Source of the DNA: Pirellulales bacterium
Lineage (GTDB): Bacteria; Planctomycetota; Planctomycetia; Pirellulales; Lacipirellulaceae
NCBI GenBank assembly: GCA_019636345.1
Contig: JAHBXQ010000004.1
Span: forward strand, 372,001 to 436,000
DNA length: 64,000 nt
Direction of reading: 5' to 3'
Under the pieces are notes generated by a model that was given only the letters and a program-made list of their open reading frames with translations, was not told the origin of the DNA and searched no databases. A program made the translations under genes and the position numbers. Of the stretch, positions 1-64,000 are shown piece after piece. Within the stretch, counting starts at the first letter, position 1. Every line of letters starts with the position of its first letter.

Positions 1-1124
1 CCCGCGTCGTCCCACGGGACCGTGCAGATCGACTGCTTCGTGATGAGGTACTGGCTGCACGCCTCGGCGTTCTCGAATTGCGTGCCGTCGGCCAATCCCC
101 GCGGGCTGGGGGTGTAGAGGAAGTACGATCCCCCCGGCATTTCGCACTGGAACCCGCACCGCTGGAGCGCGGCGACCATCTTGGTCATCCGTCGGCGGTA
201 CTTTTCGCGGATGCGGCGCGGAATTTCCGGTTCGTCGAGCGCCGCGGTCGCCGCCATTTGGATCGCCCGAAACTGCCCGCTGTCGCAGTTGTCCTTCACG
301 TCGGCGAACGCCCGCACGATCCGCTCGTTGCCGCAGATCCAGCCGATCCGCCAGCCGATCATGTCGAACCCCTTGGACATCGAGTGCATCTCGACCCCCA
401 CCTCCTTGGCGCCGGGGACGGCCAGAAAGCTGTTCGGCTCGCGGTCGAACGACAGCAGTCCGTGGGCCGCGTCCTGGACCACGACCACTTGGTTGTCGTG
501 AGCGAACTGGATCGCGCGTTCGTAGAACTCGCGGCTGGCCGTCTTGCCGGTGGGGCTGTTGGGATAGCAGATCACCAGCAGCTTGGCTTTGGCGCGGACG
601 TCGGCCGGGATGCCGTCTAAGTCGGGGAAGAAGTCGTTCTCCTTGAGCAGCGGCAGCTTGTACACGCTCCCCCCGTAGTACGTGGTCAGCGTTCCCGCGA
701 CTGGGTAGCCGGGGACGGTCATCAGCGTCACGTCGCCCGGGTTGATGAACGCCGCCGGCAAGATCGCCAGCCCCGATTTCGAACCGATGCAGTGGTTGAT
801 CTCGGTCGCCGGGTCGAGCGTCACGCCGTACTCGCGCTGCATGAACCGCGCGACCGCCTGCTTGAACTCCGGCGGACCGTTGTCGGCGTAGCCGCGGTTT
901 TCCGGCTTGCGGATTTCCTCGGCCATCCGGTCCAGCACGATCGGGTCGGCCACGCCGTCGTTTTCGCCGATGCCGAAGTCCAACAACCGCCGCTGGGGAT
1001 GCTCGGCCAGCGCCTGGCGCTTGGCCCGCTTGATCTTCTCGAACTTGTAGATCGAGGTCCCCTTGCCGTATTGGGCTCCGCCGATGCGGTCGGCGAACAG
1101 CGACTGAAAATACGGATCGGACAT
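1..1124 (-). CDS. dapL: LL-diaminopimelate aminotransferase (3' end outside window)
   Basis: PLP-dependent aminotransferase that makes LL-diaminopimelate from tetrahydrodipicolinate, giving a one-step route to lysine and peptidoglycan precursor that planctomycetes share with plants and chlamydiae. The reverse-strand translation starts MSDPYFQSLFADRIGG and carries the family block YKFEKIKRAKR, the N-terminal FGIGENDG loop, and the PLP lysine K251 in the SMSKGFDMIGWRIG segment. About 374 codons are present; the family is about 400-410 residues, so only the C-terminal tail is missing off the left edge. It is divergent from the SEC-C gene, with about 350 bp between them. Family identity is secure; assignment to DapL rather than another class I/II aminotransferase rests on the N-terminal block and the overall motif set. 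Confidence 0.9.
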   Translation of the reverse strand, partial: MSDPYFQSLFADRIGGAQYGKGTSIYKFEKIKRAKRQALAEHPQRRLLDFGIGENDGVADPIVLDRMAEEIRKPENRGYADNGPPEFKQAVARFMQREYGVTLDPATEINHCIGSKSGLAILPAAFINPGDVTLMTVPGYPVAGTLTTYYGGSVYKLPLLKENDFFPDLDGIPADVRAKAKLLVICYPNSPTGKTASREFYERAIQFAHDNQVVVVQDAAHGLLSFDREPNSFLAVPGAKEVGVEMHSMSKGFDMIGWRIGWICGNERIVRAFADVKDNCDSGQFRAIQMAATAALDEPEIPRRIREKYRRRMTKMVAALQRCGFQCEMPGGSYFLYTPSPRGLADGTQFENAEACSQYLITKQSICTVPWDDA

Positions 1125-1471
1125 GGCTGTCAACAATGCATGCGGGAAGGAGAAAACCAGCGGGCCCGTCAGGGTACCCCAAGCGTCAGTCGCCCAAAAG
1201 GGGCGACTGGGCGTCGCGTGCCCGAGGCCGCTGGTTCGTCTGGTGCGGGGCGCCATGGCCGCAGTGCGAAGCGCCGCGGTCTGGCGAATTCCCGCAGGAA
1301 ACAAGCTTGTTCGCGTCGGCCGCCCTCCGTTCGCGTGCCGCCCCGGCGGGCTCTGTTGAACATCCCCCTCGTTCCGACAGTTCGCCTCCCGGGTCGTGCC
1401 ATTCAGCCGGCTGTGATACGATCTTGGTTTGGTTTCGCCCTTTGTTTACTAGCTGCGCTAGGATGCCCGTC
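1125..1471. other. Intergenic region between divergent genes
   Basis: About 350 bp separate the start codons of dapL and the SEC-C gene, so the promoters of both genes should lie here. Open frames cross it on both strands, but they have no recognisable protein, no good ribosome-binding site and look like GC-driven background. No RNA gene or repeat was recognised. Confidence 0.5.
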
Positions 1472-3583
1472 ATGAGCGTCGACCCCTACGCCCCGTGCCC
1501 GTGCGGCAGCGGCAAGAAGCTGAAATTTTGCTGCTCGGACTTGGTTCACGAGATCGAGAAGATCGACAAGCTCATCCACGCCGATCAGCCGCGGGCGGCG
1601 CTGGCGCGGTGCGAGCAACTCTTGACCAAGGAGCCGAACCGGGCGTCGCTCCTCGATCTGGCGGCGATGCTCAAGTTGTCGCTCGAAGACGTCGACGGAG
1701 CCGCCGCGATCGTGCAGACGTTTCTGGCCGCGCACCCCGACAGCCCCACGGCCCACGCCCAAGCGGCGCTTGTGGCGACGGCGCGCGAGGATGCGGCCAC
1801 GGCCGTCGGCGAACTGCAGAGTGCGTTCGAACATTGCGGCAACGACCTGCCGCAGCGGGTGTTCGAGGCGATCGGCGCCGTCGGGCACGCGCTCTTGCTG
1901 GCTGGCGATCTCGTCGCGGCTCGAGCTCACCTGCTGATGTACGCCGGACTGGCGCCGAACGACGACAACGAAGCCGTCGAATTGCTGCTTCGGCTGAACC
2001 TGCAATCAGGCTTGCCGCTGTTGTTGCGTGAGCCGCTGACGCTCGTCAAAAAGCTCGCCGATCCGCCGAAGCCGATCGCGGCCGACTTCGCCGCAGCGAT
2101 GGAACTTGCCCAACGCGGCCGATGGCGGCAAGCCGCGGCGGCGTTCGAGACGTTGCGGGACCAGATCGGTTCGCTGCCGGCGGTCGTTTACAACCTGGCT
2201 CTCTGTCGCGGGTGGAGCGGCGACAAAGAGGGGTTCGTCGATGCACTGCATGACTACGCGGCGCTCGACGTGCCGTACGACGACGCCGTCGAGGCTGAAG
2301 CCCTCGCCCAATTGGTGCTGCCGCGCGAGGACGCGGCGCTCATCGAGACGCTGTGCCTGTCCTATCATGTTGAGGACGCCGACGTTGCCGCCGAGCGGTT
2401 GCTGGCGGACAAACGGGTCGAGATCTACCCCGTAGATCCGGAAACGTTCAAGAGCGACGAAGACACGCCCCCCCGCGAAACCTACATCCTTCTCGATCGT
2501 CCCGTCGCGACCGCCGGCGTCGACATCGAACTGGGGCAGATTCCCAACGTGCTGGCGTTTCTGTCGTTGTACGGCAAGCGGACCGATCGTCCCGCTCAGC
2601 TCAAGGTCACCACCGACGACGATCAGCTGTTCACCGTCGTCACGGGACTGGTGACGGAGATCGTCGGCGACGCGCTCGGTTCGATCGACTCGCGCGAAAC
2701 CCTGGCTGAGAAGTCGGCGAGCGAGGAAGCGCTCAGTTGGCGATGGCGGCTGCCGGACGACACGCCCTCGAAGCACCGGCGACAACTCCTCGCCGAACGT
2801 CGGCGACGGGCGATTCTCGACGATTGGACCTCGGCGCCCTTGGGGAATCTGGGCGACCTGTCGCCCGAGGCGGCCGCCAGCCAGCCGGAGTTGCAGGTCC
2901 GGCTGGCCGCCGCGGTGCTTATCATCGAGCAGGCCTCGGCCGACCCGGCCGAGCGCTCTCTGTTCGACGAACTGCGTAGCCGACTCGGCCTGCCCGCCGC
3001 AGAGCCGATCGATCCCGCGACAATTGATTGGCAAGCTCTCCCCATGGTCCGCGTGCCGCGGTTGGAACTTGCCGCACTGGACGCGGAGTCGCTCAGCGGC
3101 CTGCTCGATCGCTGCACGCTGGCCGGGGCGCCGATCGCCACGCTGGCGGTGGCCACGGAACTCGCTGGGCGCGATGAACCGCTTGCCGTTCGCCGGCGGG
3201 CTTTCCAGCAACTCGTGCGCAAGGTTTCGCACCCCGACGCCGCGATCCCGTGGATCGAGCAGGCCAAAACGCTCGCCGCGAGCGAAGGAGCGAAGCTCGG
3301 CGAATGGTTGCTGATGGAGCTGCAGGTCCACATGGAACGGGGCGATTTCGACGGGATTCAAGCCGCGCTGCGGGCGATCGGCGACCGTGAGGCCGCCGAG
3401 CCCGAAGCGGCTCAAGCTGCGTATCGCATCCTCTATCAATCAGGTTTGATCGCCCCGCCGGGCGAACGCACCGACGTGGCCGAAGCGCCCCTTCCGGTCG
3501 CCAGCGGTTCGAAGCTATGGACCCCCGACGGCGACGCTCCCGCCCCCGCCGGACCGGCCAAATCGGCGATCTGGACCCCGTAG
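1472..3583 (+). CDS. Large SEC-C motif protein with TPR-like repeats
   Basis: Protein of about 703 residues beginning with a SEC-C zinc-binding motif: C9, C11, C20 and C21 in YAPCPCGSGKKLKFCC, the module also found at the SecA C-terminus. Residues from about 30 to 200 are alanine- and leucine-rich helical repeats resembling TPRs. The rest is acidic and helical without a recognisable catalytic motif. The frame is open well upstream, but the start at 1472 has AGGA eight bases ahead and puts the SEC-C motif at the N-terminus, where it normally sits; 1463 is the alternative. Function is unknown. SEC-C plus TPR suggests a protein-interaction or chaperone-adaptor role, which is inference. Confidence 0.75.
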   Translation: MSVDPYAPCPCGSGKKLKFCCSDLVHEIEKIDKLIHADQPRAALARCEQLLTKEPNRASLLDLAAMLKLSLEDVDGAAAIVQTFLAAHPDSPTAHAQAALVATAREDAATAVGELQSAFEHCGNDLPQRVFEAIGAVGHALLLAGDLVAARAHLLMYAGLAPNDDNEAVELLLRLNLQSGLPLLLREPLTLVKKLADPPKPIAADFAAAMELAQRGRWRQAAAAFETLRDQIGSLPAVVYNLALCRGWSGDKEGFVDALHDYAALDVPYDDAVEAEALAQLVLPREDAALIETLCLSYHVEDADVAAERLLADKRVEIYPVDPETFKSDEDTPPRETYILLDRPVATAGVDIELGQIPNVLAFLSLYGKRTDRPAQLKVTTDDDQLFTVVTGLVTEIVGDALGSIDSRETLAEKSASEEALSWRWRLPDDTPSKHRRQLLAERRRRAILDDWTSAPLGNLGDLSPEAAASQPELQVRLAAAVLIIEQASADPAERSLFDELRSRLGLPAAEPIDPATIDWQALPMVRVPRLELAALDAESLSGLLDRCTLAGAPIATLAVATELAGRDEPLAVRRRAFQQLVRKVSHPDAAIPWIEQAKTLAASEGAKLGEWLLMELQVHMERGDFDGIQAALRAIGDREAAEPEAAQAAYRILYQSGLIAPPGERTDVAEAPLPVASGSKLWTPDGDAPAPAGPAKSAIWTP

Positions 3584-3692
3584 CCCGCAGCCGCTCGGAC
3601 CGGACGAATGAACCGCCTGAACGGAATTGATTGAAACGGGAACTCGTCGACCGTCAGGTGCGAGCTCTCTGCGTTCCTCCGCGGCCTGTTCG

Positions 3693-4811
3693 ATGGCAAT
3701 CAGTGACGAAGATCGCCAGTTCCTCGCTCGGGCATTCGAGCTAGCGCGCCGCGGGGAGGGGTTCGTCGAGCCGAACCCGCTGGTCGGCTGCGTTGTGATC
3801 CAGGGCGGTCAAGTCGTGGGCGAAGGTTGGCATCGCCGGTTCGGCGGGCCGCATGCCGAGATCGAGGCCCTCGCGGCTGCCGGGGACGCCGCCCGCGGGG
3901 CGACCGCGTGCGTCTCGCTGGAACCGTGTTGCCACCAAGGAAAGACCCCCCCGTGCGTCGGGGCCTTGCTCGCCGCCCGAGTGGCGCGGGTCGTCGTCGG
4001 GGCGGAAGACCCCAACCCCGTCGTCTCGGGCAAAGGAATTGCCGCGTTGCGGGCCGCGGGAATCGCCGTCGATCTTGCCGACGACTGCGACGAGGCTGCG
4101 GCGCTTGTCGCTCCTTTTCGCAAGCTGATCACGACCGGCCGGCCCTGGGTGATCGCCAAGTGGGCGATGACGCTCGACGGCAAAATCGCCGCGATCGACG
4201 GTTCGAGCCAGTGGATCACCGGCCCCGAAGCGCGGGCTGCGGTTCACGCCCTTCGCGGTCGCGTCGACGCGATTGTGGTCGGTCGGGGCACCGTCGAGCG
4301 GGACGACCCCCTGCTGACGGCTCGGCCTGCTGGTGCGCGGACGGCGACGAGGATCGTGCTCGACGCCGGGGCGAATTTGCCGCTCACGAGCAAACTTGCC
4401 CGCACTGCGGGCGAGGCCCCGGTGCTCGTCGCCGCGGCGAGCGACGCCCCGGCCGAACGGGTCGCGGCGCTCCGCTCTCGAGGAATCGAGGTGCTGCTGC
4501 TGCCGGGAGCGGATCAGGGCGCCCGGCTCGAGACGCTCCTAAACGAGCTAGGTCGCCGGCAGACGACCAACGTGCTGGTCGAGGGGGGAAGCGCAGTGCT
4601 CGGCAGCCTGCTCGCCTGCGGGGCGATCGACGAGGTCTTCGCCTTCGTTGCCCCGAAGCTGCTGGGAGGGGCCGCCGCCCCCGGCCCGGTCGGCGGTCCG
4701 GGGCTGGCGACCATCGCCCACGCGGTCCCGCTCAAACGGCTTCAGCTAAGCCGCCTTGGCCCCGACCTCCTTCTCCGGGGCCACGTCGCCCCTGGTGTGT
4801 GCGCCCGCTAG
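3693..4811 (+). CDS. ribD: Bifunctional riboflavin biosynthesis protein RibD (deaminase/reductase)
   Basis: Carries out two successive steps of riboflavin synthesis in the cytoplasm: deamination of the diaminopyrimidine intermediate, then reduction of the ribosyl side chain. The N-terminal zinc deaminase domain shows H54-A-E56 and the paired cysteines C79 and C88 in EPCCHQGKTPPC. The C-terminal reductase domain starts near residue 150 with AKWAMTLDGKIAA. At about 372 residues it is normal RibD length. The start at 3693 (MAISDEDRQF) leaves about 20 residues before the conserved EPNPLVGCVV block. No other rib gene is nearby. A strong hairpin follows the stop codon. Confidence 0.93.
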   Translation: MAISDEDRQFLARAFELARRGEGFVEPNPLVGCVVIQGGQVVGEGWHRRFGGPHAEIEALAAAGDAARGATACVSLEPCCHQGKTPPCVGALLAARVARVVVGAEDPNPVVSGKGIAALRAAGIAVDLADDCDEAAALVAPFRKLITTGRPWVIAKWAMTLDGKIAAIDGSSQWITGPEARAAVHALRGRVDAIVVGRGTVERDDPLLTARPAGARTATRIVLDAGANLPLTSKLARTAGEAPVLVAAASDAPAERVAALRSRGIEVLLLPGADQGARLETLLNELGRRQTTNVLVEGGSAVLGSLLACGAIDEVFAFVAPKLLGGAAAPGPVGGPGLATIAHAVPLKRLQLSRLGPDLLLRGHVAPGVCAR

Positions 4812-4833
4812 CCGGCGGCGCACACGCCGCCGG
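4812..4833 (+). terminator. GC-rich hairpin after ribD
   Basis: A perfect 9-bp stem (4812-4820 with 4825-4833) with loop CACA begins at the first base after the ribD stop codon. There is no T-run after it, so it may be a weak or factor-assisted terminator or an mRNA 3'-end stabiliser. Confidence 0.45.
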
Positions 4834-5275
4834 AGAACCGCGGACAAGCCCTGCCCTGCCCTCCTCGCCCCAGGCTCGGGTACGAACGCCGACGACGGTC
4901 TCGGTGCTTGCGACAAGGCTCCAGCGGCTTCGTCGCGTCCCCCCGCTCGGCGCCAATTTCAGCCTGACGATTCGTCGTTTGGCCAGCCCGCGCCGCTAGC
5001 ATTTCCGCTCCATTTTTGGCGGACATTGCGGGTCGTAGCGATCGTGCCCGTGGCAATTTCGCAACTCTTTTCAGCGGAGGTCCAAAACCGTTTTCAGCCG
5101 CCCCGGCCGTTGATAGAGTGCGAGGAAAGGGGACGTTCGCCCTGCTCGCCCGTGGGCGCCGCAACGGGCGACTCCTCGACTGTTCGTCGACTATCGAAGG
5201 GTTGCGTTTCTCCCCGTCGCCGGGCTCGCTGCAGGCTTGCTCGACGACCGTACGCAATGTGTTGGTTCGCTTGCC
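4834..5275. other. Long non-coding stretch upstream of a conserved hypothetical gene
   Basis: About 440 bp between ribD and the next gene on the same strand. Frames here have no recognisable protein and no good start. It probably holds the promoter and leader of the gene at 5276; no specific element can be named. Confidence 0.4.
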
Positions 5276-5845
5276 ATGATGTTCTCCCCCTCGCCCAAAC
5301 CCGATGACGTCGACAGCCTGCTGCTCAACGCGCAGCTTCGCGACGCGCTGGAACCGTTGTTCGACGAGTCGATCGGTCGTGTCAATGCCGAGGTCATGTC
5401 GACCGGCGATGAAAACGAGTTCCTGCAGTCGATGCTCGAGTGGGAACGGGCGCCGATCTTGCCGATCTGCGAGTGGTTCACCCCCAAGCTCGATCTGCCG
5501 CATCCCGACGATCTCAGCGACGACGTCCTCCGCGTGAAGCTCGCCCAGGTGATCGACCGACTGTTCGAGCGCCGGATCGTGCTGGACTTCACCGATCATC
5601 TCAGCGATCGGCAACTCTACTGCCTCGTCTTTCGCGACATCCTCCCCGCGCACGAGAAGATGATCGACCGCCGCAGCAACTACCTCCACTGGGATTGCGC
5701 CAACGTCGACGGCGATCCCGAGTTGTGGTTGCGGTACTACGCGACCGAGGACGAGCGCGCGGCGTGGGCCGAGGACAACGACGGCTATTTGCCGCAGATC
5801 GAGGACCCGCCGTTCCCGCGCGACCTGCCGCGGGCGCCGCTGTAG
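5276..5845 (+). CDS. Conserved hypothetical protein, acidic, about 189 residues
   Basis: Not recognised as a named family. The product begins MMFSPSPKPDDVDSLLLN, is rich in Asp, Glu and Leu, and has no signal peptide, membrane segment or cysteine pair. It contains conserved-looking aromatic blocks (PICEWFTPKLDLP, LYCLVFRDILP, NYLHWDCANVDGD) of a compact folded protein. Two adjacent ATGs at 5276 and 5279 are the likely start; an in-frame ATG at 5237 is less likely. It is convergent with the membrane-anchored gene at 5861. The residue pattern is clearly coding, but the function is unknown. Confidence 0.6.
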   Translation: MMFSPSPKPDDVDSLLLNAQLRDALEPLFDESIGRVNAEVMSTGDENEFLQSMLEWERAPILPICEWFTPKLDLPHPDDLSDDVLRVKLAQVIDRLFERRIVLDFTDHLSDRQLYCLVFRDILPAHEKMIDRRSNYLHWDCANVDGDPELWLRYYATEDERAAWAEDNDGYLPQIEDPPFPRDLPRAPL

Positions 5846-5860
5846 CAAGGGCGGTCCGGC

Positions 5861-7015
5861 TCAGTCGGCCAGTCCGCGGACCCGTTCGATCAGTTCGCCG
5901 AACGGAGAGGTCTCGACGCCGGTGAACGGGTCGAAGATCGACTCGCGCGCGGCGGCCGCTTGCTGGAGCGTCGCGGCAAGCGCTTCGACTCCGTCGCGCA
6001 GTTCCTTCGGTGCGGCGACCCGCGCGCGTTCCGCCGGCGTCAACGCATCGTAGTACAGCCGCACGAACTCGTATTGCTGGGCGAGGCGTTCCAGTTCGCT
6101 CGTGATCCGCGCGGCCGTGGCCAGCGAGAGTCGCTCGTCGGCGATCACGATTGCGGCGTTCACCTCGCGGAGCCCGGCGTGGTAGCCGTCGATTCGAGCT
6201 CGCAGTTCGGCGAGATTGACTGCCACCTCCGCCGGGGGCGCGGGCGGCGTCGGCGAAGCTGCGGACAGGTGACGCACCACGATCGCCCGAGCGGCAGGTT
6301 TCTCAGTCGCCGCTCCGTCGGCCGGAGCCGCCAGCGTGGGGATCGGTCCGCCGATTGCAACGTGCGGCCGCGGCTCCTCGAGCACGTCCCATTGCGGCGT
6401 CTCGGGTTGCCAATCCGCAGGGTTCAGGTCCTCGGGCGGCGAAATGCTCGCGATGATCGATGGCGCCGTCGGCTTGTCGCCGGACGAAGCTTCGTTCCGG
6501 CGAGGAATCGCGGCAACCGACTCAACGGCTGAGGGGGCGGCAGGCGCCGGAATCGTGGGCTTCTTGACGAGGCGAGCCGCAGGAACGGGTGCAGGTTCTT
6601 GCTGCGGCGACGGTTCGGAGGGAACCTCCGGCGGCGACGCGACCTCGGCGACCGCCGGAGCCGTCTCGGCTCCGAATCGCGGCGTCGTCGGCAGTTTCTG
6701 CGACGAGCCGGGCATCGACAAGACGATCGCTTGATCCAACCACGCGGCCAGCGCCTGCTGATCGGCGGCGCTCCGGGGCGATTGCCGATAGGCCTCGACC
6801 GTCGTTTCGAGCGCCGAAATGCGACTCTCGTACGCGGTCTGATCGTGGCGATACGCCAGCTCGAATTGCAGCCGCGCGTCGGCTTCAAGCGCTCGGAGAT
6901 CGGCCTTCGGCCATTGCGCCTGACGGTCCGCGGCGACGAACCCGCCGATGATCGCCACGGCGACAAACGAACTGACGACGGCGATGATCCGTTCGCCGGT
7001 GGAAGATTTTCGCAT
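5861..7015 (-). CDS. Membrane-anchored proline-rich protein of unknown function
   Basis: About 384 residues. An N-terminal signal anchor of about 20 hydrophobic residues follows MRKSSTGERI (IAVVSSFVAVAIIGGF). A helical segment of about 90 residues follows, then a long Pro/Ala/Glu-rich low-complexity linker (roughly residues 110-250), then a C-terminal helical domain ending ELIERVRGLAD. The layout suggests a cytoplasmic-membrane anchor holding a helical domain in the periplasm at the end of a flexible arm. No catalytic motif is visible. It is divergent from the VTT protein at 7148, with about 130 bp between. Confidence 0.6.
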   Translation of the reverse strand: MRKSSTGERIIAVVSSFVAVAIIGGFVAADRQAQWPKADLRALEADARLQFELAYRHDQTAYESRISALETTVEAYRQSPRSAADQQALAAWLDQAIVLSMPGSSQKLPTTPRFGAETAPAVAEVASPPEVPSEPSPQQEPAPVPAARLVKKPTIPAPAAPSAVESVAAIPRRNEASSGDKPTAPSIIASISPPEDLNPADWQPETPQWDVLEEPRPHVAIGGPIPTLAAPADGAATEKPAARAIVVRHLSAASPTPPAPPAEVAVNLAELRARIDGYHAGLREVNAAIVIADERLSLATAARITSELERLAQQYEFVRLYYDALTPAERARVAAPKELRDGVEALAATLQQAAAARESIFDPFTGVETSPFGELIERVRGLAD

Positions 7016-7147
7016 GGTGCGCTGCTTGGATGGAGGAGCAAGAATCGACCCCGGGCCGGTCGGCCGCGCGCCGGTCGCTCGGAGGCCGCTTAAAACCTAG
7101 AATGGCCCAGCCCCAAGTCAAAAACGCTCCCCCCTTCGCGCGTCGTC

Positions 7148-7801
7148 ATGAACCGCACGCTTGCCAAGCCCTTGCTGATCGTCGCGGTCGTGCTGGTTGT
7201 GCCGCTGGCGGTCCTGGCGGTGCAGGGGGAGTCGTTCGCGCCGACGCTGGCCCGGTGGCAGGAGGACCCGCCGTCCCCCGGGACGCTTGCGGTGCTGGTC
7301 GTCGCCTTGCTGGCCAGCGACGTGGTCCTGCCCGTCCCCTCGGGGCCCGTCAGCACGCTGGCCGGCGCCAAATTGGGGATCCCCCTCGGCGCCGCAGCGT
7401 CATGCCTGGGAATGACCGCCGGGGCCGCCGTCGCGTTCGCCCTGGCTCGCCGCTGGGGCCGGCCGCTGGCCGAGCGGCTCTCGGCCCCCGAGCGGCTCGC
7501 CGAACTCGACGACGCGTGGAGTCGCCACGGAGCCTGGCTTTTGGCGGCGACCCGCCCTTTGCCCGTGCTCGCCGAGGCGGGGGCGCTGCTGGCTGGGGCG
7601 ATGAGTATGTCCTGGGCCGCCTTCTTGCCGCCGGTGTTTGTCGTGAACGGCGTCCTGGGGATCGTTTACGCCGCCCTGGGCGACTTTGCCCGCCAGCGGG
7701 AGTGGCTCCCCCTGGCGGTGGCCGTCGCCGCGGCCGTCCCTTTCGTGCTCCTGGCGGTCGTCCGTCCGCGCCGCACGCCCCAGCGCGGGCCGCAAGATTG
7801 A
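7148..7801 (+). CDS. VTT-domain (DedA/TVP38-like) membrane protein
   Basis: Integral membrane protein of 217 residues with about five hydrophobic segments. The central VTT/SNARE-associated segment shows the family pattern: a re-entrant glycine- and proline-rich stretch (DVVLPVPSGPVSTLAGAKLG), then AGAAVAFALARRWGR and a basic C-terminal tail. Proteins of this group act as lipid scramblases or influence membrane homeostasis; the substrate here is unknown. Convergent with the peroxiredoxin gene, with 34 bp between stop codons. Confidence 0.75.
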   Translation: MNRTLAKPLLIVAVVLVVPLAVLAVQGESFAPTLARWQEDPPSPGTLAVLVVALLASDVVLPVPSGPVSTLAGAKLGIPLGAAASCLGMTAGAAVAFALARRWGRPLAERLSAPERLAELDDAWSRHGAWLLAATRPLPVLAEAGALLAGAMSMSWAAFLPPVFVVNGVLGIVYAALGDFARQREWLPLAVAVAAAVPFVLLAVVRPRRTPQRGPQD

Positions 7802-7835
7802 GAGCATCGCAAGCCAAGCGCAGGCACTCCCGCGG

Positions 7836-8294
7836 TCACGCTGGCTCCAGCGCCGCCAGCGATTGCCGGACGTGTTCGTCGGAGGCGAACAGGGCCGAGA
7901 ACATGTGTCGGATCACCCCCTCGCGATCGATGACGAACGTCACGCGCCCCGGCAGGATTCCCAGCGCCTTGCGGGCGCCGTACAGCTTCTGCAACCGCCC
8001 GTCGCGATCGCTGACCAAGTGAAACGGCAGCCGATGCCGGGCGGCGAACGAGCGGTGCGAGTCGTCGCTGTCGCCGCTCACGCCGATCACTTCGGCCCCC
8101 GCCTCGGCGAACGTCTCGAACGAGTCGCGGAACGAGCACGCCTCTTGCGTACACACGGTCGTGCCGTTCTTGGGGTAGAAAAACAGCACCACCGCTCGCT
8201 GGCCGCGGAAATCGCTCAATCGCAGTTCCACGCCCGCGGATGTCGTAACAGCAAAATCGGGAGCGACGTCGCCAACGTGAAGTTTCGCGGTCAT
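7836..8294 (-). CDS. bcp: Peroxiredoxin of the Bcp/PrxQ type
   Basis: Thiol peroxidase that reduces hydrogen peroxide and organic hydroperoxides. The peroxidatic cysteine C48 sits in GTTVCTQEAC with the resolving cysteine C53 five residues on, the spacing of the alpha-helix-2 two-Cys PrxQ group. The FFYPKNGTT segment and the arginine in KALGILPGRVTFVID also fit. The start at 8294 (MTAKLHVGDVAPDF) gives 152 residues, normal for PrxQ, with AAGGTG upstream. An ATG at 8429 would add an unrelated 45-residue extension and was not used. Confidence 0.88.
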   Translation of the reverse strand: MTAKLHVGDVAPDFAVTTSAGVELRLSDFRGQRAVVLFFYPKNGTTVCTQEACSFRDSFETFAEAGAEVIGVSGDSDDSHRSFAARHRLPFHLVSDRDGRLQKLYGARKALGILPGRVTFVIDREGVIRHMFSALFASDEHVRQSLAALEPA

Positions 8295-8454
8295 GGTTCG
8301 TTCACCTTGATCAGATCGTCGATCGATCAGCGGAGTTGCGGCGAGTCGCGTGCTTCGCGGGTCCACGACGGCCCGACTTGAACGATGCAGTGACGTCTGC
8401 ATGCGGTGGTCTGGGAATTCCGTGAACATCCATGCTGCCGAGATTGCTCAGTCG

Positions 8455-9480
8455 TCAGCCGCCCGCTGTCGCTCCGAACGCCGCCAACAGGCGGTCGGCG
8501 GCGATCTCGGCGGGGAGAACGCCCGCGACGACCTGGGCTTCCAATTCCTGTCGCAGCGCCTTCACCCTCGGGTGGTCCTCGAACGCCGAGTGCAACCGTT
8601 CAGACACAATCCCGCGCAACCAGTGCAAATTCTGACGCTGTCGACGCTGGTCGAGTTCGCCGCTAGCCCGGCGGCGAGAGACGCACGACTGGACCGCCTC
8701 CCATACGTCGCCGATCCGTTGGCCCTCGCGGGCGCTGCAGGTCAGCACCGCCGGCTGGTCGTTGCGGGGGCGTCCGCTGATCGATTCGACCGCGCCGCGA
8801 TACTGTCGGGCCGCGACCTCAGCCGCGGGCTTCATCGGCCCGTCGGCCTTGTTGACGGCGATCACGTCGACCAGTTCCAAGAGTCCGCGCTTGATCGCTT
8901 GCAGCTCGTCCCCCGCCGTGGGGAGCATCAGCGCGAGAAAGCAATCGGTCATCTCGGCGACCATCGTCTCCGATTGACCGACTCCCACCGTCTCGACCAG
9001 CACGACGTCGAACCCGGCGGCTTCGCATACCAGCAGGCTTTCGCGGGTCTTGCGGGCGACGCCCCCCAGCGTGCCGGCGCTGGGAGAGGGCCGGATGTAC
9101 GCGGCGGTCGCTGCGGAGAGGGCGCCCATCCGCGTCTTGTCTCCCAGGATGCTCCCCCCGGTGACGGTGCTCGACGGGTCGACTGCCAGGACGGCAACGC
9201 GGCGATTGGCCGCGACGAGATGCTGCCCCAGAACGTCGATGAAGGTGCTTTTGCCGACGCCAGGGACTCCCGAGATGCCCACCCGGACCGAACCCCCCGT
9301 CGCCGGCAGCAACTCGGCGAGCACCTGCTGGGCTAGGACGCGATGCTCCGGCAGGCTCGATTCGACGAGCGTGAGCGTGCGGGCCAAGGCGCCGATCGAT
9401 CCGGCGCGAACCCCTTGCACGTAGTCGGCGACGGTCATCTCCCGACGCCGAGCGCCGCCGGGCAGGGAAGGGGAGGGCAT
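8455..9480 (-). CDS. meaB: Methylmalonyl-CoA mutase-associated GTPase MeaB (ArgK family)
   Basis: G3E-family GTPase that protects and reloads the B12-dependent methylmalonyl-CoA mutase. Visible motifs: P-loop GISGVPGVGKST at about 69-79, DPSSTVTGGSILGDKTRM, the switch segment VETVGVGQSE and the specificity motif NKADG. The protein is 341 residues, normal for MeaB. The start could be 9480 or an internal ATG at 9438 (MTVADYVQG). No mutase gene is in the window, so the partner must be encoded elsewhere. Confidence 0.9.
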   Translation of the reverse strand: MPSPSLPGGARRREMTVADYVQGVRAGSIGALARTLTLVESSLPEHRVLAQQVLAELLPATGGSVRVGISGVPGVGKSTFIDVLGQHLVAANRRVAVLAVDPSSTVTGGSILGDKTRMGALSAATAAYIRPSPSAGTLGGVARKTRESLLVCEAAGFDVVLVETVGVGQSETMVAEMTDCFLALMLPTAGDELQAIKRGLLELVDVIAVNKADGPMKPAAEVAARQYRGAVESISGRPRNDQPAVLTCSAREGQRIGDVWEAVQSCVSRRRASGELDQRRQRQNLHWLRGIVSERLHSAFEDHPRVKALRQELEAQVVAGVLPAEIAADRLLAAFGATAGG

Positions 9481-9536
9481 GGGCGATTCAGACTGCTGGG
9501 GGCGACGCTGCGCACACGAGGCGAGACCTCCCCAAT

Positions 9537-9968
9537 TTACCCTTCCTCAGGCTCGCCCCACAGGGTCGCCACGACCCGCCGTCGGCCTCCCCGGACGCGG
9601 TGCTCGCACAGATAGATCCCCTGCCAGGTCCCGAGCAGCAACTGGCCAGCCCCGACGGGGATCGACAGCGAACAGCCCAAGAGGGCTGACTTGACGTGGG
9701 CCGGCATGTCGTCGGGTCCCTCGCACGTGTGCCGGTAGGGGAAGTCCTCGGGCGCCAGGGCCGCAAACGAGGATTCCAGATCGGCCGGGACGTCCGGATC
9801 GGCGTTTTCGTTGATCGAGAGACTGGCCGAGGTGTGCTGCAGAAACAGGTGGAGGACGCCGACCTTGAGGTTTCGCAGCTCTGGCAGGCCTGCCAGTATC
9901 TCGCGGGTAACGAGGTGGAACCCCCTCGCAGCGGGGGAAAGTTCAATTGTCCGTTGCAGCCAGAACAT
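9537..9968 (-). CDS. YjbQ family protein (copy 1)
   Basis: Small protein of 143 residues with the YjbQ fold (UPF0047): FLQHTSASLSINENADPDV, then a conserved histidine in YRHTCEGPDDMPAHVKSALLG, and GTWQGIYLCEHR near the C-terminus. Family members are reported to have weak thiamine-phosphate synthase activity, but the physiological role is unsettled. The start at 9968 (MFWLQRTIEL) gives normal length; upstream in-frame ATGs only add an unrelated leader. A second YjbQ protein is encoded at 51236-51658. Confidence 0.85.
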   Translation of the reverse strand: MFWLQRTIELSPAARGFHLVTREILAGLPELRNLKVGVLHLFLQHTSASLSINENADPDVPADLESSFAALAPEDFPYRHTCEGPDDMPAHVKSALLGCSLSIPVGAGQLLLGTWQGIYLCEHRVRGGRRRVVATLWGEPEEG

Positions 9969-10105
9969 GGACGTATGTCCTGCCGAGACGATCGGCGTGG
10001 GGCCCGGTTGCGGGTTTCTGGGGGACCTAGTCTTCCCAGAACCTACATATTCACACAACTCGCGACAGGGCTTGGTATTATGGCGAAAGGTCAAGGGGAA
10101 AAAGC

Positions 10106-10133
10106 TTGACTAACGAAACTTGGTGGCAATAAT
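10106..10133 (+). promoter_or_regulatory. Predicted sigma70-like promoter for the 76-residue gene
   Basis: TTGACT at 10106-10111 and AATAAT at 10128-10133 with a 16-bp spacer, in an AT-richer patch. It points to the small gene at 10352, which would give a leader of about 210 nt. Based on consensus matching only. Confidence 0.35.
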
Positions 10134-10351
10134 CCGTTGATCGACTTTGTGCGCCGCAGCGCGAGGGGATTCTCGCTCCCGCGGCGCGTCCCACCGGATT
10201 ACGCCTGATCGTGCTTGGGTCGGCCTGGGTTTCGAGTGTCGACCAGCACGTTTTGTCCTCGCGGCTCGCCTGAACGGCGTTGGATTTCCGCAGGACGCAT
10301 CATCCCGTTCCCAGTCGCTCGGCGGCGACTCAGCCAAGGATAAGTGCATCC

Positions 10352-10582
10352 ATGCCCGATCCCAAGCTCAAAAACGTGTTTGAAGCCATCTTGAAGTATG
10401 GCCACGACGAGGACTTCGCCCCTAAGGCGGGCGAAGACTTCAAGGCGACCCAGGCTCCGGCCGGCTCGCGTGAGAAGCTCGAAGTGCTTGCCGACCGCGT
10501 GCGCTCGGGCCAGCCGTTGTGGCACGAGGACGATCGCTGCGATTACAGCGGTCTGACCGGCGCCGTGCGGCCACGCGATTGA
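10352..10582 (+). CDS. Small conserved-looking protein, 76 residues
   Basis: Begins MPDPKLKNVFEAILKYGHD and ends DYSGLTGAVRPRD. It is charged and soluble with a single cysteine and no membrane segment. The start at 10352 is preceded by AAGGA about 11 bases upstream. A plausible promoter lies upstream and a very strong intrinsic terminator starts 60 bp after the stop, so this looks like a stand-alone single-gene transcript. Function unknown. Confidence 0.65.
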   Translation: MPDPKLKNVFEAILKYGHDEDFAPKAGEDFKATQAPAGSREKLEVLADRVRSGQPLWHEDDRCDYSGLTGAVRPRD

Positions 10583-10641
10583 ACCGGTTGCACCTTCGCC
10601 GCGTCAGAGCGGCGCGCTCCACGCGACATTACGAGTCACAC

Positions 10642-10685
10642 AATGGCCCGCCGCAGCGGCTCGCTGCGGCGGGCCATTTCTTTTG
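10642..10685 (+). terminator. Strong intrinsic terminator
   Basis: A perfect 16-bp stem (10642-10657 with 10663-10678) with a 5-base loop is followed by TCTTTTGCTTT. The T-run is on the plus-strand side, so it ends the small gene at 10352-10582. It also separates that gene from csrA, whose stop faces it. Confidence 0.85.
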
Positions 10686-10723
10686 CTTTGCACACTGCGC
10701 CCGAACGCTCGGGGCGGCGGTTC

Positions 10724-10939
10724 TTATGCCGAGCGCGCGAGGGTGAGCGGCTGGTCGCCCACGGGCGGAGCGGCTTCGGCAGCCGCGGCATGCGGCTCCA
10801 ATTCGTCGCGGAGGACCAGCATGTCTTTCGGGGCTTCGATCCCCAGCCGGACCTTGTCGCCGGCGACGCGGACCACGGTGATGACGATCGAGTCGCCCAG
10901 CCGAATTCGCTGGGCTTCTTTTCGGGACAAAACAAGCAT
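10724..10939 (-). CDS. csrA: Carbon storage regulator CsrA
   Basis: RNA-binding translational regulator that recognises GGA motifs in mRNA leaders. The 71-residue product starts MLVLSRKEAQRIRLGDSIVI and has the usual beta-strand core (VRVAGDKVRLGIEAPKDM) with the RNA-contacting arginine of the VLR segment. The C-terminal tail of about 20 residues is Ala/Pro-rich and variable, as usual for the family. The start at 10939 has GGAGG eight bases upstream and a predicted promoter just before it. Confidence 0.93.
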   Translation of the reverse strand: MLVLSRKEAQRIRLGDSIVITVVRVAGDKVRLGIEAPKDMLVLRDELEPHAAAAEAAPPVGDQPLTLARSA

Positions 10940-10988
10940 GGGGGAAACCTCCGTGTCGCCCGCGGCGGGGTGGTATGAACGTGCGTAT

Positions 10989-11016
10989 ACTATAGCCGAT
11001 CGCGGGGCGGCGGCAA
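10989..11016 (-). promoter_or_regulatory. Predicted csrA promoter
   Basis: On the minus strand, TTGCCG (11011-11016) and TATAGT (10989-10994) are separated by 16 bp and lie about 50 bp before the csrA start codon. Confidence 0.5.
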
Positions 11017-11118
11017 GCGCCGAATCGGCAGTAGTGAACAAAAATACAGAAAAATCGAGGCCGCGACGCTGCCGGGCGTCCGTTCGCGTCGCTTGTCACG
11101 GGGGACGAAGCGTTCCGG

Positions 11119-11424
11119 CTAGGCGGCGCAGTTCAGGCAGGATTCCAAGGCGGGGGGCTCCAACAGGCGGGTCCGCAGCAAGCGTTGCCCGTCGGCGCCG
11201 TAAAACAGGATCGTGTTGCCGTCCGCTTCCCAGATCGCCGTCAGTCGCACCGCACGCGGGCCATGCAGGCTGAAGTACAGCCCGCATGGTCGGCCGGAGC
11301 GGGTCAACACCCGTTGATCAAGCGGGCATTGGCGGGGATCAAGGGATTCAAAACGGCTGAGGGTCTCGGCGATAAAGGTGCGAATTTCTTCGGGATTGGC
11401 GAGTCGAACGGTGCTTTCAAGCAT
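11119..11424 (-). CDS. Hypothetical protein, 101 residues
   Basis: Begins MLESTVRLANPEEIRTFIAE and ends LESCLNCAA. An N-terminal helical part is followed by a beta-rich half (CGLYFSLHGPRAVRLTAIWE). The four cysteines include a C-terminal CLNC pair that could bind metal. AAGG precedes the start. It lies upstream of csrA on the same strand, about 180 bp away, so co-transcription is possible, but csrA has its own predicted promoter. Family not recognised. Confidence 0.6.
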   Translation of the reverse strand: MLESTVRLANPEEIRTFIAETLSRFESLDPRQCPLDQRVLTRSGRPCGLYFSLHGPRAVRLTAIWEADGNTILFYGADGQRLLRTRLLEPPALESCLNCAA

Positions 11425-11897
11425 GACCTTCGCGTGAGGCGGCGGTGTGATGGCGGGAATCGGGTCGCCGTGAGGGATCTGGCGGGGCGTTGACGGCGAG
11501 TTTTCCGACAGCGCGATTTAGGCGATTTGGCGACAGTGTACTCTATCGGTAGGATGTGCGAGCTAGCTCCAGGCGCGACGCGCACATTTCTTCACGAAGG
11601 GTGCAGGTGCGCGCACCTGCGCGAGCGATGACGCCCTAGAAACGGATGAGCGGCTTGAAAACAAGCGATTCGTTTCCTCGCCGGGGATTCGTTGTGTTGC
11701 AATCACGGCCGTGGCGCATGGGGTGAAGAGGCCAAAGGCAACGACGGCAAACGTTCTCTGCCGATCGATGCCGGCAACGCCGCTGCGCTCCTCGCGCAAA
11801 CGAGAGCAATCCTGCCGCAATGGCGAGCGGACGGATGTCAGCGCAGGCCTTAATCGCCGGCGCTTAGTCAGCTAGAAATTGTCGAGCTGACAAAGCG
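11425..11897. other. Intergenic stretch with an 18-bp palindrome
   Basis: About 470 bp between the 101-residue gene and the end of spoVG. No convincing gene was found. An 18-bp perfect palindrome GCAGGTGCGCGCACCTGC lies at 11603-11620 and could be an operator or a hairpin. The sequence is otherwise featureless. Confidence 0.4.
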
Positions 11898-12536
11898 TTA
11901 GGACCGGTCGTCGGGAAAGATTCCTGCGCCGAAGCCTTCGTTGATGTTGCCGAAGCCCTGCGAGAGATGGGGCGCCGGCGCCGGGGCCGGGCGCGACACG
12001 GGCGTTTCAGCCGGGCCACCGCCACGCGGGGCGTGCGGGCCGCGACGATCGTGGGCTGCGTCGGTTCGTTTCTCCGCCGACCGGTCCGCTTCGCGGGGCG
12101 GACGACGGGCCTCGCCGTAATCGATGTCGAAGTCGTCGTACCGCGAGACGTAGCCCGGCTCTTTCGCCCGGATCAACTCGGTCTCGTACTCGCGAATGAC
12201 ATGTTCCTGGATCATCTCGCGACATGCCGAATTGATCGGGTGGGCGATGTCGGCGTAGAGCTTTGCGCGGCCGTCGGCGTCGGTCGGCATGTGTTCGAGC
12301 GACAACTGCCGTCCGCACTGGCTGCAGTACGGGGCGCGGAGATGATTCTTCGCGTGACAACTGGGGCAGTGTGCCGTCAGTTTGCGGCTCGGCATGGCGA
12401 CGAAGGGTCCGCTCGAGCCCTCGATGATCTTCAGATCGCGGACCACAAAGCAGTTGTCGAACGTGATCGAGCAAAACGCCTTGAGACGCTCCCCGGGTTC
12501 ATCCATCAGTTTGATGCGAACTTCGGTGACTTGCAC
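11898..12536 (-). CDS. spoVG: SpoVG-family regulator with inserted zinc ribbon
   Basis: SpoVG is a small nucleic-acid-binding regulator. The N-terminal core is present ([41 protein letters not shown]). The family's normal continuation toward the IAHPIN-type motif is interrupted at residues 54-85 by a four-cysteine zinc ribbon (C57, C60, C71, C74), after which [16 protein letters not shown] resumes. A proline- and arginine-rich low-complexity tail runs from about residue 140 to 212. It lies 27 bp downstream of ispE on the same strand, recalling the ispE...spoVG neighbourhood of Firmicutes. The zinc ribbon and long tail make it roughly twice the length of a Bacillus SpoVG. Confidence 0.88.
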
Positions 12537-12563
12537 GGCGAATCTCCTTGCCTGGCGGCGGGC

Positions 12564-13490
12564 CTAGGGGCACGTCGCTGTTGCGTAAACCGTCCCGAGG
12601 CGCTGACCGCGGAAACATGCCGCGATCCGGTGCGCGTGGTTTGCCGAGCGGCAGATGGCGAAGTATGCGGACCCACTGCCGGTCATGGCATGGGCGAGGA
12701 CGTCGAGTCGGGCCGCCGCAGCGGCGATCGCGGCGACGGCGGTACAGAGCCCCTCGGCCGCCGCTTGCAACCGATTGACGACGAGCGTACGGAATCGCGA
12801 CCAAGCGCCGGCGCGCCAAGCAGCGGCCAAACGGTCGGCGGAGGAGCCGGAACGGCGGTCGGCGTGTTCCGGGGCGCTGCCGCGCGCCAGGCCGAGGGCG
12901 GCGTACGCGGCCGGGGTCGAGACCCCTTGCGGAGGTTTGACGATAACAACCGGCAAGCGGGGGAGCGCCGCGAGCGGTTCGACGATCTCGCCGCGACCCC
13001 GGCAGCAGGCAGGCCCGCCGGCGAGAAAGAACGGGACGTCGCTTCCCAGTTCAGCCGCCAGTCCTGCCAGCCGCGGTCGGTCGTAGCCAAGCCCCCAGGC
13101 GGCGTTGGCCAGCACAAGGGCGGCAGCGGCGTCGCTGCTGCCCCCTCCGAGACCCGCAGCCATGGGGATCGACTTTCGCAGGAGGAAGCGGCCCTGCGGC
13201 TCGATCCCCGCGGCATCGGCGAGCCGTCGCACGGCTCGGCAGGCGAGATTATCGTCCCCTGCCGGAGCGAGCGGGGCGTCGCGCCGCCAGGGGAGGGCGG
13301 CGAACGAGAACGGTTCGCCGGTTCCGAGGGATCCCGGGGAGTATTCGAGCCGATCGTAGAGGGCGACCGGCGTCATGACGGATTCCAGTTCATGGAACCC
13401 ATCGAACCGACGGCCGAGAATGTCGAGGCAGAGGTTCAGCTTGGCTGGCGCCAAGACGCTGCATGCTGAACCGTTCCTGCGGGCGAACAT
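12564..13490 (-). CDS. ispE: 4-diphosphocytidyl-2-C-methyl-D-erythritol kinase IspE
   Basis: GHMP kinase of the MEP isoprenoid pathway that phosphorylates CDP-methylerythritol. The N-terminal APAKLNLCLDILGRRFDGFHE block and the ATP-binding PMAAGLGGGSSDAAA at 109-123 are textbook; the C-terminal MTGSGSAYFAI is the third GHMP motif. The start at 13490 (MFARRNGSACSVLAPAKLNL) gives 308 residues. The frame stays open to an ATG at 13643, but that extension is unlike the family. It is the first gene of a probable ispE-spoVG operon. Confidence 0.92.
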   Translation of the reverse strand: MFARRNGSACSVLAPAKLNLCLDILGRRFDGFHELESVMTPVALYDRLEYSPGSLGTGEPFSFAALPWRRDAPLAPAGDDNLACRAVRRLADAAGIEPQGRFLLRKSIPMAAGLGGGSSDAAAALVLANAAWGLGYDRPRLAGLAAELGSDVPFFLAGGPACCRGRGEIVEPLAALPRLPVVIVKPPQGVSTPAAYAALGLARGSAPEHADRRSGSSADRLAAAWRAGAWSRFRTLVVNRLQAAAEGLCTAVAAIAAAAARLDVLAHAMTGSGSAYFAICRSANHAHRIAACFRGQRLGTVYATATCP

Positions 13491-13931
13491 GTTGGACGCC
13501 TTCGTTCGAGCGGTCGCGCGATCCACGAAAGGGATCTGTGCGCAGCGACCTGCGTCAGGTGGTGTATTCGCGTTGTTCCCCTCGACGAAGCCCGGCAACC
13601 ACTCGTCGGAATGGCAGACACGCCAGCGAATGGCCGCATGCACAAGTCACGTACTTGCCGGATTGCGCCGCCCCAGATCGCAACTCGGTTCGCGGAAGGA
13701 TTTTAGCGCGTTTGAAAAAACTGGTCAACATGAGCCTTGACTCGATCGCTCCGGATTTGTAACCCGAGCGACGGGTCGTCGGAATCGCGCAAATGCGGTC
13801 GATCATGGCGAAAGACTCCATTTGCGATGATCCGAGGAATTCCGCATGCGGGTCATCCCCCCGGGGCGGGGGGCCGCAAGCCTTGCGCAACTTGGCAACG
13901 CGAGTGCCGAACTTGCGGCACCGGAGGAGCG
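13491..13931. other. Leader and promoter region upstream of ispE
   Basis: About 440 bp between tmk and ispE, both on the minus strand. It holds the ispE promoter at 13700-13728, so the ispE mRNA would have a leader of about 200 nt. No convincing small gene or riboswitch was recognised in that leader. Confidence 0.45.
13700..13728 (-). promoter_or_regulatory. Predicted sigma70 promoter for ispE-spoVG
   Basis: On the minus strand, TTGACC (13723-13728) and TAAAAT (13700-13705) with an ideal 17-bp spacer containing an AT-rich run. This is the best consensus promoter seen in the window. Confidence 0.6.
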
Positions 13932-14582
13932 TCAGCCGGGAGGCGTGCGGTTGGCGGCGGCCTGCTGCTTGCCCGCGTCGAGCAGCGACGTAGCGACGGC
14001 GATCACCTCGCGCTGGACCTCGTCGGCCGAGCGGGCGGCGTCAATGACATGAACCGCAGGGCCCATTCGCCGGGCCTCGGCGAGAAAACCGGCCCGGAGA
14101 CGCTCGCGGAATTCTTCGCCGCGCCGCTCCATACGATCGAGCGAACGGTCCAAGCGGGCGTGCGCCGCCGCGGGGTCCATGTCGAGCAGGAAGGTGCAAT
14201 CGGGGGTCGTTCCGGCGGTGGCGATCCCTCCGATCGAGCGGATTTGCTCCACATCCACTCCCCCGGCGTGGCCTTGATAGACGATATTGGCGAGCAGGAA
14301 TCGATCGCACACGACGACCCGCCCTGCGGCTTGGGCCGGCGCAATGACCTCGGCCACCAACTGGGCCCGCGCGGCCATGTAGAGGAGCATTTCGGTCCGA
14401 GGGGCGATCGGCTCGTCGTCGCCGCTGGCGAGCAAGATCTCGCGGATTCTCTCCCCCACGGGCGTGCTGCCCGGGTCGCGGCAGACGACCGGTTCGACCC
14501 CGCGGCCGGCGAGCCACTCGCAGAACCGCCGCAACTGGGTCGACTTGCCGACGCCGTCGATGCCATCGAAGGAGAAGAACAC
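13932..14582 (-). CDS. tmk: Thymidylate kinase
   Basis: Phosphorylates dTMP to dTDP. The P-loop GIDGVGKST is at residues 7-15, the substrate-binding DR motif is in VVCDRFLLANIVYQG, and a LID-like arginine-rich segment (RLDRSLDRMERRGEEFRERL) follows. It has 216 residues, normal for the family. The CRDPGSTPVGERIR segment is the usual nucleotide-specificity loop. A tRNA gene lies upstream on the opposite strand. Confidence 0.92.
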   Translation of the reverse strand: MFFSFDGIDGVGKSTQLRRFCEWLAGRGVEPVVCRDPGSTPVGERIREILLASGDDEPIAPRTEMLLYMAARAQLVAEVIAPAQAAGRVVVCDRFLLANIVYQGHAGGVDVEQIRSIGGIATAGTTPDCTFLLDMDPAAAHARLDRSLDRMERRGEEFRERLRAGFLAEARRMGPAVHVIDAARSADEVQREVIAVATSLLDAGKQQAAANRTPPG

Positions 14583-14662
14583 GGGGCGAGCCTCGCAACA
14601 GGGCGGGAAATGCGCGGATTCGTTGTACAGGATGCGCCAGCGACCGGCGAGGGGCGTGCCGC

Positions 14663-14692
14663 TTGCGGCTGGGCATCCGCGGTTGGTAAACT
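14663..14692 (+). promoter_or_regulatory. Predicted promoter of tRNA-Gly
   Basis: TTGCGG (14663-14668) and TAAACT (14687-14692) with an 18-bp spacer. The tRNA starts 14 bases after the -10 element. Confidence 0.45.
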
Positions 14693-14706
14693 GGGTCTCG
14701 CGCCGT

Positions 14707-14777
14707 GCGGGTGTAGTTCAATGGCAGAACGAAAGCTTCCCAAGCTTTAGGCGAGGGTTCGATTCCCTTCACCCGCT
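14707..14777 (+). tRNA. tRNA-Gly, anticodon CCC
   Basis: 71-nt cloverleaf: acceptor GCGGGTG pairs with CACCCGC, with discriminator T. The anticodon stem AAAGC/GCTTT encloses loop TTCCCAA, giving anticodon CCC (reads GGG). The T-arm AGGG-TTCGATT-CCCT is standard. CCA is not encoded. A T-rich run (TTTTGCTTTTC) follows directly and may end transcription. Confidence 0.95.
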
Positions 14778-15004
14778 TTTGCTTTTCTTCGCCCCGAGCG
14801 TCGGCTGGGTTTGCCGTCGTCGATTGACGACGGAGGCGTTTCCCCTTGGGGGGGGCCTGGACTCGCGTCGTTCGTCACGCGGTCGGAAGTCCCGACGCGG
14901 CGGTCACGACGGTCCGCTGAGGGTTTTGTCGAGTCCAGGCAAACAGGGATTCGGCGGCTTTCGGCCAAGCCGACACGTTTTGTTGCGCCTGAGGATGCGG
15001 TGCG

Positions 15005-17281
15005 TCAGCCGCGGTTTCCACGGCGATCCAACAGCGCCAGAAACGCCGGTACGAGCACGGTTCGCACCACGAACGTGTCGAGCATGATCCCCAGCGACAG
15101 GGCGAGCCCCATCTCCGCCATGCCGCGCAGCGTGCCGGTGAGCATCGACGCGAACGTCCCGGCCATGATGACGCCGCAACTGGTGATGATTCCCCCGGTC
15201 TCGACGAACGCCCGGCGGAGGCCTTCGAGGGGACCGTGGGCGCGTTGCTCCTCGAACACCCGGGTGACGAGGTAGATGTTGTAGTCCTGCCCCACGGCAG
15301 TGAGGATGACGAACAGGAACACGGGGACCTTCCAATCGAGCCCCGGGTGGGCCGCGCCGTACCATGCCCCCAGCACGATCTGCACGATCCCCAGCGTGAC
15401 GAAATAGCTGAGCACCACGGTGCTGATGAGGTATAGGCACGCAAGCGGGCGGCGCAACAGGGCCAAGAGCACGGCGAACACCGCCCCGGCCACGAGCCAT
15501 TGGATCCGGGTGCGATCGCTGAGCGTCACGCGCTCGAGATCGCGGATCCCGGAGCTGGGGCCCGACAACTCGAACTGGGCCTCGTGCCAGTCGGAACCGG
15601 GGTCCGCGGCCAATGCGGCCAAGGCGCGTTCGATCGTCCCGACCAGGGCCACAGCATCGGTCGAGAAGGGCCCATGGGCGAGCACGACGAACAGCCGCGT
15701 GACGCGCCCTGCCGCGTCGCCGGTTTGCGACACGAACGTCGCCTCGGCCAAGGGGCTGCCTGCCACCGCGAGCGCGGCGAGCCCCTGGCTCGAAAAGACG
15801 CTCACCTCGCCGGCGCGCTCCCCGGCGGGGCGGTAGATGCTGCGTACGCGCTCGACGCCGGGGAGATCCTCCAGCGTCTTGGCGAGACTCGCCACCTTAA
15901 TTCGGCCGTCGACCCCCGCCAAATCGGCCTCGGGACGCTTGGCCACGACGACCAGGGGACCGACCTCCCCCGGCAAAAAGTGCTGCTGCAACAGTTCGGT
16001 GCCGCGCCGGCTGACGCTGTCGGACGAGAGCTCGCCGAAGATGTCGTACGTGACCCGGACGTTCCAGCCGATCGCCGCGAGCGGCGCCGCGACGAGGGCG
16101 CTGGCCGCCAGCACGCGGACCGGTCGACGAAGCACGGGGTCGGCGATCCGCTGCCAGAATCGCCGCTGCCAACTCTGCCGGCGGTCGCTGCCGCGATTGG
16201 CCCCGACCGCGGCCCCGAGCCGGGTGGCGAGCAGCGCCGGGGCGAGCGTGACGCATACGGCCAGCGCGACCAGCAGGCTCGCGGCGATGGCGGGACCGCT
16301 GTAGGCGAATTTGCCGAATTCGGCAAAGGCCATCATCGCCAGCCCGACGACGGTGGTCAGCGCGCTGGCGGAGAGGGCTAATCCGACGTGGCCGAGCGCC
16401 TCGGCCGCCGCGGCGACTTGCTCGCGTCCGGCGGCGCGCAGTTCGCGGAATCGCGAAATCAAAAACAGGCAGTAATCGGTACCGGCGCCGAACAGCAGCA
16501 CGACGACGAAGATCCGCGTCGTCGTGAAGACCCGCACCTCGGGCCAGCCGGGGCGACTCTGCGACCACGCGGCCGCGAGGGCCAAGAGATCGAGCGACGC
16601 GACGACCGCGACGGCGATCGCCGTCAGCGGCGCCGCGGCCAGCGGCAGCGAGCGGTAGATCAGCAGCAGCGCTCCGACGACCATCGCCACGGTGGCCCGG
16701 TCGGTATTGCGGAGGCTCTGCGCCGCTGCGGCAAGCATGTCTCCGCCGATCGCGGCTGACCCCGAGACGCCGACGACCAGCCCCGCGGGGCGCTGGTCGT
16801 CGATCTCCTCCAGGGCTTGGGTCGTCGCCTTGAGCACCCGCATGTTGTCGACCGCCATCAGGTCGTTGGTCAGGCGGACGACGACGCGCTGGGCGTTTCC
16901 GGCGGGGCTCTTGAGCATTGGCCCGACGACCGGGGTCGACACGGTCCACGGCTGATCGACCAGCGGCAAGTTCGGGATGGCCGCCACCTGACGAGCGGCG
17001 ACATGCAGAAACTGGCGATCCTCGGGGGTCATCTCGCCATCGGGACGGGCGAACACAAGCACCAGTTGGCTTCGCGAGGCGTCTTCGGGGAACGCCTCGG
17101 CTGAGAGCGCCGCCGCCCGGGCAGTGGTCGTCGAGGGGGGGAGCTGATCGAGATCGCCGTCGTTGGCGACTTGGCTCCAAGGGGGCGCCGCGAGCCGAAG
17201 CGCCGCCACCATCGCCAGCCAGGCGCCGATCACCAGCCAACGGCGGCGAGCGACGAACGATCCGAGGTGAAAGAAATCCAT
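15005..17281 (-). CDS. MMPL/RND-superfamily transporter
   Basis: 758-residue membrane protein with the MMPL layout: one N-terminal helix (WLVIGAWLAMVAALRL), a periplasmic domain, five to six helices including VLLFGAGTDYCLFLISRFRE, then a second helix, second periplasmic domain and second helix bundle with VGQDYNIYLVTRVFEE. The two GTDYCLFL/GQDYNIYL motifs mark the internal duplication and carry the Asp-Tyr pairs that relay protons in MmpL proteins. It probably exports a lipid or hydrophobic product across the cytoplasmic membrane; the substrate is not deducible. It is a monocistronic-looking gene. A second, longer exporter of this superfamily is at 30033. Confidence 0.88.
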   Translation of the reverse strand: MDFFHLGSFVARRRWLVIGAWLAMVAALRLAAPPWSQVANDGDLDQLPPSTTTARAAALSAEAFPEDASRSQLVLVFARPDGEMTPEDRQFLHVAARQVAAIPNLPLVDQPWTVSTPVVGPMLKSPAGNAQRVVVRLTNDLMAVDNMRVLKATTQALEEIDDQRPAGLVVGVSGSAAIGGDMLAAAAQSLRNTDRATVAMVVGALLLIYRSLPLAAAPLTAIAVAVVASLDLLALAAAWSQSRPGWPEVRVFTTTRIFVVVLLFGAGTDYCLFLISRFRELRAAGREQVAAAAEALGHVGLALSASALTTVVGLAMMAFAEFGKFAYSGPAIAASLLVALAVCVTLAPALLATRLGAAVGANRGSDRRQSWQRRFWQRIADPVLRRPVRVLAASALVAAPLAAIGWNVRVTYDIFGELSSDSVSRRGTELLQQHFLPGEVGPLVVVAKRPEADLAGVDGRIKVASLAKTLEDLPGVERVRSIYRPAGERAGEVSVFSSQGLAALAVAGSPLAEATFVSQTGDAAGRVTRLFVVLAHGPFSTDAVALVGTIERALAALAADPGSDWHEAQFELSGPSSGIRDLERVTLSDRTRIQWLVAGAVFAVLLALLRRPLACLYLISTVVLSYFVTLGIVQIVLGAWYGAAHPGLDWKVPVFLFVILTAVGQDYNIYLVTRVFEEQRAHGPLEGLRRAFVETGGIITSCGVIMAGTFASMLTGTLRGMAEMGLALSLGIMLDTFVVRTVLVPAFLALLDRRGNRG

Positions 17282-17430
17282 CGCGACCAGCGGGGACGGC
17301 AGGGGAAGCAGGCGCTCGACTCATCGTATCCGTCGCAAGGAGCCGAGGGAACCGGCTTAAGCGGGGCCTGACGATCGTCTCCTCGCGGTTCGGCGCCTGT
17401 ATGCGATCGCGCGTCGTGGTGCGCGCAACA

Positions 17431-17463
17431 AAAACGCCGGGGCGGCACGTGGCCGCCCCGGCG
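17431..17463 (-). terminator. Intrinsic terminator of the Wzc-like gene
   Basis: A perfect 12-bp GC stem (17435-17446 with 17452-17463) with a 5-base loop is followed on the minus strand by TTTTTGTT. It lies 36 bp after the stop codon of the gene ending at 17499. Confidence 0.85.
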
Positions 17464-17498
17464 CTGAGCGAGACGATGGCGAGATTCGACGGCGAGCG

Positions 17499-19949
17499 CT
17501 ACTTGTCGTCGAGATCGATGTCGAATTCGTCGAGATTCAGATCGAGCGAATCGGACGTCGCGCCAAGATCCTCCGGCACAGCGTCGACGACGGTTGACGC
17601 GGCGGGCGCCGGCGCCTCGGCGATCTTGGCCGACTTGCCCTTGTCCTTGGCGGGCTTGGCGGCCTTGGGCGGCAGGGCCTTCTTGACGTTGGCCTGCTGC
17701 ATGCGAATCAACCGCCGGTCGGCACGCACCGGCACTCCGTTGATTACGGCGCCGAGCAATCGGATGCCGAGGTTGTCGAGCAGTTCGGCCGCCTTGTGGA
17801 TCTTCGGCAGCTCGCTGTGATCGCGGAGGACCGTGAGGATGGCGCTGTCGACGAGCCGTCCGAGCGCCAGGCCGTCGGCGACCTGCAGGATCGGAGGACC
17901 GTCGATGATGATGAAGTCGAACTGCGTCCGCAGTTGGTCGACGATCGGCTCCAACTGATCGGTCGCCAGATTGTGGACGGCCTGCGAATCGACCACGCCG
18001 GCGGTGAGCAGGTACAGGCTCTCGGTCTGCGTAGGACGCACCGCATCGGAGAGATCGATCTCCGAGCGGAGCACCTCGCTGAAGCCGCCGTCGAGCGGCA
18101 AACCGAACAAGGCGTGGAGCGAAGGCGCCCGCAGGTCGCTGTCGACCAGCAGGGTACGACGACCGGCCCGGGCCAAGCTGAGAGCCAAGTTGGCGGCCAC
18201 AGTCGTGGCGCCTTCCATCGTCTCGGGGCTGGTCACCAGTATGATTTGCCGACGCATTTTCGTCGAGGCGTGCATCAAGGTCGCCCGCACGCTGTCGACT
18301 GACTCGGCCACTTGGGCCGAGACGAGGTTGCCGCCAGCCAGCGACTTGCGGGCCGTGGTCGCGGGGAGCACGCCCAAGACGCGAATCCCCAGACCTTCGT
18401 CGACGTCGGAGGGACCGTTGAGTCGTCGCTTGCGGAAATCGGTCAACGCGACCCCGTAGCAGGTGAGGGCCAACCCGGCGAGGGCGCCGACGGCGACGAT
18501 CGCAATCCGTTCATAGGTGTTGATGTTCGGCTGGGCCATGGCTCTCTGCATGATGCGCACTTTTTCGTGCCGATTCGCGTCGCCGGCGGCCGCTTCGCGA
18601 GCTCTCTGCTCGATGTTGAGCTGCTGAAGGCGGAACTCCAGTTCCTTGACGACTTCCTGGTCGTTGGCAATCTCGTTCTTCAGAATCTCGATCGCCGGGT
18701 CGCGGGAGCCGAGCGTCATGAGCGTTTCCTCGGAGGTCCGCAGCTTCTCCTCGAGTTCCTGCTTCTGCACGCTGAGACGCTCGACGACCGCTTTGTACTG
18801 GACCATGGCCGATTGAAAGCCGATGTTCGGCATGCGGGCGTATTTTTCTCGCAGCTCGCGCTCGGCTTTCGCCCGATACTGCTGTTCCATCATGGCGATC
18901 TGTTCGCGGGACTGCTGCAGTTGCTGAACTGCGGGCGAATTCTTGCGCTTTTCTTGCGCTTGTCGCGCCATGATATTGCGATCGATTTCGAACAACTGTT
19001 TGCGATAGTCGACGATCATCGGGTCTCGATCCATCGTTTCGCTGACGGCCGCCTCGACGGCCGCTTGGCTGTTCGCTTCGCGAACGGCGATCTCTTTCAT
19101 GACCTCGTTGTTGAGCAGCTCTTTGTCGACTCTGGCCAATTCGGCGCGAACAAAGTCGATCGTGCGCATCAATTGCATTTGTTCGATCTCGGCCGTGCTT
19201 GAATCCCCGCCTTGAGCGACGTCGATTTTGCGCTTCAGTTGGGTCATTTTGTCGCTCAGTCGTTTCTGCAGGTCGCGCTGGACCTGGGCGAGGTCGTCGT
19301 AGGAGCGGAGTCGCTCGATGCGTTCCTTGATGACGACTTCTTCGTAGTAGGCGTCGACGATCGCCTGGACGACGGTTTCCATTTCCTTGGCGTCTTCGGA
19401 ACCGTCGTATCGCACCTCCATCACGTTGCCGGAGTTCGGGAAGCTGACCTTGAGCTCCTCAAGCATCCACTGCACGGGATCAGGTTGGTTCTGTTGAACG
19501 GCCGCAAGCTCGGTCATCGACTTCGGAGCGAAGGCCTGTTGCAGGACGAGCGAGCTCTTGACCAGCGTGAGCTGGGCGAATTGTTCCTGCTTGAGCTGCT
19601 CGGAGTTCAGGCGGACTTGCTTCTCGAACGGATTGTTCGAATCCCCGAACTGCATCATCAGATAGGCCGTCGTTCGAGACGAAGCCGGGAAGAGAAACCA
19701 GAGGGCGATGGCGACCAGAGTCGCGACCAGAGAGCCCAACAGCAGGGCCGTCAACCAGCGGCGTCGCAACCCGTTGACGAGCCACGTCTGATTGAACCCG
19801 CCGTACAAGAGATCGTTGGCCGGCGAAGGCGTCATGCCATAACCGGCCGGCAGGGGAAACGACTGCTCGGCGGTCGTCATCGCGCCCGCACGACCGGGAG
19901 AAGGCGTCAATGCGTCGGGGTGCGACAGGTCGGTGTGGGATGTTGCCAT
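17499..19949 (-). CDS. Wzc-like polysaccharide co-polymerase with degenerate BY-kinase domain
   Basis: 816 residues. The N-terminal half is a polysaccharide co-polymerase: a transmembrane helix near residue 70 (WLTALLLGSLVATLVAIALWF), a long periplasmic coiled coil (about 200-490) and a second helix near 500. The C-terminal cytoplasmic domain has the bacterial tyrosine-kinase layout: Walker A' (LLVDSDLRAP) and Walker B (DFIIIDGPP). However, the Walker A sequence reads ETMEGATTVAANLAL, with Ala at residue 581 (codon 18207-18209) where catalysis needs Lys. The tail after about residue 750 is Lys/Ala- then Asp-rich and has no tyrosine cluster. It probably controls exopolysaccharide chain assembly without autokinase activity; the loss of activity is inferred from sequence only. 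Confidence 0.85.
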   Translation of the reverse strand: MATSHTDLSHPDALTPSPGRAGAMTTAEQSFPLPAGYGMTPSPANDLLYGGFNQTWLVNGLRRRWLTALLLGSLVATLVAIALWFLFPASSRTTAYLMMQFGDSNNPFEKQVRLNSEQLKQEQFAQLTLVKSSLVLQQAFAPKSMTELAAVQQNQPDPVQWMLEELKVSFPNSGNVMEVRYDGSEDAKEMETVVQAIVDAYYEEVVIKERIERLRSYDDLAQVQRDLQKRLSDKMTQLKRKIDVAQGGDSSTAEIEQMQLMRTIDFVRAELARVDKELLNNEVMKEIAVREANSQAAVEAAVSETMDRDPMIVDYRKQLFEIDRNIMARQAQEKRKNSPAVQQLQQSREQIAMMEQQYRAKAERELREKYARMPNIGFQSAMVQYKAVVERLSVQKQELEEKLRTSEETLMTLGSRDPAIEILKNEIANDQEVVKELEFRLQQLNIEQRAREAAAGDANRHEKVRIMQRAMAQPNINTYERIAIVAVGALAGLALTCYGVALTDFRKRRLNGPSDVDEGLGIRVLGVLPATTARKSLAGGNLVSAQVAESVDSVRATLMHASTKMRRQIILVTSPETMEGATTVAANLALSLARAGRRTLLVDSDLRAPSLHALFGLPLDGGFSEVLRSEIDLSDAVRPTQTESLYLLTAGVVDSQAVHNLATDQLEPIVDQLRTQFDFIIIDGPPILQVADGLALGRLVDSAILTVLRDHSELPKIHKAAELLDNLGIRLLGAVINGVPVRADRRLIRMQQANVKKALPPKAAKPAKDKGKSAKIAEAPAPAASTVVDAVPEDLGATSDSLDLNLDEFDIDLDDK

Positions 19950-20351
19950 CGATTGCCTCGCTCAGGAGAAAAGTATCCGCAACGTGTCGAGACGGGAGCC
20001 GACGGACGGCACCCGAGAGGGGGCTGCCTGTCGTCGCCCTGCGTCTTCGTCGAACGATGCACCGCAAGGGGAGCGTTTGGACGTCCTCTCGCAATCCCCG
20101 GGCCGGAATCCCCAGGCTGGGAAAACCGCCGAAAAATGCAACCTTCTCGGGGGGACGTCCCGCACCGGTCGCGATTGTTCAACCGAGGCGTTGCCTCGAT
20201 GCAACGCGTCGGGCCTCAGGAAACCGTCTCGCTCGCGGATCCGTGCCGCGAGGAATATCGTGTGCAAAAACCGAACCGCAGCGGTTACGGCCAGGGGCCG
20301 GCTGCGGCTGGTGATTTGCCGTCTTGCACGTTGCGCGGCGTCGCTCGCCGG
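19950..20351. other. Intergenic region between the exosortase and Wzc-like genes
   Basis: About 400 bp with both flanking genes on the minus strand. No recognisable protein or repeat. It probably holds the promoter of the Wzc-like gene. Confidence 0.4.
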
Positions 20352-21302
20352 TCAGGCGGTGGCGGCTCCGGCGGCGAAGTGGTCGTCCGCCTCCATCGGG
20401 ATCGTCAACCGCGACAGGATTGCCAGTTCCAAGGCAAGCAGCCCCATGCCGATGACCATCATCGCGTAACCGGCGCCATCGTGAATGACAGTATGCAGAG
20501 TCCCTTCCTGCTGGGCGGAGGGGAACGCGATGTAAAGCAGTCCGGTCGCCACGATTCGGATGATATTGCTGGCAAGCGCGATGGGGATGGCGCTGACGAG
20601 AATCGCCAGACGGTCCCACCAGGGGCGATCGACGAGCAGGGCCATGGCGACGCACATGGCGCCGAACACGGTGAGCATCCGCAGGCCGCTGCACGCCTCG
20701 GCGACGATGAGGGGCTGCTCCAGCGAGTCGATTTTGATGCTTTGGCCGATCTTGACGGCGCCGACGCCCAAGGTCTGGAGAATGACGGTGCTTGCCCAGC
20801 TTGCCCAGCTGAGCAATTTGATAAGAAAGGTGTTCTCGACCTGGTAGGGCAGGGGAAACATGAAGACCAGGAAGCCGCACGCCGGCCCGGCCCACTTCAG
20901 CAGCGAGGTTCCCCCCACCATGAGGCAGATGCCCAAGAGAACGCTAATGAAGGAGAGCCGATCGAAGAAGTTCACGTTGTCCCAGGAGGCCAAGAGGCGC
21001 ACTCCGAGCGAGACCGCGACCACGGCCAGCCCGATCCACCGCTGGGACGGTTCGGTTTCCGCGAGCGGGCGTCGCCGCTCCCAGAACAGATAGCAGGCGA
21101 TCAGCGGGACGATCCAGCCGTGGGAATAGAGGTCGTTCGACCAGTAGGACGAAGCGAACTTCAGCATGTTCCCGTAGCAGATCACCGTCAGCGCAACGAG
21201 ACCGCCGAACGCGTACCAGCCGAGGCGGGCTTCTTGCTCATCAAGGGGAATGTCGTCGGACCAGTCCAAATCCGCCGCATTGCGGCCAGCGCCAAAGCTC
21301 AT
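20352..21302 (-). CDS. Exosortase (PEP-CTERM sorting transpeptidase)
   Basis: Multi-pass membrane cysteine protease/transpeptidase that processes proteins with C-terminal PEP-CTERM signals, usually linked to exopolysaccharide production. The catalytic set is visible in the 316-residue form: C204 in AEACSGLR, R249 in NIIRI and histidines 270/274 in LHTVIHDGAG. About eight hydrophobic helices surround them. The start at 21302 (MSFGAGRNAADL) is preferred; an ATG at 21377 would add an arginine-rich leader. It sits between the Wzc-like and Wza-like genes. A PEP-CTERM target protein is encoded at 57907. Confidence 0.88.
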   Translation of the reverse strand: MSFGAGRNAADLDWSDDIPLDEQEARLGWYAFGGLVALTVICYGNMLKFASSYWSNDLYSHGWIVPLIACYLFWERRRPLAETEPSQRWIGLAVVAVSLGVRLLASWDNVNFFDRLSFISVLLGICLMVGGTSLLKWAGPACGFLVFMFPLPYQVENTFLIKLLSWASWASTVILQTLGVGAVKIGQSIKIDSLEQPLIVAEACSGLRMLTVFGAMCVAMALLVDRPWWDRLAILVSAIPIALASNIIRIVATGLLYIAFPSAQQEGTLHTVIHDGAGYAMMVIGMGLLALELAILSRLTIPMEADDHFAAGAATA

Positions 21303-21834
21303 CGAAGGTACTCGGGGACGAGGTCGCAGGAATCGACAAGCCGCCGCAGACCAGCACGGTCGGACGGCCGACAGCAAGGGGCGCCAGCGGCGCGGCGACG
21401 GATCTGGAGAGTCTGTCGCTGAAATTGAGAATACGCGTCCTGCCCAGCGCTGTCAAACAGTTTGACGCTGCTCCTGGCGACTGCAACTTGCTTATTCATC
21501 AAGCACTTACGACGTGGCGGAACGACTGTAACGGTCCTCCCGATGACGCTGGCCACATGGCGCGAAAGCGGATGAACGGGCGACTTTTCCGGCTCGCGGC
21601 GCAAGCCAGATCGAGCGCCGCTCCGGCGCCAGCAGGGCTTGCAGCGCACGGCCGAGAGCTCCCACTTTTGCCAGCGATTTCCGCACTCCGCCCAAAGTCG
21701 GTGTTAAAGCGTGACGATTATAAGCATTGTAACCGTCGTACCGGTCCTACCGGCTGCGCGTACGTGCTTGTCGGGGAGGGGTCTCCCCGCGGCATTCGAC
21801 GCAACTCGCCAAGCACGCTAGCGAGATTCGATTC
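21303..21834. other. Divergent regulatory region of the polysaccharide block
   Basis: About 530 bp between the exosortase (minus) and Wza-like gene (plus) start codons. It contains an inverted repeat GTCAAAC-A-GTTTGAC at 21452-21466 that could be an operator, and an AT-richer stretch near 21710-21740. No protein gene was recognised. Confidence 0.4.
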
Positions 21835-22893
21835 ATGAAGGCGAACACAACGATCCACCGCGGCCTGACTCTGGCGATGTTGGCGATTCTCGCCTCGTCG
21901 ACCGGCTGCACGGCGTACATGGCGCAACGCTCGCCTGTGCCCGCCGACGTGCCGCAGCCCCCCGCCTCGAGCCCCGTGCCGCGGGAACTCGAAATGGTGA
22001 CGCTGCCGCGGTATGTCATCGAGCCCCCAGATATTCTGCTGGTCGAAGGGGTGAAGCTGGTTCCCAAGAGCCCGCACCGCATCGAGACGTTCGACGTCTT
22101 GCTCGTCCGCGTCATCGGCGCGTTTCCCGAACAACCGATCGACGACGCCTACTCCGTCGACGCCGACGGTACGGTGAATCTCGGTCCGACTTACGGCCGG
22201 GTGAAGGTCATCGATCTGACGATCGAAGAATCGGAAGACGAAATCCGCAAACAGCTCTCGAAGATTCTCAGCGACGTCGACGTCTCGGTCTCGCTGATCT
22301 CGTCCGCCGGGGCGCAGGCGATCACCGGACAGCACTTGGTGGCGATGGACGGTCGGGTGAATCTCGGGACGTACGGCTCGGTCTACGTCGCCGGCATGAC
22401 GATCGAACAATGTCGCGCAGCGATCGAGGAGAAGCTGAGCGAGAAACTGGAAGATCCTGAAATCTTCGTCGACGTTCTCGCCTACAACAGCAAGGTTTAC
22501 TACGTCATTACCCAGGGGGCCGGACTCGGCGACAACGTCGTGCGGTTCCCGATTACGGGGAACGACAAGGTGATCGACGCGGTGGCCAACTTGGGAGGCA
22601 TCTCGCAGGTGTCGTCGAAGAAGATGTGGATCGCCCGCCCCGCGCCCAACGGCGTCGGCTGCGAACAGATTTTGCCCATCGAATGGGACAAGATCTCCCA
22701 GGGCGCCGTCACGGCCACGAACTATCAACTGATGCCCAGCGATCGGTTGTATATTGCCGAGGATCGCATCACGAGCTTCAACACCATCGTGGGCAAAATC
22801 CTCAATCCGTTTGAACGAATTGTCGGTTTCGTCTCGCTTAGCACCTCGATGGGCAACCGAATTGTCCGCTTCGGCCAACCCAACACGTTCTAG
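21835..22893 (+). CDS. Wza-like polysaccharide export lipoprotein
   Basis: 352-residue outer-membrane polysaccharide export protein. A signal peptide ends in the lipobox LASSTGC with lipidated C25. A Poly_export domain follows (YVIEPPDILLVEGVKLV ... YSVDADGTVNLGPTYGRVKV), then two SLBB-like repeats (VAMDGRVNLGTYGSVYVAGMT; VYYVITQGAGLGDNVVRFPI). With the divergent Wzc-like and exosortase genes it forms a surface-polysaccharide export unit. The tail after about 300 is amphipathic and could insert in the outer membrane. Confidence 0.88.
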   Translation: MKANTTIHRGLTLAMLAILASSTGCTAYMAQRSPVPADVPQPPASSPVPRELEMVTLPRYVIEPPDILLVEGVKLVPKSPHRIETFDVLLVRVIGAFPEQPIDDAYSVDADGTVNLGPTYGRVKVIDLTIEESEDEIRKQLSKILSDVDVSVSLISSAGAQAITGQHLVAMDGRVNLGTYGSVYVAGMTIEQCRAAIEEKLSEKLEDPEIFVDVLAYNSKVYYVITQGAGLGDNVVRFPITGNDKVIDAVANLGGISQVSSKKMWIARPAPNGVGCEQILPIEWDKISQGAVTATNYQLMPSDRLYIAEDRITSFNTIVGKILNPFERIVGFVSLSTSMGNRIVRFGQPNTF

Positions 22894-23117
22894 CCTGAGT
22901 GACATTGCCGCCGACGAGCCGCGGACGGCTGCTCGTCGGCGGGCTTGATCCGGACGCCTCCTTCGTTGTTCTGACGATCCGCCAGCTTGCAGCCGGCAGA
23001 TCGCCTGGGATCGAGTCGGAGTCTGATTCGTACTTCACACTGCAACACTGCAAACGGATTTGCCGCGGCCCCGCTCCTGACCCAGCGACTTGCCGCCTTT
23101 CGGAAGGAACCCACGCT

Positions 23118-24083
23118 ATGCGACGCAAGCCGCCCCTTGGCGCTCCTCTGCGAGTTTCGTTGCTGACCTCCGGCGGCTTGGCCGTGTTGTTGGCCGGAAC
23201 GGCCGCGGCCGTGTCGAACTGCGGCCCCGCGCCGTGCGCAGCCGACGGGACATGCTTGCCGAACCGACCAAGTTGGGGTTGGTACAACACGCGTTGGCGG
23301 GCTTGGCCGGGAGAACAGCCCGGCTTGACGCCGACCCCGGCCGGCGGAGCCAAGGGGGAGGACGAATCGCCTGACTCTCTGCCCGGATTGATCCTTCCCG
23401 ATCCGACGAAAGAGGACAAAGCCGGTTCGGAGAAGACGGACCAGAAGTCCCGCGGTGGCGTCGGAGTTCCGGACGAAGGTGCGCTTCCCGATCCCGAAGC
23501 CATGCCGGAACTTGATCCCTTCAGCCAACGCGACGAGCGGGGCGCCCCTCAGGTGCAGCTCGGTTTGCCGGCGGCGCGAGGCGTGGTGACGGCCCTGCCG
23601 CACGTTTACGACGACCAGTATCCGGCGCCTTCCTACGTGCAGCCGCTGCCGGCGGTGATCGACAACCCGGCGGTCGCTCGGCCGGCGAGCAACCTCGCTC
23701 CGCTGGGAGGGCCGAATTTGAACAGCGAAGACGCTCCGCCGGCGCTGCCAGCCAGCCTGCAGAGCATGCTGCCGCAGTCGCAGCAACCTGCCGTGCCGTC
23801 GCCGGTCGCTGCCGCGGTTCCCTACGGCCGGGCGTTGTCGCCTGTGCGGCCGGCACAGCCGCAGCAACTGGCTCCGGCGGCGCCCGTCGCCTTGGGACAG
23901 CCGGCGAGCGTGACGCCGTCGCAGACGCCGATTCGGCCCGTCACGTGGGAGACCCCCGGCGGGATCGCGCTGGTCAACCCCGCAGCGGCCGTCGAGGTCG
24001 AGGCGGGAGCCGAGGGGACCAAGCGGGCGATCTACTACGAAGTCTCCGACGCCTCGCCGGATACGGCGAGTCAGACCAAGTGA
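23118..24083 (+). CDS. Secreted proline-rich protein with WGWYNTRWRAWPGE segment
   Basis: 321 residues. A signal peptide of about 35 residues (LLTSGGLAVLLAGTAAAVS) is followed by a short cysteine-containing segment (NCGPAPCAADGTCLP) and WGWYNTRWRAWPGE, a short block I recall from planctomycete secreted proteins but cannot check here. The rest is Pro/Ala/Gln-rich low complexity without a catalytic motif. The start at 23118 has GGAAGGAA about 12 bases upstream. It follows the Wza-like gene by 224 bp and ends in a strong hairpin. It is possibly a structural or surface-associated component of the same system. Confidence 0.7.
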   Translation: MRRKPPLGAPLRVSLLTSGGLAVLLAGTAAAVSNCGPAPCAADGTCLPNRPSWGWYNTRWRAWPGEQPGLTPTPAGGAKGEDESPDSLPGLILPDPTKEDKAGSEKTDQKSRGGVGVPDEGALPDPEAMPELDPFSQRDERGAPQVQLGLPAARGVVTALPHVYDDQYPAPSYVQPLPAVIDNPAVARPASNLAPLGGPNLNSEDAPPALPASLQSMLPQSQQPAVPSPVAAAVPYGRALSPVRPAQPQQLAPAAPVALGQPASVTPSQTPIRPVTWETPGGIALVNPAAAVEVEAGAEGTKRAIYYEVSDASPDTASQTK

Positions 24084-24123
24084 CGTGCGGCAACGTACGT
24101 CAGTCTAAGGGCGAGTTCACTCG

Positions 24124-24155
24124 ACGACCCTCGGCCGCTTGCGGTCGGGGGTCGT
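24124..24155 (+). terminator. Hairpin after the proline-rich gene
   Basis: A 15-bp stem with G-T pairs (24124-24138 with 24141-24155) and a TT loop, 40 bp after the stop codon. Only a weak T-run follows. Confidence 0.5.
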
Positions 24156-24547
24156 TGGCGTGTTAGTGCCAGGAGGCGGATAAGCCTCTCAGCGAAAGTC
24201 GCGGCGGCGACTGCCTGTCCGCTGTCTTCCGTTTCGCTGCCATTTTGGCGCCCGTGCGGCGGCTTCTGAGCCGGTTCGGCCAAGTTGGCGGCTGTCGTTT
24301 TGGCGGCGTCGTCGGGATCGGCTGAGCAGGCGTGTTCGCAACTTTTGCGGGGACAATGTGTTGCGAAAACGCCGGTATCACCGGCCTCGTGCTTGGCCGA
24401 TCGGCACGACTCTTGCTCCTGGTCTTGTTGCAACCACAACTCGCCTGCACGGCGGACCGCGGCCGCCCGACGGGCGACCCGTTCGGTTGTGATGCCAAGC
24501 ATTTCAATCGAGCCGTCAAGGCGCCAGAAACGAAGGAGGAATCTGCC
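24156..24547. other. Upstream region of hsp20
   Basis: About 390 bp without a convincing gene. It carries the hsp20 promoter and leader. No CIRCE-type inverted repeat was found. Confidence 0.35.
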
Positions 24548-24979
24548 ATGTCCAACGCCATTGCCAAGAACCGTTTGCGGGAGTTCGTGCCCAGCACTTG
24601 GGGCGAATTCAATACGATGATCGACCAATTTCTCGGCCCCACAGGCCTGCGCGGCGTTCAGCCGTTCTACGTCCCGGGGAGCATGTGGGAGGACGAGAAC
24701 GCGATTCACGTCGAACTCGACGTGCCGGGCGTCGTCAAGGAGAACGTCGAATTGACGTTTGAGAAAGGGACGCTGAAGATCGTGACGCAGCGCTCCGCGC
24801 CGTCCGAAGAGCGCAAAGGGCTGGTCGACCAACGTCGCTACGGCCAGACGACTCACACCGTGACGCTTCCCGAGTCGGTCGACCCGGACAGCATCTCCGC
24901 CGAGCTTGCCGACGGCGTGCTTCACGTCACGGTCGCCAAGCGGCCCGAAACGCTGCCGAAGCGGATCGAGATTAAGTAG
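24548..24979 (+). CDS. Small heat-shock protein Hsp20
   Basis: ATP-independent holdase chaperone of the alpha-crystallin family, 143 residues. The crystallin domain spans about 45-135 (VPGSMWEDENAIHVELDVPG ... VTLPESVDPDSISAELADGVLHVTVAK), and the C-terminal anchor motif is reduced to RIEIK. AAGGAGG lies seven bases before the ATG at 24548. It is a single gene with its own upstream region. Confidence 0.92.
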   Translation: MSNAIAKNRLREFVPSTWGEFNTMIDQFLGPTGLRGVQPFYVPGSMWEDENAIHVELDVPGVVKENVELTFEKGTLKIVTQRSAPSEERKGLVDQRRYGQTTHTVTLPESVDPDSISAELADGVLHVTVAKRPETLPKRIEIK

Positions 24980-25168
24980 GTCTTCGCCGTTGCGAAAGTC
25001 CCCCTAACGAGCGGCCGCGTTGCTCCTGCGAGCGACGCGGTCGTATTTTTTGCGCGCGAGCGCTCCGCTTCCCTGCAATTCGCGGCTCCGTTGGTTTGGC
25101 GACGCGCGAATAGAACGGCGCGACGGAACCGGCTCCCTCCCGCGCGTTCGGCTGAGTACAATCTCGGC

Positions 25169-25753
25169 ATGATCCAAATCATCGACAATTACGACTCATT
25201 CACTTACAACCTCGTCCAGCGGCTGGGGGAAATCGACCCGCACCTCGAGATTCAGGTCGATCGCAACGACCAAATCACGGTCGACGAGATCCTCGCCCGC
25301 CGACCGGACCGAGTCATTATTTCGCCCGGGCCCTGCACTCCCAACGAGGCGGGGGTGTCGCTGGAATGCGTCCGACGGCTTGCCGGTCAGATGCCGCTGC
25401 TGGGAGTCTGTCTCGGACACCAGTCGATCGGCCAGGCGTACGGCGGCGAGATCGTCCGGGCCGATCGCTTGATGCACGGCAAGACGGACCAGATTCACCA
25501 CAACGGCGCCGGATTGTTCGCCGGGATCGTCAATCCGTTTCAAGCGACCCGATACCACAGCCTGGTCATCAAACCCGAGACGCTTTCCGCCGAGTTCGAC
25601 GTCAGCGCATGGAGCGACAACCCTGCGACCGGGCGTCGCGAAATCATGGCGATCGCCCATCGCATGCTGCCGGTGTTCGGCGTGCAGTTTCATCCGGAAA
25701 GTTTCCTCACGCACGCGGGGTTCGACATCTTGCGGGCGTTCTTGGCAGCGTGA
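25169..25753 (+). CDS. trpG: Anthranilate/aminodeoxychorismate synthase glutamine amidotransferase
   Basis: Class I glutamine amidotransferase subunit, 194 residues, that supplies ammonia to anthranilate synthase or aminodeoxychorismate synthase. The nucleophile C81 is in GVCLGHQSIGQAYGG, with the catalytic H175 and E177 in FHPES. The oxyanion segment SPGPCTPNEAG is present. The N-terminus MIQIIDNYDSFTYNLVQ is diagnostic. The synthase partner is not adjacent, so TrpG and PabA cannot be separated; one protein may serve both. It is followed by moeA about 50 bp later. Confidence 0.9.
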   Translation: MIQIIDNYDSFTYNLVQRLGEIDPHLEIQVDRNDQITVDEILARRPDRVIISPGPCTPNEAGVSLECVRRLAGQMPLLGVCLGHQSIGQAYGGEIVRADRLMHGKTDQIHHNGAGLFAGIVNPFQATRYHSLVIKPETLSAEFDVSAWSDNPATGRREIMAIAHRMLPVFGVQFHPESFLTHAGFDILRAFLAA

Positions 25754-25806
25754 CGCTCTTGCCGCCCCCCGCGTCGCTCGCATAACGCTTGAGCCGCCGA
25801 AGATCT

Positions 25807-27012
25807 ATGCTCACCGTCGACGAGGCTTTCCTGACGCTTGCCGCGCACGTGGCGCCCGCGCCGCCGCGGGACGTGCCATTGGGGGAATTGCTCGGCCTGC
25901 AGCTTGCGCAAGACGTGGCGAGCGATTGCGACTCGCCGCCGTTCGACAAGTCGGTCGTCGACGGTTATGCGATTGCGCTCGCCGACGCCTCGCCGGAACT
26001 GGCGGTGCTCGAGCAAGTGATCGCGGGCAGCGTGCCGAGCCGGCCCCTCGCGCCGGGGGGGACGATTCGCGTGATGACAGGGGCGCCGATCCCCGCTGGC
26101 GCCGACGCGGTCGTGAAGTGGGAAGATTGTCGTGAACTGGCCCCCGAGCGGATCGCCAATCCTGCGGCGGGAGTCGCGGCGGGGCACTGCATCTTGCGGC
26201 GCGGGACCGCGTTCCGACGCGGCGACGTGTTGCTCGCCGCGGGGAAGCGGCTGACGCCGCTGGACCTCGCCTTGATGGCCGAGGCGGGGTGCGCGTCGGC
26301 CTCGGCGATTCCTCGCCCGCGCGTCGGCGTGCTGCCGACGGGCAACGAGCTTGTGGCCCCGGGCGAGCCGCTCGGTCCGGGGCAGATTCGCAACAGCAAC
26401 GGACCCATGCTGCTTGCTTCGCTGGCCGCGGCGGGGTGCGCGGCGGTCGATCTAGGCGTTGCTCGCGACGACCCGGAGTCGCTGCGCGCCGCGATCGAGC
26501 GCGGACTTGCCGAGTGCCAAGTGCTGCTCGTCTCGGGGGGCGTCTCGGCGGGGGTGATGGATCTCGTTCCCGGCATGCTTGCCGCGTTGGGCGTCCGCGA
26601 GGTCTTTCACAAACTGCGGATGAAGCCGGGCAAGCCGCTGTGGTTCGGCGTGAAAGACGCAGCAGCGCGGCAGTACGTATTCGGCCTTCCTGGCAACCCG
26701 GTGAGCACGCTGGTGGCGTTTCGGCTGTTCGTGTCGCCGACGCTCGCGACGATTGCCGGAGCGCCGTTTGCTCCTCCTGCGAGGAAGCCCGGCGCGTTGA
26801 TCAAGTCGATGAAACATCGGGGCGAGCGTCCGACGTTTCACCCATGCCGATTGGCGCCTGCGGACAAGGGCGACCTGTTGCAACTCGAGCCGCTCGCCTG
26901 GCAGGGCTCGGCCGATTTGGCGACGCTCGCCCGAGCCGATTGCCTGGGGGCGTTTCCCGCGGGCGACTACGAACTGCCCGCCGGGTCGCCGGTCGACGCA
27001 ATTCTGCTGTAA
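25807..27012 (+). CDS. moeA: Molybdopterin molybdenumtransferase MoeA
   Basis: Inserts molybdenum into adenylylated molybdopterin, the last step of molybdenum cofactor synthesis. 401 residues; the conserved blocks DSPPFDKSVVDGYAI, RVMTGAPIPAGADAVV, VLPTGNEL, SGGVSAGVMD and FGLPGNPVST are all visible. The start at 25807 (MLTVDEAF) fits the family; 25789 is a minor alternative. It probably shares a transcript with trpG. Convergent with the transaldolase gene, with 11 bp between stops. Confidence 0.92.
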   Translation: MLTVDEAFLTLAAHVAPAPPRDVPLGELLGLQLAQDVASDCDSPPFDKSVVDGYAIALADASPELAVLEQVIAGSVPSRPLAPGGTIRVMTGAPIPAGADAVVKWEDCRELAPERIANPAAGVAAGHCILRRGTAFRRGDVLLAAGKRLTPLDLALMAEAGCASASAIPRPRVGVLPTGNELVAPGEPLGPGQIRNSNGPMLLASLAAAGCAAVDLGVARDDPESLRAAIERGLAECQVLLVSGGVSAGVMDLVPGMLAALGVREVFHKLRMKPGKPLWFGVKDAAARQYVFGLPGNPVSTLVAFRLFVSPTLATIAGAPFAPPARKPGALIKSMKHRGERPTFHPCRLAPADKGDLLQLEPLAWQGSADLATLARADCLGAFPAGDYELPAGSPVDAILL

Positions 27013-27023
27013 CGCGTTGGCTG

Positions 27024-28076
27024 TTACGCCAGCTCAGTTCGCTTGGTCGCCACCATGGCCAAAAGGCCCTTCTGCGGATCGGCGAATTTCTTGAGCCCCT
27101 CGGCCATCAAGACGTCGTGCAGTCGTTGTTGATCGACCTTGGCGGCAATCTCGTCGAGCACTGCGGCGGGGGGGAGTTCGTCGATGGTGCGCGTGAAGGT
27201 GCGTCCGCTCGCTTCGACTGCGTCGTTCGTCGCCGGAGGATTTGTCTGGATGTCGCTCCCCGCGAGCGCCGCGACGTACTTCCACGGCGGATCGGACGGT
27301 TTTTTCGTCCCCGTGCTGGCGAAGACGATCTCCTGGGCCAAGGGCGTCGGATGGTCCTGCCAGAACGCTTGGTTTTCGCGCCAGATCATTTTCACGTTGA
27401 CGATCCCCGTCTCGCCCTGGGCCGCGGGCGAGAGCTCGGGGACCTGTTGTTCGGTGTAAACGTCAAGCCGCGAGATGAAGATGCTGTAGACGCTCTTGAA
27501 CCGATCGAGCGAGCCGAGCCGATGGGCGCCGCGCCACACGGCGTCGCGGGCGGCGCGATATTGGTCGGCGGTGAAGATCAGGGTCACGTTGAGCGGAACC
27601 CCGCGCGCCGCCAGCTCTTCGAGGGCGCCGAGCCCCGCCGGGGTCGCGGGGACCTTGATCATGCGGTTTTCGTGTCCCGCGGACCACTTGGTTCCCAATG
27701 CGACGTACTCGGCTGCTCGCGCGCTCGTGCTGAGCGGGCAGTCGGCGTCTTCCAGCAGCGGGTCGAGCTCGAAGCTCACGTAGCCGTCATTGCCCTGCGA
27801 CTCCTGCCAGACTGGGTGAAACACGCCCTGGGCGGCCTGAACGACTTCATCGGTCACCGTCCAGGCGACGTCGGCGTCGCTCCGATCGCCCTGCTGCAGC
27901 AGTTCCGCGATGCGATCGTCGAATCGGCCGGTCTTGATCAGATCGCTGATGATGATCGGGTTCGAGGTGGCGCCCGTAGCCCCCAGGGCGCGGTTCTTGG
28001 CGACCAAGTCGGGGTCGACCGAGTCGAGCCATAACTTCGTCCCGGAGGCGATCAGCGATGCTAGCGGCGACGGCAT
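27024..28076 (-). CDS. tal: Transaldolase
   Basis: Pentose-phosphate enzyme that transfers a dihydroxyacetone unit from sedoheptulose-7-phosphate to glyceraldehyde-3-phosphate. The Schiff-base lysine K141 lies in [13 protein letters not shown]. The N-terminal [27 protein letters not shown] and the [11 protein letters not shown] strand are family blocks. The 350-residue form from 28076 has GGAG upstream; a longer open frame to 28391 has no family similarity. Confidence 0.9.
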
Positions 28077-28372
28077 GGGCGAGAGCTCCTCAATGCAGGC
28101 ACAGGGTACGGACAATCGCCCGGCGGCGATCGTTGCCGCCATTCTCTCCGGCTCGACCGAGAGGGCAACCGGGCTGCGGCGGGCAAGATGGGCGCTTCGG
28201 TCGGAGTTTGCCGGTCGGCGCCGACCATGCCAATTCTTCCGCGGGGCGGGTTTTTGACGATTCTGCCGGTAATTCCTATTTGGCGGGCTCGCCGCGGACG
28301 ATTTATCAGTTGGGAAACTACCGGCGTCGACGCGCGCCGTTCGGGGGGACCGTATCGCGAGGAGATACTGCG
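28077..28372. other. Divergent region of tal and the BBP7 gene
   Basis: About 296 bp with the starts of two divergent genes. No repeat, RNA or operator was recognised. Confidence 0.35.
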
Positions 28373-29710
28373 GTGAGAACCATCTACTCATTCACGACCG
28401 CGACGCTGGCGACAGCGAGCGCCCTGCTCTTCGCCTTGCCTGTGCAAGCGCAGGAGGACTTGGCGCCGCCCGCCTCAAGTCTCTACGACGAGGATTTGCC
28501 TCCCGTCGAGTCGCTTGAGCCCGAGGCGATCGAATCGAGTTCGTCCTCCCCCGGGGGGAAGGACTACGGGGTTTTCGCCCCGCTATACCCGGGGATGAGC
28601 GAAACCGATCGACTGATCGAAGGCTATCCGGCCTTGATCGAGAGCTCGGGAACGTGGTTGCGACGCGGCTTTTGGTTCACCGAGGTCGACGCGGTGCTGG
28701 TGCAACGTCGCACCGGGTCGCGCTCGATGGTGCTGGGGCGGGAACTCGGGGCCGGCACGCCGTTCGGCGCCGCGCTGCCCACGTTCAACAACATCCTGGA
28801 AGTCAACAACGGCCCCGGGGCCGAAGCGCTGCCCCGCATCAAGGTCGGGCGTTTCCTGTTCCGCGACGAGTACAACCGCGACCATACGGCCGAGTTCGTG
28901 TGGTACGGCGCGGGGGCTTGGAACCAAGCCGCCTCGATCTTGGCCGCGACCCCCGACGGCCTCTCGGTCCCCTCGAACATCGACCGCAGCAACAACCTCA
29001 ATCTCGCCGGCGAACTGCCGATCAACCAGTCGAACATTTCGTTCGACGGCGCCCGCTCGATGGCGATCGACTACCGATCCGAACTCGACAGCTTTGAATG
29101 GAACTACCATGTCAAGGATCGGATGGAACGCGACCAGATGATTCTGCGTCCCGACGGCGAGTGGGTGCGGCGGGCGACCCCTTCGGTCACGAGGTCGTTC
29201 CTGGCCGGCGTGCGGTATCTCAACACCAAGGACTCGCTGCTGTGGACCGCCACGGGGATCCCGACCACCGCGGCCGGCACGAACCGCGGCGACGGCTCGT
29301 ACGACATCGCAACCGACAACAATCTGTTCGGGACGCAGCTCGGCTTCACCTACACTTGGGAGCGGGAACGCTGGTCGTTCGGCACGGTCTGCAAGGGGGG
29401 CGGCTATTACAACTACATGCAACTCGACTCGACTTGGCAGGTGCTTGATCAGGACGACGCGGTCCGCGCCAGCGGCGACGTCCACACCGACGGCAGCAAT
29501 CTGTCGTTCGTGGGCGAATTCGCCGCCTTCATGAAGTGGCACTTGCGTCCCAATTTGTCCGTCCGCATGGGAGCGGAACTGCTGATGATCGAGTCGCTGG
29601 CGCTGTCGACGAGGAATCTCAACTTTGTCAACGGGGGCTTCGACCCCATCTCGCACGCCGGCGGGAACGTTTTCATGGGGACCTCGATCGGTCTGGAGAC
29701 CTACTGGTAA
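28373..29710 (+). CDS. BBP7-type outer-membrane beta-barrel protein
   Basis: 445 residues. A signal peptide ([25 protein letters not shown]) is followed by an acidic segment, then a beta-rich domain of alternating hydrophobic and polar residues, with typical pieces such as [18 protein letters not shown] and a terminal [18 protein letters not shown]-terminal aromatic residue is the usual outer-membrane insertion signal. It resembles the putative beta-barrel porin-7 family common in Planctomycetes. The start codon is GTG at 28373 with GAGGAG about seven bases upstream; earlier in-frame codons lie before any signal peptide. Confidence 0.8.
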
Positions 29711-30032
29711 CCGCCGCTGCGTCGGGCCGCGACGGATTGCGGCATTGCGTACCAGCGCGGGGCCGCGGCGGCGTTCGATTCAGGGCCGGCCAGCTTGCCC
29801 AGTCCGCAAAAACGCCTGCCCACGGCGTTCCTCCCCGGCTCGGGGGCTTGGTCGGCGTAGACTCGCTGGCCGATTCGGGATAGCCTAGCTACTTGCACCA
29901 CCTGGGCTTGCGCGGCGAAACGGCCGTGACGAGTCGCCGCGGGCTCCGGGCGGTGCGGCTGGTCCCCCTCCCTCGACGCTGGCGCCGACGCCCTCCTGGC
30001 GGTGGTCGCGCCGCTCACGCCGTGCGCCGCTG
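29711..30032. other. Intergenic region before the MMPL-type exporter
   Basis: About 320 bp without a recognisable gene, RNA or repeat. Confidence 0.35.
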
Positions 30033-33000
30033 ATGAATCGCCCTTCGTTCCTCGCCCGCAAGACGTTCGGGCTCTCGAACTACTTTCTGCTGGCGATGGC
30101 CGCGGCGTTCGTCGTCGCCCTCATGCCGCGCGGCGTGAGGATGGCGATCAGTTCCAATTCGAACAAGGCCGAGGACTGGCTCCCCGACTCCTACGCCGAG
30201 TCCAGCGATCTGAAGTGGTTCCGCAGCCACTTCGTCGGCGAGCAGTTTGCGCTCATGAGCTGGGACGGCTGCACGCTCGGCAACGCCGAGAAGCTGAATC
30301 TGCTGGCCAAGAAGCTGGTCCCCAGTCCCGAGTCGCTGGCCAGCGCCGATCCCAAATCGGCGACCCTGCAGCGCAGCAAGTGGTACTCGCGGGTGCTGAC
30401 CGGCCCCGGCGTCATCGCCGAGTTGACCGCTCCGCCGTTGTCGCTGTCGCGGGGCGAAGCGATCAAGCGGCTCGAAGGGGCGCTCGTCGGTCCGCGGGCC
30501 AAGGACGCCGCCGGCAAGGAGTTGGGGAACGATTCGCGCGTCACCTGCCTGATGGTGTTCCTCACTCCCGAGGCGACGCACGACAACCGTACGATGCGGG
30601 CCGCCGTCGAGATGATCGAGCGCACCGCGATCAATGAATGCGGCATCAAGCGGGAAGAGTTCCACATGGGGGGCCCCCCGGTGGACAACATCACGATCGA
30701 CGTCGAGGGAGAAAAGACCCTCATGCGGCTGGCGTCGCTGGCGGCCCTGGTCGGCGGCGGGTTGGCGTACTGGTGTTTGCGCAGCATCAAGCTCACTTCG
30801 ATCGTCTTCGCCGTGGGGGTGATCAGCGCCGGGATCAGCCTGGCGATCGTGTTCTACTTCGGGGTCTTCGAGGTCTTTGTGCTCGGCAAGCCGAAGCCGT
30901 ATCTGGGGACCGTCGACGCGATCCTGATGTCGATGCCGGCGGTCGTGTACGTGCTCGGGCTGTCGGGGGCGATTCATACGGTCAACTACTATCGCGATGC
31001 GCGGCGCGACCACGGTCTGGCGGGCTCCGCCGAGCGGGCCGTCAAGATGGGCTGGTGGCCCTGCACGTTGGCCGCCTTCACGACCGCCGTCGGGTTGGGA
31101 TCGCTGTTCACCAGCGACATCCTGCCTATTAAGAAGTTCGGCCTGTTCACCGGCATCGCGGTGCTGACGACCGTTGCCGTGCTGTTTACGATCTTGCCGG
31201 TGTTTCTCCATCGGTTTCCGCTGTCCGACGCGGCCATCAAGCGGCAGAGCGGCAATCGGGACGACGAGGACCACCTGCCCGCGTGGGCCAAGCGGATCTT
31301 CGGTTTCGTGCTCGCTCGGCACAATCTCGTCTTCGCCGGTTGGCTGGCGATCCTGGCGGCGGTCGGCTACGGCATGACCCGGATCGAGACGTCGGTGCAG
31401 TTGCTCAAGCTGCTCGATCAGGACACCAAGCTGATTCACGACTACGCCTGGCTCGAGTCGAACCTCGGCAATCTGGTGCCGATGGAGGTCGTGCTCACCG
31501 TCCCCCCCGAGCGGCGTCGCGAGCCTGACGAGCATGCCGAGTCGGACGGCAACCAGTACCGACTCACGATGCTCGAGCGGCTGGAACTGATCCGTCAGAT
31601 CCAGAGCCGTATCGAGGCGCTTCCGCAGATCAGCCGGGCTTTGTCGGTCGCCACGTTCACTCCCGAGGCGACGCAAAGCGGCTACGCAGGCGCCGATTCG
31701 GGCGCCAACTTCGCCAAGAACAAGAGTCTCGCCGAGCATCGCGATCGCCTGCTGGACGGCGACTACCTGCGGATGGAACGAACCCGCACCGTCGCGGGAG
31801 TCTTCAGCAAGAGCGAGTTCACGGGCCGCGAACTGTGGCGCGTCAGCGCGCGGGTGGCGGCCTTGTCTGCGGACGGCGAAGGGGTCGATTACGGCAAATT
31901 CACCCGTCAGCTCGAGCAAGAAATTCTTCCCGTGCTCCTCTCCTACGAGCAGCGGGACGAACTGGTCCGCAAACTCCACGACGCGGAAAAACAGCTCGCC
32001 GGCGGCCGATTCGTGATGCTCTACCGTAACGAAACGGCCGACGCCAAGTTCGCGCCTGACTCGCCCGAGGGGTTGTTGCGCGACCTGATCGCCGCCAGCG
32101 GGATCGCCCCCAACGGCGTCACCCCGTTCAACATCGCGACGTTCGAGAACCCCAAGCAGCCGACCCCCGAGCAAGACGACCAGTACCGGGTCGCGGCGCT
32201 CAAGAAGCTGGGGCAGTTCGACGCGGTCGTTGCGCTCGATACGATCGATTCGGCCGTGCTCGAGCCGTTGCGCACGGCGGGGCTGCTGGTTGCGGAGATC
32301 TCGACCACGCCGCTGGCCGAAGGTCCCGGGATCGTGTCGGCGGCCGAGCCTGTTTACGATCACGAGCACCCGCGTCCCATTCGCGCCGTCTTCACCGGGA
32401 TGGTGCCGCTCGTTTACAAGACCCAGGCGCAGCTCTTGGTGAGCCTGAGCGAAAGCATTGCCTGGGCGACCGTGCTGATCGCGGGGGTGATGATCTTCGT
32501 GCTTCGCAACGTCGTCGCTGGGCTGGCGTCGATGATCCCCAACGTGTTCCCGATCTTCATGACGTTCGGCGCGCTCGGATGGCTGGGGATCAAGGTCGAC
32601 ATCGGCATCATGATGACCGCCAGCGTCGCTCTGGGCGTTGCCGTCGACGATACGATTCATTTCCTCACGTGGTTCCGTCGCGGGCTGTCGCGAGGTTTGT
32701 CGCGGTACGACGCGGCGATGTTGTCGTACGATCGCTGCGGCACGGCGATGATGCAGACCACGCTCATTGGCGGCTTGGGGCTGAGCGTCTTCGCCACAAG
32801 CACCTTCACCCCGACCCAGCAGTTCGGCTATCTGATGATCACCATGCTGGGCGCGGCGCTTGTGGGCGATCTGTTGCTGTTGCCGGCGATTCTGGTCGGG
32901 CCGTTGGGTCGGTTCTTCGGCGCCGAGGCCGAGGGAGCGGAGCCCGCGACGAGCGGCGACGAATCTCTCGCCGCGACGTTGTCGCCAACCGCAGGTGAAG

Positions 33001-33146
33001 AGCGCTCGTCCCCCTCCTTATCCGCTGGCGGAGAACGTGAAGCCTCCGCCTGCCCCGACGTGCTGACCGGGCCGCATGCGGCGCTCCACGCCAAGTTGCG
33101 CAACCTCCGCCGCGACGCCGCGGCCCGCGAGTCGAGCGGTTCCTGA
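30033..33146 (+). CDS. Large MMPL/RND-type exporter
   Basis: 1037 residues. It has the duplicated MMPL layout: an N-terminal helix (YFLLAMAAAFVVALMP), periplasmic domain 1 with an FHMGGPPVDN segment, a helix bundle from about 225 to 410, a second N-half helix (LVFAGWLAILAAVGYG), periplasmic domain 2 and a second bundle (about 800-980) with GVAVDDTIHFLTWFRRGL. A Pro/Ala/Ser-rich cytoplasmic tail follows. It fits the hydrophobe/amphiphile exporter group often found in planctomycetes. The substrate is unknown. It is followed by a secreted S41 protease about 260 bp later. Confidence 0.85.
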   Translation: MNRPSFLARKTFGLSNYFLLAMAAAFVVALMPRGVRMAISSNSNKAEDWLPDSYAESSDLKWFRSHFVGEQFALMSWDGCTLGNAEKLNLLAKKLVPSPESLASADPKSATLQRSKWYSRVLTGPGVIAELTAPPLSLSRGEAIKRLEGALVGPRAKDAAGKELGNDSRVTCLMVFLTPEATHDNRTMRAAVEMIERTAINECGIKREEFHMGGPPVDNITIDVEGEKTLMRLASLAALVGGGLAYWCLRSIKLTSIVFAVGVISAGISLAIVFYFGVFEVFVLGKPKPYLGTVDAILMSMPAVVYVLGLSGAIHTVNYYRDARRDHGLAGSAERAVKMGWWPCTLAAFTTAVGLGSLFTSDILPIKKFGLFTGIAVLTTVAVLFTILPVFLHRFPLSDAAIKRQSGNRDDEDHLPAWAKRIFGFVLARHNLVFAGWLAILAAVGYGMTRIETSVQLLKLLDQDTKLIHDYAWLESNLGNLVPMEVVLTVPPERRREPDEHAESDGNQYRLTMLERLELIRQIQSRIEALPQISRALSVATFTPEATQSGYAGADSGANFAKNKSLAEHRDRLLDGDYLRMERTRTVAGVFSKSEFTGRELWRVSARVAALSADGEGVDYGKFTRQLEQEILPVLLSYEQRDELVRKLHDAEKQLAGGRFVMLYRNETADAKFAPDSPEGLLRDLIAASGIAPNGVTPFNIATFENPKQPTPEQDDQYRVAALKKLGQFDAVVALDTIDSAVLEPLRTAGLLVAEISTTPLAEGPGIVSAAEPVYDHEHPRPIRAVFTGMVPLVYKTQAQLLVSLSESIAWATVLIAGVMIFVLRNVVAGLASMIPNVFPIFMTFGALGWLGIKVDIGIMMTASVALGVAVDDTIHFLTWFRRGLSRGLSRYDAAMLSYDRCGTAMMQTTLIGGLGLSVFATSTFTPTQQFGYLMITMLGAALVGDLLLLPAILVGPLGRFFGAEAEGAEPATSGDESLAATLSPTAGEERSSPSLSAGGEREASACPDVLTGPHAALHAKLRNLRRDAAARESSGS

Positions 33147-33403
33147 CGGTCCGGCCCGCTTCCCGAACGACACGCTCTCCCTGCAGCGGGCCGCGCACCA
33201 GCACCGGTCGCAGGCTGGGGCGACGAACGTTGCGGTCGCGAAGCATCCCTGTTCTGGCCCGATTCCGTCGCGGGCGAGGTCGCAACGGGACGAAGCTGGG
33301 GAGGATCCTCTGGAGTCGACCGATAGCCCTGGGCGTCCAGCCCCGTGTCGGGCCATAATGGAGGGCGGTCGCTGGGGTAAGTTCGGCTTTTGCGAGTCGC
33401 GTC

Positions 33404-34798
33404 ATGCCGCGTCGGAACGTCGCTTTGCTGCTGTTGGTTGCGCTTGTCGCCTATGCCTGCTACGTGCGGGCCGAGCAAAATCCGTACGCTCGGTACGTCG
33501 CGGCCGGGTTCTCGGTCATCGATCGTTGGGCCCTGTACAACGAACCGAGCGGGCAGATCGCCGACCACGATCCGCGCCGCTTCGATCAGGAACTGTACGA
33601 CGCGGCGATGACCGAGATGGTCAAGGTGCTCCAATCCCGGGGCGACGAGCATTCGCAGTTCATCCCCGCCGAGCAGCGCGACCGGTACAGCGAACTGATC
33701 ACGCAGGAGTTCGTCGGCATCGGCATCCGCTTCCACATTCTCGGCGATCCCCCGTTGCCGACGGTGCTGGGGCCGCCGGAAGTCGGCTCCCCGGCTGCGA
33801 TCGCGGGCCTGCATTCGGGAGACCGCATCGCGGCGGTCGACGGCAAACCGACCACGGGACTCAACGAAATCGAGGTCGCTTCGCTGGTTCGCGGGCCGAG
33901 CGGTTCGCGGGTGACGCTCTCCGTGCAACGCGACCAGGCCGAGCCGCTGGAGATCGTCGTCGAGCGGTCGTTGATCGTCACCGAGTCGGTGATCGGCGAG
34001 GTTCGGATCCCCGACGGCGGTTGGCAGTACCGGCTTCCCGACCGTCCGGGGCTGGCCTACCTGCGGATCATCAAGTTCGGCGACAAGACGCTCGCCGAAC
34101 TGGAGACGATCCTCGCCCGGCTGGCGGACGAGCCGGAGGGGCTCGACGGGCTGGTGATCGATTTGCGGGGGAACCCCGGCGGGTCGCTCGAAGCAGCCGT
34201 GGGAGTGAGCGACCTGTTCCTCCGCGCCGGCCGGCCGATCGTCACCACGCGCGGGCGCCGCGGCGAAATCGAGGAGCGGTTCGTCTCGACCGAAGCGGGC
34301 GACCATTCGTACCTGCCGATTGCGGCGATCATCGATCAGGACAGCGCAAGCGCCAGCGAGATCTTGGCTGCGTCGCTGCAGGACTACGACCGGGCCGACG
34401 TCGTCGGCACGCGTTCGTACGGCAAGGGGACCGTGCAGCGAGTCATGCGGCTTGAAGGGGGGCGGAGCCTGCTGAAGCTCACCTCGGCGACGTACTGGCG
34501 CCCCAGCGGGAAGAACATCCACCGCATGCCCGAAGACGACGACGACGCCCAGTGGGGCGTGGCGCCCACCCCGGGCTGTGAAGTGAAGCTCGACAAGGAC
34601 GAACTGAAGATCTGGAACAATTACCGACTGCGTCGCGCCACGATCGGCGCGTCGGACGACCCGCACCTTGTGGCTAAGCTCAATTCGGCCGATGGCGAGG
34701 TTCCGGATGACTACATCGACCGGGCGCTCGAACTGGCTGCCGAACGGCTGGTCGCGCGGGTCGAGGAGCGGCGGCGGAAGAGCGAATCGGCGAATTGA
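33404..34798 (+). CDS. S41 carboxyl-terminal processing protease with PDZ domain
   Basis: 464-residue exported serine protease. The N-terminal hydrophobic segment (VALLLLVALVAYACYV) is a signal or anchor. A PDZ domain spans about 105-190 (FVGIGIRFHILGDPP ... GDRIAAVDGKPT). The S41 catalytic core includes VIDLRGNPGGSLEAAV, the nucleophile serine in DQDSASASEILAASLQDY and the general-base lysine in GTRSYGKGTVQ. CtpA/Prc relatives trim C-termini or clear exported proteins. It is near the exporter at 30033, but no functional tie is shown. Confidence 0.9.
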   Translation: MPRRNVALLLLVALVAYACYVRAEQNPYARYVAAGFSVIDRWALYNEPSGQIADHDPRRFDQELYDAAMTEMVKVLQSRGDEHSQFIPAEQRDRYSELITQEFVGIGIRFHILGDPPLPTVLGPPEVGSPAAIAGLHSGDRIAAVDGKPTTGLNEIEVASLVRGPSGSRVTLSVQRDQAEPLEIVVERSLIVTESVIGEVRIPDGGWQYRLPDRPGLAYLRIIKFGDKTLAELETILARLADEPEGLDGLVIDLRGNPGGSLEAAVGVSDLFLRAGRPIVTTRGRRGEIEERFVSTEAGDHSYLPIAAIIDQDSASASEILAASLQDYDRADVVGTRSYGKGTVQRVMRLEGGRSLLKLTSATYWRPSGKNIHRMPEDDDDAQWGVAPTPGCEVKLDKDELKIWNNYRLRRATIGASDDPHLVAKLNSADGEVPDDYIDRALELAAERLVARVEERRRKSESAN

Positions 34799-35348
34799 GC
34801 GGTGAAGGGGAAAAGGGCGAGGACGGGGTTGCCGGTGACTGGCAGTTCTCGTCGACGGCGAGCGGGGGGCTTCTGGTTACGCCTTGCTCGCCGCCCTCCG
34901 CGGTGCGGCTGAGGCGTTCGGCAAAGTCGCTGCAATCCTTGAGCTTTTCGGTCGGGTACAACGGGGATTGCAATTCCTTCCCCAGTCGGAGCCCGCGCCG
35001 CCCGAGGCCGGGCGATGCTCTGGCCGGGCTTGTGATTGCAACTTCTTTGTCGGACATGAGTTGCGACATCTTCTTGTCGCCGCTGCCGGTTGGACTTGGA
35101 CTGGCGTATGGGTTTGGCACGGCAAGTGCTTTTTACGTCCCTCGTCAATCGACGGAATGCCGGGCCGGTCAGGTCCGCGGGGCAAGTCGGCCGGTTGGCA
35201 ATCGAGTTCTCGCGGGACGTTTGATCCAGGGCCTCATCCGCCGGTCTGGTCCGCTCGCGGGAACTGCTCGTCGCGGTTCTTTTCCCATCCCTTTGCGGGC
35301 GCCGGGCCGAGGAGGCTCGGCGCCGCACGTTTCAGGACGACCAGCGCC
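34799..35348. other. Long stretch without a convincing gene
   Basis: About 550 bp after the protease gene. Frames are open on both strands but lack start signals and family features. On the minus strand, 34830-35000 reads LYPTEKLKDCSDFAERLSRT, which has a protein-like composition and might be a decayed or unannotated small gene. Confidence 0.35.
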
Positions 35349-35714
35349 ATGAAGGCTTCTCGACTCCCCCGGCGGATTGTGTGCATGGTGATTCGTATCG
35401 ACGGCTCCGGCGACGGGGACGCGACGCTCGAGCGGCGCAGTTCGGGCGGCTTCGCCCCGTTGCCGGCCGACCGGCTGGCGAATCCGCATCATCGCTTCGC
35501 CTCGCGCCCCAGCGAAATGCTGCCGTGGGCCGATCCGACCATCGCCGGACTCGTGCGGCGGCTGCAAAACGACGTCCGCAGCGAACGGGCCGCGACCTCG
35601 CGGTTTCGCGCGCCGGCGGCCGATCTCGATCCCCCCAGCCCGACGCCCGACTTCGATCTCGATTGGGAAGCGTGGGACGCGCCGCGGTGGACGCGGTTGG
35701 AGGAGAGCAACTGA
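35349..35714 (+). CDS. Hypothetical protein, about 121 residues
   Basis: Begins MKASRLPRRIVCMVIRIDGS and ends DAPRWTRLEESN. It has no signal peptide or membrane helix; the C-terminal third is Pro/Asp-rich with repeated DLD/DFDLDWE patterns. The start is uncertain (35349 or the ATG at 35385). The codon pattern is GC-rich like neighbouring genes. Function and family unknown. Confidence 0.45.
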   Translation: MKASRLPRRIVCMVIRIDGSGDGDATLERRSSGGFAPLPADRLANPHHRFASRPSEMLPWADPTIAGLVRRLQNDVRSERAATSRFRAPAADLDPPSPTPDFDLDWEAWDAPRWTRLEESN

Positions 35715-35764
35715 AGGCGAGCCGGGAGCTCGCGGTCGCCCGAGTGCCCATGCAAGGAGTTGCG

Positions 35765-35848
35765 ATGCTGACGTTTTTCGTCGTGTGTGCCGCGGGCTGT
35801 TTCTACCGCAGCGTCAAACGCAGCGCGACGGCGCGGCGTGCGGCGTAG
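35765..35848 (+). CDS. Possible 27-residue hydrophobic small protein
   Basis: MLTFFVVCAAGCFYRS followed by a basic tail. AAGGAG lies five bases before the ATG at 35765, a strong ribosome-binding site for so short a frame. One hydrophobic stretch followed by Lys/Arg is typical of membrane small proteins. The end overlaps the 3' end of folC on the other strand by 35 bp, which lowers confidence. Confidence 0.3.
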   Translation: MLTFFVVCAAGCFYRSVKRSATARRAA

Positions 35849-37265
35849 CCCGAATCGCCGGTCGCAACTGGGCGATCAGGAAGAACGACCCCGTCGCGCA
35901 GATCAATTCGTCCGGACCAGCGTCGTCGAGGATCGCTTGCCAAGCGGCGAGGGCGTCGGCTTCGGTCGCCACGATCGACGGGGGAGAGACGAGGCCGAGG
36001 GCCGCCGTCTCTTCGCGCCACATGGCGGCCAGTTCCGCCACTGGGACGGCGCGGGACGCCTCCTGGTATTCGGCGAGCCACGCTCGCGGAAACGCCGGCG
36101 CGAGCTCGCGGATCATTCCGCGGACGTCCTTGTCACGCGTCGCGGCGAACAACAGCCGTCGCGGCATGTCGGCCGGCGCGCGGTCGACGAATTTCACCAG
36201 AGCTGCGATCGACGCCACGTTGTGGGCCACGTCGAGAACGACTGTCGGCTCGGTGCGGGCGATCTCCAGCCTTCCGGGGAGCGTCGTGGCGGCGAGTCCT
36301 CGCTCGACCGCTTCTTGCGACGCGAGCCAGCCATGACGGGTCAGTTCGTCGACGATCGCGACGGCTACGGACGCGTTGGCCGCTTGGTGTTCGCCGCACA
36401 GTCCCAACGGGGCGCCTGCGAGTCCGTGTCCGGCGCCGGTCACGGGTTCGTATCTCAAGCGCCCGGCGCCGAACCAAGGCGATCCCGCCGCCGGTTCTTC
36501 GTACGAAAAACGGTAATCTCGCTCCGGTTCGACCATCCGGGCGCCCCGCTCGCGGGCGATCCGGGCGATGACTTCGTACGCCGACGGCTCGAGCGGCCCG
36601 ACGACCAACGGGACGCCCGGTTTGACGATCCCCGCCTTTTCGGCGGCGATCTCGGGGAGCGTCTCGCCGAGCTGCTTCATGTGGTCGTAGTCGATGCACG
36701 TGATCGCCGTGACCGCGGGCTGGCAGACGTTCGTCGAATCGAGTCGGCCGCCGAGACCCACTTCAAGCACCGCGAGGTCGACCTTCCGCCGTTTGAAGTG
36801 GAGCAGGGCGACCGCCGTGATGAGTTCGAAGAAAGTCAGCCGCAACGAGCGGTCGTCGCTGGCGGCGGCCTCGGCGTCCATGGCGTGGACGGCCGGGCGC
36901 AGTTCGTCGACCAGCGAGGCGAACTCCGCGGGCCCGCACAATTCGTCGTTGACGGCGAACCGCTCCTCGATCGATTCCAAATGGGGCGAGCTGAAGACGC
37001 CGACGTCGTAGCCGGCCTCGCGCAGGATGCGAGCGACGAACGCCGAGGTCGAGCCTTTTCCCTTGGTCCCGGCGACGTGTACGATCGGCAGTCCGCGATC
37101 GGGATTCCCAACGCGGGCCAACAGCGACCGCATCCGGTCGAGCTTCAGACGCCGCTGGTCGAAGGGGAGGGCGGGCGACTTCTCGTAGTTGATCCGACTC
37201 AGGAGAAAGTCGATCGCCAGTTCGCGCGCGGCGAGATCGGCCGAGGACGGGGCGGGATCGGACAT
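35814..37265 (-). CDS. folC: Folylpolyglutamate synthase/dihydrofolate synthase
   Basis: Mur-ligase-fold enzyme that adds glutamate to dihydropteroate and folates. The P-loop HVAGTKGKGSTSAFVA is at about 63-78, with the DYDHMKQLGETLPEIAAEKAGI block and VLDVAHN in the C-terminal domain. About 483 residues from 37265 (MSDPAPSS), slightly longer than the family average of about 420-440. An ATG at 37334 is possible but adds an unrelated leader. No other folate gene is adjacent. Confidence 0.9.
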   Translation of the reverse strand: MSDPAPSSADLAARELAIDFLLSRINYEKSPALPFDQRRLKLDRMRSLLARVGNPDRGLPIVHVAGTKGKGSTSAFVARILREAGYDVGVFSSPHLESIEERFAVNDELCGPAEFASLVDELRPAVHAMDAEAAASDDRSLRLTFFELITAVALLHFKRRKVDLAVLEVGLGGRLDSTNVCQPAVTAITCIDYDHMKQLGETLPEIAAEKAGIVKPGVPLVVGPLEPSAYEVIARIARERGARMVEPERDYRFSYEEPAAGSPWFGAGRLRYEPVTGAGHGLAGAPLGLCGEHQAANASVAVAIVDELTRHGWLASQEAVERGLAATTLPGRLEIARTEPTVVLDVAHNVASIAALVKFVDRAPADMPRRLLFAATRDKDVRGMIRELAPAFPRAWLAEYQEASRAVPVAELAAMWREETAALGLVSPPSIVATEADALAAWQAILDDAGPDELICATGSFFLIAQLRPAIRATPHAAPSRCV

Positions 37266-37371
37266 GGAGGCGACCGGAGCGGGCGAGGCGAACACCGAGG
37301 TCGCCCAGCGGCGGCGCGACCGTGCCCCCATCATATCCGCCGCTGAGAGGTCGGCACGGTCCGAGAAACGG

Positions 37372-37408
37372 AAAAGGGCCGGCGAGGTGCGGGAAACCTC
37401 GCCGACCC
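37372..37408 (-). terminator. Intrinsic terminator between a small transcript and folC
   Basis: Stem 37376-37388 with 37396-37408 (13 bp), loop of 7, and TTTTC next on the minus strand. The single imperfect pair is a G-T wobble when read on the minus strand but a C-A mismatch on the plus strand, so the minus strand is the working orientation. It ends a transcript starting upstream of it (37413-37778), not folC. Confidence 0.75.
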
Positions 37409-37409
37409 T

Positions 37410-37526
37410 TCAACCGGGAAGGAGTTTCAGGAGCGAGCAACCGTTCGTGGCGACGGCCCCAAGCAGCCGCCGTGCCCGTTCATGCCAGAGAGGGAGAGCG
37501 AACCGCGTGCCGATCCATGGCGTCAT
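37410..37526 (-). CDS. Candidate 38-residue small protein or small RNA
   Basis: ATG at 37526, stop just before a strong terminator. The peptide starts MTPWIGTRFALPLWHERA and continues with a Leu/Ala-rich amphipathic part containing one cysteine. GGAG lies close upstream. The immediate hairpin and T-run show that something is transcribed here, but it could be a non-coding RNA rather than a protein. The sequence is not recognised. Confidence 0.4.
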   Translation of the reverse strand: MTPWIGTRFALPLWHERARRLLGAVATNGCSLLKLLPG

Positions 37527-37778
37527 TCGCTCCGTCGCCGTCGATCCGCCCTCAAGTGCGCCCAAATGTCGTCGGCAAAACGCCTTAGGACGATCACGGC
37601 CGGGGCGCCAAGCGTCGGCCCTCGGATGAACGGTTCGGGCTTTTGAAAAACTTTCGCGCCCCATTGCACGTATTACGAAGCGGACCAACGCGGCCGGGAC
37701 GGCGAATACCCGCTGTCGGATTCCCGCCGGCGGGTTTATCATCGGGCCCTTTCCGCGACTGCCTTTCGCCGATTGCTT
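37527..37778. other. Region upstream of the ABC transporter operon
   Basis: About 250 bp of divergent intergenic DNA between the small minus-strand transcript and the ABC ATPase gene. It presumably carries promoters for both; none was clear enough to call. Confidence 0.3.
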
Positions 37779-38453
37779 ATGCTCGCCCTGGCTGACGTCC
37801 GCAAGTCGTACATCGAACCCGACGGCACGCGGCTGCCGATTCTCGACGTGCCGTCGCTGACCGTCGGAGCAGGGGAGCAGGTCGTGTTGCGCGGCCGCAG
37901 CGGTTGCGGCAAGACGACGCTGCTCAATTGCATTGCGGGGCTGACGGCGGTCGACGGGGGACGGATCGAACTCAACGGCCGCGATCTCGTGCAACTCCCC
38001 GAAGCGGCCCGCGACCGGTTTCGGGCTCGGTTCATCGGGTTCGTATTTCAGACGTTCAATCTGCTCCCCGCGTTCACGGCCCTGGAAAACGTCCTGTTGG
38101 GGATGACGTTCACCGACCAGAAGCCCGACGCTGCTCGGGCCGAAGAGTTGCTGCGGCTGGTGGGGCTGGGACATCGGCTGACTCATAAGCCGCGGGCCTT
38201 GTCGGTCGGCGAGCAACAACGCGTCGCGGTCGCCCGGGCTCTGGCGAACAAGCCCGTGCTGCTGCTGGCCGACGAACCGACCGCTAACGTCGATCCGGCC
38301 CACCAGCAACAGGTGATCGATTTGCTGCGCGACGCCTGCCGCCGCGAGAGCGTGGCGATGCTGTTGGTCACGCACGCCGACGAGGTTGCTCGGCAGTTTG
38401 ATCGCGTCGAGTATCTGGAACAAGTCAACCGAGCGGCGAGCGGGGCGTCATGA
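37779..38453 (+). CDS. ABC transporter ATP-binding protein (LolD/MacB-like)
   Basis: 224-residue ATPase of the LolD/MacB/FtsE type. Walker A GRSGCGKTT at 39-47, Q-loop FVFQTFNLLP, signature LSVGEQQRVAVARAL (S-V-G-E in place of S-G-G-Q) and Walker B VLLLADEPT are all present. The FNLLPAFTALENV region is typical of this subgroup. Start at ATG 37779. The stop codon overlaps the start of the permease gene by four bases (ATGA), so the two are translationally coupled. Confidence 0.9.
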   Translation: MLALADVRKSYIEPDGTRLPILDVPSLTVGAGEQVVLRGRSGCGKTTLLNCIAGLTAVDGGRIELNGRDLVQLPEAARDRFRARFIGFVFQTFNLLPAFTALENVLLGMTFTDQKPDAARAEELLRLVGLGHRLTHKPRALSVGEQQRVAVARALANKPVLLLADEPTANVDPAHQQQVIDLLRDACRRESVAMLLVTHADEVARQFDRVEYLEQVNRAASGAS

Positions 38454-39787
38454 GCTTCTGGAAGATCGCTTGGCGGAGCATCACGCAGCGGGCCCTCGCG
38501 TCGTCGTTGACCGGGCTGTCGATGGCGCTCGGGGTGGCGCTGATCATCCTGGTGCTGGTCATCCACGAGGTGGTCGTGGGGCAGCTCTCCAACGACGCTC
38601 AGGGATACCACCTGATCGTCGCGGGAGGGAAGGGGAGTCCCGTCGAGGTCGTGCTCACCAGCGTGTTTCACGTCGGCAAGCCGCTCTACCCGTTCTCCTA
38701 CAGCTACTACAAGAAGTTCATCGGCGACGGCGAGTTCGCCCCGTTCGTCGAAGCTGCGGTGCCGATTTGTCTGGGGGACAGTTACCAGACCGACGACGGA
38801 TACAACTTCCGCGTCATCGGCACGCGGCCCGAGATGTTCACCGCCATTCCCTACGGCTTGAACGACGACGGCACGGAGCGGCATTACGAGTTCAGCGCGG
38901 GGCGCAACTTCAAGGCGGAGAATTTTTTCGAGGCGGTGTTGGGGAGCGTCGCCGCGCGGCGCGCAGGGCTGAAGGTCGGCGACCGCTTCCAGCCGACGCA
39001 CGGCGTGAGCCCCGGCGGGGACAAGCACGACGGGTTCGAGGTGGTCGGCATCCTGGCCCCGAGCGGCACGAGCACCGATCGGGCGATGTTCGTCAATATG
39101 GAAGGGTTTTATCTGGGCGAGGGGCACGCCTTGCCGCTCCGCGGCGCCGCTGCTGAAGCGGCTGCGGCGAGGAGCCAAGCGGACGACCACGACGACGCGA
39201 ACCTGCGCCCCTTGCCGGAGGAGCAACGCGAGGTCACCTCGATTCTGGTCCGGTGCGACGAGAACCAGCCGACCGCGGCGATGTATCTCGACGGCGCCGT
39301 AAACAAGGGGGTCGATCGCGACGCCCAGGCGGTCGCGCCGCGGTTGGTCGTGGCGCAGCTCACCGAGAAGTTCCTCGGGCCGGTGCGGATCGTGCTGCTG
39401 GTGCTGACGGTGCTGATCGTCGTCGTGGCGGGGATCAGCATCCTGGTGAGCATCTACAATTCGATGAGCGAACGGGCCCACGACATTGCCGTGATGCGGG
39501 CCTTGGGCGCCAGCCGGGCGGCGGTCATGGGGGTGATTCTCGTCGAGTCAATCCTGTTGTCGCTGTTGGGCGCCGCTGCGGGGATCCTGCTGGGGCATGT
39601 GATCCTGGCCTTTGCGGCCCCGGTCGTCGAGGATTACGCCGGGATCGTGGTCCGGCCGTGGGATTTCACTTGGCACGAGCTGTTGCTGATCCCGGCTCTA
39701 GTGGCGTTCGCCTCGCTCGTGGGGTTGTTGCCGGCGATCACGGCCTACCGCACCGACGTGGCGAGAATTCTGGGCGGGGCGAGGTGA
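38450..39787 (+). CDS. FtsX/MacB-like ABC permease
   Basis: 445 residues. An N-terminal helix (LASSLTGLSMALGVALIILVLVI) is followed by a MacB_PCD-type extracytoplasmic domain (about 50-270), then three C-terminal helices of the FtsX domain starting IVLLVLTVLIVVVAGISILVS and ending LVGLLPAITAYRTDVARIL. SERAHDIAVMRALGAS is the usual cytoplasmic coupling segment. Four-gene permeases of this type move lipoproteins, peptides or act as mechanotransmitters. It forms a pair with the upstream ATPase. It stands 225 bp before the secreted protein at 40013. Confidence 0.88.
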   Translation: MSFWKIAWRSITQRALASSLTGLSMALGVALIILVLVIHEVVVGQLSNDAQGYHLIVAGGKGSPVEVVLTSVFHVGKPLYPFSYSYYKKFIGDGEFAPFVEAAVPICLGDSYQTDDGYNFRVIGTRPEMFTAIPYGLNDDGTERHYEFSAGRNFKAENFFEAVLGSVAARRAGLKVGDRFQPTHGVSPGGDKHDGFEVVGILAPSGTSTDRAMFVNMEGFYLGEGHALPLRGAAAEAAAARSQADDHDDANLRPLPEEQREVTSILVRCDENQPTAAMYLDGAVNKGVDRDAQAVAPRLVVAQLTEKFLGPVRIVLLVLTVLIVVVAGISILVSIYNSMSERAHDIAVMRALGASRAAVMGVILVESILLSLLGAAAGILLGHVILAFAAPVVEDYAGIVVRPWDFTWHELLLIPALVAFASLVGLLPAITAYRTDVARILGGAR

Positions 39788-40012
39788 GGTTTTTCGAGTG
39801 CGCTAGGATCGGCCGAGCGCAATCCTCATGGGCCCTCGCACCGCGGCGATTTGCGCTCTTGCGCTTCCGCGACGACAAATTCGCCTTGCCACGGAGGTCC
39901 ACTTTACAAACGCCGCGAGCGAGCGACCCGACCCGGTGTGGGCCAGGGGCCGCGTCGGCGGTAGAATGAACCGCTCCCCAAACAACGCTCCTTCCCCCCG
40001 GGCGGTGACGCC

Positions 40013-41683
40013 GTGTTTCTCCCCCTGAGAGTCCTTGCCCGAAGCGCTGGTTTCGTTCGGCGACGCCCCGGTCTGCTCGAACAGGTCGTCGTCGGCATCC
40101 TGGCGATCGGCATGCTTGCCGCGCCGGCGCGGGCTTGTCCTTTCTGCGCCGCCGCTCAGCAGACGCTCGCCGAGGAACTGACCGGCGCCGACGCGGCGGT
40201 GATTGCCACGCTGGCTCGGCCGATGCCGGAGTTGTCGCTCGACGACCCCGCCGGCAGCGAACCGCAGCGCAGCACCGCGACGTTTCGCATCGAGGAGATC
40301 CTCTCCGGCGCCGACGAGGTCGGCGACGCCAAGGAGGTCGACGTCGTTTACTTCGGCGACAACGTCCCTGGGCAGAAGTTTCTCATCACAGCGATCTTGG
40401 ACAACGAACTGGCGTGGGTCACCCCGTTGCCGTTGTCCGAACGAGCGATCGAGTACGTCAAGCAACTCCCCGGCTTGCCGCCGGCGGGGTCGGATCGTCT
40501 CGACTACTTTCAGAGGCATTTCGAGGACGCCGATCCGCTCTTGGCCCAGGACGCCTACGACGAATTTTCGCGGGCGCCTTACAAGGACGTCATTGACCTT
40601 GCGCCGCGAATGAATCGCAAGCAATTGTTGGCCTGGATCGACGATCCGAGAGTCGGCCCGTCGAGCCGGCGGCTCTATCTCACCATGTTGGGAGTCTGCG
40701 GCACGGCCGAGGACGTCGCCTATCTCGAGGAGTTGGCCTCGTACGATTACGGCATGCTCAAGCCGGCAGTCGCCGCCGCGATTGGCGTCGCCGGGCTTGT
40801 CGGCTCGTCCGTCGGCTGGCACGCGCTCGACACGACGCTCTACATGACCGAGAGCCGCAAGAAGGAAAGCCTCGATGCACTCTTGGCATGCTACCTCAAG
40901 TTGAAAGGCCCGGCAGGGCTCAAGCTGGTCAACGAGCGGTACTTGGCCAATCCCAAAGTCGAGTACAAGTATCTCCACGCGGCGATCATGGCCTTGCGGT
41001 TCCATGGCGAGGAGACCAGCGACTTGCCGCGCGAGGACCTGCTGGAGTCGATGCGGTTGGCGCTCGACCACAAGGACTTCGCCGACCAGATCATTCCCGA
41101 CTTGACCCGTTGGCAGGATTGGGGGGTGATGGACCGGTTGATCGGCATGTTCAAGGATTCGCCCCCGAACGACTGGATTCGGCAGCCGGTCGCCTCGTAC
41201 TTGCTCGTGGCGGCCGAGGAGCCGGGCGAAGTCGGCGCCAAGGCGACCGCGGCGCTCGACGAGATTCAAAAGCTTGACCCCGAGACGTACCAGCGGGCGA
41301 AGAGCTTCGCCGGGTTCGGTTTCTTCGGCGCCAAGCCGGCGACGGTCGCGGCGGCCAAGCCGGACGAATCGGCCGACGACAACAGCAGCGACGGGCTCGG
41401 CGACGAACTCGCGGGGACCGCTGCCGCGCCGATCGCGACCGGGAGCGGTCCCCCCGAATCGCCTCCCGATCCGGCTGACTTTGAACAAGAGGACGACCCC
41501 CGGCCGGCGGTCGCTGCGACGTCCGACGAGATCGAGCCCAAGTCGGCCGAGTCTTCCGCCGTGCCGGCGACGAACCGGTGGCTGATCATCGGCGCCCCGG
41601 TGCTGGGGGTGATCATCCTGATGGCGGTGTTCGCTGCGCTGCTCAAGGGAGCCGACCCGCGCTCGACCGACGGCGGGCCGTGA
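40013..41683 (+). CDS. Secreted, C-terminally anchored helical-repeat protein
   Basis: 556 residues. A signal peptide (VVVGILAIGMLAAPARA) is followed by CPFCAAAQQTLAEEL, a thioredoxin-like or metal-binding CPFC pair at the mature N-terminus. A beta-rich domain (about 55-140) and a helical-repeat region (about 170-430) follow, then a Pro/Glu/Ser-rich spacer and a terminal membrane helix (WLIIGAPVLGVIILMAVFAALL). The start is GTG at 40013. It is co-directional with the ABC genes before it and the DUF3299-like genes after it, so it is probably part of the same exported system. Function unknown. Confidence 0.7.
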   Translation: MFLPLRVLARSAGFVRRRPGLLEQVVVGILAIGMLAAPARACPFCAAAQQTLAEELTGADAAVIATLARPMPELSLDDPAGSEPQRSTATFRIEEILSGADEVGDAKEVDVVYFGDNVPGQKFLITAILDNELAWVTPLPLSERAIEYVKQLPGLPPAGSDRLDYFQRHFEDADPLLAQDAYDEFSRAPYKDVIDLAPRMNRKQLLAWIDDPRVGPSSRRLYLTMLGVCGTAEDVAYLEELASYDYGMLKPAVAAAIGVAGLVGSSVGWHALDTTLYMTESRKKESLDALLACYLKLKGPAGLKLVNERYLANPKVEYKYLHAAIMALRFHGEETSDLPREDLLESMRLALDHKDFADQIIPDLTRWQDWGVMDRLIGMFKDSPPNDWIRQPVASYLLVAAEEPGEVGAKATAALDEIQKLDPETYQRAKSFAGFGFFGAKPATVAAAKPDESADDNSSDGLGDELAGTAAAPIATGSGPPESPPDPADFEQEDDPRPAVAATSDEIEPKSAESSAVPATNRWLIIGAPVLGVIILMAVFAALLKGADPRSTDGGP

Positions 41684-41759
41684 TCCGGCCGAGCGCGCCG
41701 AACTTCGACCGGCAGAGGCCGCCTCGATTCCCCGTACGATTTGCGACACACGAGCTGAC

Positions 41760-42467
41760 ATGTCCGCGACCGACGTCCTTTCCCGCTCCTCGGCTGACGA
41801 GATCAGCGAGTTTCAGTACCGCCCGCTCGCGGCGTCGGCGATTGCTGCGCTGACGCTCGGGATTCTCTCGACGCTGATCTTCGTCGCGGGGCGCGACAGT
41901 TTGAGCGACAGCATGATGCTCGCCCCGCTGCCGCTGCTGGCGTTGTTCATGGCGTGGCGGACGCGGAACCAGTTGCGCGACAACCCGGGGCAGTATTCCG
42001 GGGGCCGTTTGGCGGCGGTCGGGTCGCTGCTGGCGGCGGTCTGTCTGGTGGGCGGGGTCGGCTACTCCTCGCTCGTTTACGCCACCGAGGTCCGCGACGG
42101 GTATCAGCGGATTTCGTTCCTGAGTTTGCGTCCCGATCAGGCCGACGAGCGAGCGGGACGCCCCGTGCCGACCGACGTGGCGACGCTGTCCGGCCAAAAG
42201 GTGTTCATCAAGGGCTACATGCGTCCCCCCGACTACGACCGAGTCAACAAGTTTCTGCTGGTCCGGGACAACCAGCAATGCTGCTACGGCGACATCAGCC
42301 AAGTGAAGTACTACGACCAAGTGTGGGTCGAGCTTCCTGAGAAGCAGTTAGCCAGCTACTCGACCGGCGTATTCCGGGTGCACGGCACGCTGCACGTGGC
42401 CCCCGAGTTGGTCGCGCGGCCGACTGGCAAGACCGTCTACTCGCTGCAAGCGGACTTCGTGGAATGA
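41760..42467 (+). CDS. Membrane protein with DUF3299-like domain (copy 1)
   Basis: 235 residues. Two or three N-terminal helices (about 25-105, DUF4190-like layout) are followed by an extracytoplasmic domain with FIKGYMRPPDYDRVNKFLLV and the diagnostic LVRDNQQCCYGD. The adjacent cysteine pair and following YYDQVWVEL fit the DUF3299 pattern, a small beta domain of unknown function. Its stop overlaps the next gene's start by four bases. The second copy downstream shares the same core block, showing a gene duplication. Confidence 0.7.
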   Translation: MSATDVLSRSSADEISEFQYRPLAASAIAALTLGILSTLIFVAGRDSLSDSMMLAPLPLLALFMAWRTRNQLRDNPGQYSGGRLAAVGSLLAAVCLVGGVGYSSLVYATEVRDGYQRISFLSLRPDQADERAGRPVPTDVATLSGQKVFIKGYMRPPDYDRVNKFLLVRDNQQCCYGDISQVKYYDQVWVELPEKQLASYSTGVFRVHGTLHVAPELVARPTGKTVYSLQADFVE

Positions 42468-43009
42468 CGCCCCGTGCTCGCATCGCCGACCTGACGCTTG
42501 TCGCCGCGGCCCTCGTTGCGGCGACGGGGTGCGACGAGACGGTTGCGCCTCAGGCCCGTGCGCGCAGCGGGGATTCCGCTGCCGCCGAAATCGCCCTGTC
42601 CGCCGCCGTAAGTGCCTCGCCAAGCGCCGGCGGGCGCGTGCAAGAGACGACCTTCGACGATCTCAAGTTCGAGATGGAATCCAACGCCGATTTCCGCGAC
42701 GAAATGATCACCTCGGAGATCGCCGTTCGGTTCGGTCGCGAGATCCGCATCCGCGGCTACATGTTCCCGACGTTGCGCAAGAGCGGGCTGACGCAGTTCG
42801 TGCTCGTGCGGGACAATCTCGAATGCTGCTTCGGTCCCGGGGCGGCGCTGTACGACTGCGTTCTCGTCTACATGCGCCCCGGCGTGCGGGCCGAATACTC
42901 GGTCCGGCCGGTGACGGTCGAGGGGACGTTCCGGTTCGAGAAGATGCAGCCCGTGCCCGACGGGCCGTTGTTGGCGATTTACCGCCTCGACGACGCGATT
43001 GTTCCGTAG
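42464..43009 (+). CDS. Lipoprotein with DUF3299-like domain (copy 2)
   Basis: 181 residues. A short signal peptide ends in a lipobox (VAATGC), so the protein should be membrane-anchored through C23. After an Ala/Ser-rich linker the DUF3299-like core is seen: IRIRGYMFPTLRKSGLTQFV, then LVRDNLECCFGPGAALYD. It shares the GYM...LVRDN..CC(Y/F)G block with the upstream gene and is translationally coupled to it. Convergent with the coiled-coil gene, with 11 bp between stops. Confidence 0.7.
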   Translation: MTPRARIADLTLVAAALVAATGCDETVAPQARARSGDSAAAEIALSAAVSASPSAGGRVQETTFDDLKFEMESNADFRDEMITSEIAVRFGREIRIRGYMFPTLRKSGLTQFVLVRDNLECCFGPGAALYDCVLVYMRPGVRAEYSVRPVTVEGTFRFEKMQPVPDGPLLAIYRLDDAIVP

Positions 43010-43020
43010 CGCCGCTTGGC

Positions 43021-45942
43021 TCAACCTTCCGTTTCGTCCTCGCCCAGCCCGAGCGCCGAGAGCCAGCGTCGTTTCGGTTTGCCGCCGGGTTCGGCGGGGT
43101 CGACCGGCTTCGGAAACGCTCGCTCCAAGTCAAGTTCCTTTTCGCGGAGCGCCGCCTGTTCGCGGGCCAGGGTCGCCCGCTGCACCGACAACTCCAACTC
43201 GGCCTGCCGCAGCTTCTCCTTCCACTGGGTCTGTAACGACTCCAGCCGCTCGCGCTCGACTTGGATCGCTTCGTCGGCGTTGAACAGCTCCTGCAGCGCC
43301 GCTTCCTGCGGGTCGAATTGCGGAGCCGACTCGCGGGCTTCGTCCAATTCGGCGCGCAACCGGGCCAATTCGCGATCCTTGGCCGCCAGCGCGTCCTCGG
43401 TCGCATGAATCGCATCTTCGATCGACGCCCGTTCGCTCCGTCGCTCCGCGCTCGGAGCGCCTTCGGCGTCCTCCTCCTCGAGCATCGCCAGCAAACGTTC
43501 CCGCTGGGCCGCCCAATCCATCGGACCATCGAAGGTGAGCGCCGGCTTTGAGCTCTTCGGATTCGCGGCCGACTGGGCCCGAAGCGATTCGAGTTCCTGC
43601 TTCGCCTCGCGCAGGTCGTCGACGGCCATCTCGAACCGTCGTTGCAGATCGTCGTACTCCTGCCGCAGCTCCTCGCCTCCTTGTTCGGCGCCGGCCGACT
43701 CGAACTCGGCAAGCCGAGCCGCCATCTCGTCGCGCTCGGCGCGGAGCGCCATCAGGTCGGGCGACTCGTGATCGCTCGCGTCGGGGCGGCTGGCCAGTTC
43801 TTCGCGAAGCTGCGAATTCTCTCGCTTGAGCTTTTGGACGTCGGCCAGCGTCACTTCGAACTTGTGCTCCAGCTCGGCGATCGCCTCGGCCGGTACGGCT
43901 TTGGCTGCAAAATCGTCGAACCTGGCCTGCGCTTCCGACAGGGTCTCGATCGCTTCGTCGCGGCTCTTGGCGGCGTCCGCCAGAGAAGCTTCTTGCTCGC
44001 GGCTTGCGCGCTCGAGCTGTGAATTCTTCGCGCGGAGGGCGTCGACGTCGGATTGCAGCGCAGCGGCCCGTTCGGAGACGTCGTCGAGTCGCAGTTGCAG
44101 CTCGACCTGCGTCGCCTCGGCCGCCACGGCCCGGGCCTCCGCCGCTGCGAACTCGCTGTTGTAAGCCGCCGCCGCCGCCGCGGCCTCGTCGCGGGCCTGC
44201 TGCTTCGCTTGCTCGAGAGCGACTTCAGCCGCGGCCGAGTCGTCCTGCACGGAATTCAACTCCGCCTGAAGTGCGGCGAGTCGTTCCTCCGCGGCGGCCT
44301 TCTCCGCTTGCGCGGCGTCGAGTTCCGCTCGGGGAGCAAGCGACGCCAACGCTTCATCGTGCCGGCGGGCAAGATCTTTGATCTCGCGAGACAGCCGCTC
44401 GTTAGTCTCTCGCGCGGCGTCGAGTTCCGCTGCCGCAGCGGCCAGAGCGTCGGCCTCTTGCTTGTCGGCCGCAGCGGCCTGCTCCTCGATCCGCTCAAGT
44501 TCGGATCGCGGCACGGTCGTCGCCTGCAATGCGGCCAAGTCCCGCTCAAGGTCGGCGATTCGCTTCGTATTCGTCGCTTGCTCGGCGTCCCGCTCGCGCT
44601 TCAGCCGAGCGACGTCGTCACGGAGCGCGGCGGCCTCGGCCGTTGCGGCTTCAAGCGCCCCCTGCGCCGCAGTCAAGTCGCCCGCGAGTTTCTCGACGTC
44701 ATTGCGCGGCGCCGTTGTCTTCTGCAACTCGGCGAGTTGTCGTGTCAGTCGATCCCGCTCCGCCTGGAGTCGATCGGCCTCGGACTGCGGGACGGTCGTC
44801 GCTCGCAATTCGGCGAGTTCCCGCCGAAGTCGATCCCGCTCCGTGGAAAGCGACTCGACCTCGGCGCGGGGAGCGGTCGTCTTCTTCAGCTCGGCGAGTT
44901 CTTCCGCCAGTTGGTTCCGCTCGGCAGCAGCGGTTGACTCGTCTCCCTTGACGGCATCGAGCGCCCGGCGATGGCGGTCGCACTCCGCGGTTAGCTCGGT
45001 CGCTTCGCGGCGCAGCTTGTCCGCCTCGGCTTTTGCTGCGGTCAGGTCTTGGCGGGCCGCGGCGGCCAGGGCTTCGGCTTCGGTTGCGGACTGCTCAGCG
45101 GCATGTCGCTGCTTCTCCGCGGCCGCCGTCGCCGCCTCGGCCACGGCAAGTTCGCTACGTGCGACCGTGGATTCTTTGAGCGCGGCCAGGGCCTGATGCG
45201 CTTCGGCCAGCTCGCGCTGGAGCTGCGCGGTCGACGCGGCCGTGGCGGAGCGGTCGCCGCTGCTTGCCGCAAGTTGGGCGCGAAGTTCCTCGCAGTACAG
45301 TTCCAGCGAGTCCCGCTCGGACTTGGCGTCTTCCAGTTCCTGCCGGAGGTCCCCGAGCTGCTTTTCGAGCTCGCCGGCGCTGCGGCGCGCCTGGTCGGTC
45401 TCGACTTGCTGCGAGTCGAGCTGCTCCTCCAATCCCGACAGCTCGCCGCGCAGGGCCGCCAAAGCCGCGGCGAGTTCGCGGTGAGTCGCCTGGAGCTGCT
45501 CGGCGTCGATGCCCCCGCCGGTGTGCGAGGCGCTCACTTGGCGGGCGAGATCCTGCAACTGACGTTCGAGTTGGGCTTTCTCCTGGTCGCGGCGCGAGAG
45601 CTGCGACTGACGCTCGGCGATTTCCTTGGCGAGCTGCTTTTCGAGGACCGTAGCGTACTGTTCGGCTGCGGCCAGGCGAACTCGGGTCTGAGTCAGCGCG
45701 ATGATGTCCTGCGCCGTGTTGACCGCCAGCGGCACGCCGGGCGCACCGGGAACGTTGAACTCGGCGGCAAGCTTTTCGACCCAGGTGCTCAGCTCGGCCT
45801 CGATCGTTCCCAGCCGATCGCGCTGGACGCCGAGCGCTTCGTCCGCGCGAGCCCGCAGAGCGCGCAGCTTTTCCGCTGCCGCATCGGCGGATCGTCCCGG
45901 AGGACCATGCTCGGGTTTGGGGGCTTCCATGAGGCCGCTCAT
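43021..45942 (-). CDS. Very long coiled-coil protein
   Basis: 973 residues, almost all heptad-rich Glu/Leu/Ala/Arg coiled coil from about 30 to 950, without a nucleotide-binding head domain, so not an SMC protein. Residues about 345-480 hold tandem imperfect repeats with the pattern LAEL-x-TT-x-P-x-x-E/D, for example ELAELKKTTAPRAEVESL and ELAELRATTVPQSEADRL. The C-terminus (RRWLSALGLGEDETEG) is short and probably globular. The start at 45942 (MSGLMEAPKPEHG) is preferred over the ATG at 46233, whose 97-residue leader has no coding character. It is likely cytoskeletal or a scaffold; no motif points to a specific role. Confidence 0.75.
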   Translation of the reverse strand: MSGLMEAPKPEHGPPGRSADAAAEKLRALRARADEALGVQRDRLGTIEAELSTWVEKLAAEFNVPGAPGVPLAVNTAQDIIALTQTRVRLAAAEQYATVLEKQLAKEIAERQSQLSRRDQEKAQLERQLQDLARQVSASHTGGGIDAEQLQATHRELAAALAALRGELSGLEEQLDSQQVETDQARRSAGELEKQLGDLRQELEDAKSERDSLELYCEELRAQLAASSGDRSATAASTAQLQRELAEAHQALAALKESTVARSELAVAEAATAAAEKQRHAAEQSATEAEALAAAARQDLTAAKAEADKLRREATELTAECDRHRRALDAVKGDESTAAAERNQLAEELAELKKTTAPRAEVESLSTERDRLRRELAELRATTVPQSEADRLQAERDRLTRQLAELQKTTAPRNDVEKLAGDLTAAQGALEAATAEAAALRDDVARLKRERDAEQATNTKRIADLERDLAALQATTVPRSELERIEEQAAAADKQEADALAAAAAELDAARETNERLSREIKDLARRHDEALASLAPRAELDAAQAEKAAAEERLAALQAELNSVQDDSAAAEVALEQAKQQARDEAAAAAAAYNSEFAAAEARAVAAEATQVELQLRLDDVSERAAALQSDVDALRAKNSQLERASREQEASLADAAKSRDEAIETLSEAQARFDDFAAKAVPAEAIAELEHKFEVTLADVQKLKRENSQLREELASRPDASDHESPDLMALRAERDEMAARLAEFESAGAEQGGEELRQEYDDLQRRFEMAVDDLREAKQELESLRAQSAANPKSSKPALTFDGPMDWAAQRERLLAMLEEEDAEGAPSAERRSERASIEDAIHATEDALAAKDRELARLRAELDEARESAPQFDPQEAALQELFNADEAIQVERERLESLQTQWKEKLRQAELELSVQRATLAREQAALREKELDLERAFPKPVDPAEPGGKPKRRWLSALGLGEDETEG

Positions 45943-46229
45943 TCGTTGCGTACGCTCGGCGCACGCGGGCCCTGTCGTCACAAGGGGCGCTCGTCGAGGG
46001 GTGGCCCGCTCGCGTATTCCTGCGAGTTTTCCACTCCCTTGATATACGCCGCGCCCCGCGTCGCCGCCGAAACGGGGGAACTGCGATTTCGCCGCCGGCG
46101 GGGCGGTGCGCAGGCTGGCGCCGATTGTGCCGGGGACGCCGCTTGAAGGGCTAAGTCGAGGCGGTCTGCGTCGGGAAACAAGTCGCGACGACCGGCGCAT
46201 CGCGTCCAATCGCGCCTCTCCGAGGAGGT

Positions 46230-47186
46230 TCACCCGCCGGGGCGATTGACCACGTTCTCCGGCTCGTCGCCCCGCAGCATGGCGACGACCTGTCCGCTGA
46301 CGCGGGTGCGCAGTTCGTGCGTCGCCTCAGGCGATTGAAACGCGACATGCGGCGTAACGATGACGCGCGGATCGTCGTACGGGGCTTGCGACAAATCGGG
46401 AGGTTCGGGCGTTTGCACGTCGAGGCCGGCGCCGGCGATCTCGCCGGCAGCGAGCGCTCGCGCGAGCGCCGCGTGATCGACCAGCCCGCCGCGCGCCGTG
46501 TTGATGAAGAACGCCGTGGGCTTCATCAGGCGGAACTCCTCGTCGCTGAACATGTGTCGGGTTTGTTCAGTGAGCGGGGCGAGCACGGCGACGAAATCGC
46601 TCTCTGCCAGGAGTTGCTCGAGCGGCAGCCAGGGGATGGCGTCAGGCATCTGTCGCGAGCGATTGTGGCCGACGACGCGCATCCCCGCCGCGGCGCCGAG
46701 CCGAGCGGCGACGCGTCCGATTTGCCCGACGCCGACGATTCCCAGCGTCTTGCCCGAGACCCGCAGCACCGGCAACCCCGCCACGGCGTCGTAGATCCGT
46801 TGCTTGGCGGCATGGTGGTAGTACCCCACCTTGCGAGCCAAGGCGTAGACCAGCGCAATCGTATGCTCGGCGACCTCGGTGACGCAGTAGTCGGGGACGT
46901 TCGTCACGACGATCCCTCGCTGGGTCGCCCGGCCGACGTCGATGTTGTCGAGCCCGATCCCCGTGCGGGCGATGTGCCGACAGCGGTCGGCGGCATCGAT
47001 GACCCGCGCGGTCACGGGGGCCCAGCAGGTGATGATCGCGTCGCATCCCGGCGCCAGCGCGGCGAGCGTTTCCTCCCGATTGTCGGGCGACACCACCAGC
47101 TCGCAGTCGACCTCGGCGAGCGCCGTTCGCTCGATCTCGGCGTCGGCCCACGGGTAGTCGGTGTAGAGTACGCGGAAACGGGGCAT
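46230..47186 (-). CDS. D-isomer-specific 2-hydroxyacid dehydrogenase
   Basis: 318-residue NAD-dependent dehydrogenase. The Rossmann motif GIVGVGQIGRVA spans 149-160. The catalytic trio R232 (in NTARGGLVD), E261 (in TPEPPD) and H280 (in VTPHVAF) is intact, and the first family signature TGIGLDNIDV is present. It resembles phosphoglycerate dehydrogenase/CtBP-like enzymes, but it lacks an ACT domain and the substrate cannot be read from sequence. Same strand as the acyl-CoA ligase upstream, 67 bp away. Confidence 0.85.
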   Translation of the reverse strand: MPRFRVLYTDYPWADAEIERTALAEVDCELVVSPDNREETLAALAPGCDAIITCWAPVTARVIDAADRCRHIARTGIGLDNIDVGRATQRGIVVTNVPDYCVTEVAEHTIALVYALARKVGYYHHAAKQRIYDAVAGLPVLRVSGKTLGIVGVGQIGRVAARLGAAAGMRVVGHNRSRQMPDAIPWLPLEQLLAESDFVAVLAPLTEQTRHMFSDEEFRLMKPTAFFINTARGGLVDHAALARALAAGEIAGAGLDVQTPEPPDLSQAPYDDPRVIVTPHVAFQSPEATHELRTRVSGQVVAMLRGDEPENVVNRPGG

Positions 47187-47253
47187 CGGAGGGAGGGAGG
47201 TGCTGGGCGACTTGTGATTGGTGAACGGTGCTTTCTTGCGTCGGGCTTGCGTC

Positions 47254-48891
47254 TTAGCGCCTCTCGTACATCCTCGCGATCTCGCGCGAAAACCGCAACT
47301 CGATCGCGTCGCGCCGCAGACTCAGCTTGGGGGTCATTTCGCCCTCCTCGACCGAAAACCCTCGTGCGAGCAGCACGAACTCCCCAATTCGTTCGTGCGG
47401 GGCCGCGTCGGCAAGACATCGCTCGATCTCGGCCCGATAGAGCGCCCGGACGCGGGGGTGCCCGACTGCTCGCCGCCGGGACCAGACCCACAGCCGTTGC
47501 CGCCGAATCTCCTCCCGCAGCGCCGAGGGATTGGGGACGATCAGCGCGACGAGGTAATTCCGTCCGTCCCCGACAAGGCACGCCTGCTCGACAAGCGGCG
47601 AGCCGACCAGGAGCGCCTCAAGCCGCGCCGGGGCGACGTTCTTGCCCGTCGCCAGGACGAGCATCTCCTTCTTCCGTCCGGTGATGACGAGATTCCCCCC
47701 CGGGCTCCAGGCTCCGAGGTCCCCTGTATGGAGCCAGCCGTCGGCGAGCGTTTCCGCGGTCGCGGACTCGTCACGCCAGTAGCCGCTCATCACGCTGGGG
47801 CCGCGGACGAGCACCTCGCTGTCGTCGGCGATCATCACCTCGATGTTCGCGAGCGGCCGCCCCACCGTGCCGGCGACGTAGGTCTCGGCGGTCGTGGTCG
47901 AGACGACCGGCGCCGACTCAGTGAGCCCGTAGCCCGTGAAGATCGGCAGTCCCGCCTCCTCGAAGATGCGCTCGACGTCGGGGGACATGGCCGCGCCGCC
48001 GCAGTGGAGTCGCTTGATCGATCCCCCCAAGAGTTGCCGCAGGGCCGCCCCGCGCTGATCTGCGGGACGCTCGCGGACGGCCTGAGCGAGTTTCTGGTAC
48101 AGGTACGGCACGGCGTTCATCACGGTGGGTTGACACGCACCGGCGTCGCGAACGAGCGTGTCGCGGCTTTCGGCCAGCACGATTCGCGTGCCGCGGTAGA
48201 CCCAGCTGTACAGGTCGCAGGTCCGGGCGTAGATGTGCGACATCGGCAGGACGCACAATCGGACCTCGTCGGCTGGTTGCGCCGACGCGTCGGAAGTCGC
48301 GATCACGTTGCTGGTGAGCTGCCGGTGCGTGAGCATCACCCCCCGCGGGGCCCCCGTGGTGCCGGAGGTGTACAGGATCGTCGCCAGCGAGTCGGGCTCG
48401 ATCAGCGCCGGGGCGACCGGGGGGGCGCTCCGGCCGCTCGCCAGGAACGAGTCCCGCTCCGCTACGGCGAAACCCCGGGGCAAGCGCTCGCGCAACTGAT
48501 CGGCCTGGCGGACGTCTTGCGCCAGCGCGAGACGCGCGTCGCTATGGACGATCTGCTCGACCGCCGCGGCCAGAGGGAGCGCGGCGTGGAGCGGCACATG
48601 GACCGCTCCGCGCGATTGAATCGCCAGATCGGCGACGATCCACCCGGGCGAATTTCCTCCCCAATGAGCGACGCGGTCCTCCGGTCCGACCCCTGCGGCG
48701 GCGAGCGCCGCTGTCCCTTCGGCCACGGCTTGAACGATTTCGTTCCACGCGAGCCACTGCAACCGGCCTTGTTGGAAGAACCCGAGCGCCGGCCGATCGC
48801 CGCAGCGGGCGACCGTTTCGGCGAGCATGGCCGGAATGGTCGCCTGCCTGGAGAGCCCGGGGACGAACGAAGATGCGGAATCGGCGGCCAT
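47254..48891 (-). CDS. AMP-binding long-chain acyl-CoA ligase-like protein
   Basis: 545-residue adenylate-forming enzyme, probably fatty acid-CoA ligase. Motif A3 TILYTSGTTGAPRGVMLTHR, A5 GYGLTESAPV, A7 WLHTGDLG and A8 VITGRKKEMLVLATGKNVAP are present, and the C-terminal EEGEMTPKLSLRRD fits the long-chain group. Substrate chain length is not deducible. It lies upstream of the 2-hydroxyacid dehydrogenase on the same strand and divergent from the kinase gene. Confidence 0.88.
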   Translation of the reverse strand: MAADSASSFVPGLSRQATIPAMLAETVARCGDRPALGFFQQGRLQWLAWNEIVQAVAEGTAALAAAGVGPEDRVAHWGGNSPGWIVADLAIQSRGAVHVPLHAALPLAAAVEQIVHSDARLALAQDVRQADQLRERLPRGFAVAERDSFLASGRSAPPVAPALIEPDSLATILYTSGTTGAPRGVMLTHRQLTSNVIATSDASAQPADEVRLCVLPMSHIYARTCDLYSWVYRGTRIVLAESRDTLVRDAGACQPTVMNAVPYLYQKLAQAVRERPADQRGAALRQLLGGSIKRLHCGGAAMSPDVERIFEEAGLPIFTGYGLTESAPVVSTTTAETYVAGTVGRPLANIEVMIADDSEVLVRGPSVMSGYWRDESATAETLADGWLHTGDLGAWSPGGNLVITGRKKEMLVLATGKNVAPARLEALLVGSPLVEQACLVGDGRNYLVALIVPNPSALREEIRRQRLWVWSRRRAVGHPRVRALYRAEIERCLADAAPHERIGEFVLLARGFSVEEGEMTPKLSLRRDAIELRFSREIARMYERR

Positions 48892-49064
48892 AGGTCGGTT
48901 GCTGCGGGGCGTTTTGCGAGGGATACTTCAGTCGCGGCAGGCTTGCCCCGATTGGGTGCGCCGTCGCGACCAAATCGGCCGAAACGACTCGTTCGGCTGC
49001 AATCCCCGTGCAGCACGTCGGGTCCCCATCCCAGGCGAGCGAATCCGTCTCGCGTCAGGCACGC

Positions 49065-50378
49065 ATGAAACCCCTCAAAGCCCGCCAAAAGCTCGGCAAG
49101 TACGTCATCGAGCGGCGGCTCGGCGAGGGGGGCTTTGCCGTAGTCTATCAGGCTCGCGACACGATTGAAGGGATCCGCGTCGCCCTGAAGATCCCCCATC
49201 CCCACATGCTCAACGAGAGCGTGATGGAGGATTTTCGCCGCGAGGTGCGGCTCACCGCCCAGCTCGAACATCCGAACATCCTGCCGCTGCGCAACGCCCA
49301 GTTCGTCGACGGGCACTTCGTGATCGCCAGCCGCATGGGCGAGATGACGCTCGACGAGCGGCTCACCAAGCGGCTGTCGATCGATACCGCGCTGGATTTC
49401 GCCCGACAGATGCTCGCGGCGGTCGCGTTCGCTCACGAAAAAAAGATCGTTCACTGCGACCTGAAGCCCGACAACTTTATCTTGTTCGAGGGGAATCGGC
49501 TGCGGCTGACCGATTTCGGCGTAGCGCTGGTGGCCGAGCGGACGCTTCGCGGCTCGGGATCGGGGACGCTGGGCTACATGGCCCCCGACCAGGCGATGGG
49601 GCGTCCGTCGTTCCGCAGCGACGTCTTCTCGCTGGGGTTGATCCTGTACCGCATGTTTGCGGGTCGTTTGCCCGAGTACCCGTTCAACTGGCCGCCGCCG
49701 GGATTCCGCGTGCTGCAGCAGAAGATTTCGCCCGGCTTCATCGAGATCATCCGCAAGTCGATTGAAGTGAGTCCCCAGGATCGGTACGCCGATGCGGGGT
49801 CCATGCTGGCCGCGTACGATCGGTTGAAGACGCGTCGTCGCGGTCGCGGGGGACGGACTCGCATTCAGAAACGCTCGAGCCGCCGCACCAATGACTGGAA
49901 GGCGGTCCTCTGGCATCAATTCACCAAGGAGTTCGGCCGTACGATCGGCGCCACGTTCCAATGCACCGCGTGTCGCGGCCCCGTCTCCGAAGCGATGACG
50001 ATTTGCCCGTGGTGCGGCGTCAGCCGGGCAGGTCACGACGGGGGCACCGACTTTCCCCAGGAATGCCCGCGCTGCCACAGAGGGATGAAGCTCGATTGGC
50101 CGTATTGCCCCTGGTGCTTCGGCCCGGGGTTCGAGGTCCTCACCAAGCGGCAGTACACCGACAAGCGGTACGTTCCCACGGCCAAGTGCCGCAATCCGCA
50201 GTGCACGCGCAAAGTGTTGATGCCGTTTATGCGGTACTGCCCTTGGTGTCGGACTAAAGTCCGGCGAAAATGGAAAGTGCCTGAATCGACCGAGACCTGC
50301 AAACATTGCCAGTGGGGCGCGGCCGACGGGTTCTGGAGCTACTGCCCGTGGTGCGGCAAGCAACAAGGCGGAGGCTGA
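49065..50378 (+). CDS. Ser/Thr protein kinase with four C-terminal zinc ribbons
   Basis: 437 residues. The kinase domain (about 12-275) has G20-EGGFAVVY, lysine K42 in VALKI, the catalytic loop H130-C131-D132 LKPDN (the usual HRD arginine is cysteine) and D150-F-G. Four ribbons follow from about residue 298 to the end, each with a CPWC-type half: CTAC...CPWC, CPRC...CPWC, CRNPQC...CPWC and CKHC...CPWC. An Arg-rich linker (about 263-285) joins the parts. No transmembrane helix is visible, so it should be cytoplasmic. The start at 49065 (MKPLKARQKLGKY) removes an unrelated leader. A PP2C phosphatase gene starts 5 bp after the stop. Confidence 0.88.
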   Translation: MKPLKARQKLGKYVIERRLGEGGFAVVYQARDTIEGIRVALKIPHPHMLNESVMEDFRREVRLTAQLEHPNILPLRNAQFVDGHFVIASRMGEMTLDERLTKRLSIDTALDFARQMLAAVAFAHEKKIVHCDLKPDNFILFEGNRLRLTDFGVALVAERTLRGSGSGTLGYMAPDQAMGRPSFRSDVFSLGLILYRMFAGRLPEYPFNWPPPGFRVLQQKISPGFIEIIRKSIEVSPQDRYADAGSMLAAYDRLKTRRRGRGGRTRIQKRSSRRTNDWKAVLWHQFTKEFGRTIGATFQCTACRGPVSEAMTICPWCGVSRAGHDGGTDFPQECPRCHRGMKLDWPYCPWCFGPGFEVLTKRQYTDKRYVPTAKCRNPQCTRKVLMPFMRYCPWCRTKVRRKWKVPESTETCKHCQWGAADGFWSYCPWCGKQQGGG

Positions 50379-50383
50379 CGGGT

Positions 50384-51220
50384 ATGAAGCCCGAGAAGCT
50401 GCAGATCGGCGAGGTTCGGACGTTCGTCGAGGCCGACATGCTCGAGCCCCTGGCGTTCGACGTCGCCGGGGGGACGGCCGCTGTCGTCTCGGTCCGCCGA
50501 CCGGAGAAAGAGGGGCCCAACGAGGACGCCGCCGCGGTCGTCGCCGCCGGCGAGTCGTCGGCCGTGCTGATCGTCTCCGACGGTTGCGGCGGAATGGCCG
50601 GCGGGCAGGCGGCCGCCCGGATCGCCGTCGAGACGATCACCGCCGAGATTCAATCGGCGATCAGCCACGGCCTGCCGCTGCGAATGGCGATCCTCGACGG
50701 CATCGAGCAGGCCAATCGTCAGATCATCGATCTCAAGATCGGCGCCGGGGCCACCCTGGCCATTGTCCACGTCGAGGACGGCGACGCCCGCACGTACCAC
50801 GTCGGCGATTCGCAGATTCTTCTGGTCGGCGGGCGCGGCAAGGTGAAGATGCTCACCACCAGCCATTCGCCGGTGGGCTACGCCTTCGAAGCGGGGGTGC
50901 TCGACGAGTCCGAGGCGCTTGACCACGAAGATCGCCACCTCGTCTCGAACGTGCTGGGCGCCGCCGAGATGCACGTCGAGATGGGGAGCCCTCGCCGCTT
51001 GGCCGAGCGCGACGGGTTGCTGGCGGCCAGCGACGGACTCTTGGACAATCTGTTGATCGAGGAGATCGTCAACCTGCTCCGCTTGGGCCGCGTCGACCGC
51101 GCCGCCGCGAAACTCGCCGGGCTGGGGCGCGAGCGAATGGACAACCCCCAAGACGGCCTGCCGCACAAGCCGGACGATCTGACGCTGATTGCGTACAGCC
51201 GGCGAGGGCGGAAGGGATAG
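50384..51220 (+). CDS. PP2C-type Ser/Thr phosphatase
   Basis: 278-residue metal-dependent phosphatase. Metal-binding blocks are visible: GPNEDAAAVV, VSDGCGGMAGGQAA, GDSQILLV, and DGLLDN and PDDLTLIAY near the end. GGAGG lies about 10 bases before the ATG at 50384. The gene starts 5 bp after the kinase, so they form an operon of opposing activities. Its likely substrate is the kinase or its targets (inference from pairing). Confidence 0.87.
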   Translation: MKPEKLQIGEVRTFVEADMLEPLAFDVAGGTAAVVSVRRPEKEGPNEDAAAVVAAGESSAVLIVSDGCGGMAGGQAAARIAVETITAEIQSAISHGLPLRMAILDGIEQANRQIIDLKIGAGATLAIVHVEDGDARTYHVGDSQILLVGGRGKVKMLTTSHSPVGYAFEAGVLDESEALDHEDRHLVSNVLGAAEMHVEMGSPRRLAERDGLLAASDGLLDNLLIEEIVNLLRLGRVDRAAAKLAGLGRERMDNPQDGLPHKPDDLTLIAYSRRGRKG

Positions 51221-51235
51221 GCTGCCGAGCCGGCG

Positions 51236-51658
51236 TCACTCGCCGATGATCTTCACCAGCGCCCGCTTCTTCCTGCGCCCGTCGAATTCGCCGTAGAAGA
51301 TCTGCTCCCACGGGCCGAAATCGAGTTTGCCGGCAGTCACCGCGACGACGACCTCGCGGCCCATGATCTGCCGCTTGTGGTGGGCGTCGGCGTTGTCCTC
51401 GCCCGTGCGGTTGTGGTGGTACCGTTGCGGCGAGGGGTCGAACGGGGCGAGTTCTTCCAGCCACTTCGCGTAGTCGCGCAGGAGCCCTGGTTCGTCGTCG
51501 TTAATGAACACGCTGGCGGTGATGTGCATCGCGTTGACCAGGCACAGCCCCTCGCGAACGCCGCTTTCGGCGAGGCAGCGTTCGACGTCGGGGGTGATGT
51601 TCACGAATCCCATCCGCTCGGGGACGTTGAACCACAATTCACGGCGGAAATGTCGCAT
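51236..51658 (-). CDS. YjbQ family protein (copy 2)
   Basis: 140 residues, begins [20 protein letters not shown]. It has the family blocks [40 protein letters not shown] and [14 protein letters not shown]. It is clearly diverged from copy 1 at 9537-9968 in the histidine-rich region (YHHN...DAHHKRQ here, YRHTCEGPDDMPAHVK there), which suggests two subfamilies. Convergent with the PP2C gene. Confidence 0.85.
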
Positions 51659-51739
51659 GGGAAGGGAGCGGTTTGAGGAGCGAGGTTTGAGTCGCGAGTC
51701 GAGCGTCAAGCAGCGTGCCGCGGCGGCACGCGACGGACG

Positions 51740-52684
51740 TTACTCCCAAGCAAGCTCCTGATCCTCGCCGGGCATCTCTTCGGGGAGAGGGATCGTCGCT
51801 TTTCCTGTCGCGGCCCACTCCGTGCCCCGAAGCAACGTGGCCACGAAGCCGGCGCACTTCAGCGAGTAATCGGCGTGCCCCAGCACGGTGTGAAAGACGC
51901 GCCCCTTGCCGTACTCGACGGTCATCAGCACCGGCTCGTCGCGGCCGGTGCCGCCGATGGCGGGATCGGAGTGCGCGGTGGCCAGCACTGTCATGTTCTT
52001 CGCCGGGCCGCGGAGCCGGTCGTACAGTTCGTCCTGGGCGTGGAGCCATCGCGACGGCAGGCCCAGCATGATCGGGTGCTTGGCGTCGCGCGTCTCGACC
52101 ACGTACTTGTGCTGCGGCGGATGATGCCCGCCGGGGCCCGGCGTTTCGTCGCGCACGAGCTTGCCGTCCTTGTAGTACACGTACGGACCCCACCGCTCGT
52201 CGCGTCCGTACCAGCCTCCAAGACCGCACATTTCGTTGTACGCGGGCCACTGGGCGAACGAGTTGTCGGCGGCGTGGACGACGACCAGCCCGCCGCCGTC
52301 GGCCACGAACTTTTCGAAGGCGCGTTGCGTCTCTTCCGGCGGCAAGACTTGGCTGTTGTAGTTGCTGAGCACGGCGTCGTAGCCGGCGAAGGTCGGGCGC
52401 CAATCGCTTCGTTTGGCCTCTCCTTCGCCCGTCGTGCGAATCGTGACCCGGTCGACGATGAACCGATCCCCGCCGCCGCGACGCAAAATCGCTTGCAGCA
52501 CGGGGGTCGTCGTTTCCCAATCGTGGTACGGGTTTGCGCCGTCGATGAGCAAGATTCGCAGCGGCGAACGCTCGGCCGGTTCGTCTTCGGCGCGGGCGGC
52601 CGAGGCGGCGAGTCCCGTCGTTGTCGCGATCAGCGCCATCGCGATTCCTCGCCCCAGCCGTCGGCCCCTCGATTCTCGCCCCAT
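51740..52684 (-). CDS. Secreted ThuA-like domain protein
   Basis: 314 residues. A signal peptide (IAMALIATTTGLAASAARA) precedes a ThuA/class I GATase-like fold starting PLRILLIDGANPYHDWETTTP. Blocks typical of the family include FVADGGGLVVVHAADNSF, YYKDG, DELYDRL and RVFHTVLGHADYS. Members act in sugar metabolism or are uncharacterised; planctomycetes carry many copies. The start at 52684 (MGRESRGRRLG) fits the signal peptide, and the longer frame to 52912 does not. Probably periplasmic. Confidence 0.85.
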   Translation of the reverse strand: MGRESRGRRLGRGIAMALIATTTGLAASAARAEDEPAERSPLRILLIDGANPYHDWETTTPVLQAILRRGGGDRFIVDRVTIRTTGEGEAKRSDWRPTFAGYDAVLSNYNSQVLPPEETQRAFEKFVADGGGLVVVHAADNSFAQWPAYNEMCGLGGWYGRDERWGPYVYYKDGKLVRDETPGPGGHHPPQHKYVVETRDAKHPIMLGLPSRWLHAQDELYDRLRGPAKNMTVLATAHSDPAIGGTGRDEPVLMTVEYGKGRVFHTVLGHADYSLKCAGFVATLLRGTEWAATGKATIPLPEEMPGEDQELAWE

Positions 52685-53030
52685 GCCCGCCGCTCCGTTC
52701 GTGTCGCTTGTGAGAAAAGTCGCCGCCCGGCCGCAGTATAGCAAGGCCGCGCGGGGGGGAGGAGGCGACTGTCTCACGCTGAGCCGCAGAGTTCGCAGGG
52801 GGGCGCATGCCGGCCTGCGCCCCGATGAGTCACGCGCGTCTCGCCTCTCCTGCGATCCCGGCGCCGTTGCGTGAGGTTGCTTCGCAGGCAAGTTGAACGC
52901 GACGCGGTGCACAAAGGCTTGTCTCGCGAGGCGCCACGGGGTTACGCTGGTTGGAGTCGTCCCGACTTGTTCTCATGCTCCCCGTCCCGTCGCCCGCTTG
53001 CGTCGATTGCCTGGGCCGCGACGCACTTGG
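52685..53030. other. Divergent region between the ThuA-like and NTase-HD genes
   Basis: About 346 bp with the start regions of two divergent genes. No repeat, operator or RNA was recognised. Confidence 0.35.
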
Positions 53031-54131
53031 ATGGAACACTCAAAACTTCGCCGCCAGATCGCGTGGGAAGCAGCGCGGTTGATGTACGAGCGGCAGGAAT
53101 CGGAATACTACCGCGCCAAGATGAAGGCCGCCCGGCGACTGTGCCAGGGGTGGGCCAAGCCGAAGGATCTCCCCTCGAACGCCGAGATCCGCGACGTCAT
53201 CCAGGCGTTCGCGCGGGTTTACGAGGGCGAGGCTCGCGTCGCCAACCTGCGCGACATGCGCGTGGCGGCGCTGGCGATGCTCGAGCGGCTTGCGGCGTTT
53301 CGACCGCGGCTTATCGGCAGCGTGCTGACCGGCCATGTGCGGCAGGGATCCGACGTCGACGTCCATGTCTTCTCCGACAGCGTCGAGGCGGTCGTCGGCG
53401 TCCTGCAAGGAGACGGGCTCGTCCCCGAGGTCGAGCGGAAGAGCGTCCGCAAGCATGGCGAGCAGCGCGTTTACGCGCACGTGCATGTGCACGATCGGTT
53501 TCGGTTTGAACTGACCGTCTACGCCTCCGCCGAGGCGCGCGTCGTGTTCAAGAGCTCGATCACCGGCAAGCCGATCGAGCGGGCCGGCGCGGCTGAATTG
53601 CGGCAGTTCCTCGCCCGGGAGCACCCCGATCTCGATCTCGCGGCGGCGCTCGCCGAGGCGGCCGAACGGGTCGATCGATTTGCGGCCCTCGAAGCGATCC
53701 TGTTGCCGCTGGAAAACGTCCGGCAAGACCTGCGCTATCACCCCGAGGGGGACGCTCTGTACCACAGCCTGCAGGTCTTCGATCGGGCGCGAGACGAACT
53801 GCCGTACGACGAGGAATTTCTGACGGCCGCGCTGGTGCACGACGTCGGCAAGGCGATCGACCCGCGCGACCATGTGGCCGCGGGACTGGAGGCGCTCGAG
53901 GGGCTGGTGAGCGAGCGGACCGCATGGCTCGTCGAGCAGCACATGGAGGTCCATGCGATCGTCGCCGGGACGCTCGGGCGGCGCGCTTGGCGGCGGCTCC
54001 GCGAATCGCCCTGGTACGACGATCTGCTGCTGTTGGGGCAGTGCGACCGCCGCGGCCGGGTCCCCGGAGCGCGGGCGCCTGAACTCGACGAGGCCTTGGC
54101 GTACTTGCGCGAAATCTGCGACGAGGGGTGA
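53031..54131 (+). CDS. Nucleotidyltransferase-HD domain fusion protein
   Basis: 366 residues. The N-terminal part (about 60-190) is a pol-beta-type nucleotidyltransferase: G96-S97 and the D108-x-D110 metal pair in GSVLTGHVRQGSDVDVHVF. The C-terminal half (about 225-340) is an HD phosphohydrolase with H270-D271 in AALVHDVGKAID and a supporting histidine at YHSLQVFD. The order resembles tRNA nucleotidyltransferase and GlnD-type proteins, but it is not obviously either. The start at 53031 (MEHSKLRRQ) is chosen because the frame before it is not protein-like. It lies just before the 106-bp repeat and integron-like array, and its GC and codon use look like core genes. Confidence 0.8.
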   Translation: MEHSKLRRQIAWEAARLMYERQESEYYRAKMKAARRLCQGWAKPKDLPSNAEIRDVIQAFARVYEGEARVANLRDMRVAALAMLERLAAFRPRLIGSVLTGHVRQGSDVDVHVFSDSVEAVVGVLQGDGLVPEVERKSVRKHGEQRVYAHVHVHDRFRFELTVYASAEARVVFKSSITGKPIERAGAAELRQFLAREHPDLDLAAALAEAAERVDRFAALEAILLPLENVRQDLRYHPEGDALYHSLQVFDRARDELPYDEEFLTAALVHDVGKAIDPRDHVAAGLEALEGLVSERTAWLVEQHMEVHAIVAGTLGRRAWRRLRESPWYDDLLLLGQCDRRGRVPGARAPELDEALAYLREICDEG

Positions 54132-54672
54132 GGTCGCGAGGTGCTCGGCTTTCAGTGGACAGTCCGACTGGTTAAGTTGCGAGGGCGGAGGAGGACCGTC
54201 CTTTGCCCCGAACGAAGCCTGCCGCGCCCGTCCGAGAGGAGCAATGTCAGTGCTTTGTCAGCTCGATTATTTCGGGTTGGCGACGACGCAATCTGTTGAC
54301 AGAGAGAACTGTTGCGTCGCCGCCAACCCGAAATCTAGCCTGTGTCAAAGCACTAGGCCCGGAGCGTGAACCGCATCCGGTCGAGCAACCGGGGCGGCTC
54401 GAATGGCGCTTCGTTCCTTGTCGCAGGTTGCGGCAAGGGGTAGGTTGAGGCCATGAAAAGGCCCTCCGTATGCCGAAATAGGGATGCGGTACATATGTAT
54501 AGATGCCCGCAGGCAGATCGTCAACCTGCTTACTGAAGGTCTACTTCAATATGCAGGGCTTACTGAAGAAGTTTCGGTCTAATAACAAGTTAGGCCTCTC
54601 GAAATTCTGGCGAACCTATCACTACTATACGCGTCATGTTTTGTGTCACATTAATAGAACGGATTGCGAACA
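54132..54672. other. Junction region: repeat copy 1, then AT-richer DNA before the first cassette gene
   Basis: 54132-54248 shows no gene. 54249-54354 is palindromic repeat copy 1. 54355-54672 is AT-richer, with a direct repeat CTTACTGAAG near 54529 and 54559 and a GTTAGGC core at 54589-54595. No matching GCCTAAC partner was found upstream, so no complete attC is called here; it could be an attI-like site or a half site. Confidence 0.45.
54249..54354 (+). repeat. 106-bp imperfect palindromic element, copy 1
   Basis: Ends are AGTGCTTTG (54249-54257) and CAAAGCACT (54346-54354). Inside are matching arms containing TTTCGGGTTGGCG and CGCCAACCCGAAA around a short loop. No coding capacity, so it is MITE- or REP-like. 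Copy 2 lies at 61172-61277 in the opposite orientation. Confidence 0.85.
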
Positions 54673-55842
54673 ATGCCGCAGGAAATCGACTTCGGTAACC
54701 CACCAGGCGGGTACTGCCTATCCGCGGCTCGTGCCGGTGAAACCGGGACGATTCAACAACTCGAATTTACATCGACCGAAGATGGGCAACACTTCGTTCA
54801 ACGGCTTGAGGGAATCCCAAACGATATCCTGAACCGGTTATCGCCCCTGTTTCGCCCATCACAGGTTGATTCACTTCTCGCAATTTGCCGGCAAGATGGC
54901 ACGGCAACGGTTTACATCAACGAGTTGGCTCAAAGGGCGCGAATTCGGTCTCGCGGAGCAATCGAGGTCGGGTCTGCAGTTACGAAAAATCAAATTGCCG
55001 ATATCGAGCGGCTGGAATTTGACGTGGATATTCCGGCGGATGCTGGCGTAGTCGTAATTTTCTCAGTTGGATGGCGAAAAGGACTTTTTTACGACTTCTG
55101 CCCGATTGGTGGGCCAGAACGAGAAGACCGCCAATACGATCTCAGCGCCATTTTGGGACAGGCTTATTGCCATGTAATGTTTCAGGAACGCTTTAGCATT
55201 TCTGATGACGAATGGAAAGCATTGTTCGCAGCAAAATGGTTCTTGTTCACGGGTTTATCAGACGAATCCAATAATACAATAATCAGCCATTTGAGATCAG
55301 GATGGGACCCAGATGAAAAACTTGCCGACTACGTCGACGAAATCAAGGGTCAGCTTGACCAATGGCTCGACAACTGGCGGGATCATTCTTCGTATTCTCC
55401 ACACCTTCAAATTCTTGCACGCGCGGTCGAGCGCTTTCAGGATGACGACTACGTAAGCTGTACCGGTTTACTTTTTCCGAGAATTGAAGGGATTTTGCGA
55501 ACACACCATACCAGCCAGGGCGTCTCGAATCGTCCGTTACCTAAAAACCTTACGGATACGGCTGTTGCATCCAAAATCGACAACGATAAATGCCTGTTAA
55601 TGCCCCACCGATTCGCGACCTACTTACGTGAAATTTACTTCGCCAACTTCAGCCCTACTACTCAGGACATTGACGTTTCGCGTCACAGTGTGGCCCACGG
55701 CGTCGCTGATCCTGGCCAATTCAATCAAAAATCTGCATTGCTTGGGCTGCTGATTGTTCAACAATTGTTCTATTTTCTCGAAAATGAAACTAGTGATTGT
55801 GATACTAGCGCCGCTGAACAGCCCGTGGAAAACGAGGCATAA
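54673..55842 (+). CDS. Cassette gene 1: protein with RX4H (HEPN-like) motif
   Basis: 389 residues, begins MPQEIDFGNPPGGYC. The N-terminal part (about 1-180) is a beta-rich region of unknown family. The C-terminal part (about 210-380) is helical and has R337-H-S-V-A-H342-G within DVSRHSVAHGVADPG, an RX4H pattern of the kind seen at HEPN ribonuclease active sites and in HG-type HEPN relatives. The gene is clearly poorer in G+C than the chromosome around it, a sign of foreign origin. A TTG at 54664 is an alternative start. A toxin, RNase or phage-defence role is possible but inferred only from the motif and cassette context. Confidence 0.7.
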   Translation: MPQEIDFGNPPGGYCLSAARAGETGTIQQLEFTSTEDGQHFVQRLEGIPNDILNRLSPLFRPSQVDSLLAICRQDGTATVYINELAQRARIRSRGAIEVGSAVTKNQIADIERLEFDVDIPADAGVVVIFSVGWRKGLFYDFCPIGGPEREDRQYDLSAILGQAYCHVMFQERFSISDDEWKALFAAKWFLFTGLSDESNNTIISHLRSGWDPDEKLADYVDEIKGQLDQWLDNWRDHSSYSPHLQILARAVERFQDDDYVSCTGLLFPRIEGILRTHHTSQGVSNRPLPKNLTDTAVASKIDNDKCLLMPHRFATYLREIYFANFSPTTQDIDVSRHSVAHGVADPGQFNQKSALLGLLIVQQLFYFLENETSDCDTSAAEQPVENEA

Positions 55843-55927
55843 CCCTGCAATGAACCGAAGTCGCGGAGCCGGGCGACTTTGAAATGGACAATTAACTCCC
55901 GCGACTCGGTTATCGCTGACGTTAGGC
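55837..55927 (+). other. attC site 1 (91 nt)
   Basis: Outer cores GCATAAC (55837-55843; one base off the RYYYAAC consensus) and GTTAGGC (55921-55927). Inner arms AACCGAAGTCGCGG (55853-55866) and CCGCGACTCGGTT (55899-55911) pair except for one extra A, an extrahelical base as in attC. The stop codon of cassette gene 1 (55840-55842) overlaps the left core. Confidence 0.75.
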
Positions 55928-55934
55928 GGCTAGT

Positions 55935-56246
55935 ATGTCGCTTGGATCGCAGGTCATTGATGAACTTGCTAGTCGGCGCGAGCTGGGCATGTACTTCGAC
56001 TTTGGCGGGTACCGAGCCCTTCGTCGCATTGACGACCCCGCGGAGCTTGCAGAGTTTCTGTCGGGCCGCGGCTACCCGCATGCACCCTTGACGACTGACG
56101 CGGTCGTCGCCGTCGATTGGCTTCGCGCGGTCGCGCATACGGACGCTGGGCAAAGCATGCTTATCTGGATGGCGTTCGACCCGTTGGGCGGCATTTTGGC
56201 ATTGCCACTGTGGCTGCTCTCTCGCCTAACAAATCGCGGCCGTTGA
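55935..56246 (+). CDS. Cassette gene 2: small protein with C-terminal hydrophobic helix
   Basis: 103 residues, begins MSLGSQVIDELASRRELGMY. A soluble N-terminal part is followed by a hydrophobic segment (SMLIWMAFDPLGGILALPLWL) and a short basic tail. The gene starts 7 bp after the GTTAGGC of attC1 and its stop lies inside attC2, exactly the cassette layout. Family unknown. Confidence 0.65.
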   Translation: MSLGSQVIDELASRRELGMYFDFGGYRALRRIDDPAELAEFLSGRGYPHAPLTTDAVVAVDWLRAVAHTDAGQSMLIWMAFDPLGGILALPLWLLSRLTNRGR

Positions 56247-56350
56247 CCCGCCGGTCCAACGGCCGCTTTGGCGTTGCTCTTCCGCTGCGGTATACTGGCG
56301 CTCAACCCCGCCACGCTTGAGGGCGGGCAACTGAGCCTTTTACGTTAGGC
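56224..56350 (+). other. attC site 2 (127 nt)
   Basis: Consensus cores GCCTAAC (56224-56230) and GTTAGGC (56344-56350). The arms pair around GTTGACCCGCC on the left and GGCGGGCAAC on the right, with one unpaired A on the left, an extrahelical base. Overlaps the end of cassette gene 2. Confidence 0.82.
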
Positions 56351-56378
56351 GTCACACACACTACCCGGGAGCCTCTCA

Positions 56379-56882
56379 GTGAGTTGTCTTGGTGTCCACT
56401 TCGCGATAACGGCCGCTGAGGCCGAATCCCTCGTATCTCTGCCGACCGACGAAGAGCGGCTGGAGTACGTTCAGGAACAGCTTGAAGAACGCTACTTCAG
56501 CGAGTCGCGCGAGCTCGTTGCGGAGAGCGACAAAGCTTGGGACGCCATGCATCGCGCGCTGGCCGACGGGGAACTCACTTGGGACGGAGGCACTTATCCG
56601 CTGAACCACGCCGTCCTGGCCGGCACGCTCCTGTATTCGGGAAGCGACTACATCATCACCCTTAAGTCGCCTGGGCAAGTCAAGGACATCGCCGCGGCAC
56701 TCCAAGGCCTTACCGAGCCGATATTTCGGCAGAGATACGAATCCATAGACGGTCAAAGCTACGACGGCGAGCTTGGCGACGAAGACTTCGAATACACATG
56801 GCACTGGTTGCAGGAAGTTCGAGCACTGTACGTCCGCGCTGCTGCAGAAGATCGGCACGTCCTCTTCACGGCTGATCAGTGA
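56379..56882 (+). CDS. Cassette gene 3: DUF1877-like (YfbM-like) protein
   Basis: 167 residues, begins MSCLGVHFAITAAEAESL with a GTG start at 56379 preceded by GGGAG. The N-terminal MSC-G-HFAIT-EAE-L block and DKAWDAMHRAL followed by YPLNHAVLAG are typical of DUF1877, a small family of unknown function common on mobile DNA. It starts about 30 bp after attC2 and ends two bases before the left core of attC3. Confidence 0.8.
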   Translation: MSCLGVHFAITAAEAESLVSLPTDEERLEYVQEQLEERYFSESRELVAESDKAWDAMHRALADGELTWDGGTYPLNHAVLAGTLLYSGSDYIITLKSPGQVKDIAAALQGLTEPIFRQRYESIDGQSYDGELGDEDFEYTWHWLQEVRALYVRAAAEDRHVLFTADQ

Positions 56883-56883
56883 C

Positions 56884-57010
56884 GCCTAACCCTTCGCTCG
56901 AGCGGACCCGCTCCGGCAAGGCGCCTTGGCCACGAGGCGGTGCAGCCCTATCATCCGCCTCGCGGCCAGGGCGCCTTGCCTCCACGGGCCGCTCAGCTCA
57001 AACGTTCGGC
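56884..57010 (+). other. attC site 3 (127 nt)
   Basis: The clearest site. Cores GCCTAAC (56884-56890) and GTTCGGC (57004-57010; one base off the GTTRRRY consensus). The arm 56915-56940 pairs with 56955-56980 over 26 positions, and GAGCGGACCCG (56900-56910) pairs with CGGGCCGCTC (56985-56994) with one extrahelical A. The short loop TGCAGCCCTATCAT lies between. Confidence 0.85.
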
Positions 57011-57016
57011 GACGGC

Positions 57017-57298
57017 ATGAGCGAGCAAACTGTCAGTGACAAAGTTGCGGCTTGGTTCGACGGCGATATATCACTGTTCGACACATGCACGGAAGAGCCA
57101 GGGGTTGCTTGGCAGGCGATTCTGGAGATTCTGCGCCACGACCTTACTGCCGAGCAGACCGCTGACCTTGCGGCTGGCCCGCTGGAGAGTTTGCTTGCTT
57201 GGCAAGGTGCTGTTTTCATAGACCGCGTCGAGGAGGAGGCACGCCGAAATCCGAAGTTCAATCACTTGGGGAGGGAAAAGGGGACAGGTCCAGATTAA
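57017..57298 (+). CDS. Cassette gene 4: DUF6869-like protein, 3' end altered
   Basis: 93 residues from ATG 57017 (MSEQTVSDKVAAWFDGD). The blocks AWQAILEILRHDLTAEQ, LAAGPLESLL and FIDRVEEEARRNPKF match what I recall of DUF6869. The sequence then runs straight into the palindrome arm at 57277 and ends REKGTGPD, so the natural C-terminus is replaced by the repeat. An open frame continues upstream through attC3, but that part only translates the recombination site. Function unknown. Confidence 0.7.
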   Translation: MSEQTVSDKVAAWFDGDISLFDTCTEEPGVAWQAILEILRHDLTAEQTADLAAGPLESLLAWQGAVFIDRVEEEARRNPKFNHLGREKGTGPD

Positions 57299-57396
57299 CA
57301 CAGCGGACAGGCGTCGGTGGCTTTTCGAGCATTCCCCCGCCCCGCACGGGCTGAGGACGTGGAAGATGGAGTGGATGAAATGGACCTGTCCCCTTT
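57277..57396 (+). repeat. Palindromic element with GGGGACAGGTCC arms, inserted in cassette 4
   Basis: 16-bp perfect inverted arms AAAGGGGACAGGTCCA (57277-57292) and TGGACCTGTCCCCTTT (57381-57396), about 88 bp apart. It sits at the 3' end of the DUF6869-like gene and supplies its last codons and stop. REP/MITE-like; no transposase is encoded. Confidence 0.75.
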
Positions 57397-57490
57397 GCCA
57401 CCCTACCGGAAACTTGGCGGTAATAGAAATCGCATCGCTGCCTGCTTACGGACTTTTGCTGCATGCGGATTTGGTCACGATATACTACTC

Positions 57491-57712
57491 ATGATTACGC
57501 GAGAGCCTCATGAGTTAGGGATCAAGCGGACAATTCAGTTTCTGATTTTCGGTGTATTGGTTACGCTAACGTCCCCACTACGGGTTCAGCGGTGGTTTCT
57601 AAAACTGCATCCCGCTGTGAATGTTGCCGTCAATCTCGCGTTCATCGGCATTGGCATGAAGGTTGGAAACCTCCTTTGGACTGCCTTGAAAAGTGGCATT
57701 TGGTCATGGTAA
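57491..57712 (+). CDS. Possible small membrane protein in cassette 4
   Basis: 73 residues, begins MITREPHELGIKRTIQFLIF. Two hydrophobic stretches are visible (IQFLIFGVLVTLTSPL; VNVAVNLAFIGIGMKVGNLL). There is no clear ribosome-binding site; the frame is open further upstream (57317) but that part overlaps the palindrome. It ends 22 bp before the truncated fourth attC, as a cassette gene would. Confidence 0.5.
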   Translation: MITREPHELGIKRTIQFLIFGVLVTLTSPLRVQRWFLKLHPAVNVAVNLAFIGIGMKVGNLLWTALKSGIWSW

Positions 57713-57734
57713 CAAAATGCGAACAAGGCGTCGC

Positions 57735-57745
57735 ACCTAACGCCT
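57735..57745 (+). other. Truncated attC site 4 (left core only)
   Basis: ACCTAAC (57735-57741) matches RYYYAAC and follows the preceding gene at cassette-like distance. No GTTRRRY partner or arm follows; instead transposase-derived sequence begins at about 57746. The rest of the site appears lost by insertion or deletion. Confidence 0.55.
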
Positions 57746-57910
57746 GACCCGCCGCCCTGGCCAGTTCCGCCGTCGCAACGAACAGTTCCTGCTGCCTGTT
57801 ATCCGGCCGCTTGCCCAACGCCATAATCCCAACTCCTCCAGGGGGCGATCGCTGCAACGACGACCGTTATAACACGGGCGTCAAGCTTGAGTTTTTCAAC
57901 GGGCTGTTAG
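57746..57910 (-). pseudogene. Remnant of an insertion sequence (5' end of transposase and IS terminus)
   Basis: On the minus strand the IS end (CAGCCCGTTGAAAAACTC, from about 57906) is followed by GGAGGAG and ATG at 57824. The reading frame MALGKRPDNRQQELFVATAE continues ELARAAGQ and then leaves transposase-like sequence at about 57746. I recall this N-terminus from IS1182/IS4-type transposases but cannot confirm the family. Only about 26 codons remain, so it is dead. Confidence 0.6.
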
Positions 57911-58854
57911 CTTAGTCGTCTCCTTCGCATCAACAATCCTCCTGTTGCCAAAGCCCCCATCAGCAGCGAACTTGGCTCAGGGATACTTGCCACGCGGAAC
58001 CCAACGTTGACGTCCTCGATTGAGGGGTCGTAGCTGAACCGGAACGAGGAGAGCAAGAATAAGGAGATGCTGCCCCAAGAGATCCCGCGAACGCCGCGAG
58101 CAGACGAACTGGAGTCGTTCTGCAAATCAAACTCCGTCTCCTCCCATTCCCACACGTTCCCCCCCTGGCCCATCGTGCCGTAGGGACTTAGGCCGCCTGC
58201 CAGCGTGAAGTCGGCCGGGCCTTGAATGATAGACTGACTATAAACCGCCGTGTCTGCCAGCGTGCCGCTGGCAACCGGCGTGGGCACGGAGTCACTTCCT
58301 GTGGGATAGTCGAAATACACGCCGCTAGGGTCGTAGTAAGCCGCCTTGTACCACTCGTCCATGCTGGGCAGGAAATAGAACGCGTCTTTGTGGCGGAAGA
58401 GATTTTCGCCCCCGTTTTGCCAGGCCTCGCTGCTCGTCCAAAGCTGAAAGCTGCCGCTGCCGTCGAAGTTGTACGCCTTCTGATAGCCCTGGCTGTCATT
58501 CAGCCAGTTGACGAACGTCGCCGCCTCGAACCAGCTTACACCTGTGGCCGGCATATCGGCTCGCGCTCCGCCGGTGACGAAGCCCATGGGGTGCATCGTG
58601 ATCCCCAGACTCCCTTCGCTGTTGGCCTTGGTGATCATGTCACGGCTAATCTCGTACTTCCCCATGCGATAGGCGTACTCGACCTTGCCCGCCGGATTGG
58701 GAGTGCCCGTGGTGTCATCGGGATTATTAGGGTTGCCGATGGGGACGAATTCGATCGAGAACTGGTTGGCGCCGCTGCCGAACGTGTCGGCCTGAGCAGT
58801 GGAGGCGTAGAGGAGTGCGAACCTCAAGAGAATCAATACTGCAGTGGTTTTCAT
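57907..58854 (-). CDS. PEP-CTERM protein with FGE/sulfatase-modifying-factor fold
   Basis: 315 residues. A signal peptide (MKTTAVLILLRFALLYASTAQA) precedes a SUMF1/FGE-like domain: EFVPIGNPNNPDDTTG, EYAYRMGKYEISRDMI, GVSWFEAATFVNWLN, FYFLPSMDEWYKAAYY, GNVWEWEE and VNVGFRVASIPEP. It ends in a classic PEP-CTERM signal: VASIPEPSSLLMGALATGG and a basic tail. No cysteine was found, so formylglycine-generating catalysis is not expected and the fold is probably structural. The exosortase at 20352 could process it. Its stop codon TAA lies at the IS terminus. Confidence 0.85.
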   Translation of the reverse strand: MKTTAVLILLRFALLYASTAQADTFGSGANQFSIEFVPIGNPNNPDDTTGTPNPAGKVEYAYRMGKYEISRDMITKANSEGSLGITMHPMGFVTGGARADMPATGVSWFEAATFVNWLNDSQGYQKAYNFDGSGSFQLWTSSEAWQNGGENLFRHKDAFYFLPSMDEWYKAAYYDPSGVYFDYPTGSDSVPTPVASGTLADTAVYSQSIIQGPADFTLAGGLSPYGTMGQGGNVWEWEETEFDLQNDSSSSARGVRGISWGSISLFLLSSFRFSYDPSIEDVNVGFRVASIPEPSSLLMGALATGGLLMRRRRLS

Positions 58855-59646
58855 AAGTCGACCTTTTCAGGGTGATTCAAAGAGCATACGGAAGTCCTCG
58901 GGCGAGACACGCGGTGACTAGTATAGCAGTAAGCGCCCCCTCCCCCGGACTAGCGCATCCTGAATTGTTCGGGATCTTTTTGCGAAGCACAGTTTCTGAT
59001 AATGTCCCAAGATATGGCGCAAGCTGTTGAGCAGAAGGCGGTTGCGCGAGAGCGGCTGGAACATCGTACAGCCATTGGCCTGTTCGCCGGGTGGCGGCCG
59101 TCGGTGGAATCGACCGCCTGCCTTTAGCCATGAGCCGAATTGCGGGCGGCTGGACCAACTTCAGTTCCGAATGGCCTGCCCAAACTGACGGCGGTCAGAA
59201 AGACCTCCGCAGTTGGAGGATCATTCGGGGCTGCCATGCGAGATCCGAATTCCCCGATCAGGGCGCTAATCCCAACAGTGCGCCGTCAATCCTCTGGCCC
59301 CAAGCTGGTCTCAGCCAAACATTGACGGCAAGGGGCGCCAATGGGCCGACCACGAGCGCAGATAGCCCTCCTGGCGGGACTCCTGGCAGCTTCGCTGCCC
59401 TTCGACCCCACCCGACCGTCGCATCTCGGTGCATGGGCTGCGGAAGCTGGCGCCACGGGCATCTTCGGCACAATCGGGCGCGGTTGCCGGCCAACTGGGC
59501 TCGTCGGCGGGAACTTCCCCAATCGACCGCCCCGCGTCGGCCGATGACTGTGATAGCAAGCTATCGCGCCGCGACGGTGCATGGACGCGGGGCGACGGAC
59601 GCCCCCCGCGCCGCTGTCGGCTAGGATCGCCACGGACGGGCTCTCG
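58855..59646. other. Long non-coding or decayed stretch
   Basis: About 790 bp between the PEP-CTERM gene (minus) and the secreted protein gene (plus). Open frames on both strands lack start signals, domains and protein-like composition. It contains the PEP-CTERM promoter region and possibly decayed mobile DNA; nothing specific can be named. Confidence 0.4.
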
Positions 59647-60084
59647 ATGACTGCGCTGTTTCTTACGCTGCTGTTTGTTCGCCGGTATCGCCGCCGGCTG
59701 GTCGCGGGGTGCGCGGCTCTGGTCGTCCTCGCTGCCGTTCACGTGCAGGCCGCGACGCTGTGCGGCCAGTGGAAGGGGGAGTGGCACGGCTGCACCGACG
59801 GGCTCCAGGGGACCGTCAACGCCCGCATCACGAAGATCGACGCCTCTCACTATCAAGCCGTCTTCTGGGGGCGGGCGTTCAAGGTGATGCCCTACCGCTA
59901 CACGTCGACGCTGACCGCCTGCAACGATCCCGAGTCGGGCAAGGTGCGGTTCAAGGTGACGCAAAGGCTCCCCGTCTGGGGCTGCTACTGGATGAACGGC
60001 TGGGCAAGCGACTGCACGTTCTTCGCCCGCTATCACACGGACGACCACGTCGGGTATTTCAAAATGACCCGCGTCGGGGACTGA
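59647..60084 (+). CDS. Secreted cysteine-containing protein of unknown function
   Basis: 145 residues. A basic N-terminus and signal peptide (RLVAGCAALVVLAAVHVQAA) are followed by a small mature domain with several cysteines: TLCGQWKGEWHGCTDGLQG, LTACNDPESG, VWGCYWMNGWASDCTFF. Even-numbered cysteines suggest disulphides outside the cytoplasm. Start ATG 59647; the frame continues upstream without coding character. Family not recognised. Confidence 0.6.
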   Translation: MTALFLTLLFVRRYRRRLVAGCAALVVLAAVHVQAATLCGQWKGEWHGCTDGLQGTVNARITKIDASHYQAVFWGRAFKVMPYRYTSTLTACNDPESGKVRFKVTQRLPVWGCYWMNGWASDCTFFARYHTDDHVGYFKMTRVGD

Positions 60085-60321
60085 GCGGTTGGTCGCCCGG
60101 TTTTTCGCCACGGCGCCACGGGACGCACTGCGCCCGCGCACCGCTGGCATCGCATGCAATTTGCGCCAGGCAGAGCGCTTCAGGCCCGGGCCCCAAGTCT
60201 CTTCTCCTGACCTCCCCTGCCCTGCGCGCGAGTCGGGGTTGTCGCCTCGGCGCCAGTCCGCTAGCTTCCCGGACCTTATCTGGAGAAGTTCGCCCCACCG
60301 GGACCGGGAGCATCGCCTGCC

Positions 60322-61134
60322 ATGTCGAGTGCATCGCACGTATCGCGCGAGGATTTTCAGCATTGGCAACGGTGCGCCCAGACGGGCGAGTTGCACTTTC
60401 ACGTGCACGACGCTCCGCGTCCCGACGCGGCGATTCGCCGTCGCGACGCCGAGTTGTTGGCCGGCTTCGGCTTTGCTCCGCATGACTTCGCGGGCGAGTT
60501 GGTCGTCGACGTCGGCGCCGGGCCGTACTTGCGAACCAAGTACTTCGAGCAGAGCCGCATTGCGGTCGTCGAGCCGCTGGCCGACGAGTATCGCCGCCAA
60601 GTCCCCTGGAACGATTTGGCCGACGCCGAGGCGGTCTACTCGGTCCCGGCCGAAACGATCGTCCCCGAGCTCACCGGTCAGGCGGCGTGCGTGTTGTCGC
60701 TTAACGCGATCGATCACGCGTTCGAGCCGGGACGAATCCTGACCAACATGCGGCGATACCTCAAGCCCGACGGCGTGCTGTTGGTGTCGGTCGACATGCA
60801 CGCGGGGGATGACGACGATCTCCACCCGGTTGCGTTGACGCCCGAGTTGCTCGCCGAGTTGGTGATCGACGCCGGCTGTGCGATCGAGCGGGGCTACCTG
60901 TACACGCCGCAAGGTCGCAACTACGGCCACGGGTACGCCTGCACGCTCGTCGCCCGGCCGCGGACCGCGGGCCAGCCGGACGGCCGCCACACGCCGCTCG
61001 TGCCGCTGCGGACCCCGGTGCAGCTTGCGTGGGAAGAGACGAGCCGCCGCGCCGGCAGCCTGGCCCGCCGCGCCCGCCGCGTCGCCACCGGCCAGTCCAG
61101 GACGATGCGGCGGTTGCTGAGTCGCGCCGGTTGA
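60322..61134 (+). CDS. Class I SAM-dependent methyltransferase
   Basis: 270 residues. The SAM-binding motif I is VVDVGAGPYLRT (about 61-72) with the acidic residue after strand 2 in AVVEPLADEY. Motif IV/post-I region CVLSLNAIDHAFEPGRIL and a following LKPDGVLLVSVDMH are typical. The C-terminal tail (about 215-270) is Arg/Ala-rich. The target molecule is unknown. It lies just before repeat copy 2. Confidence 0.82.
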   Translation: MSSASHVSREDFQHWQRCAQTGELHFHVHDAPRPDAAIRRRDAELLAGFGFAPHDFAGELVVDVGAGPYLRTKYFEQSRIAVVEPLADEYRRQVPWNDLADAEAVYSVPAETIVPELTGQAACVLSLNAIDHAFEPGRILTNMRRYLKPDGVLLVSVDMHAGDDDDLHPVALTPELLAELVIDAGCAIERGYLYTPQGRNYGHGYACTLVARPRTAGQPDGRHTPLVPLRTPVQLAWEETSRRAGSLARRARRVATGQSRTMRRLLSRAG

Positions 61135-61171
61135 GCGGAGCGAGCTCTCTCGCCGCGAAAGGCTCGGCCGT

Positions 61172-61277
61172 AGTGCTTTGACGCCAGCTAGATTTCGGGT
61201 TGGCGACGACGCAACCTGTTGGCAGAGTGAGATGTTGCGTTGTCGCCAACCCAAAATAATCGAGCTGACAAAGCACT
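61172..61277 (-). repeat. 106-bp imperfect palindromic element, copy 2
   Basis: Same length and ends as copy 1 (AGTGCTTTG at 61172-61180 and CAAAGCACT at 61269-61277) and the same TTTCGGGTTGGCG arms. The asymmetric outer parts match copy 1 only after reverse-complementing, so the two copies are inverted. It abuts the 3' end of the PH-domain gene, whose stop codon uses its last two bases. Confidence 0.85.
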
Positions 61278-61905
61278 ACACCGACTCGATATGCAACCCC
61301 CGCCGGCGGCGCTCCGCGCGGCGGACTTCGTCGATCATCGTCGCCAAGTTGCGAACGTCTTCGATCCCCGCGATCTCGAACGTAGGGGTCGAGACGTCGC
61401 TGGACCGAATGCGAACCGTGCCGATCCCCAGCAACCGTTCGACCGGCCCCTGCGTGAACGACACGTCGTCGACGTCGATCGCCTCGATGCGGTCGATCTC
61501 GCGCCACAGCAGGCCGCGCTCGTGGAGGATTCGCTGGTTGGTCAGGTAGTAGTGAACGCTCACTTGGCGGTACAGCAGCAGGATCAGCAGACCGAGCCAC
61601 GTGGCGGCGAGCGCCCCGGTCGTGACGAGCCACGCCTTGCCGCTGAACCCGGCGGCGACGGCCAATGCCAGCAGCGCCAGCGTGAAGACGCCGGCGGAGA
61701 TCCACGAGCCGATCATCGCCCGCTTGGAGAACCGCCCCTGCCAGAGGATTTTCTCGGGCTCGTCCCCCCCGTCCCCCCGGGCGAGCGCCATGCCGAACCG
61801 CTGCCGGGCGGTGAGGTCGGCGGCGAGATTCCCCAGCGCGGCTCCGCATTTGTGGCAGAACGCCGCGTCGTCGGGCGTGGTCGCTTGGCATTGTTTGCAG
61901 GTCAT
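61276..61905 (-). CDS. Zinc-ribbon and PH (bPH2-like) domain membrane protein
   Basis: 209 residues. The N-terminal zinc ribbon has C3, C6, C17 and C20. Two adjacent membrane helices span about 65-110 (WISAGVFTLALLALAVAAGF; LVTTGALAATWLGLLILLLY). The C-terminal YdbT/bPH2-type domain has YYLTNQRILHERGLLWREIDRIEAIDV and GIGTVRIRSSD. Function of the family is unknown, often membrane-envelope related. The stop codon (61276-61278) overlaps the end of repeat copy 2. Confidence 0.82.
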   Translation of the reverse strand: MTCKQCQATTPDDAAFCHKCGAALGNLAADLTARQRFGMALARGDGGDEPEKILWQGRFSKRAMIGSWISAGVFTLALLALAVAAGFSGKAWLVTTGALAATWLGLLILLLYRQVSVHYYLTNQRILHERGLLWREIDRIEAIDVDDVSFTQGPVERLLGIGTVRIRSSDVSTPTFEIAGIEDVRNLATMIDEVRRAERRRRGLHIESV

Positions 61906-62153
61906 GGCTCAATCGCGAATTGACTCGGCGGCAGCGGGAAACGCTCCAGGCGAACACGAAGTATAACCGCCGGCGAGCGGAGACCGAGAGGCCTCTATCT
62001 CGGAGCCGGCGTCGCGCGAGCGTCGTCCGCTCGACTTGCTCCCCTCCCCTGCCCTCTCCTTGGGCCTGCCCGTGGCGAAGGGTCCGGCAAAAAGTCTTCG
62101 CCGGACGCGGGGCAATCTTGCCGAGGAACGACCGGCTGGTATGATAAGCGGCC

Positions 62154-62621
62154 ATGAAGTGCCCATTCTGTCGCGTCGACAACGACAAGGTGATCGACTC
62201 GCGGGCCTGCCAGGACGGCTTCTCGATCCGGCGGCGGCGCGAATGTCTGTCGTGCCAGCGCCGCTACACGACCTACGAGCGCATCGAGGAGGCGGTGGTC
62301 AAAGTCGTCAAGCGGGACGGCTCGCGCGAACCCCTATGTCGCGACAAGATCAAGCGCGGGCTGGAGCGGGCGTGCTGGAAACGCCCCATCAGCGACCGGG
62401 ACGTCGAGCGGACCGTCACCGCGATCGAGAACGACGTCTACACAAGCTTCGATTCCGAGATCGACAGCCAACGGCTCGGCGAGCTTGTGATGGAGCACCT
62501 CCGCGACCTCGACGAAGTGGCGTTCGTCCGCTTCGCGAGCGTCTATCGGCAGTTTGCCGACGCGGGCGACTTCGTCGACGAGCTGCGCCCGTTCCTCGCT
62601 GATCGCAAGTCGTTGCGCTAG
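62154..62621 (+). CDS. nrdR: Transcriptional repressor NrdR
   Basis: 155-residue zinc-ribbon/ATP-cone repressor of ribonucleotide reductase genes. The zinc ribbon is C3-P-F-C6 and C31-L-S-C34, followed by the ATP-cone block VVKVVKRDGSREPLCRDKIKRGLERACWKRPI. Length and start are standard for the family. No nrd gene is in the window. Confidence 0.95.
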   Translation: MKCPFCRVDNDKVIDSRACQDGFSIRRRRECLSCQRRYTTYERIEEAVVKVVKRDGSREPLCRDKIKRGLERACWKRPISDRDVERTVTAIENDVYTSFDSEIDSQRLGELVMEHLRDLDEVAFVRFASVYRQFADAGDFVDELRPFLADRKSLR

Positions 62622-62756
62622 CGTCACTGCGGCGCAAGCTCCTCCCCTGGCCCGCGGCACGCTTGCCGCCGCAGCCCGGTGGCTCGCTGGCGGACCGTCG
62701 GTTAGCATGAGGACTCCGCCGCAGTCCTTGCCTGCCTCCTGCCCCTCGCGTCTTTC

Positions 62757-64000
62757 ATGAGCCGTCCTATGCGCACGTTCGCCTCCATGTTGCGCCTCTC
62801 CCCTGCCCTCCCGCTCGCTTTAGCGGTGTTGGCCGTCGCACCGGCTTTCGCGCTCGACGAGTCCCCGCTGCCAGTGGACGTCGCGCCCGCGTTTCCGGAT
62901 CTCAAGTGGCCTGACGACCTTACGGGGATGGACACGGGACGCATTCGCGACGTCCGCCCCTTGTGGATCGGCGGCAGCGGCGACGGCTCGGGGCGGCTGT
63001 TTCTTGCGACCCAACACGGCACGATTCACGTGCTCGGCAAAGGCTCCGCCGGAGGCGATCGGCGGATGGTTCTCGACATTCGCGATCGGGTCTCGTTCGA
63101 TCCCGGGGTGAACGAAGAAGGGTTCATGGGGCTCGCGTTTCATCCCAAGTTTCGCGAGAACGGCGAGCTGTTCGTCTACTATACCGCCAGCCGCGCACAC
63201 GATCAGCGGCGCCGGTCGATCGTATCGCGATTCAAAATGGCCAAGGACGACCCTGATCGCGTCGATCCGGGCAGCGAACAGGTGCTGATGTCGATCGATC
63301 AGCCGTACTGGAATCACAACGGCGGCACGATCGTCTTCGGCCCCGACGGGTTTTTGTACATTTGCCTCGGCGACGGCGGGGCGGCCGACGATCCGCACAT
63401 GAACGCGCAGAATCTCCGCTCGCTGCTCGGCAAGATCCTGCGGATCGACGTCGATCGCCGCGAGGGGGACCGGCCCTACGCGATCCCGGCCGACAACCCG
63501 TTCGCGGGGCAGCCGCGTTACGCCCGGGGCGAGATTTGGGCCTACGGGCTGCGCAACGTGTGGCGATTGTCCTTCGATCGCGAGACGGGCGCCGCCTGGG
63601 CCGGCGACGTCGGGCAAGATGCGTTGGAGGAGATCGACCTGATCGTCCGCGGCGGCAACTACGGTTGGAACCTGCGCGAGGGACGCCACCCGTTCGGGCC
63701 GTTCGGCGCGGGGGGGGCTCCCGCGCTGATCGATCCCGTCTGGGAGTACGATCGCAGCCAGGGAAAGAGCATTACGGGGGGCTCGGTCTATCGCGGTCCC
63801 GGCGTGCCGGAACTCACGGGCTACTACCTGTACGCCGACCACGTGTCGGGCACGGTGTGGGGATTGAAGTACGACTTCGACCGTCGCGAAGCGGTCGCCA
63901 ATCGGCGAATCGTCCCCTCGGGCGGGGCGGTCATTACGTTCGGCGAGGCCGACGACGGCGAAACGTACTACTCGACCATGGACGGCAGCGTGCTGAAGTT
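62757..64000 (+). CDS. PQQ-type glucose/sorbosone dehydrogenase family protein (3' end outside window)
   Basis: At least 414 codons, incomplete at the right edge. A signal peptide (about 1-33, SPALPLALAVLAVAPAFA) precedes a six-bladed beta-propeller of the soluble sugar dehydrogenase type: NEEGFMGLAFHPKF, YWNHNGGTIVFGPDGFLYIC, LGDGGAADDPHMNAQNL, GEIWAYGLRNVWRLSFD and NYGWNLREGRHPF. Members oxidise sugars with PQQ outside the cytoplasm, or are uncharacterised relatives. ATG 62757 or 62769 may be the start. Confidence 0.88.
   Translation, partial: MSRPMRTFASMLRLSPALPLALAVLAVAPAFALDESPLPVDVAPAFPDLKWPDDLTGMDTGRIRDVRPLWIGGSGDGSGRLFLATQHGTIHVLGKGSAGGDRRMVLDIRDRVSFDPGVNEEGFMGLAFHPKFRENGELFVYYTASRAHDQRRRSIVSRFKMAKDDPDRVDPGSEQVLMSIDQPYWNHNGGTIVFGPDGFLYICLGDGGAADDPHMNAQNLRSLLGKILRIDVDRREGDRPYAIPADNPFAGQPRYARGEIWAYGLRNVWRLSFDRETGAAWAGDVGQDALEEIDLIVRGGNYGWNLREGRHPFGPFGAGGAPALIDPVWEYDRSQGKSITGGSVYRGPGVPELTGYYLYADHVSGTVWGLKYDFDRREAVANRRIVPSGGAVITFGEADDGETYYSTMDGSVLK

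Follow-up and report, generated by a model that had tools for sequence, protein, structure and literature searches.

The window analysed here, a DNA stretch of 64,000 nucleotides, encodes a Wzc-like protein whose kinase domain has lost the Walker A lysine, a loss common to all 40 sequences found in its family of planctomycete bacteria. On the basis of sequence and of analogy with known systems, the protein is likely to be a fused PCP-2a (Wzc-type) co-polymerase with a pseudokinase domain, working as an unphosphorylated oligomeric scaffold. That it performs no tyrosine phosphotransfer can be said with considerable assurance. We infer this loss strongly from sequence; that the protein acts as a scaffold, that it binds nucleotide and which polymer it serves are weaker inferences.

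The window protein matches TIGR01007 (eps_fam), the NCBIfam model of polysaccharide tyrosine autokinases, scoring 130 bits where the cut-off is 108.05. It stays under the curated cut-off of the XrtA-associated tyrosine autokinase TIGR03018 (107.4 versus 230.65 bits) and far under that of the Wzc equivalog NF008568 (101.4 versus 1068). Its AlphaFold2 model has a mean pLDDT of 80.8 and a pTM of 0.54, with pLDDT values of 85–95 in the blocks 551–740 of the kinase-like domain. A Foldseek search with this model returned the Wza-Wzc entry 9r64_I as best match, and ranks 1–23 are all Wzc or Wza-Wzc chains. Over its whole length the model fits Wzc loosely (TMq 0.47, rmsd 27 Å), and the kinase-like domain fits CapA1B1 with ADP-Mg at a TMt of 0.91 and an rmsd of 2.4. 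As modelled, the chain has the PCP-2a/Wzc architecture, with two predicted membrane helices, a helical periplasmic part and a C-terminal BYK fold.

Table 1 Coordinates of the co-polymerase gene, its motifs and its neighbours in the window.
Feature	Position	Strand	Basis
816-residue Wzc-like polysaccharide co-polymerase with lysine-less kinase domain	17499..19949	-	TIGR01007 match; Foldseek best match 9r64_I
First predicted membrane helix, residues 65–86	19692..19757	-	AlphaFold2 helix; hydrophobic by eye
Second predicted membrane helix, residues 478–507	18429..18518	-	AlphaFold2 helix
EX2RX2R position, residues 549–555, ESVDSVR; first Arg is Asp552	18285..18305	-	
Walker A, residues 573–585, TSPETMEGATTVA	18195..18233	-	
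Codon 581: GCC, giving Ala where the catalytic Lys is expected	18207..18209	-	
Walker A', residues 599–609, TLLVDSDLRAP, both aspartates kept	18123..18155	-	
Walker B, residues 678–687, FDFIIIDGPP	17889..17918	-	
C-terminal tail, residues 743–816, without Tyr; basic at its start, ending in the acidic LDEFDIDLDD	17502..17723	-	
MMPL-family transporter, downstream	15008..17281	-	PF03176, 1.5e-90
Exosortase, stop-to-stop frame, upstream on the same strand	20355..21452	-	PF09721, 3.4e-51
Wza-like polysaccharide export protein (Poly_export), stop-to-stop frame, divergent on the other side	21733..22890	+	PF02563, 2.4e-23
394-residue frame, found behind the Wza-like gene in many relatives (weak but repeated synteny)	22899..24080	+	

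Among the features of active BY kinases, the Walker A' and B aspartates are present in the window protein, and the GK[ST] lysine, the tyrosine-rich tail and EX2RX2R are absent. The alanine at residue 581 sits within TSPETMEGATTVAANLA, and a HMMER alignment pairs it with the methionine introduced in CapB K55M (2ved) and with the lysine of 3bfv. Asp603, Asp605 and Asp683, the aspartates of Walker A' and B, are invariant among the 37 sequences of alignment A1. Residues 549–555 correspond to what we take to be the EX2RX2R motif of the BY-kinase interface; aligned to PDB sequences, ESVDSVR of the window stands opposite EKFRGIR of CapB. The 74 tail residues from 743 to the end contain no tyrosine at all. 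The first-pass annotation, made from the letters alone, had thus read the site correctly: it described the lysine replaced by alanine with Walker A' and B kept, a tail without tyrosine cluster, and an exosortase and a Wza-like gene nearby, all of which hold (Table 1). As judged from sequence and model, the protein answers to the definition of a BY pseudokinase, namely a BYK fold that lacks both a catalytic residue and a phosphorylatable tail. The acidic end of its tail (LDLNLDEFDIDLDD, 17502–17570, minus strand) recurs in L058, L062, L064 and L192, and an acidic D/E-rich end of another form is seen in L039, L084 and L085; eight of 40 family members, the window included, carry one or the other.

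How widespread is the loss of the lysine? The family set comprises 43 genomes, of which 39 gave a match at E ≤ 1e-80; they contribute 40 sequences because G001 holds a second, divergent copy (L080). No match was obtained at this threshold in G008, G020, G060 and G063, although in G020 the contig stops within the gene and leaves an N-terminal fragment. Contig ends also truncate L078, L079 and L082, and the L194 sequence is divided between two frames. Not one of the 40 sequences has a lysine at position 581, which is occupied by Arg in 16, Cys in eight, Thr in six, Ala in five, Ser in four and Asn in one. The alignment that had been proposed as a check on the alanine therefore gives a divided answer: the alanine itself varies, with six residue types at the site, and the absence of lysine is conserved throughout. 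Close relatives carrying the lysine had been named beforehand as the observation that would overturn the first-pass reading; they were looked for and none was found, the ortholog from the same genus likewise having alanine. We reject a sequencing error or recent mutation on these grounds. Arg as an intermediate on the way from Lys to the small residues is one possibility among others: the codons at 581 are compatible with several routes, and the Arg and non-Arg groups are sisters. A MinD-type signature lysine was considered as a substitute and discarded: by eye, only L076 has a lysine ahead of the loop (at 578), and none is conserved. The second copy in G001, a genome of the same genus, lies at 1166–3118 (minus strand of L080), is highly divergent and likewise has alanine.

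Outside the family the picture is reversed. All 18 order-level sequences, which come from other families of the same order (L040–L057), keep the lysine in an EGK[ST] motif. A wider sample was drawn from a contig search with alignment A1 as query, taking the best 80 of at least 447 matches as chosen by their Walker A' and B patterns, with some contigs repeating the whole-genome set. Five of these 80 loci belong to the window's family and lack the lysine, while 73 of the 75 outside it carry it. Since the residue is missing from 40/40 family sequences and present in 73/75 sampled outside loci, chance or sequencing error is excluded as the source of the pattern. The two exceptions among these 75 are the stand-alone L164 and L110 (6001–8073, plus strand), an exosortase-linked Wzc-like protein reading EGTTT. 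As L110 clusters with the lysine-bearing L043 and L049 (support 100), it represents a second, independent loss.

In a quick tree, computed without the partial rows L078, L079 and L056, the family forms one clade (SH-aLRT 100) with a single change between lysine and no lysine, which puts one loss at the family base. Another tree, from which 12 family rows had been thinned, served to place L110 and to separate the family into an Arg and a non-Arg group, which are sisters; five sequences added later are in neither tree.

The other alterations of the protein reach further than the missing lysine. Tails without any tyrosine are found in 38 of the 40 family members, the remaining two having one each. 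Among the 18 lysine-bearing order-level sequences, seven have no tail tyrosine, four have one, two have two and five have at least four. The first arginine of EX2RX2R is an aspartate in 40/40 family and 16/18 order-level sequences, the order-level exceptions being L051 (ESVRKVA) and L044 (Asn). Beyond the family and the order-level group, this arginine is present in most kinases among the best 80 of at least 447 matches. Thin tails and the aspartate thus both occur among lysine-bearing relatives, and tail thinning and interface change are not confined to the lysine-less family. We infer that both preceded the loss of the lysine.

What happened to the site after the loss can be followed column by column, in counts made without L080 (the divergent copy with Ala), L078, L079, L056 and the five later additions. 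Across 16 non-Arg sequences residue 581 changed at least six times, a number equalled or exceeded by only 6% of the domain columns, and across 16 Arg sequences it never changed. Gly580, Thr582, Asp603, Asp605, Arg607, Pro609 and Asp683 show no change in either group. Within Walker A of the non-Arg group, residue 583 changed three times and residue 579 once, so the loop is not fully frozen. With 581 variable and those seven residues static, constraint appears to have dropped mainly at 581. The dN/dS ratio of the kinase-like domain ranges from 0.02 to 0.16 in 11 pairs, with dS high and near saturation in several of them, and is lower than that of the periplasmic domain in all nine pairs computable for both. 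Judged by these substitutions, purifying selection acts strongly on the kinase-like domain, which is not decaying.

Directly upstream and in the same orientation, 36 of the 40 family loci have an exosortase gene; if only the 37 loci that extend beyond the start of the co-polymerase gene are counted, the figure is 36/37. The four without it are L078, L079 and L082, which meet contig ends, and L080, with none in the 1.7 kb available on its 4.8-kb contig. At order level an exosortase adjoins the gene in 16/18 loci, the other two being L055, which lacks one, and L056, which runs into a contig end. Exosortase residues Cys254 and Arg299 occur in 53/53 aligned sequences and His324 in 52/53; we take these three to be the catalytic residues. 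For the frame behind the Wza-like gene (22899..24080), neither Pfam nor NCBIfam yielded a match at E 0.001, and no Wzy, flippase or glycosyltransferase was found among the 19 window frames scanned with Pfam. An MMPL transporter follows the gene in 15/24 non-Arg family loci and in none of the 16 Arg or 18 order-level loci, a few loci ending soon after the gene; because the non-Arg group is a clade, this association may reflect shared descent only. In the window's genome, at least 24 PEP-CTERM-like matches were counted with 150 of 264 candidates scored, and there are two exosortase genes. The second of these, L189 (G000:C4:18069-18827, minus strand), lies inside a 600-residue frame.

Several known systems resemble the window protein in part. 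Fused PCP-2 BY pseudokinases, among them SMc01795, Mlr8439 and VV1_2305, were described by Cuthbertson et al. as cited in PMC12004946, and like the window protein they join a co-polymerase and a catalytically degenerate BYK domain in one chain. Both fused and stand-alone pseudokinases of this class have been published before. Compared with SMc01795-type proteins as they appear there, the window's family has lost lysine and tail with Walker A' and B intact, resides in an exosortase locus and has lysine-bearing sisters. EcpK/EpsV of Myxococcus xanthus and HfsB/HfsA of Caulobacter share with it a BYK fold without phosphotransfer residues or tyrosine tail and a link to exported polysaccharide. EcpK further has a basic C-terminal helix where the window's family has a basic stretch. 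However, these pairs are stand-alone and the window protein is fused, and EcpK lacks all three Walker motifs, whereas Walker A' and B remain in the window protein. EcpK is nevertheless essential for exopolysaccharide and has been proposed to be a scaffold (PMC12004946).

The engineered counterparts are Wzc K540M (7nhr) and CapB K55M (2ved), which are altered at the position equivalent to 581 with the nucleotide site otherwise intact. They are laboratory mutants that keep the tyrosine tail, while the window protein is natural and its tail is gone. The order-level proteins L040–L057 are homologous to it over the whole length and have an exosortase beside 16 of their 18 genes, but differ in the EGK[ST] of 18/18 and the four or more tail tyrosines of 5/18. 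A description of the window's family was not found in the open-licence literature, judged by titles and the beginnings of abstracts. What is particular here is the combination of a one-residue loss, a largely frozen site, its extent over a whole family, the lysine-bearing sisters and the exosortase neighbour.

What might such a protein do? With lysine and tail gone, autophosphorylation should be impossible, and a family that is conserved yet lysine-less is probably made of scaffolds rather than enzymes, a view in which we are fairly confident by analogy. The protein would sit as an unphosphorylated oligomer, as does the engineered E. coli Wzc K540M, which is an unphosphorylated, homogeneous octamer that binds Mg-ADP (PMC8285477), and it may still hold Mg-nucleotide. 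Retained nucleotide binding is quite possible as Walker A' and B and Thr582 are intact, and the frozen Walker A' and B residues suggest that it still matters; on the sequence evidence we lean slightly towards it. Such a scaffold would organise the machinery of an exosortase-linked exopolysaccharide, namely its polymerase and its Wza-like exporter, with assembly and release set by nucleotide or partner binding instead of phosphorylation. In E. coli, the Wzc octamer comes apart when its tail is phosphorylated, and the capsule is believed to depend on cycles of phosphorylation; capsule falls drastically when the phosphatase is lost, as it does with kinase-null mutations (PMC11986026). This counts against the scaffold, since a dead version would need another release step. 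The pseudokinase co-polymerase put forward at first pass, which might control chain length without phosphotransfer, is supported in part: it fits the family-wide loss of the lysine, the tail without tyrosine, the retained fold, the purifying selection and the exosortase and export locus.

Other accounts have to be set against the scaffold. The domain might still be an active nucleotide-hydrolysing or kinase domain that works independently of the lysine, with Arg or neighbouring residues taking over and another protein, not its own tail, as target. The Walker A' and B aspartates and Thr582, static after the loss, and the Arg fixed in 16/16 members of one subclade would suit this, and the Arg in these 16 of 40 family members might retain some catalysis. 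But the Cys, Thr, Ala, Ser and Asn of the other subclade are not expected to replace a lysine, 38/40 tails lack tyrosine, and mutation of K540 abolishes phosphorylation of Wzc (PMC8285477), all of which makes an active domain unlikely. Still less probable is a pseudokinase acting in trans, forming mixed rings with the canonical kinases of the genome and modulating them as proposed for CapB1/CapB2, a role suggested for CapB1 in PMC3795738. Candidate partners exist, as L002 and L003 have GDGK[ST] and tyrosine-rich ends. However, they share only 26–27% identity with the window protein, are encoded on another contig and read ESIRTLR and EAFRTLR at the interface against ESVDSVR, and the window gene belongs to a separate exosortase locus. 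That the gene is decaying or misassembled, with the loss of the lysine as recent noise, is hardly credible: the odd motif itself and one relative with a split frame speak for it, but the loss is common to 40/40 family sequences, purifying selection is strong, and both the window and almost every full-length relative have a long, uninterrupted frame. The split relative is L194 (4387–7085, plus strand, in G065), a co-polymerase in two frames through either a frameshift or an assembly error.

The scaffold might also be seen as the end of a stepwise conversion within an exosortase-linked lineage, an account that we consider doubtful as a whole. First to go would have been the interface Arg, followed in many lines by the tyrosine tail, which left phosphotransfer pointless; the P-loop lysine would have been lost later and at least twice. 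Walker A' and B would have stayed frozen because nucleotide binding alone runs ring assembly, the acidic tail end of 8/40 members (the window among them) could stand in for a phosphorylated tail, and an autokinase would have become a nucleotide-responsive scaffold.

In the accepted model Wzc-type co-polymerases need cycles of tyrosine phosphorylation, and here a whole family appears to use the kinase-dead equivalent as its normal form. With lysine-bearing sisters beside a lysine-less family, the purpose of phosphorylation becomes testable through one-residue swaps, and the relatives offer a natural series of steps from kinase to pseudokinase.

The window's genome holds a second, stand-alone kinase-like gene, L004 (G000:C6, 1459–2253, minus strand). 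Together with eight chosen loci (L090–L097) it forms a set in which 9/9 have V, S or A instead of the Walker A lysine and miss one or more of the Walker A' aspartates, and in which 8/9 end in a P-x-W stretch, mostly rich in Arg and Lys and without tyrosine cluster. Beside L004 lies a frame that by eye resembles a kinase-less co-polymerase, and the two look like a pair of the EcpK/EpsV type. Given a stand-alone lysine-less gene in the same genome, co-polymerases that work without phosphorylation may be common among these planctomycetes.
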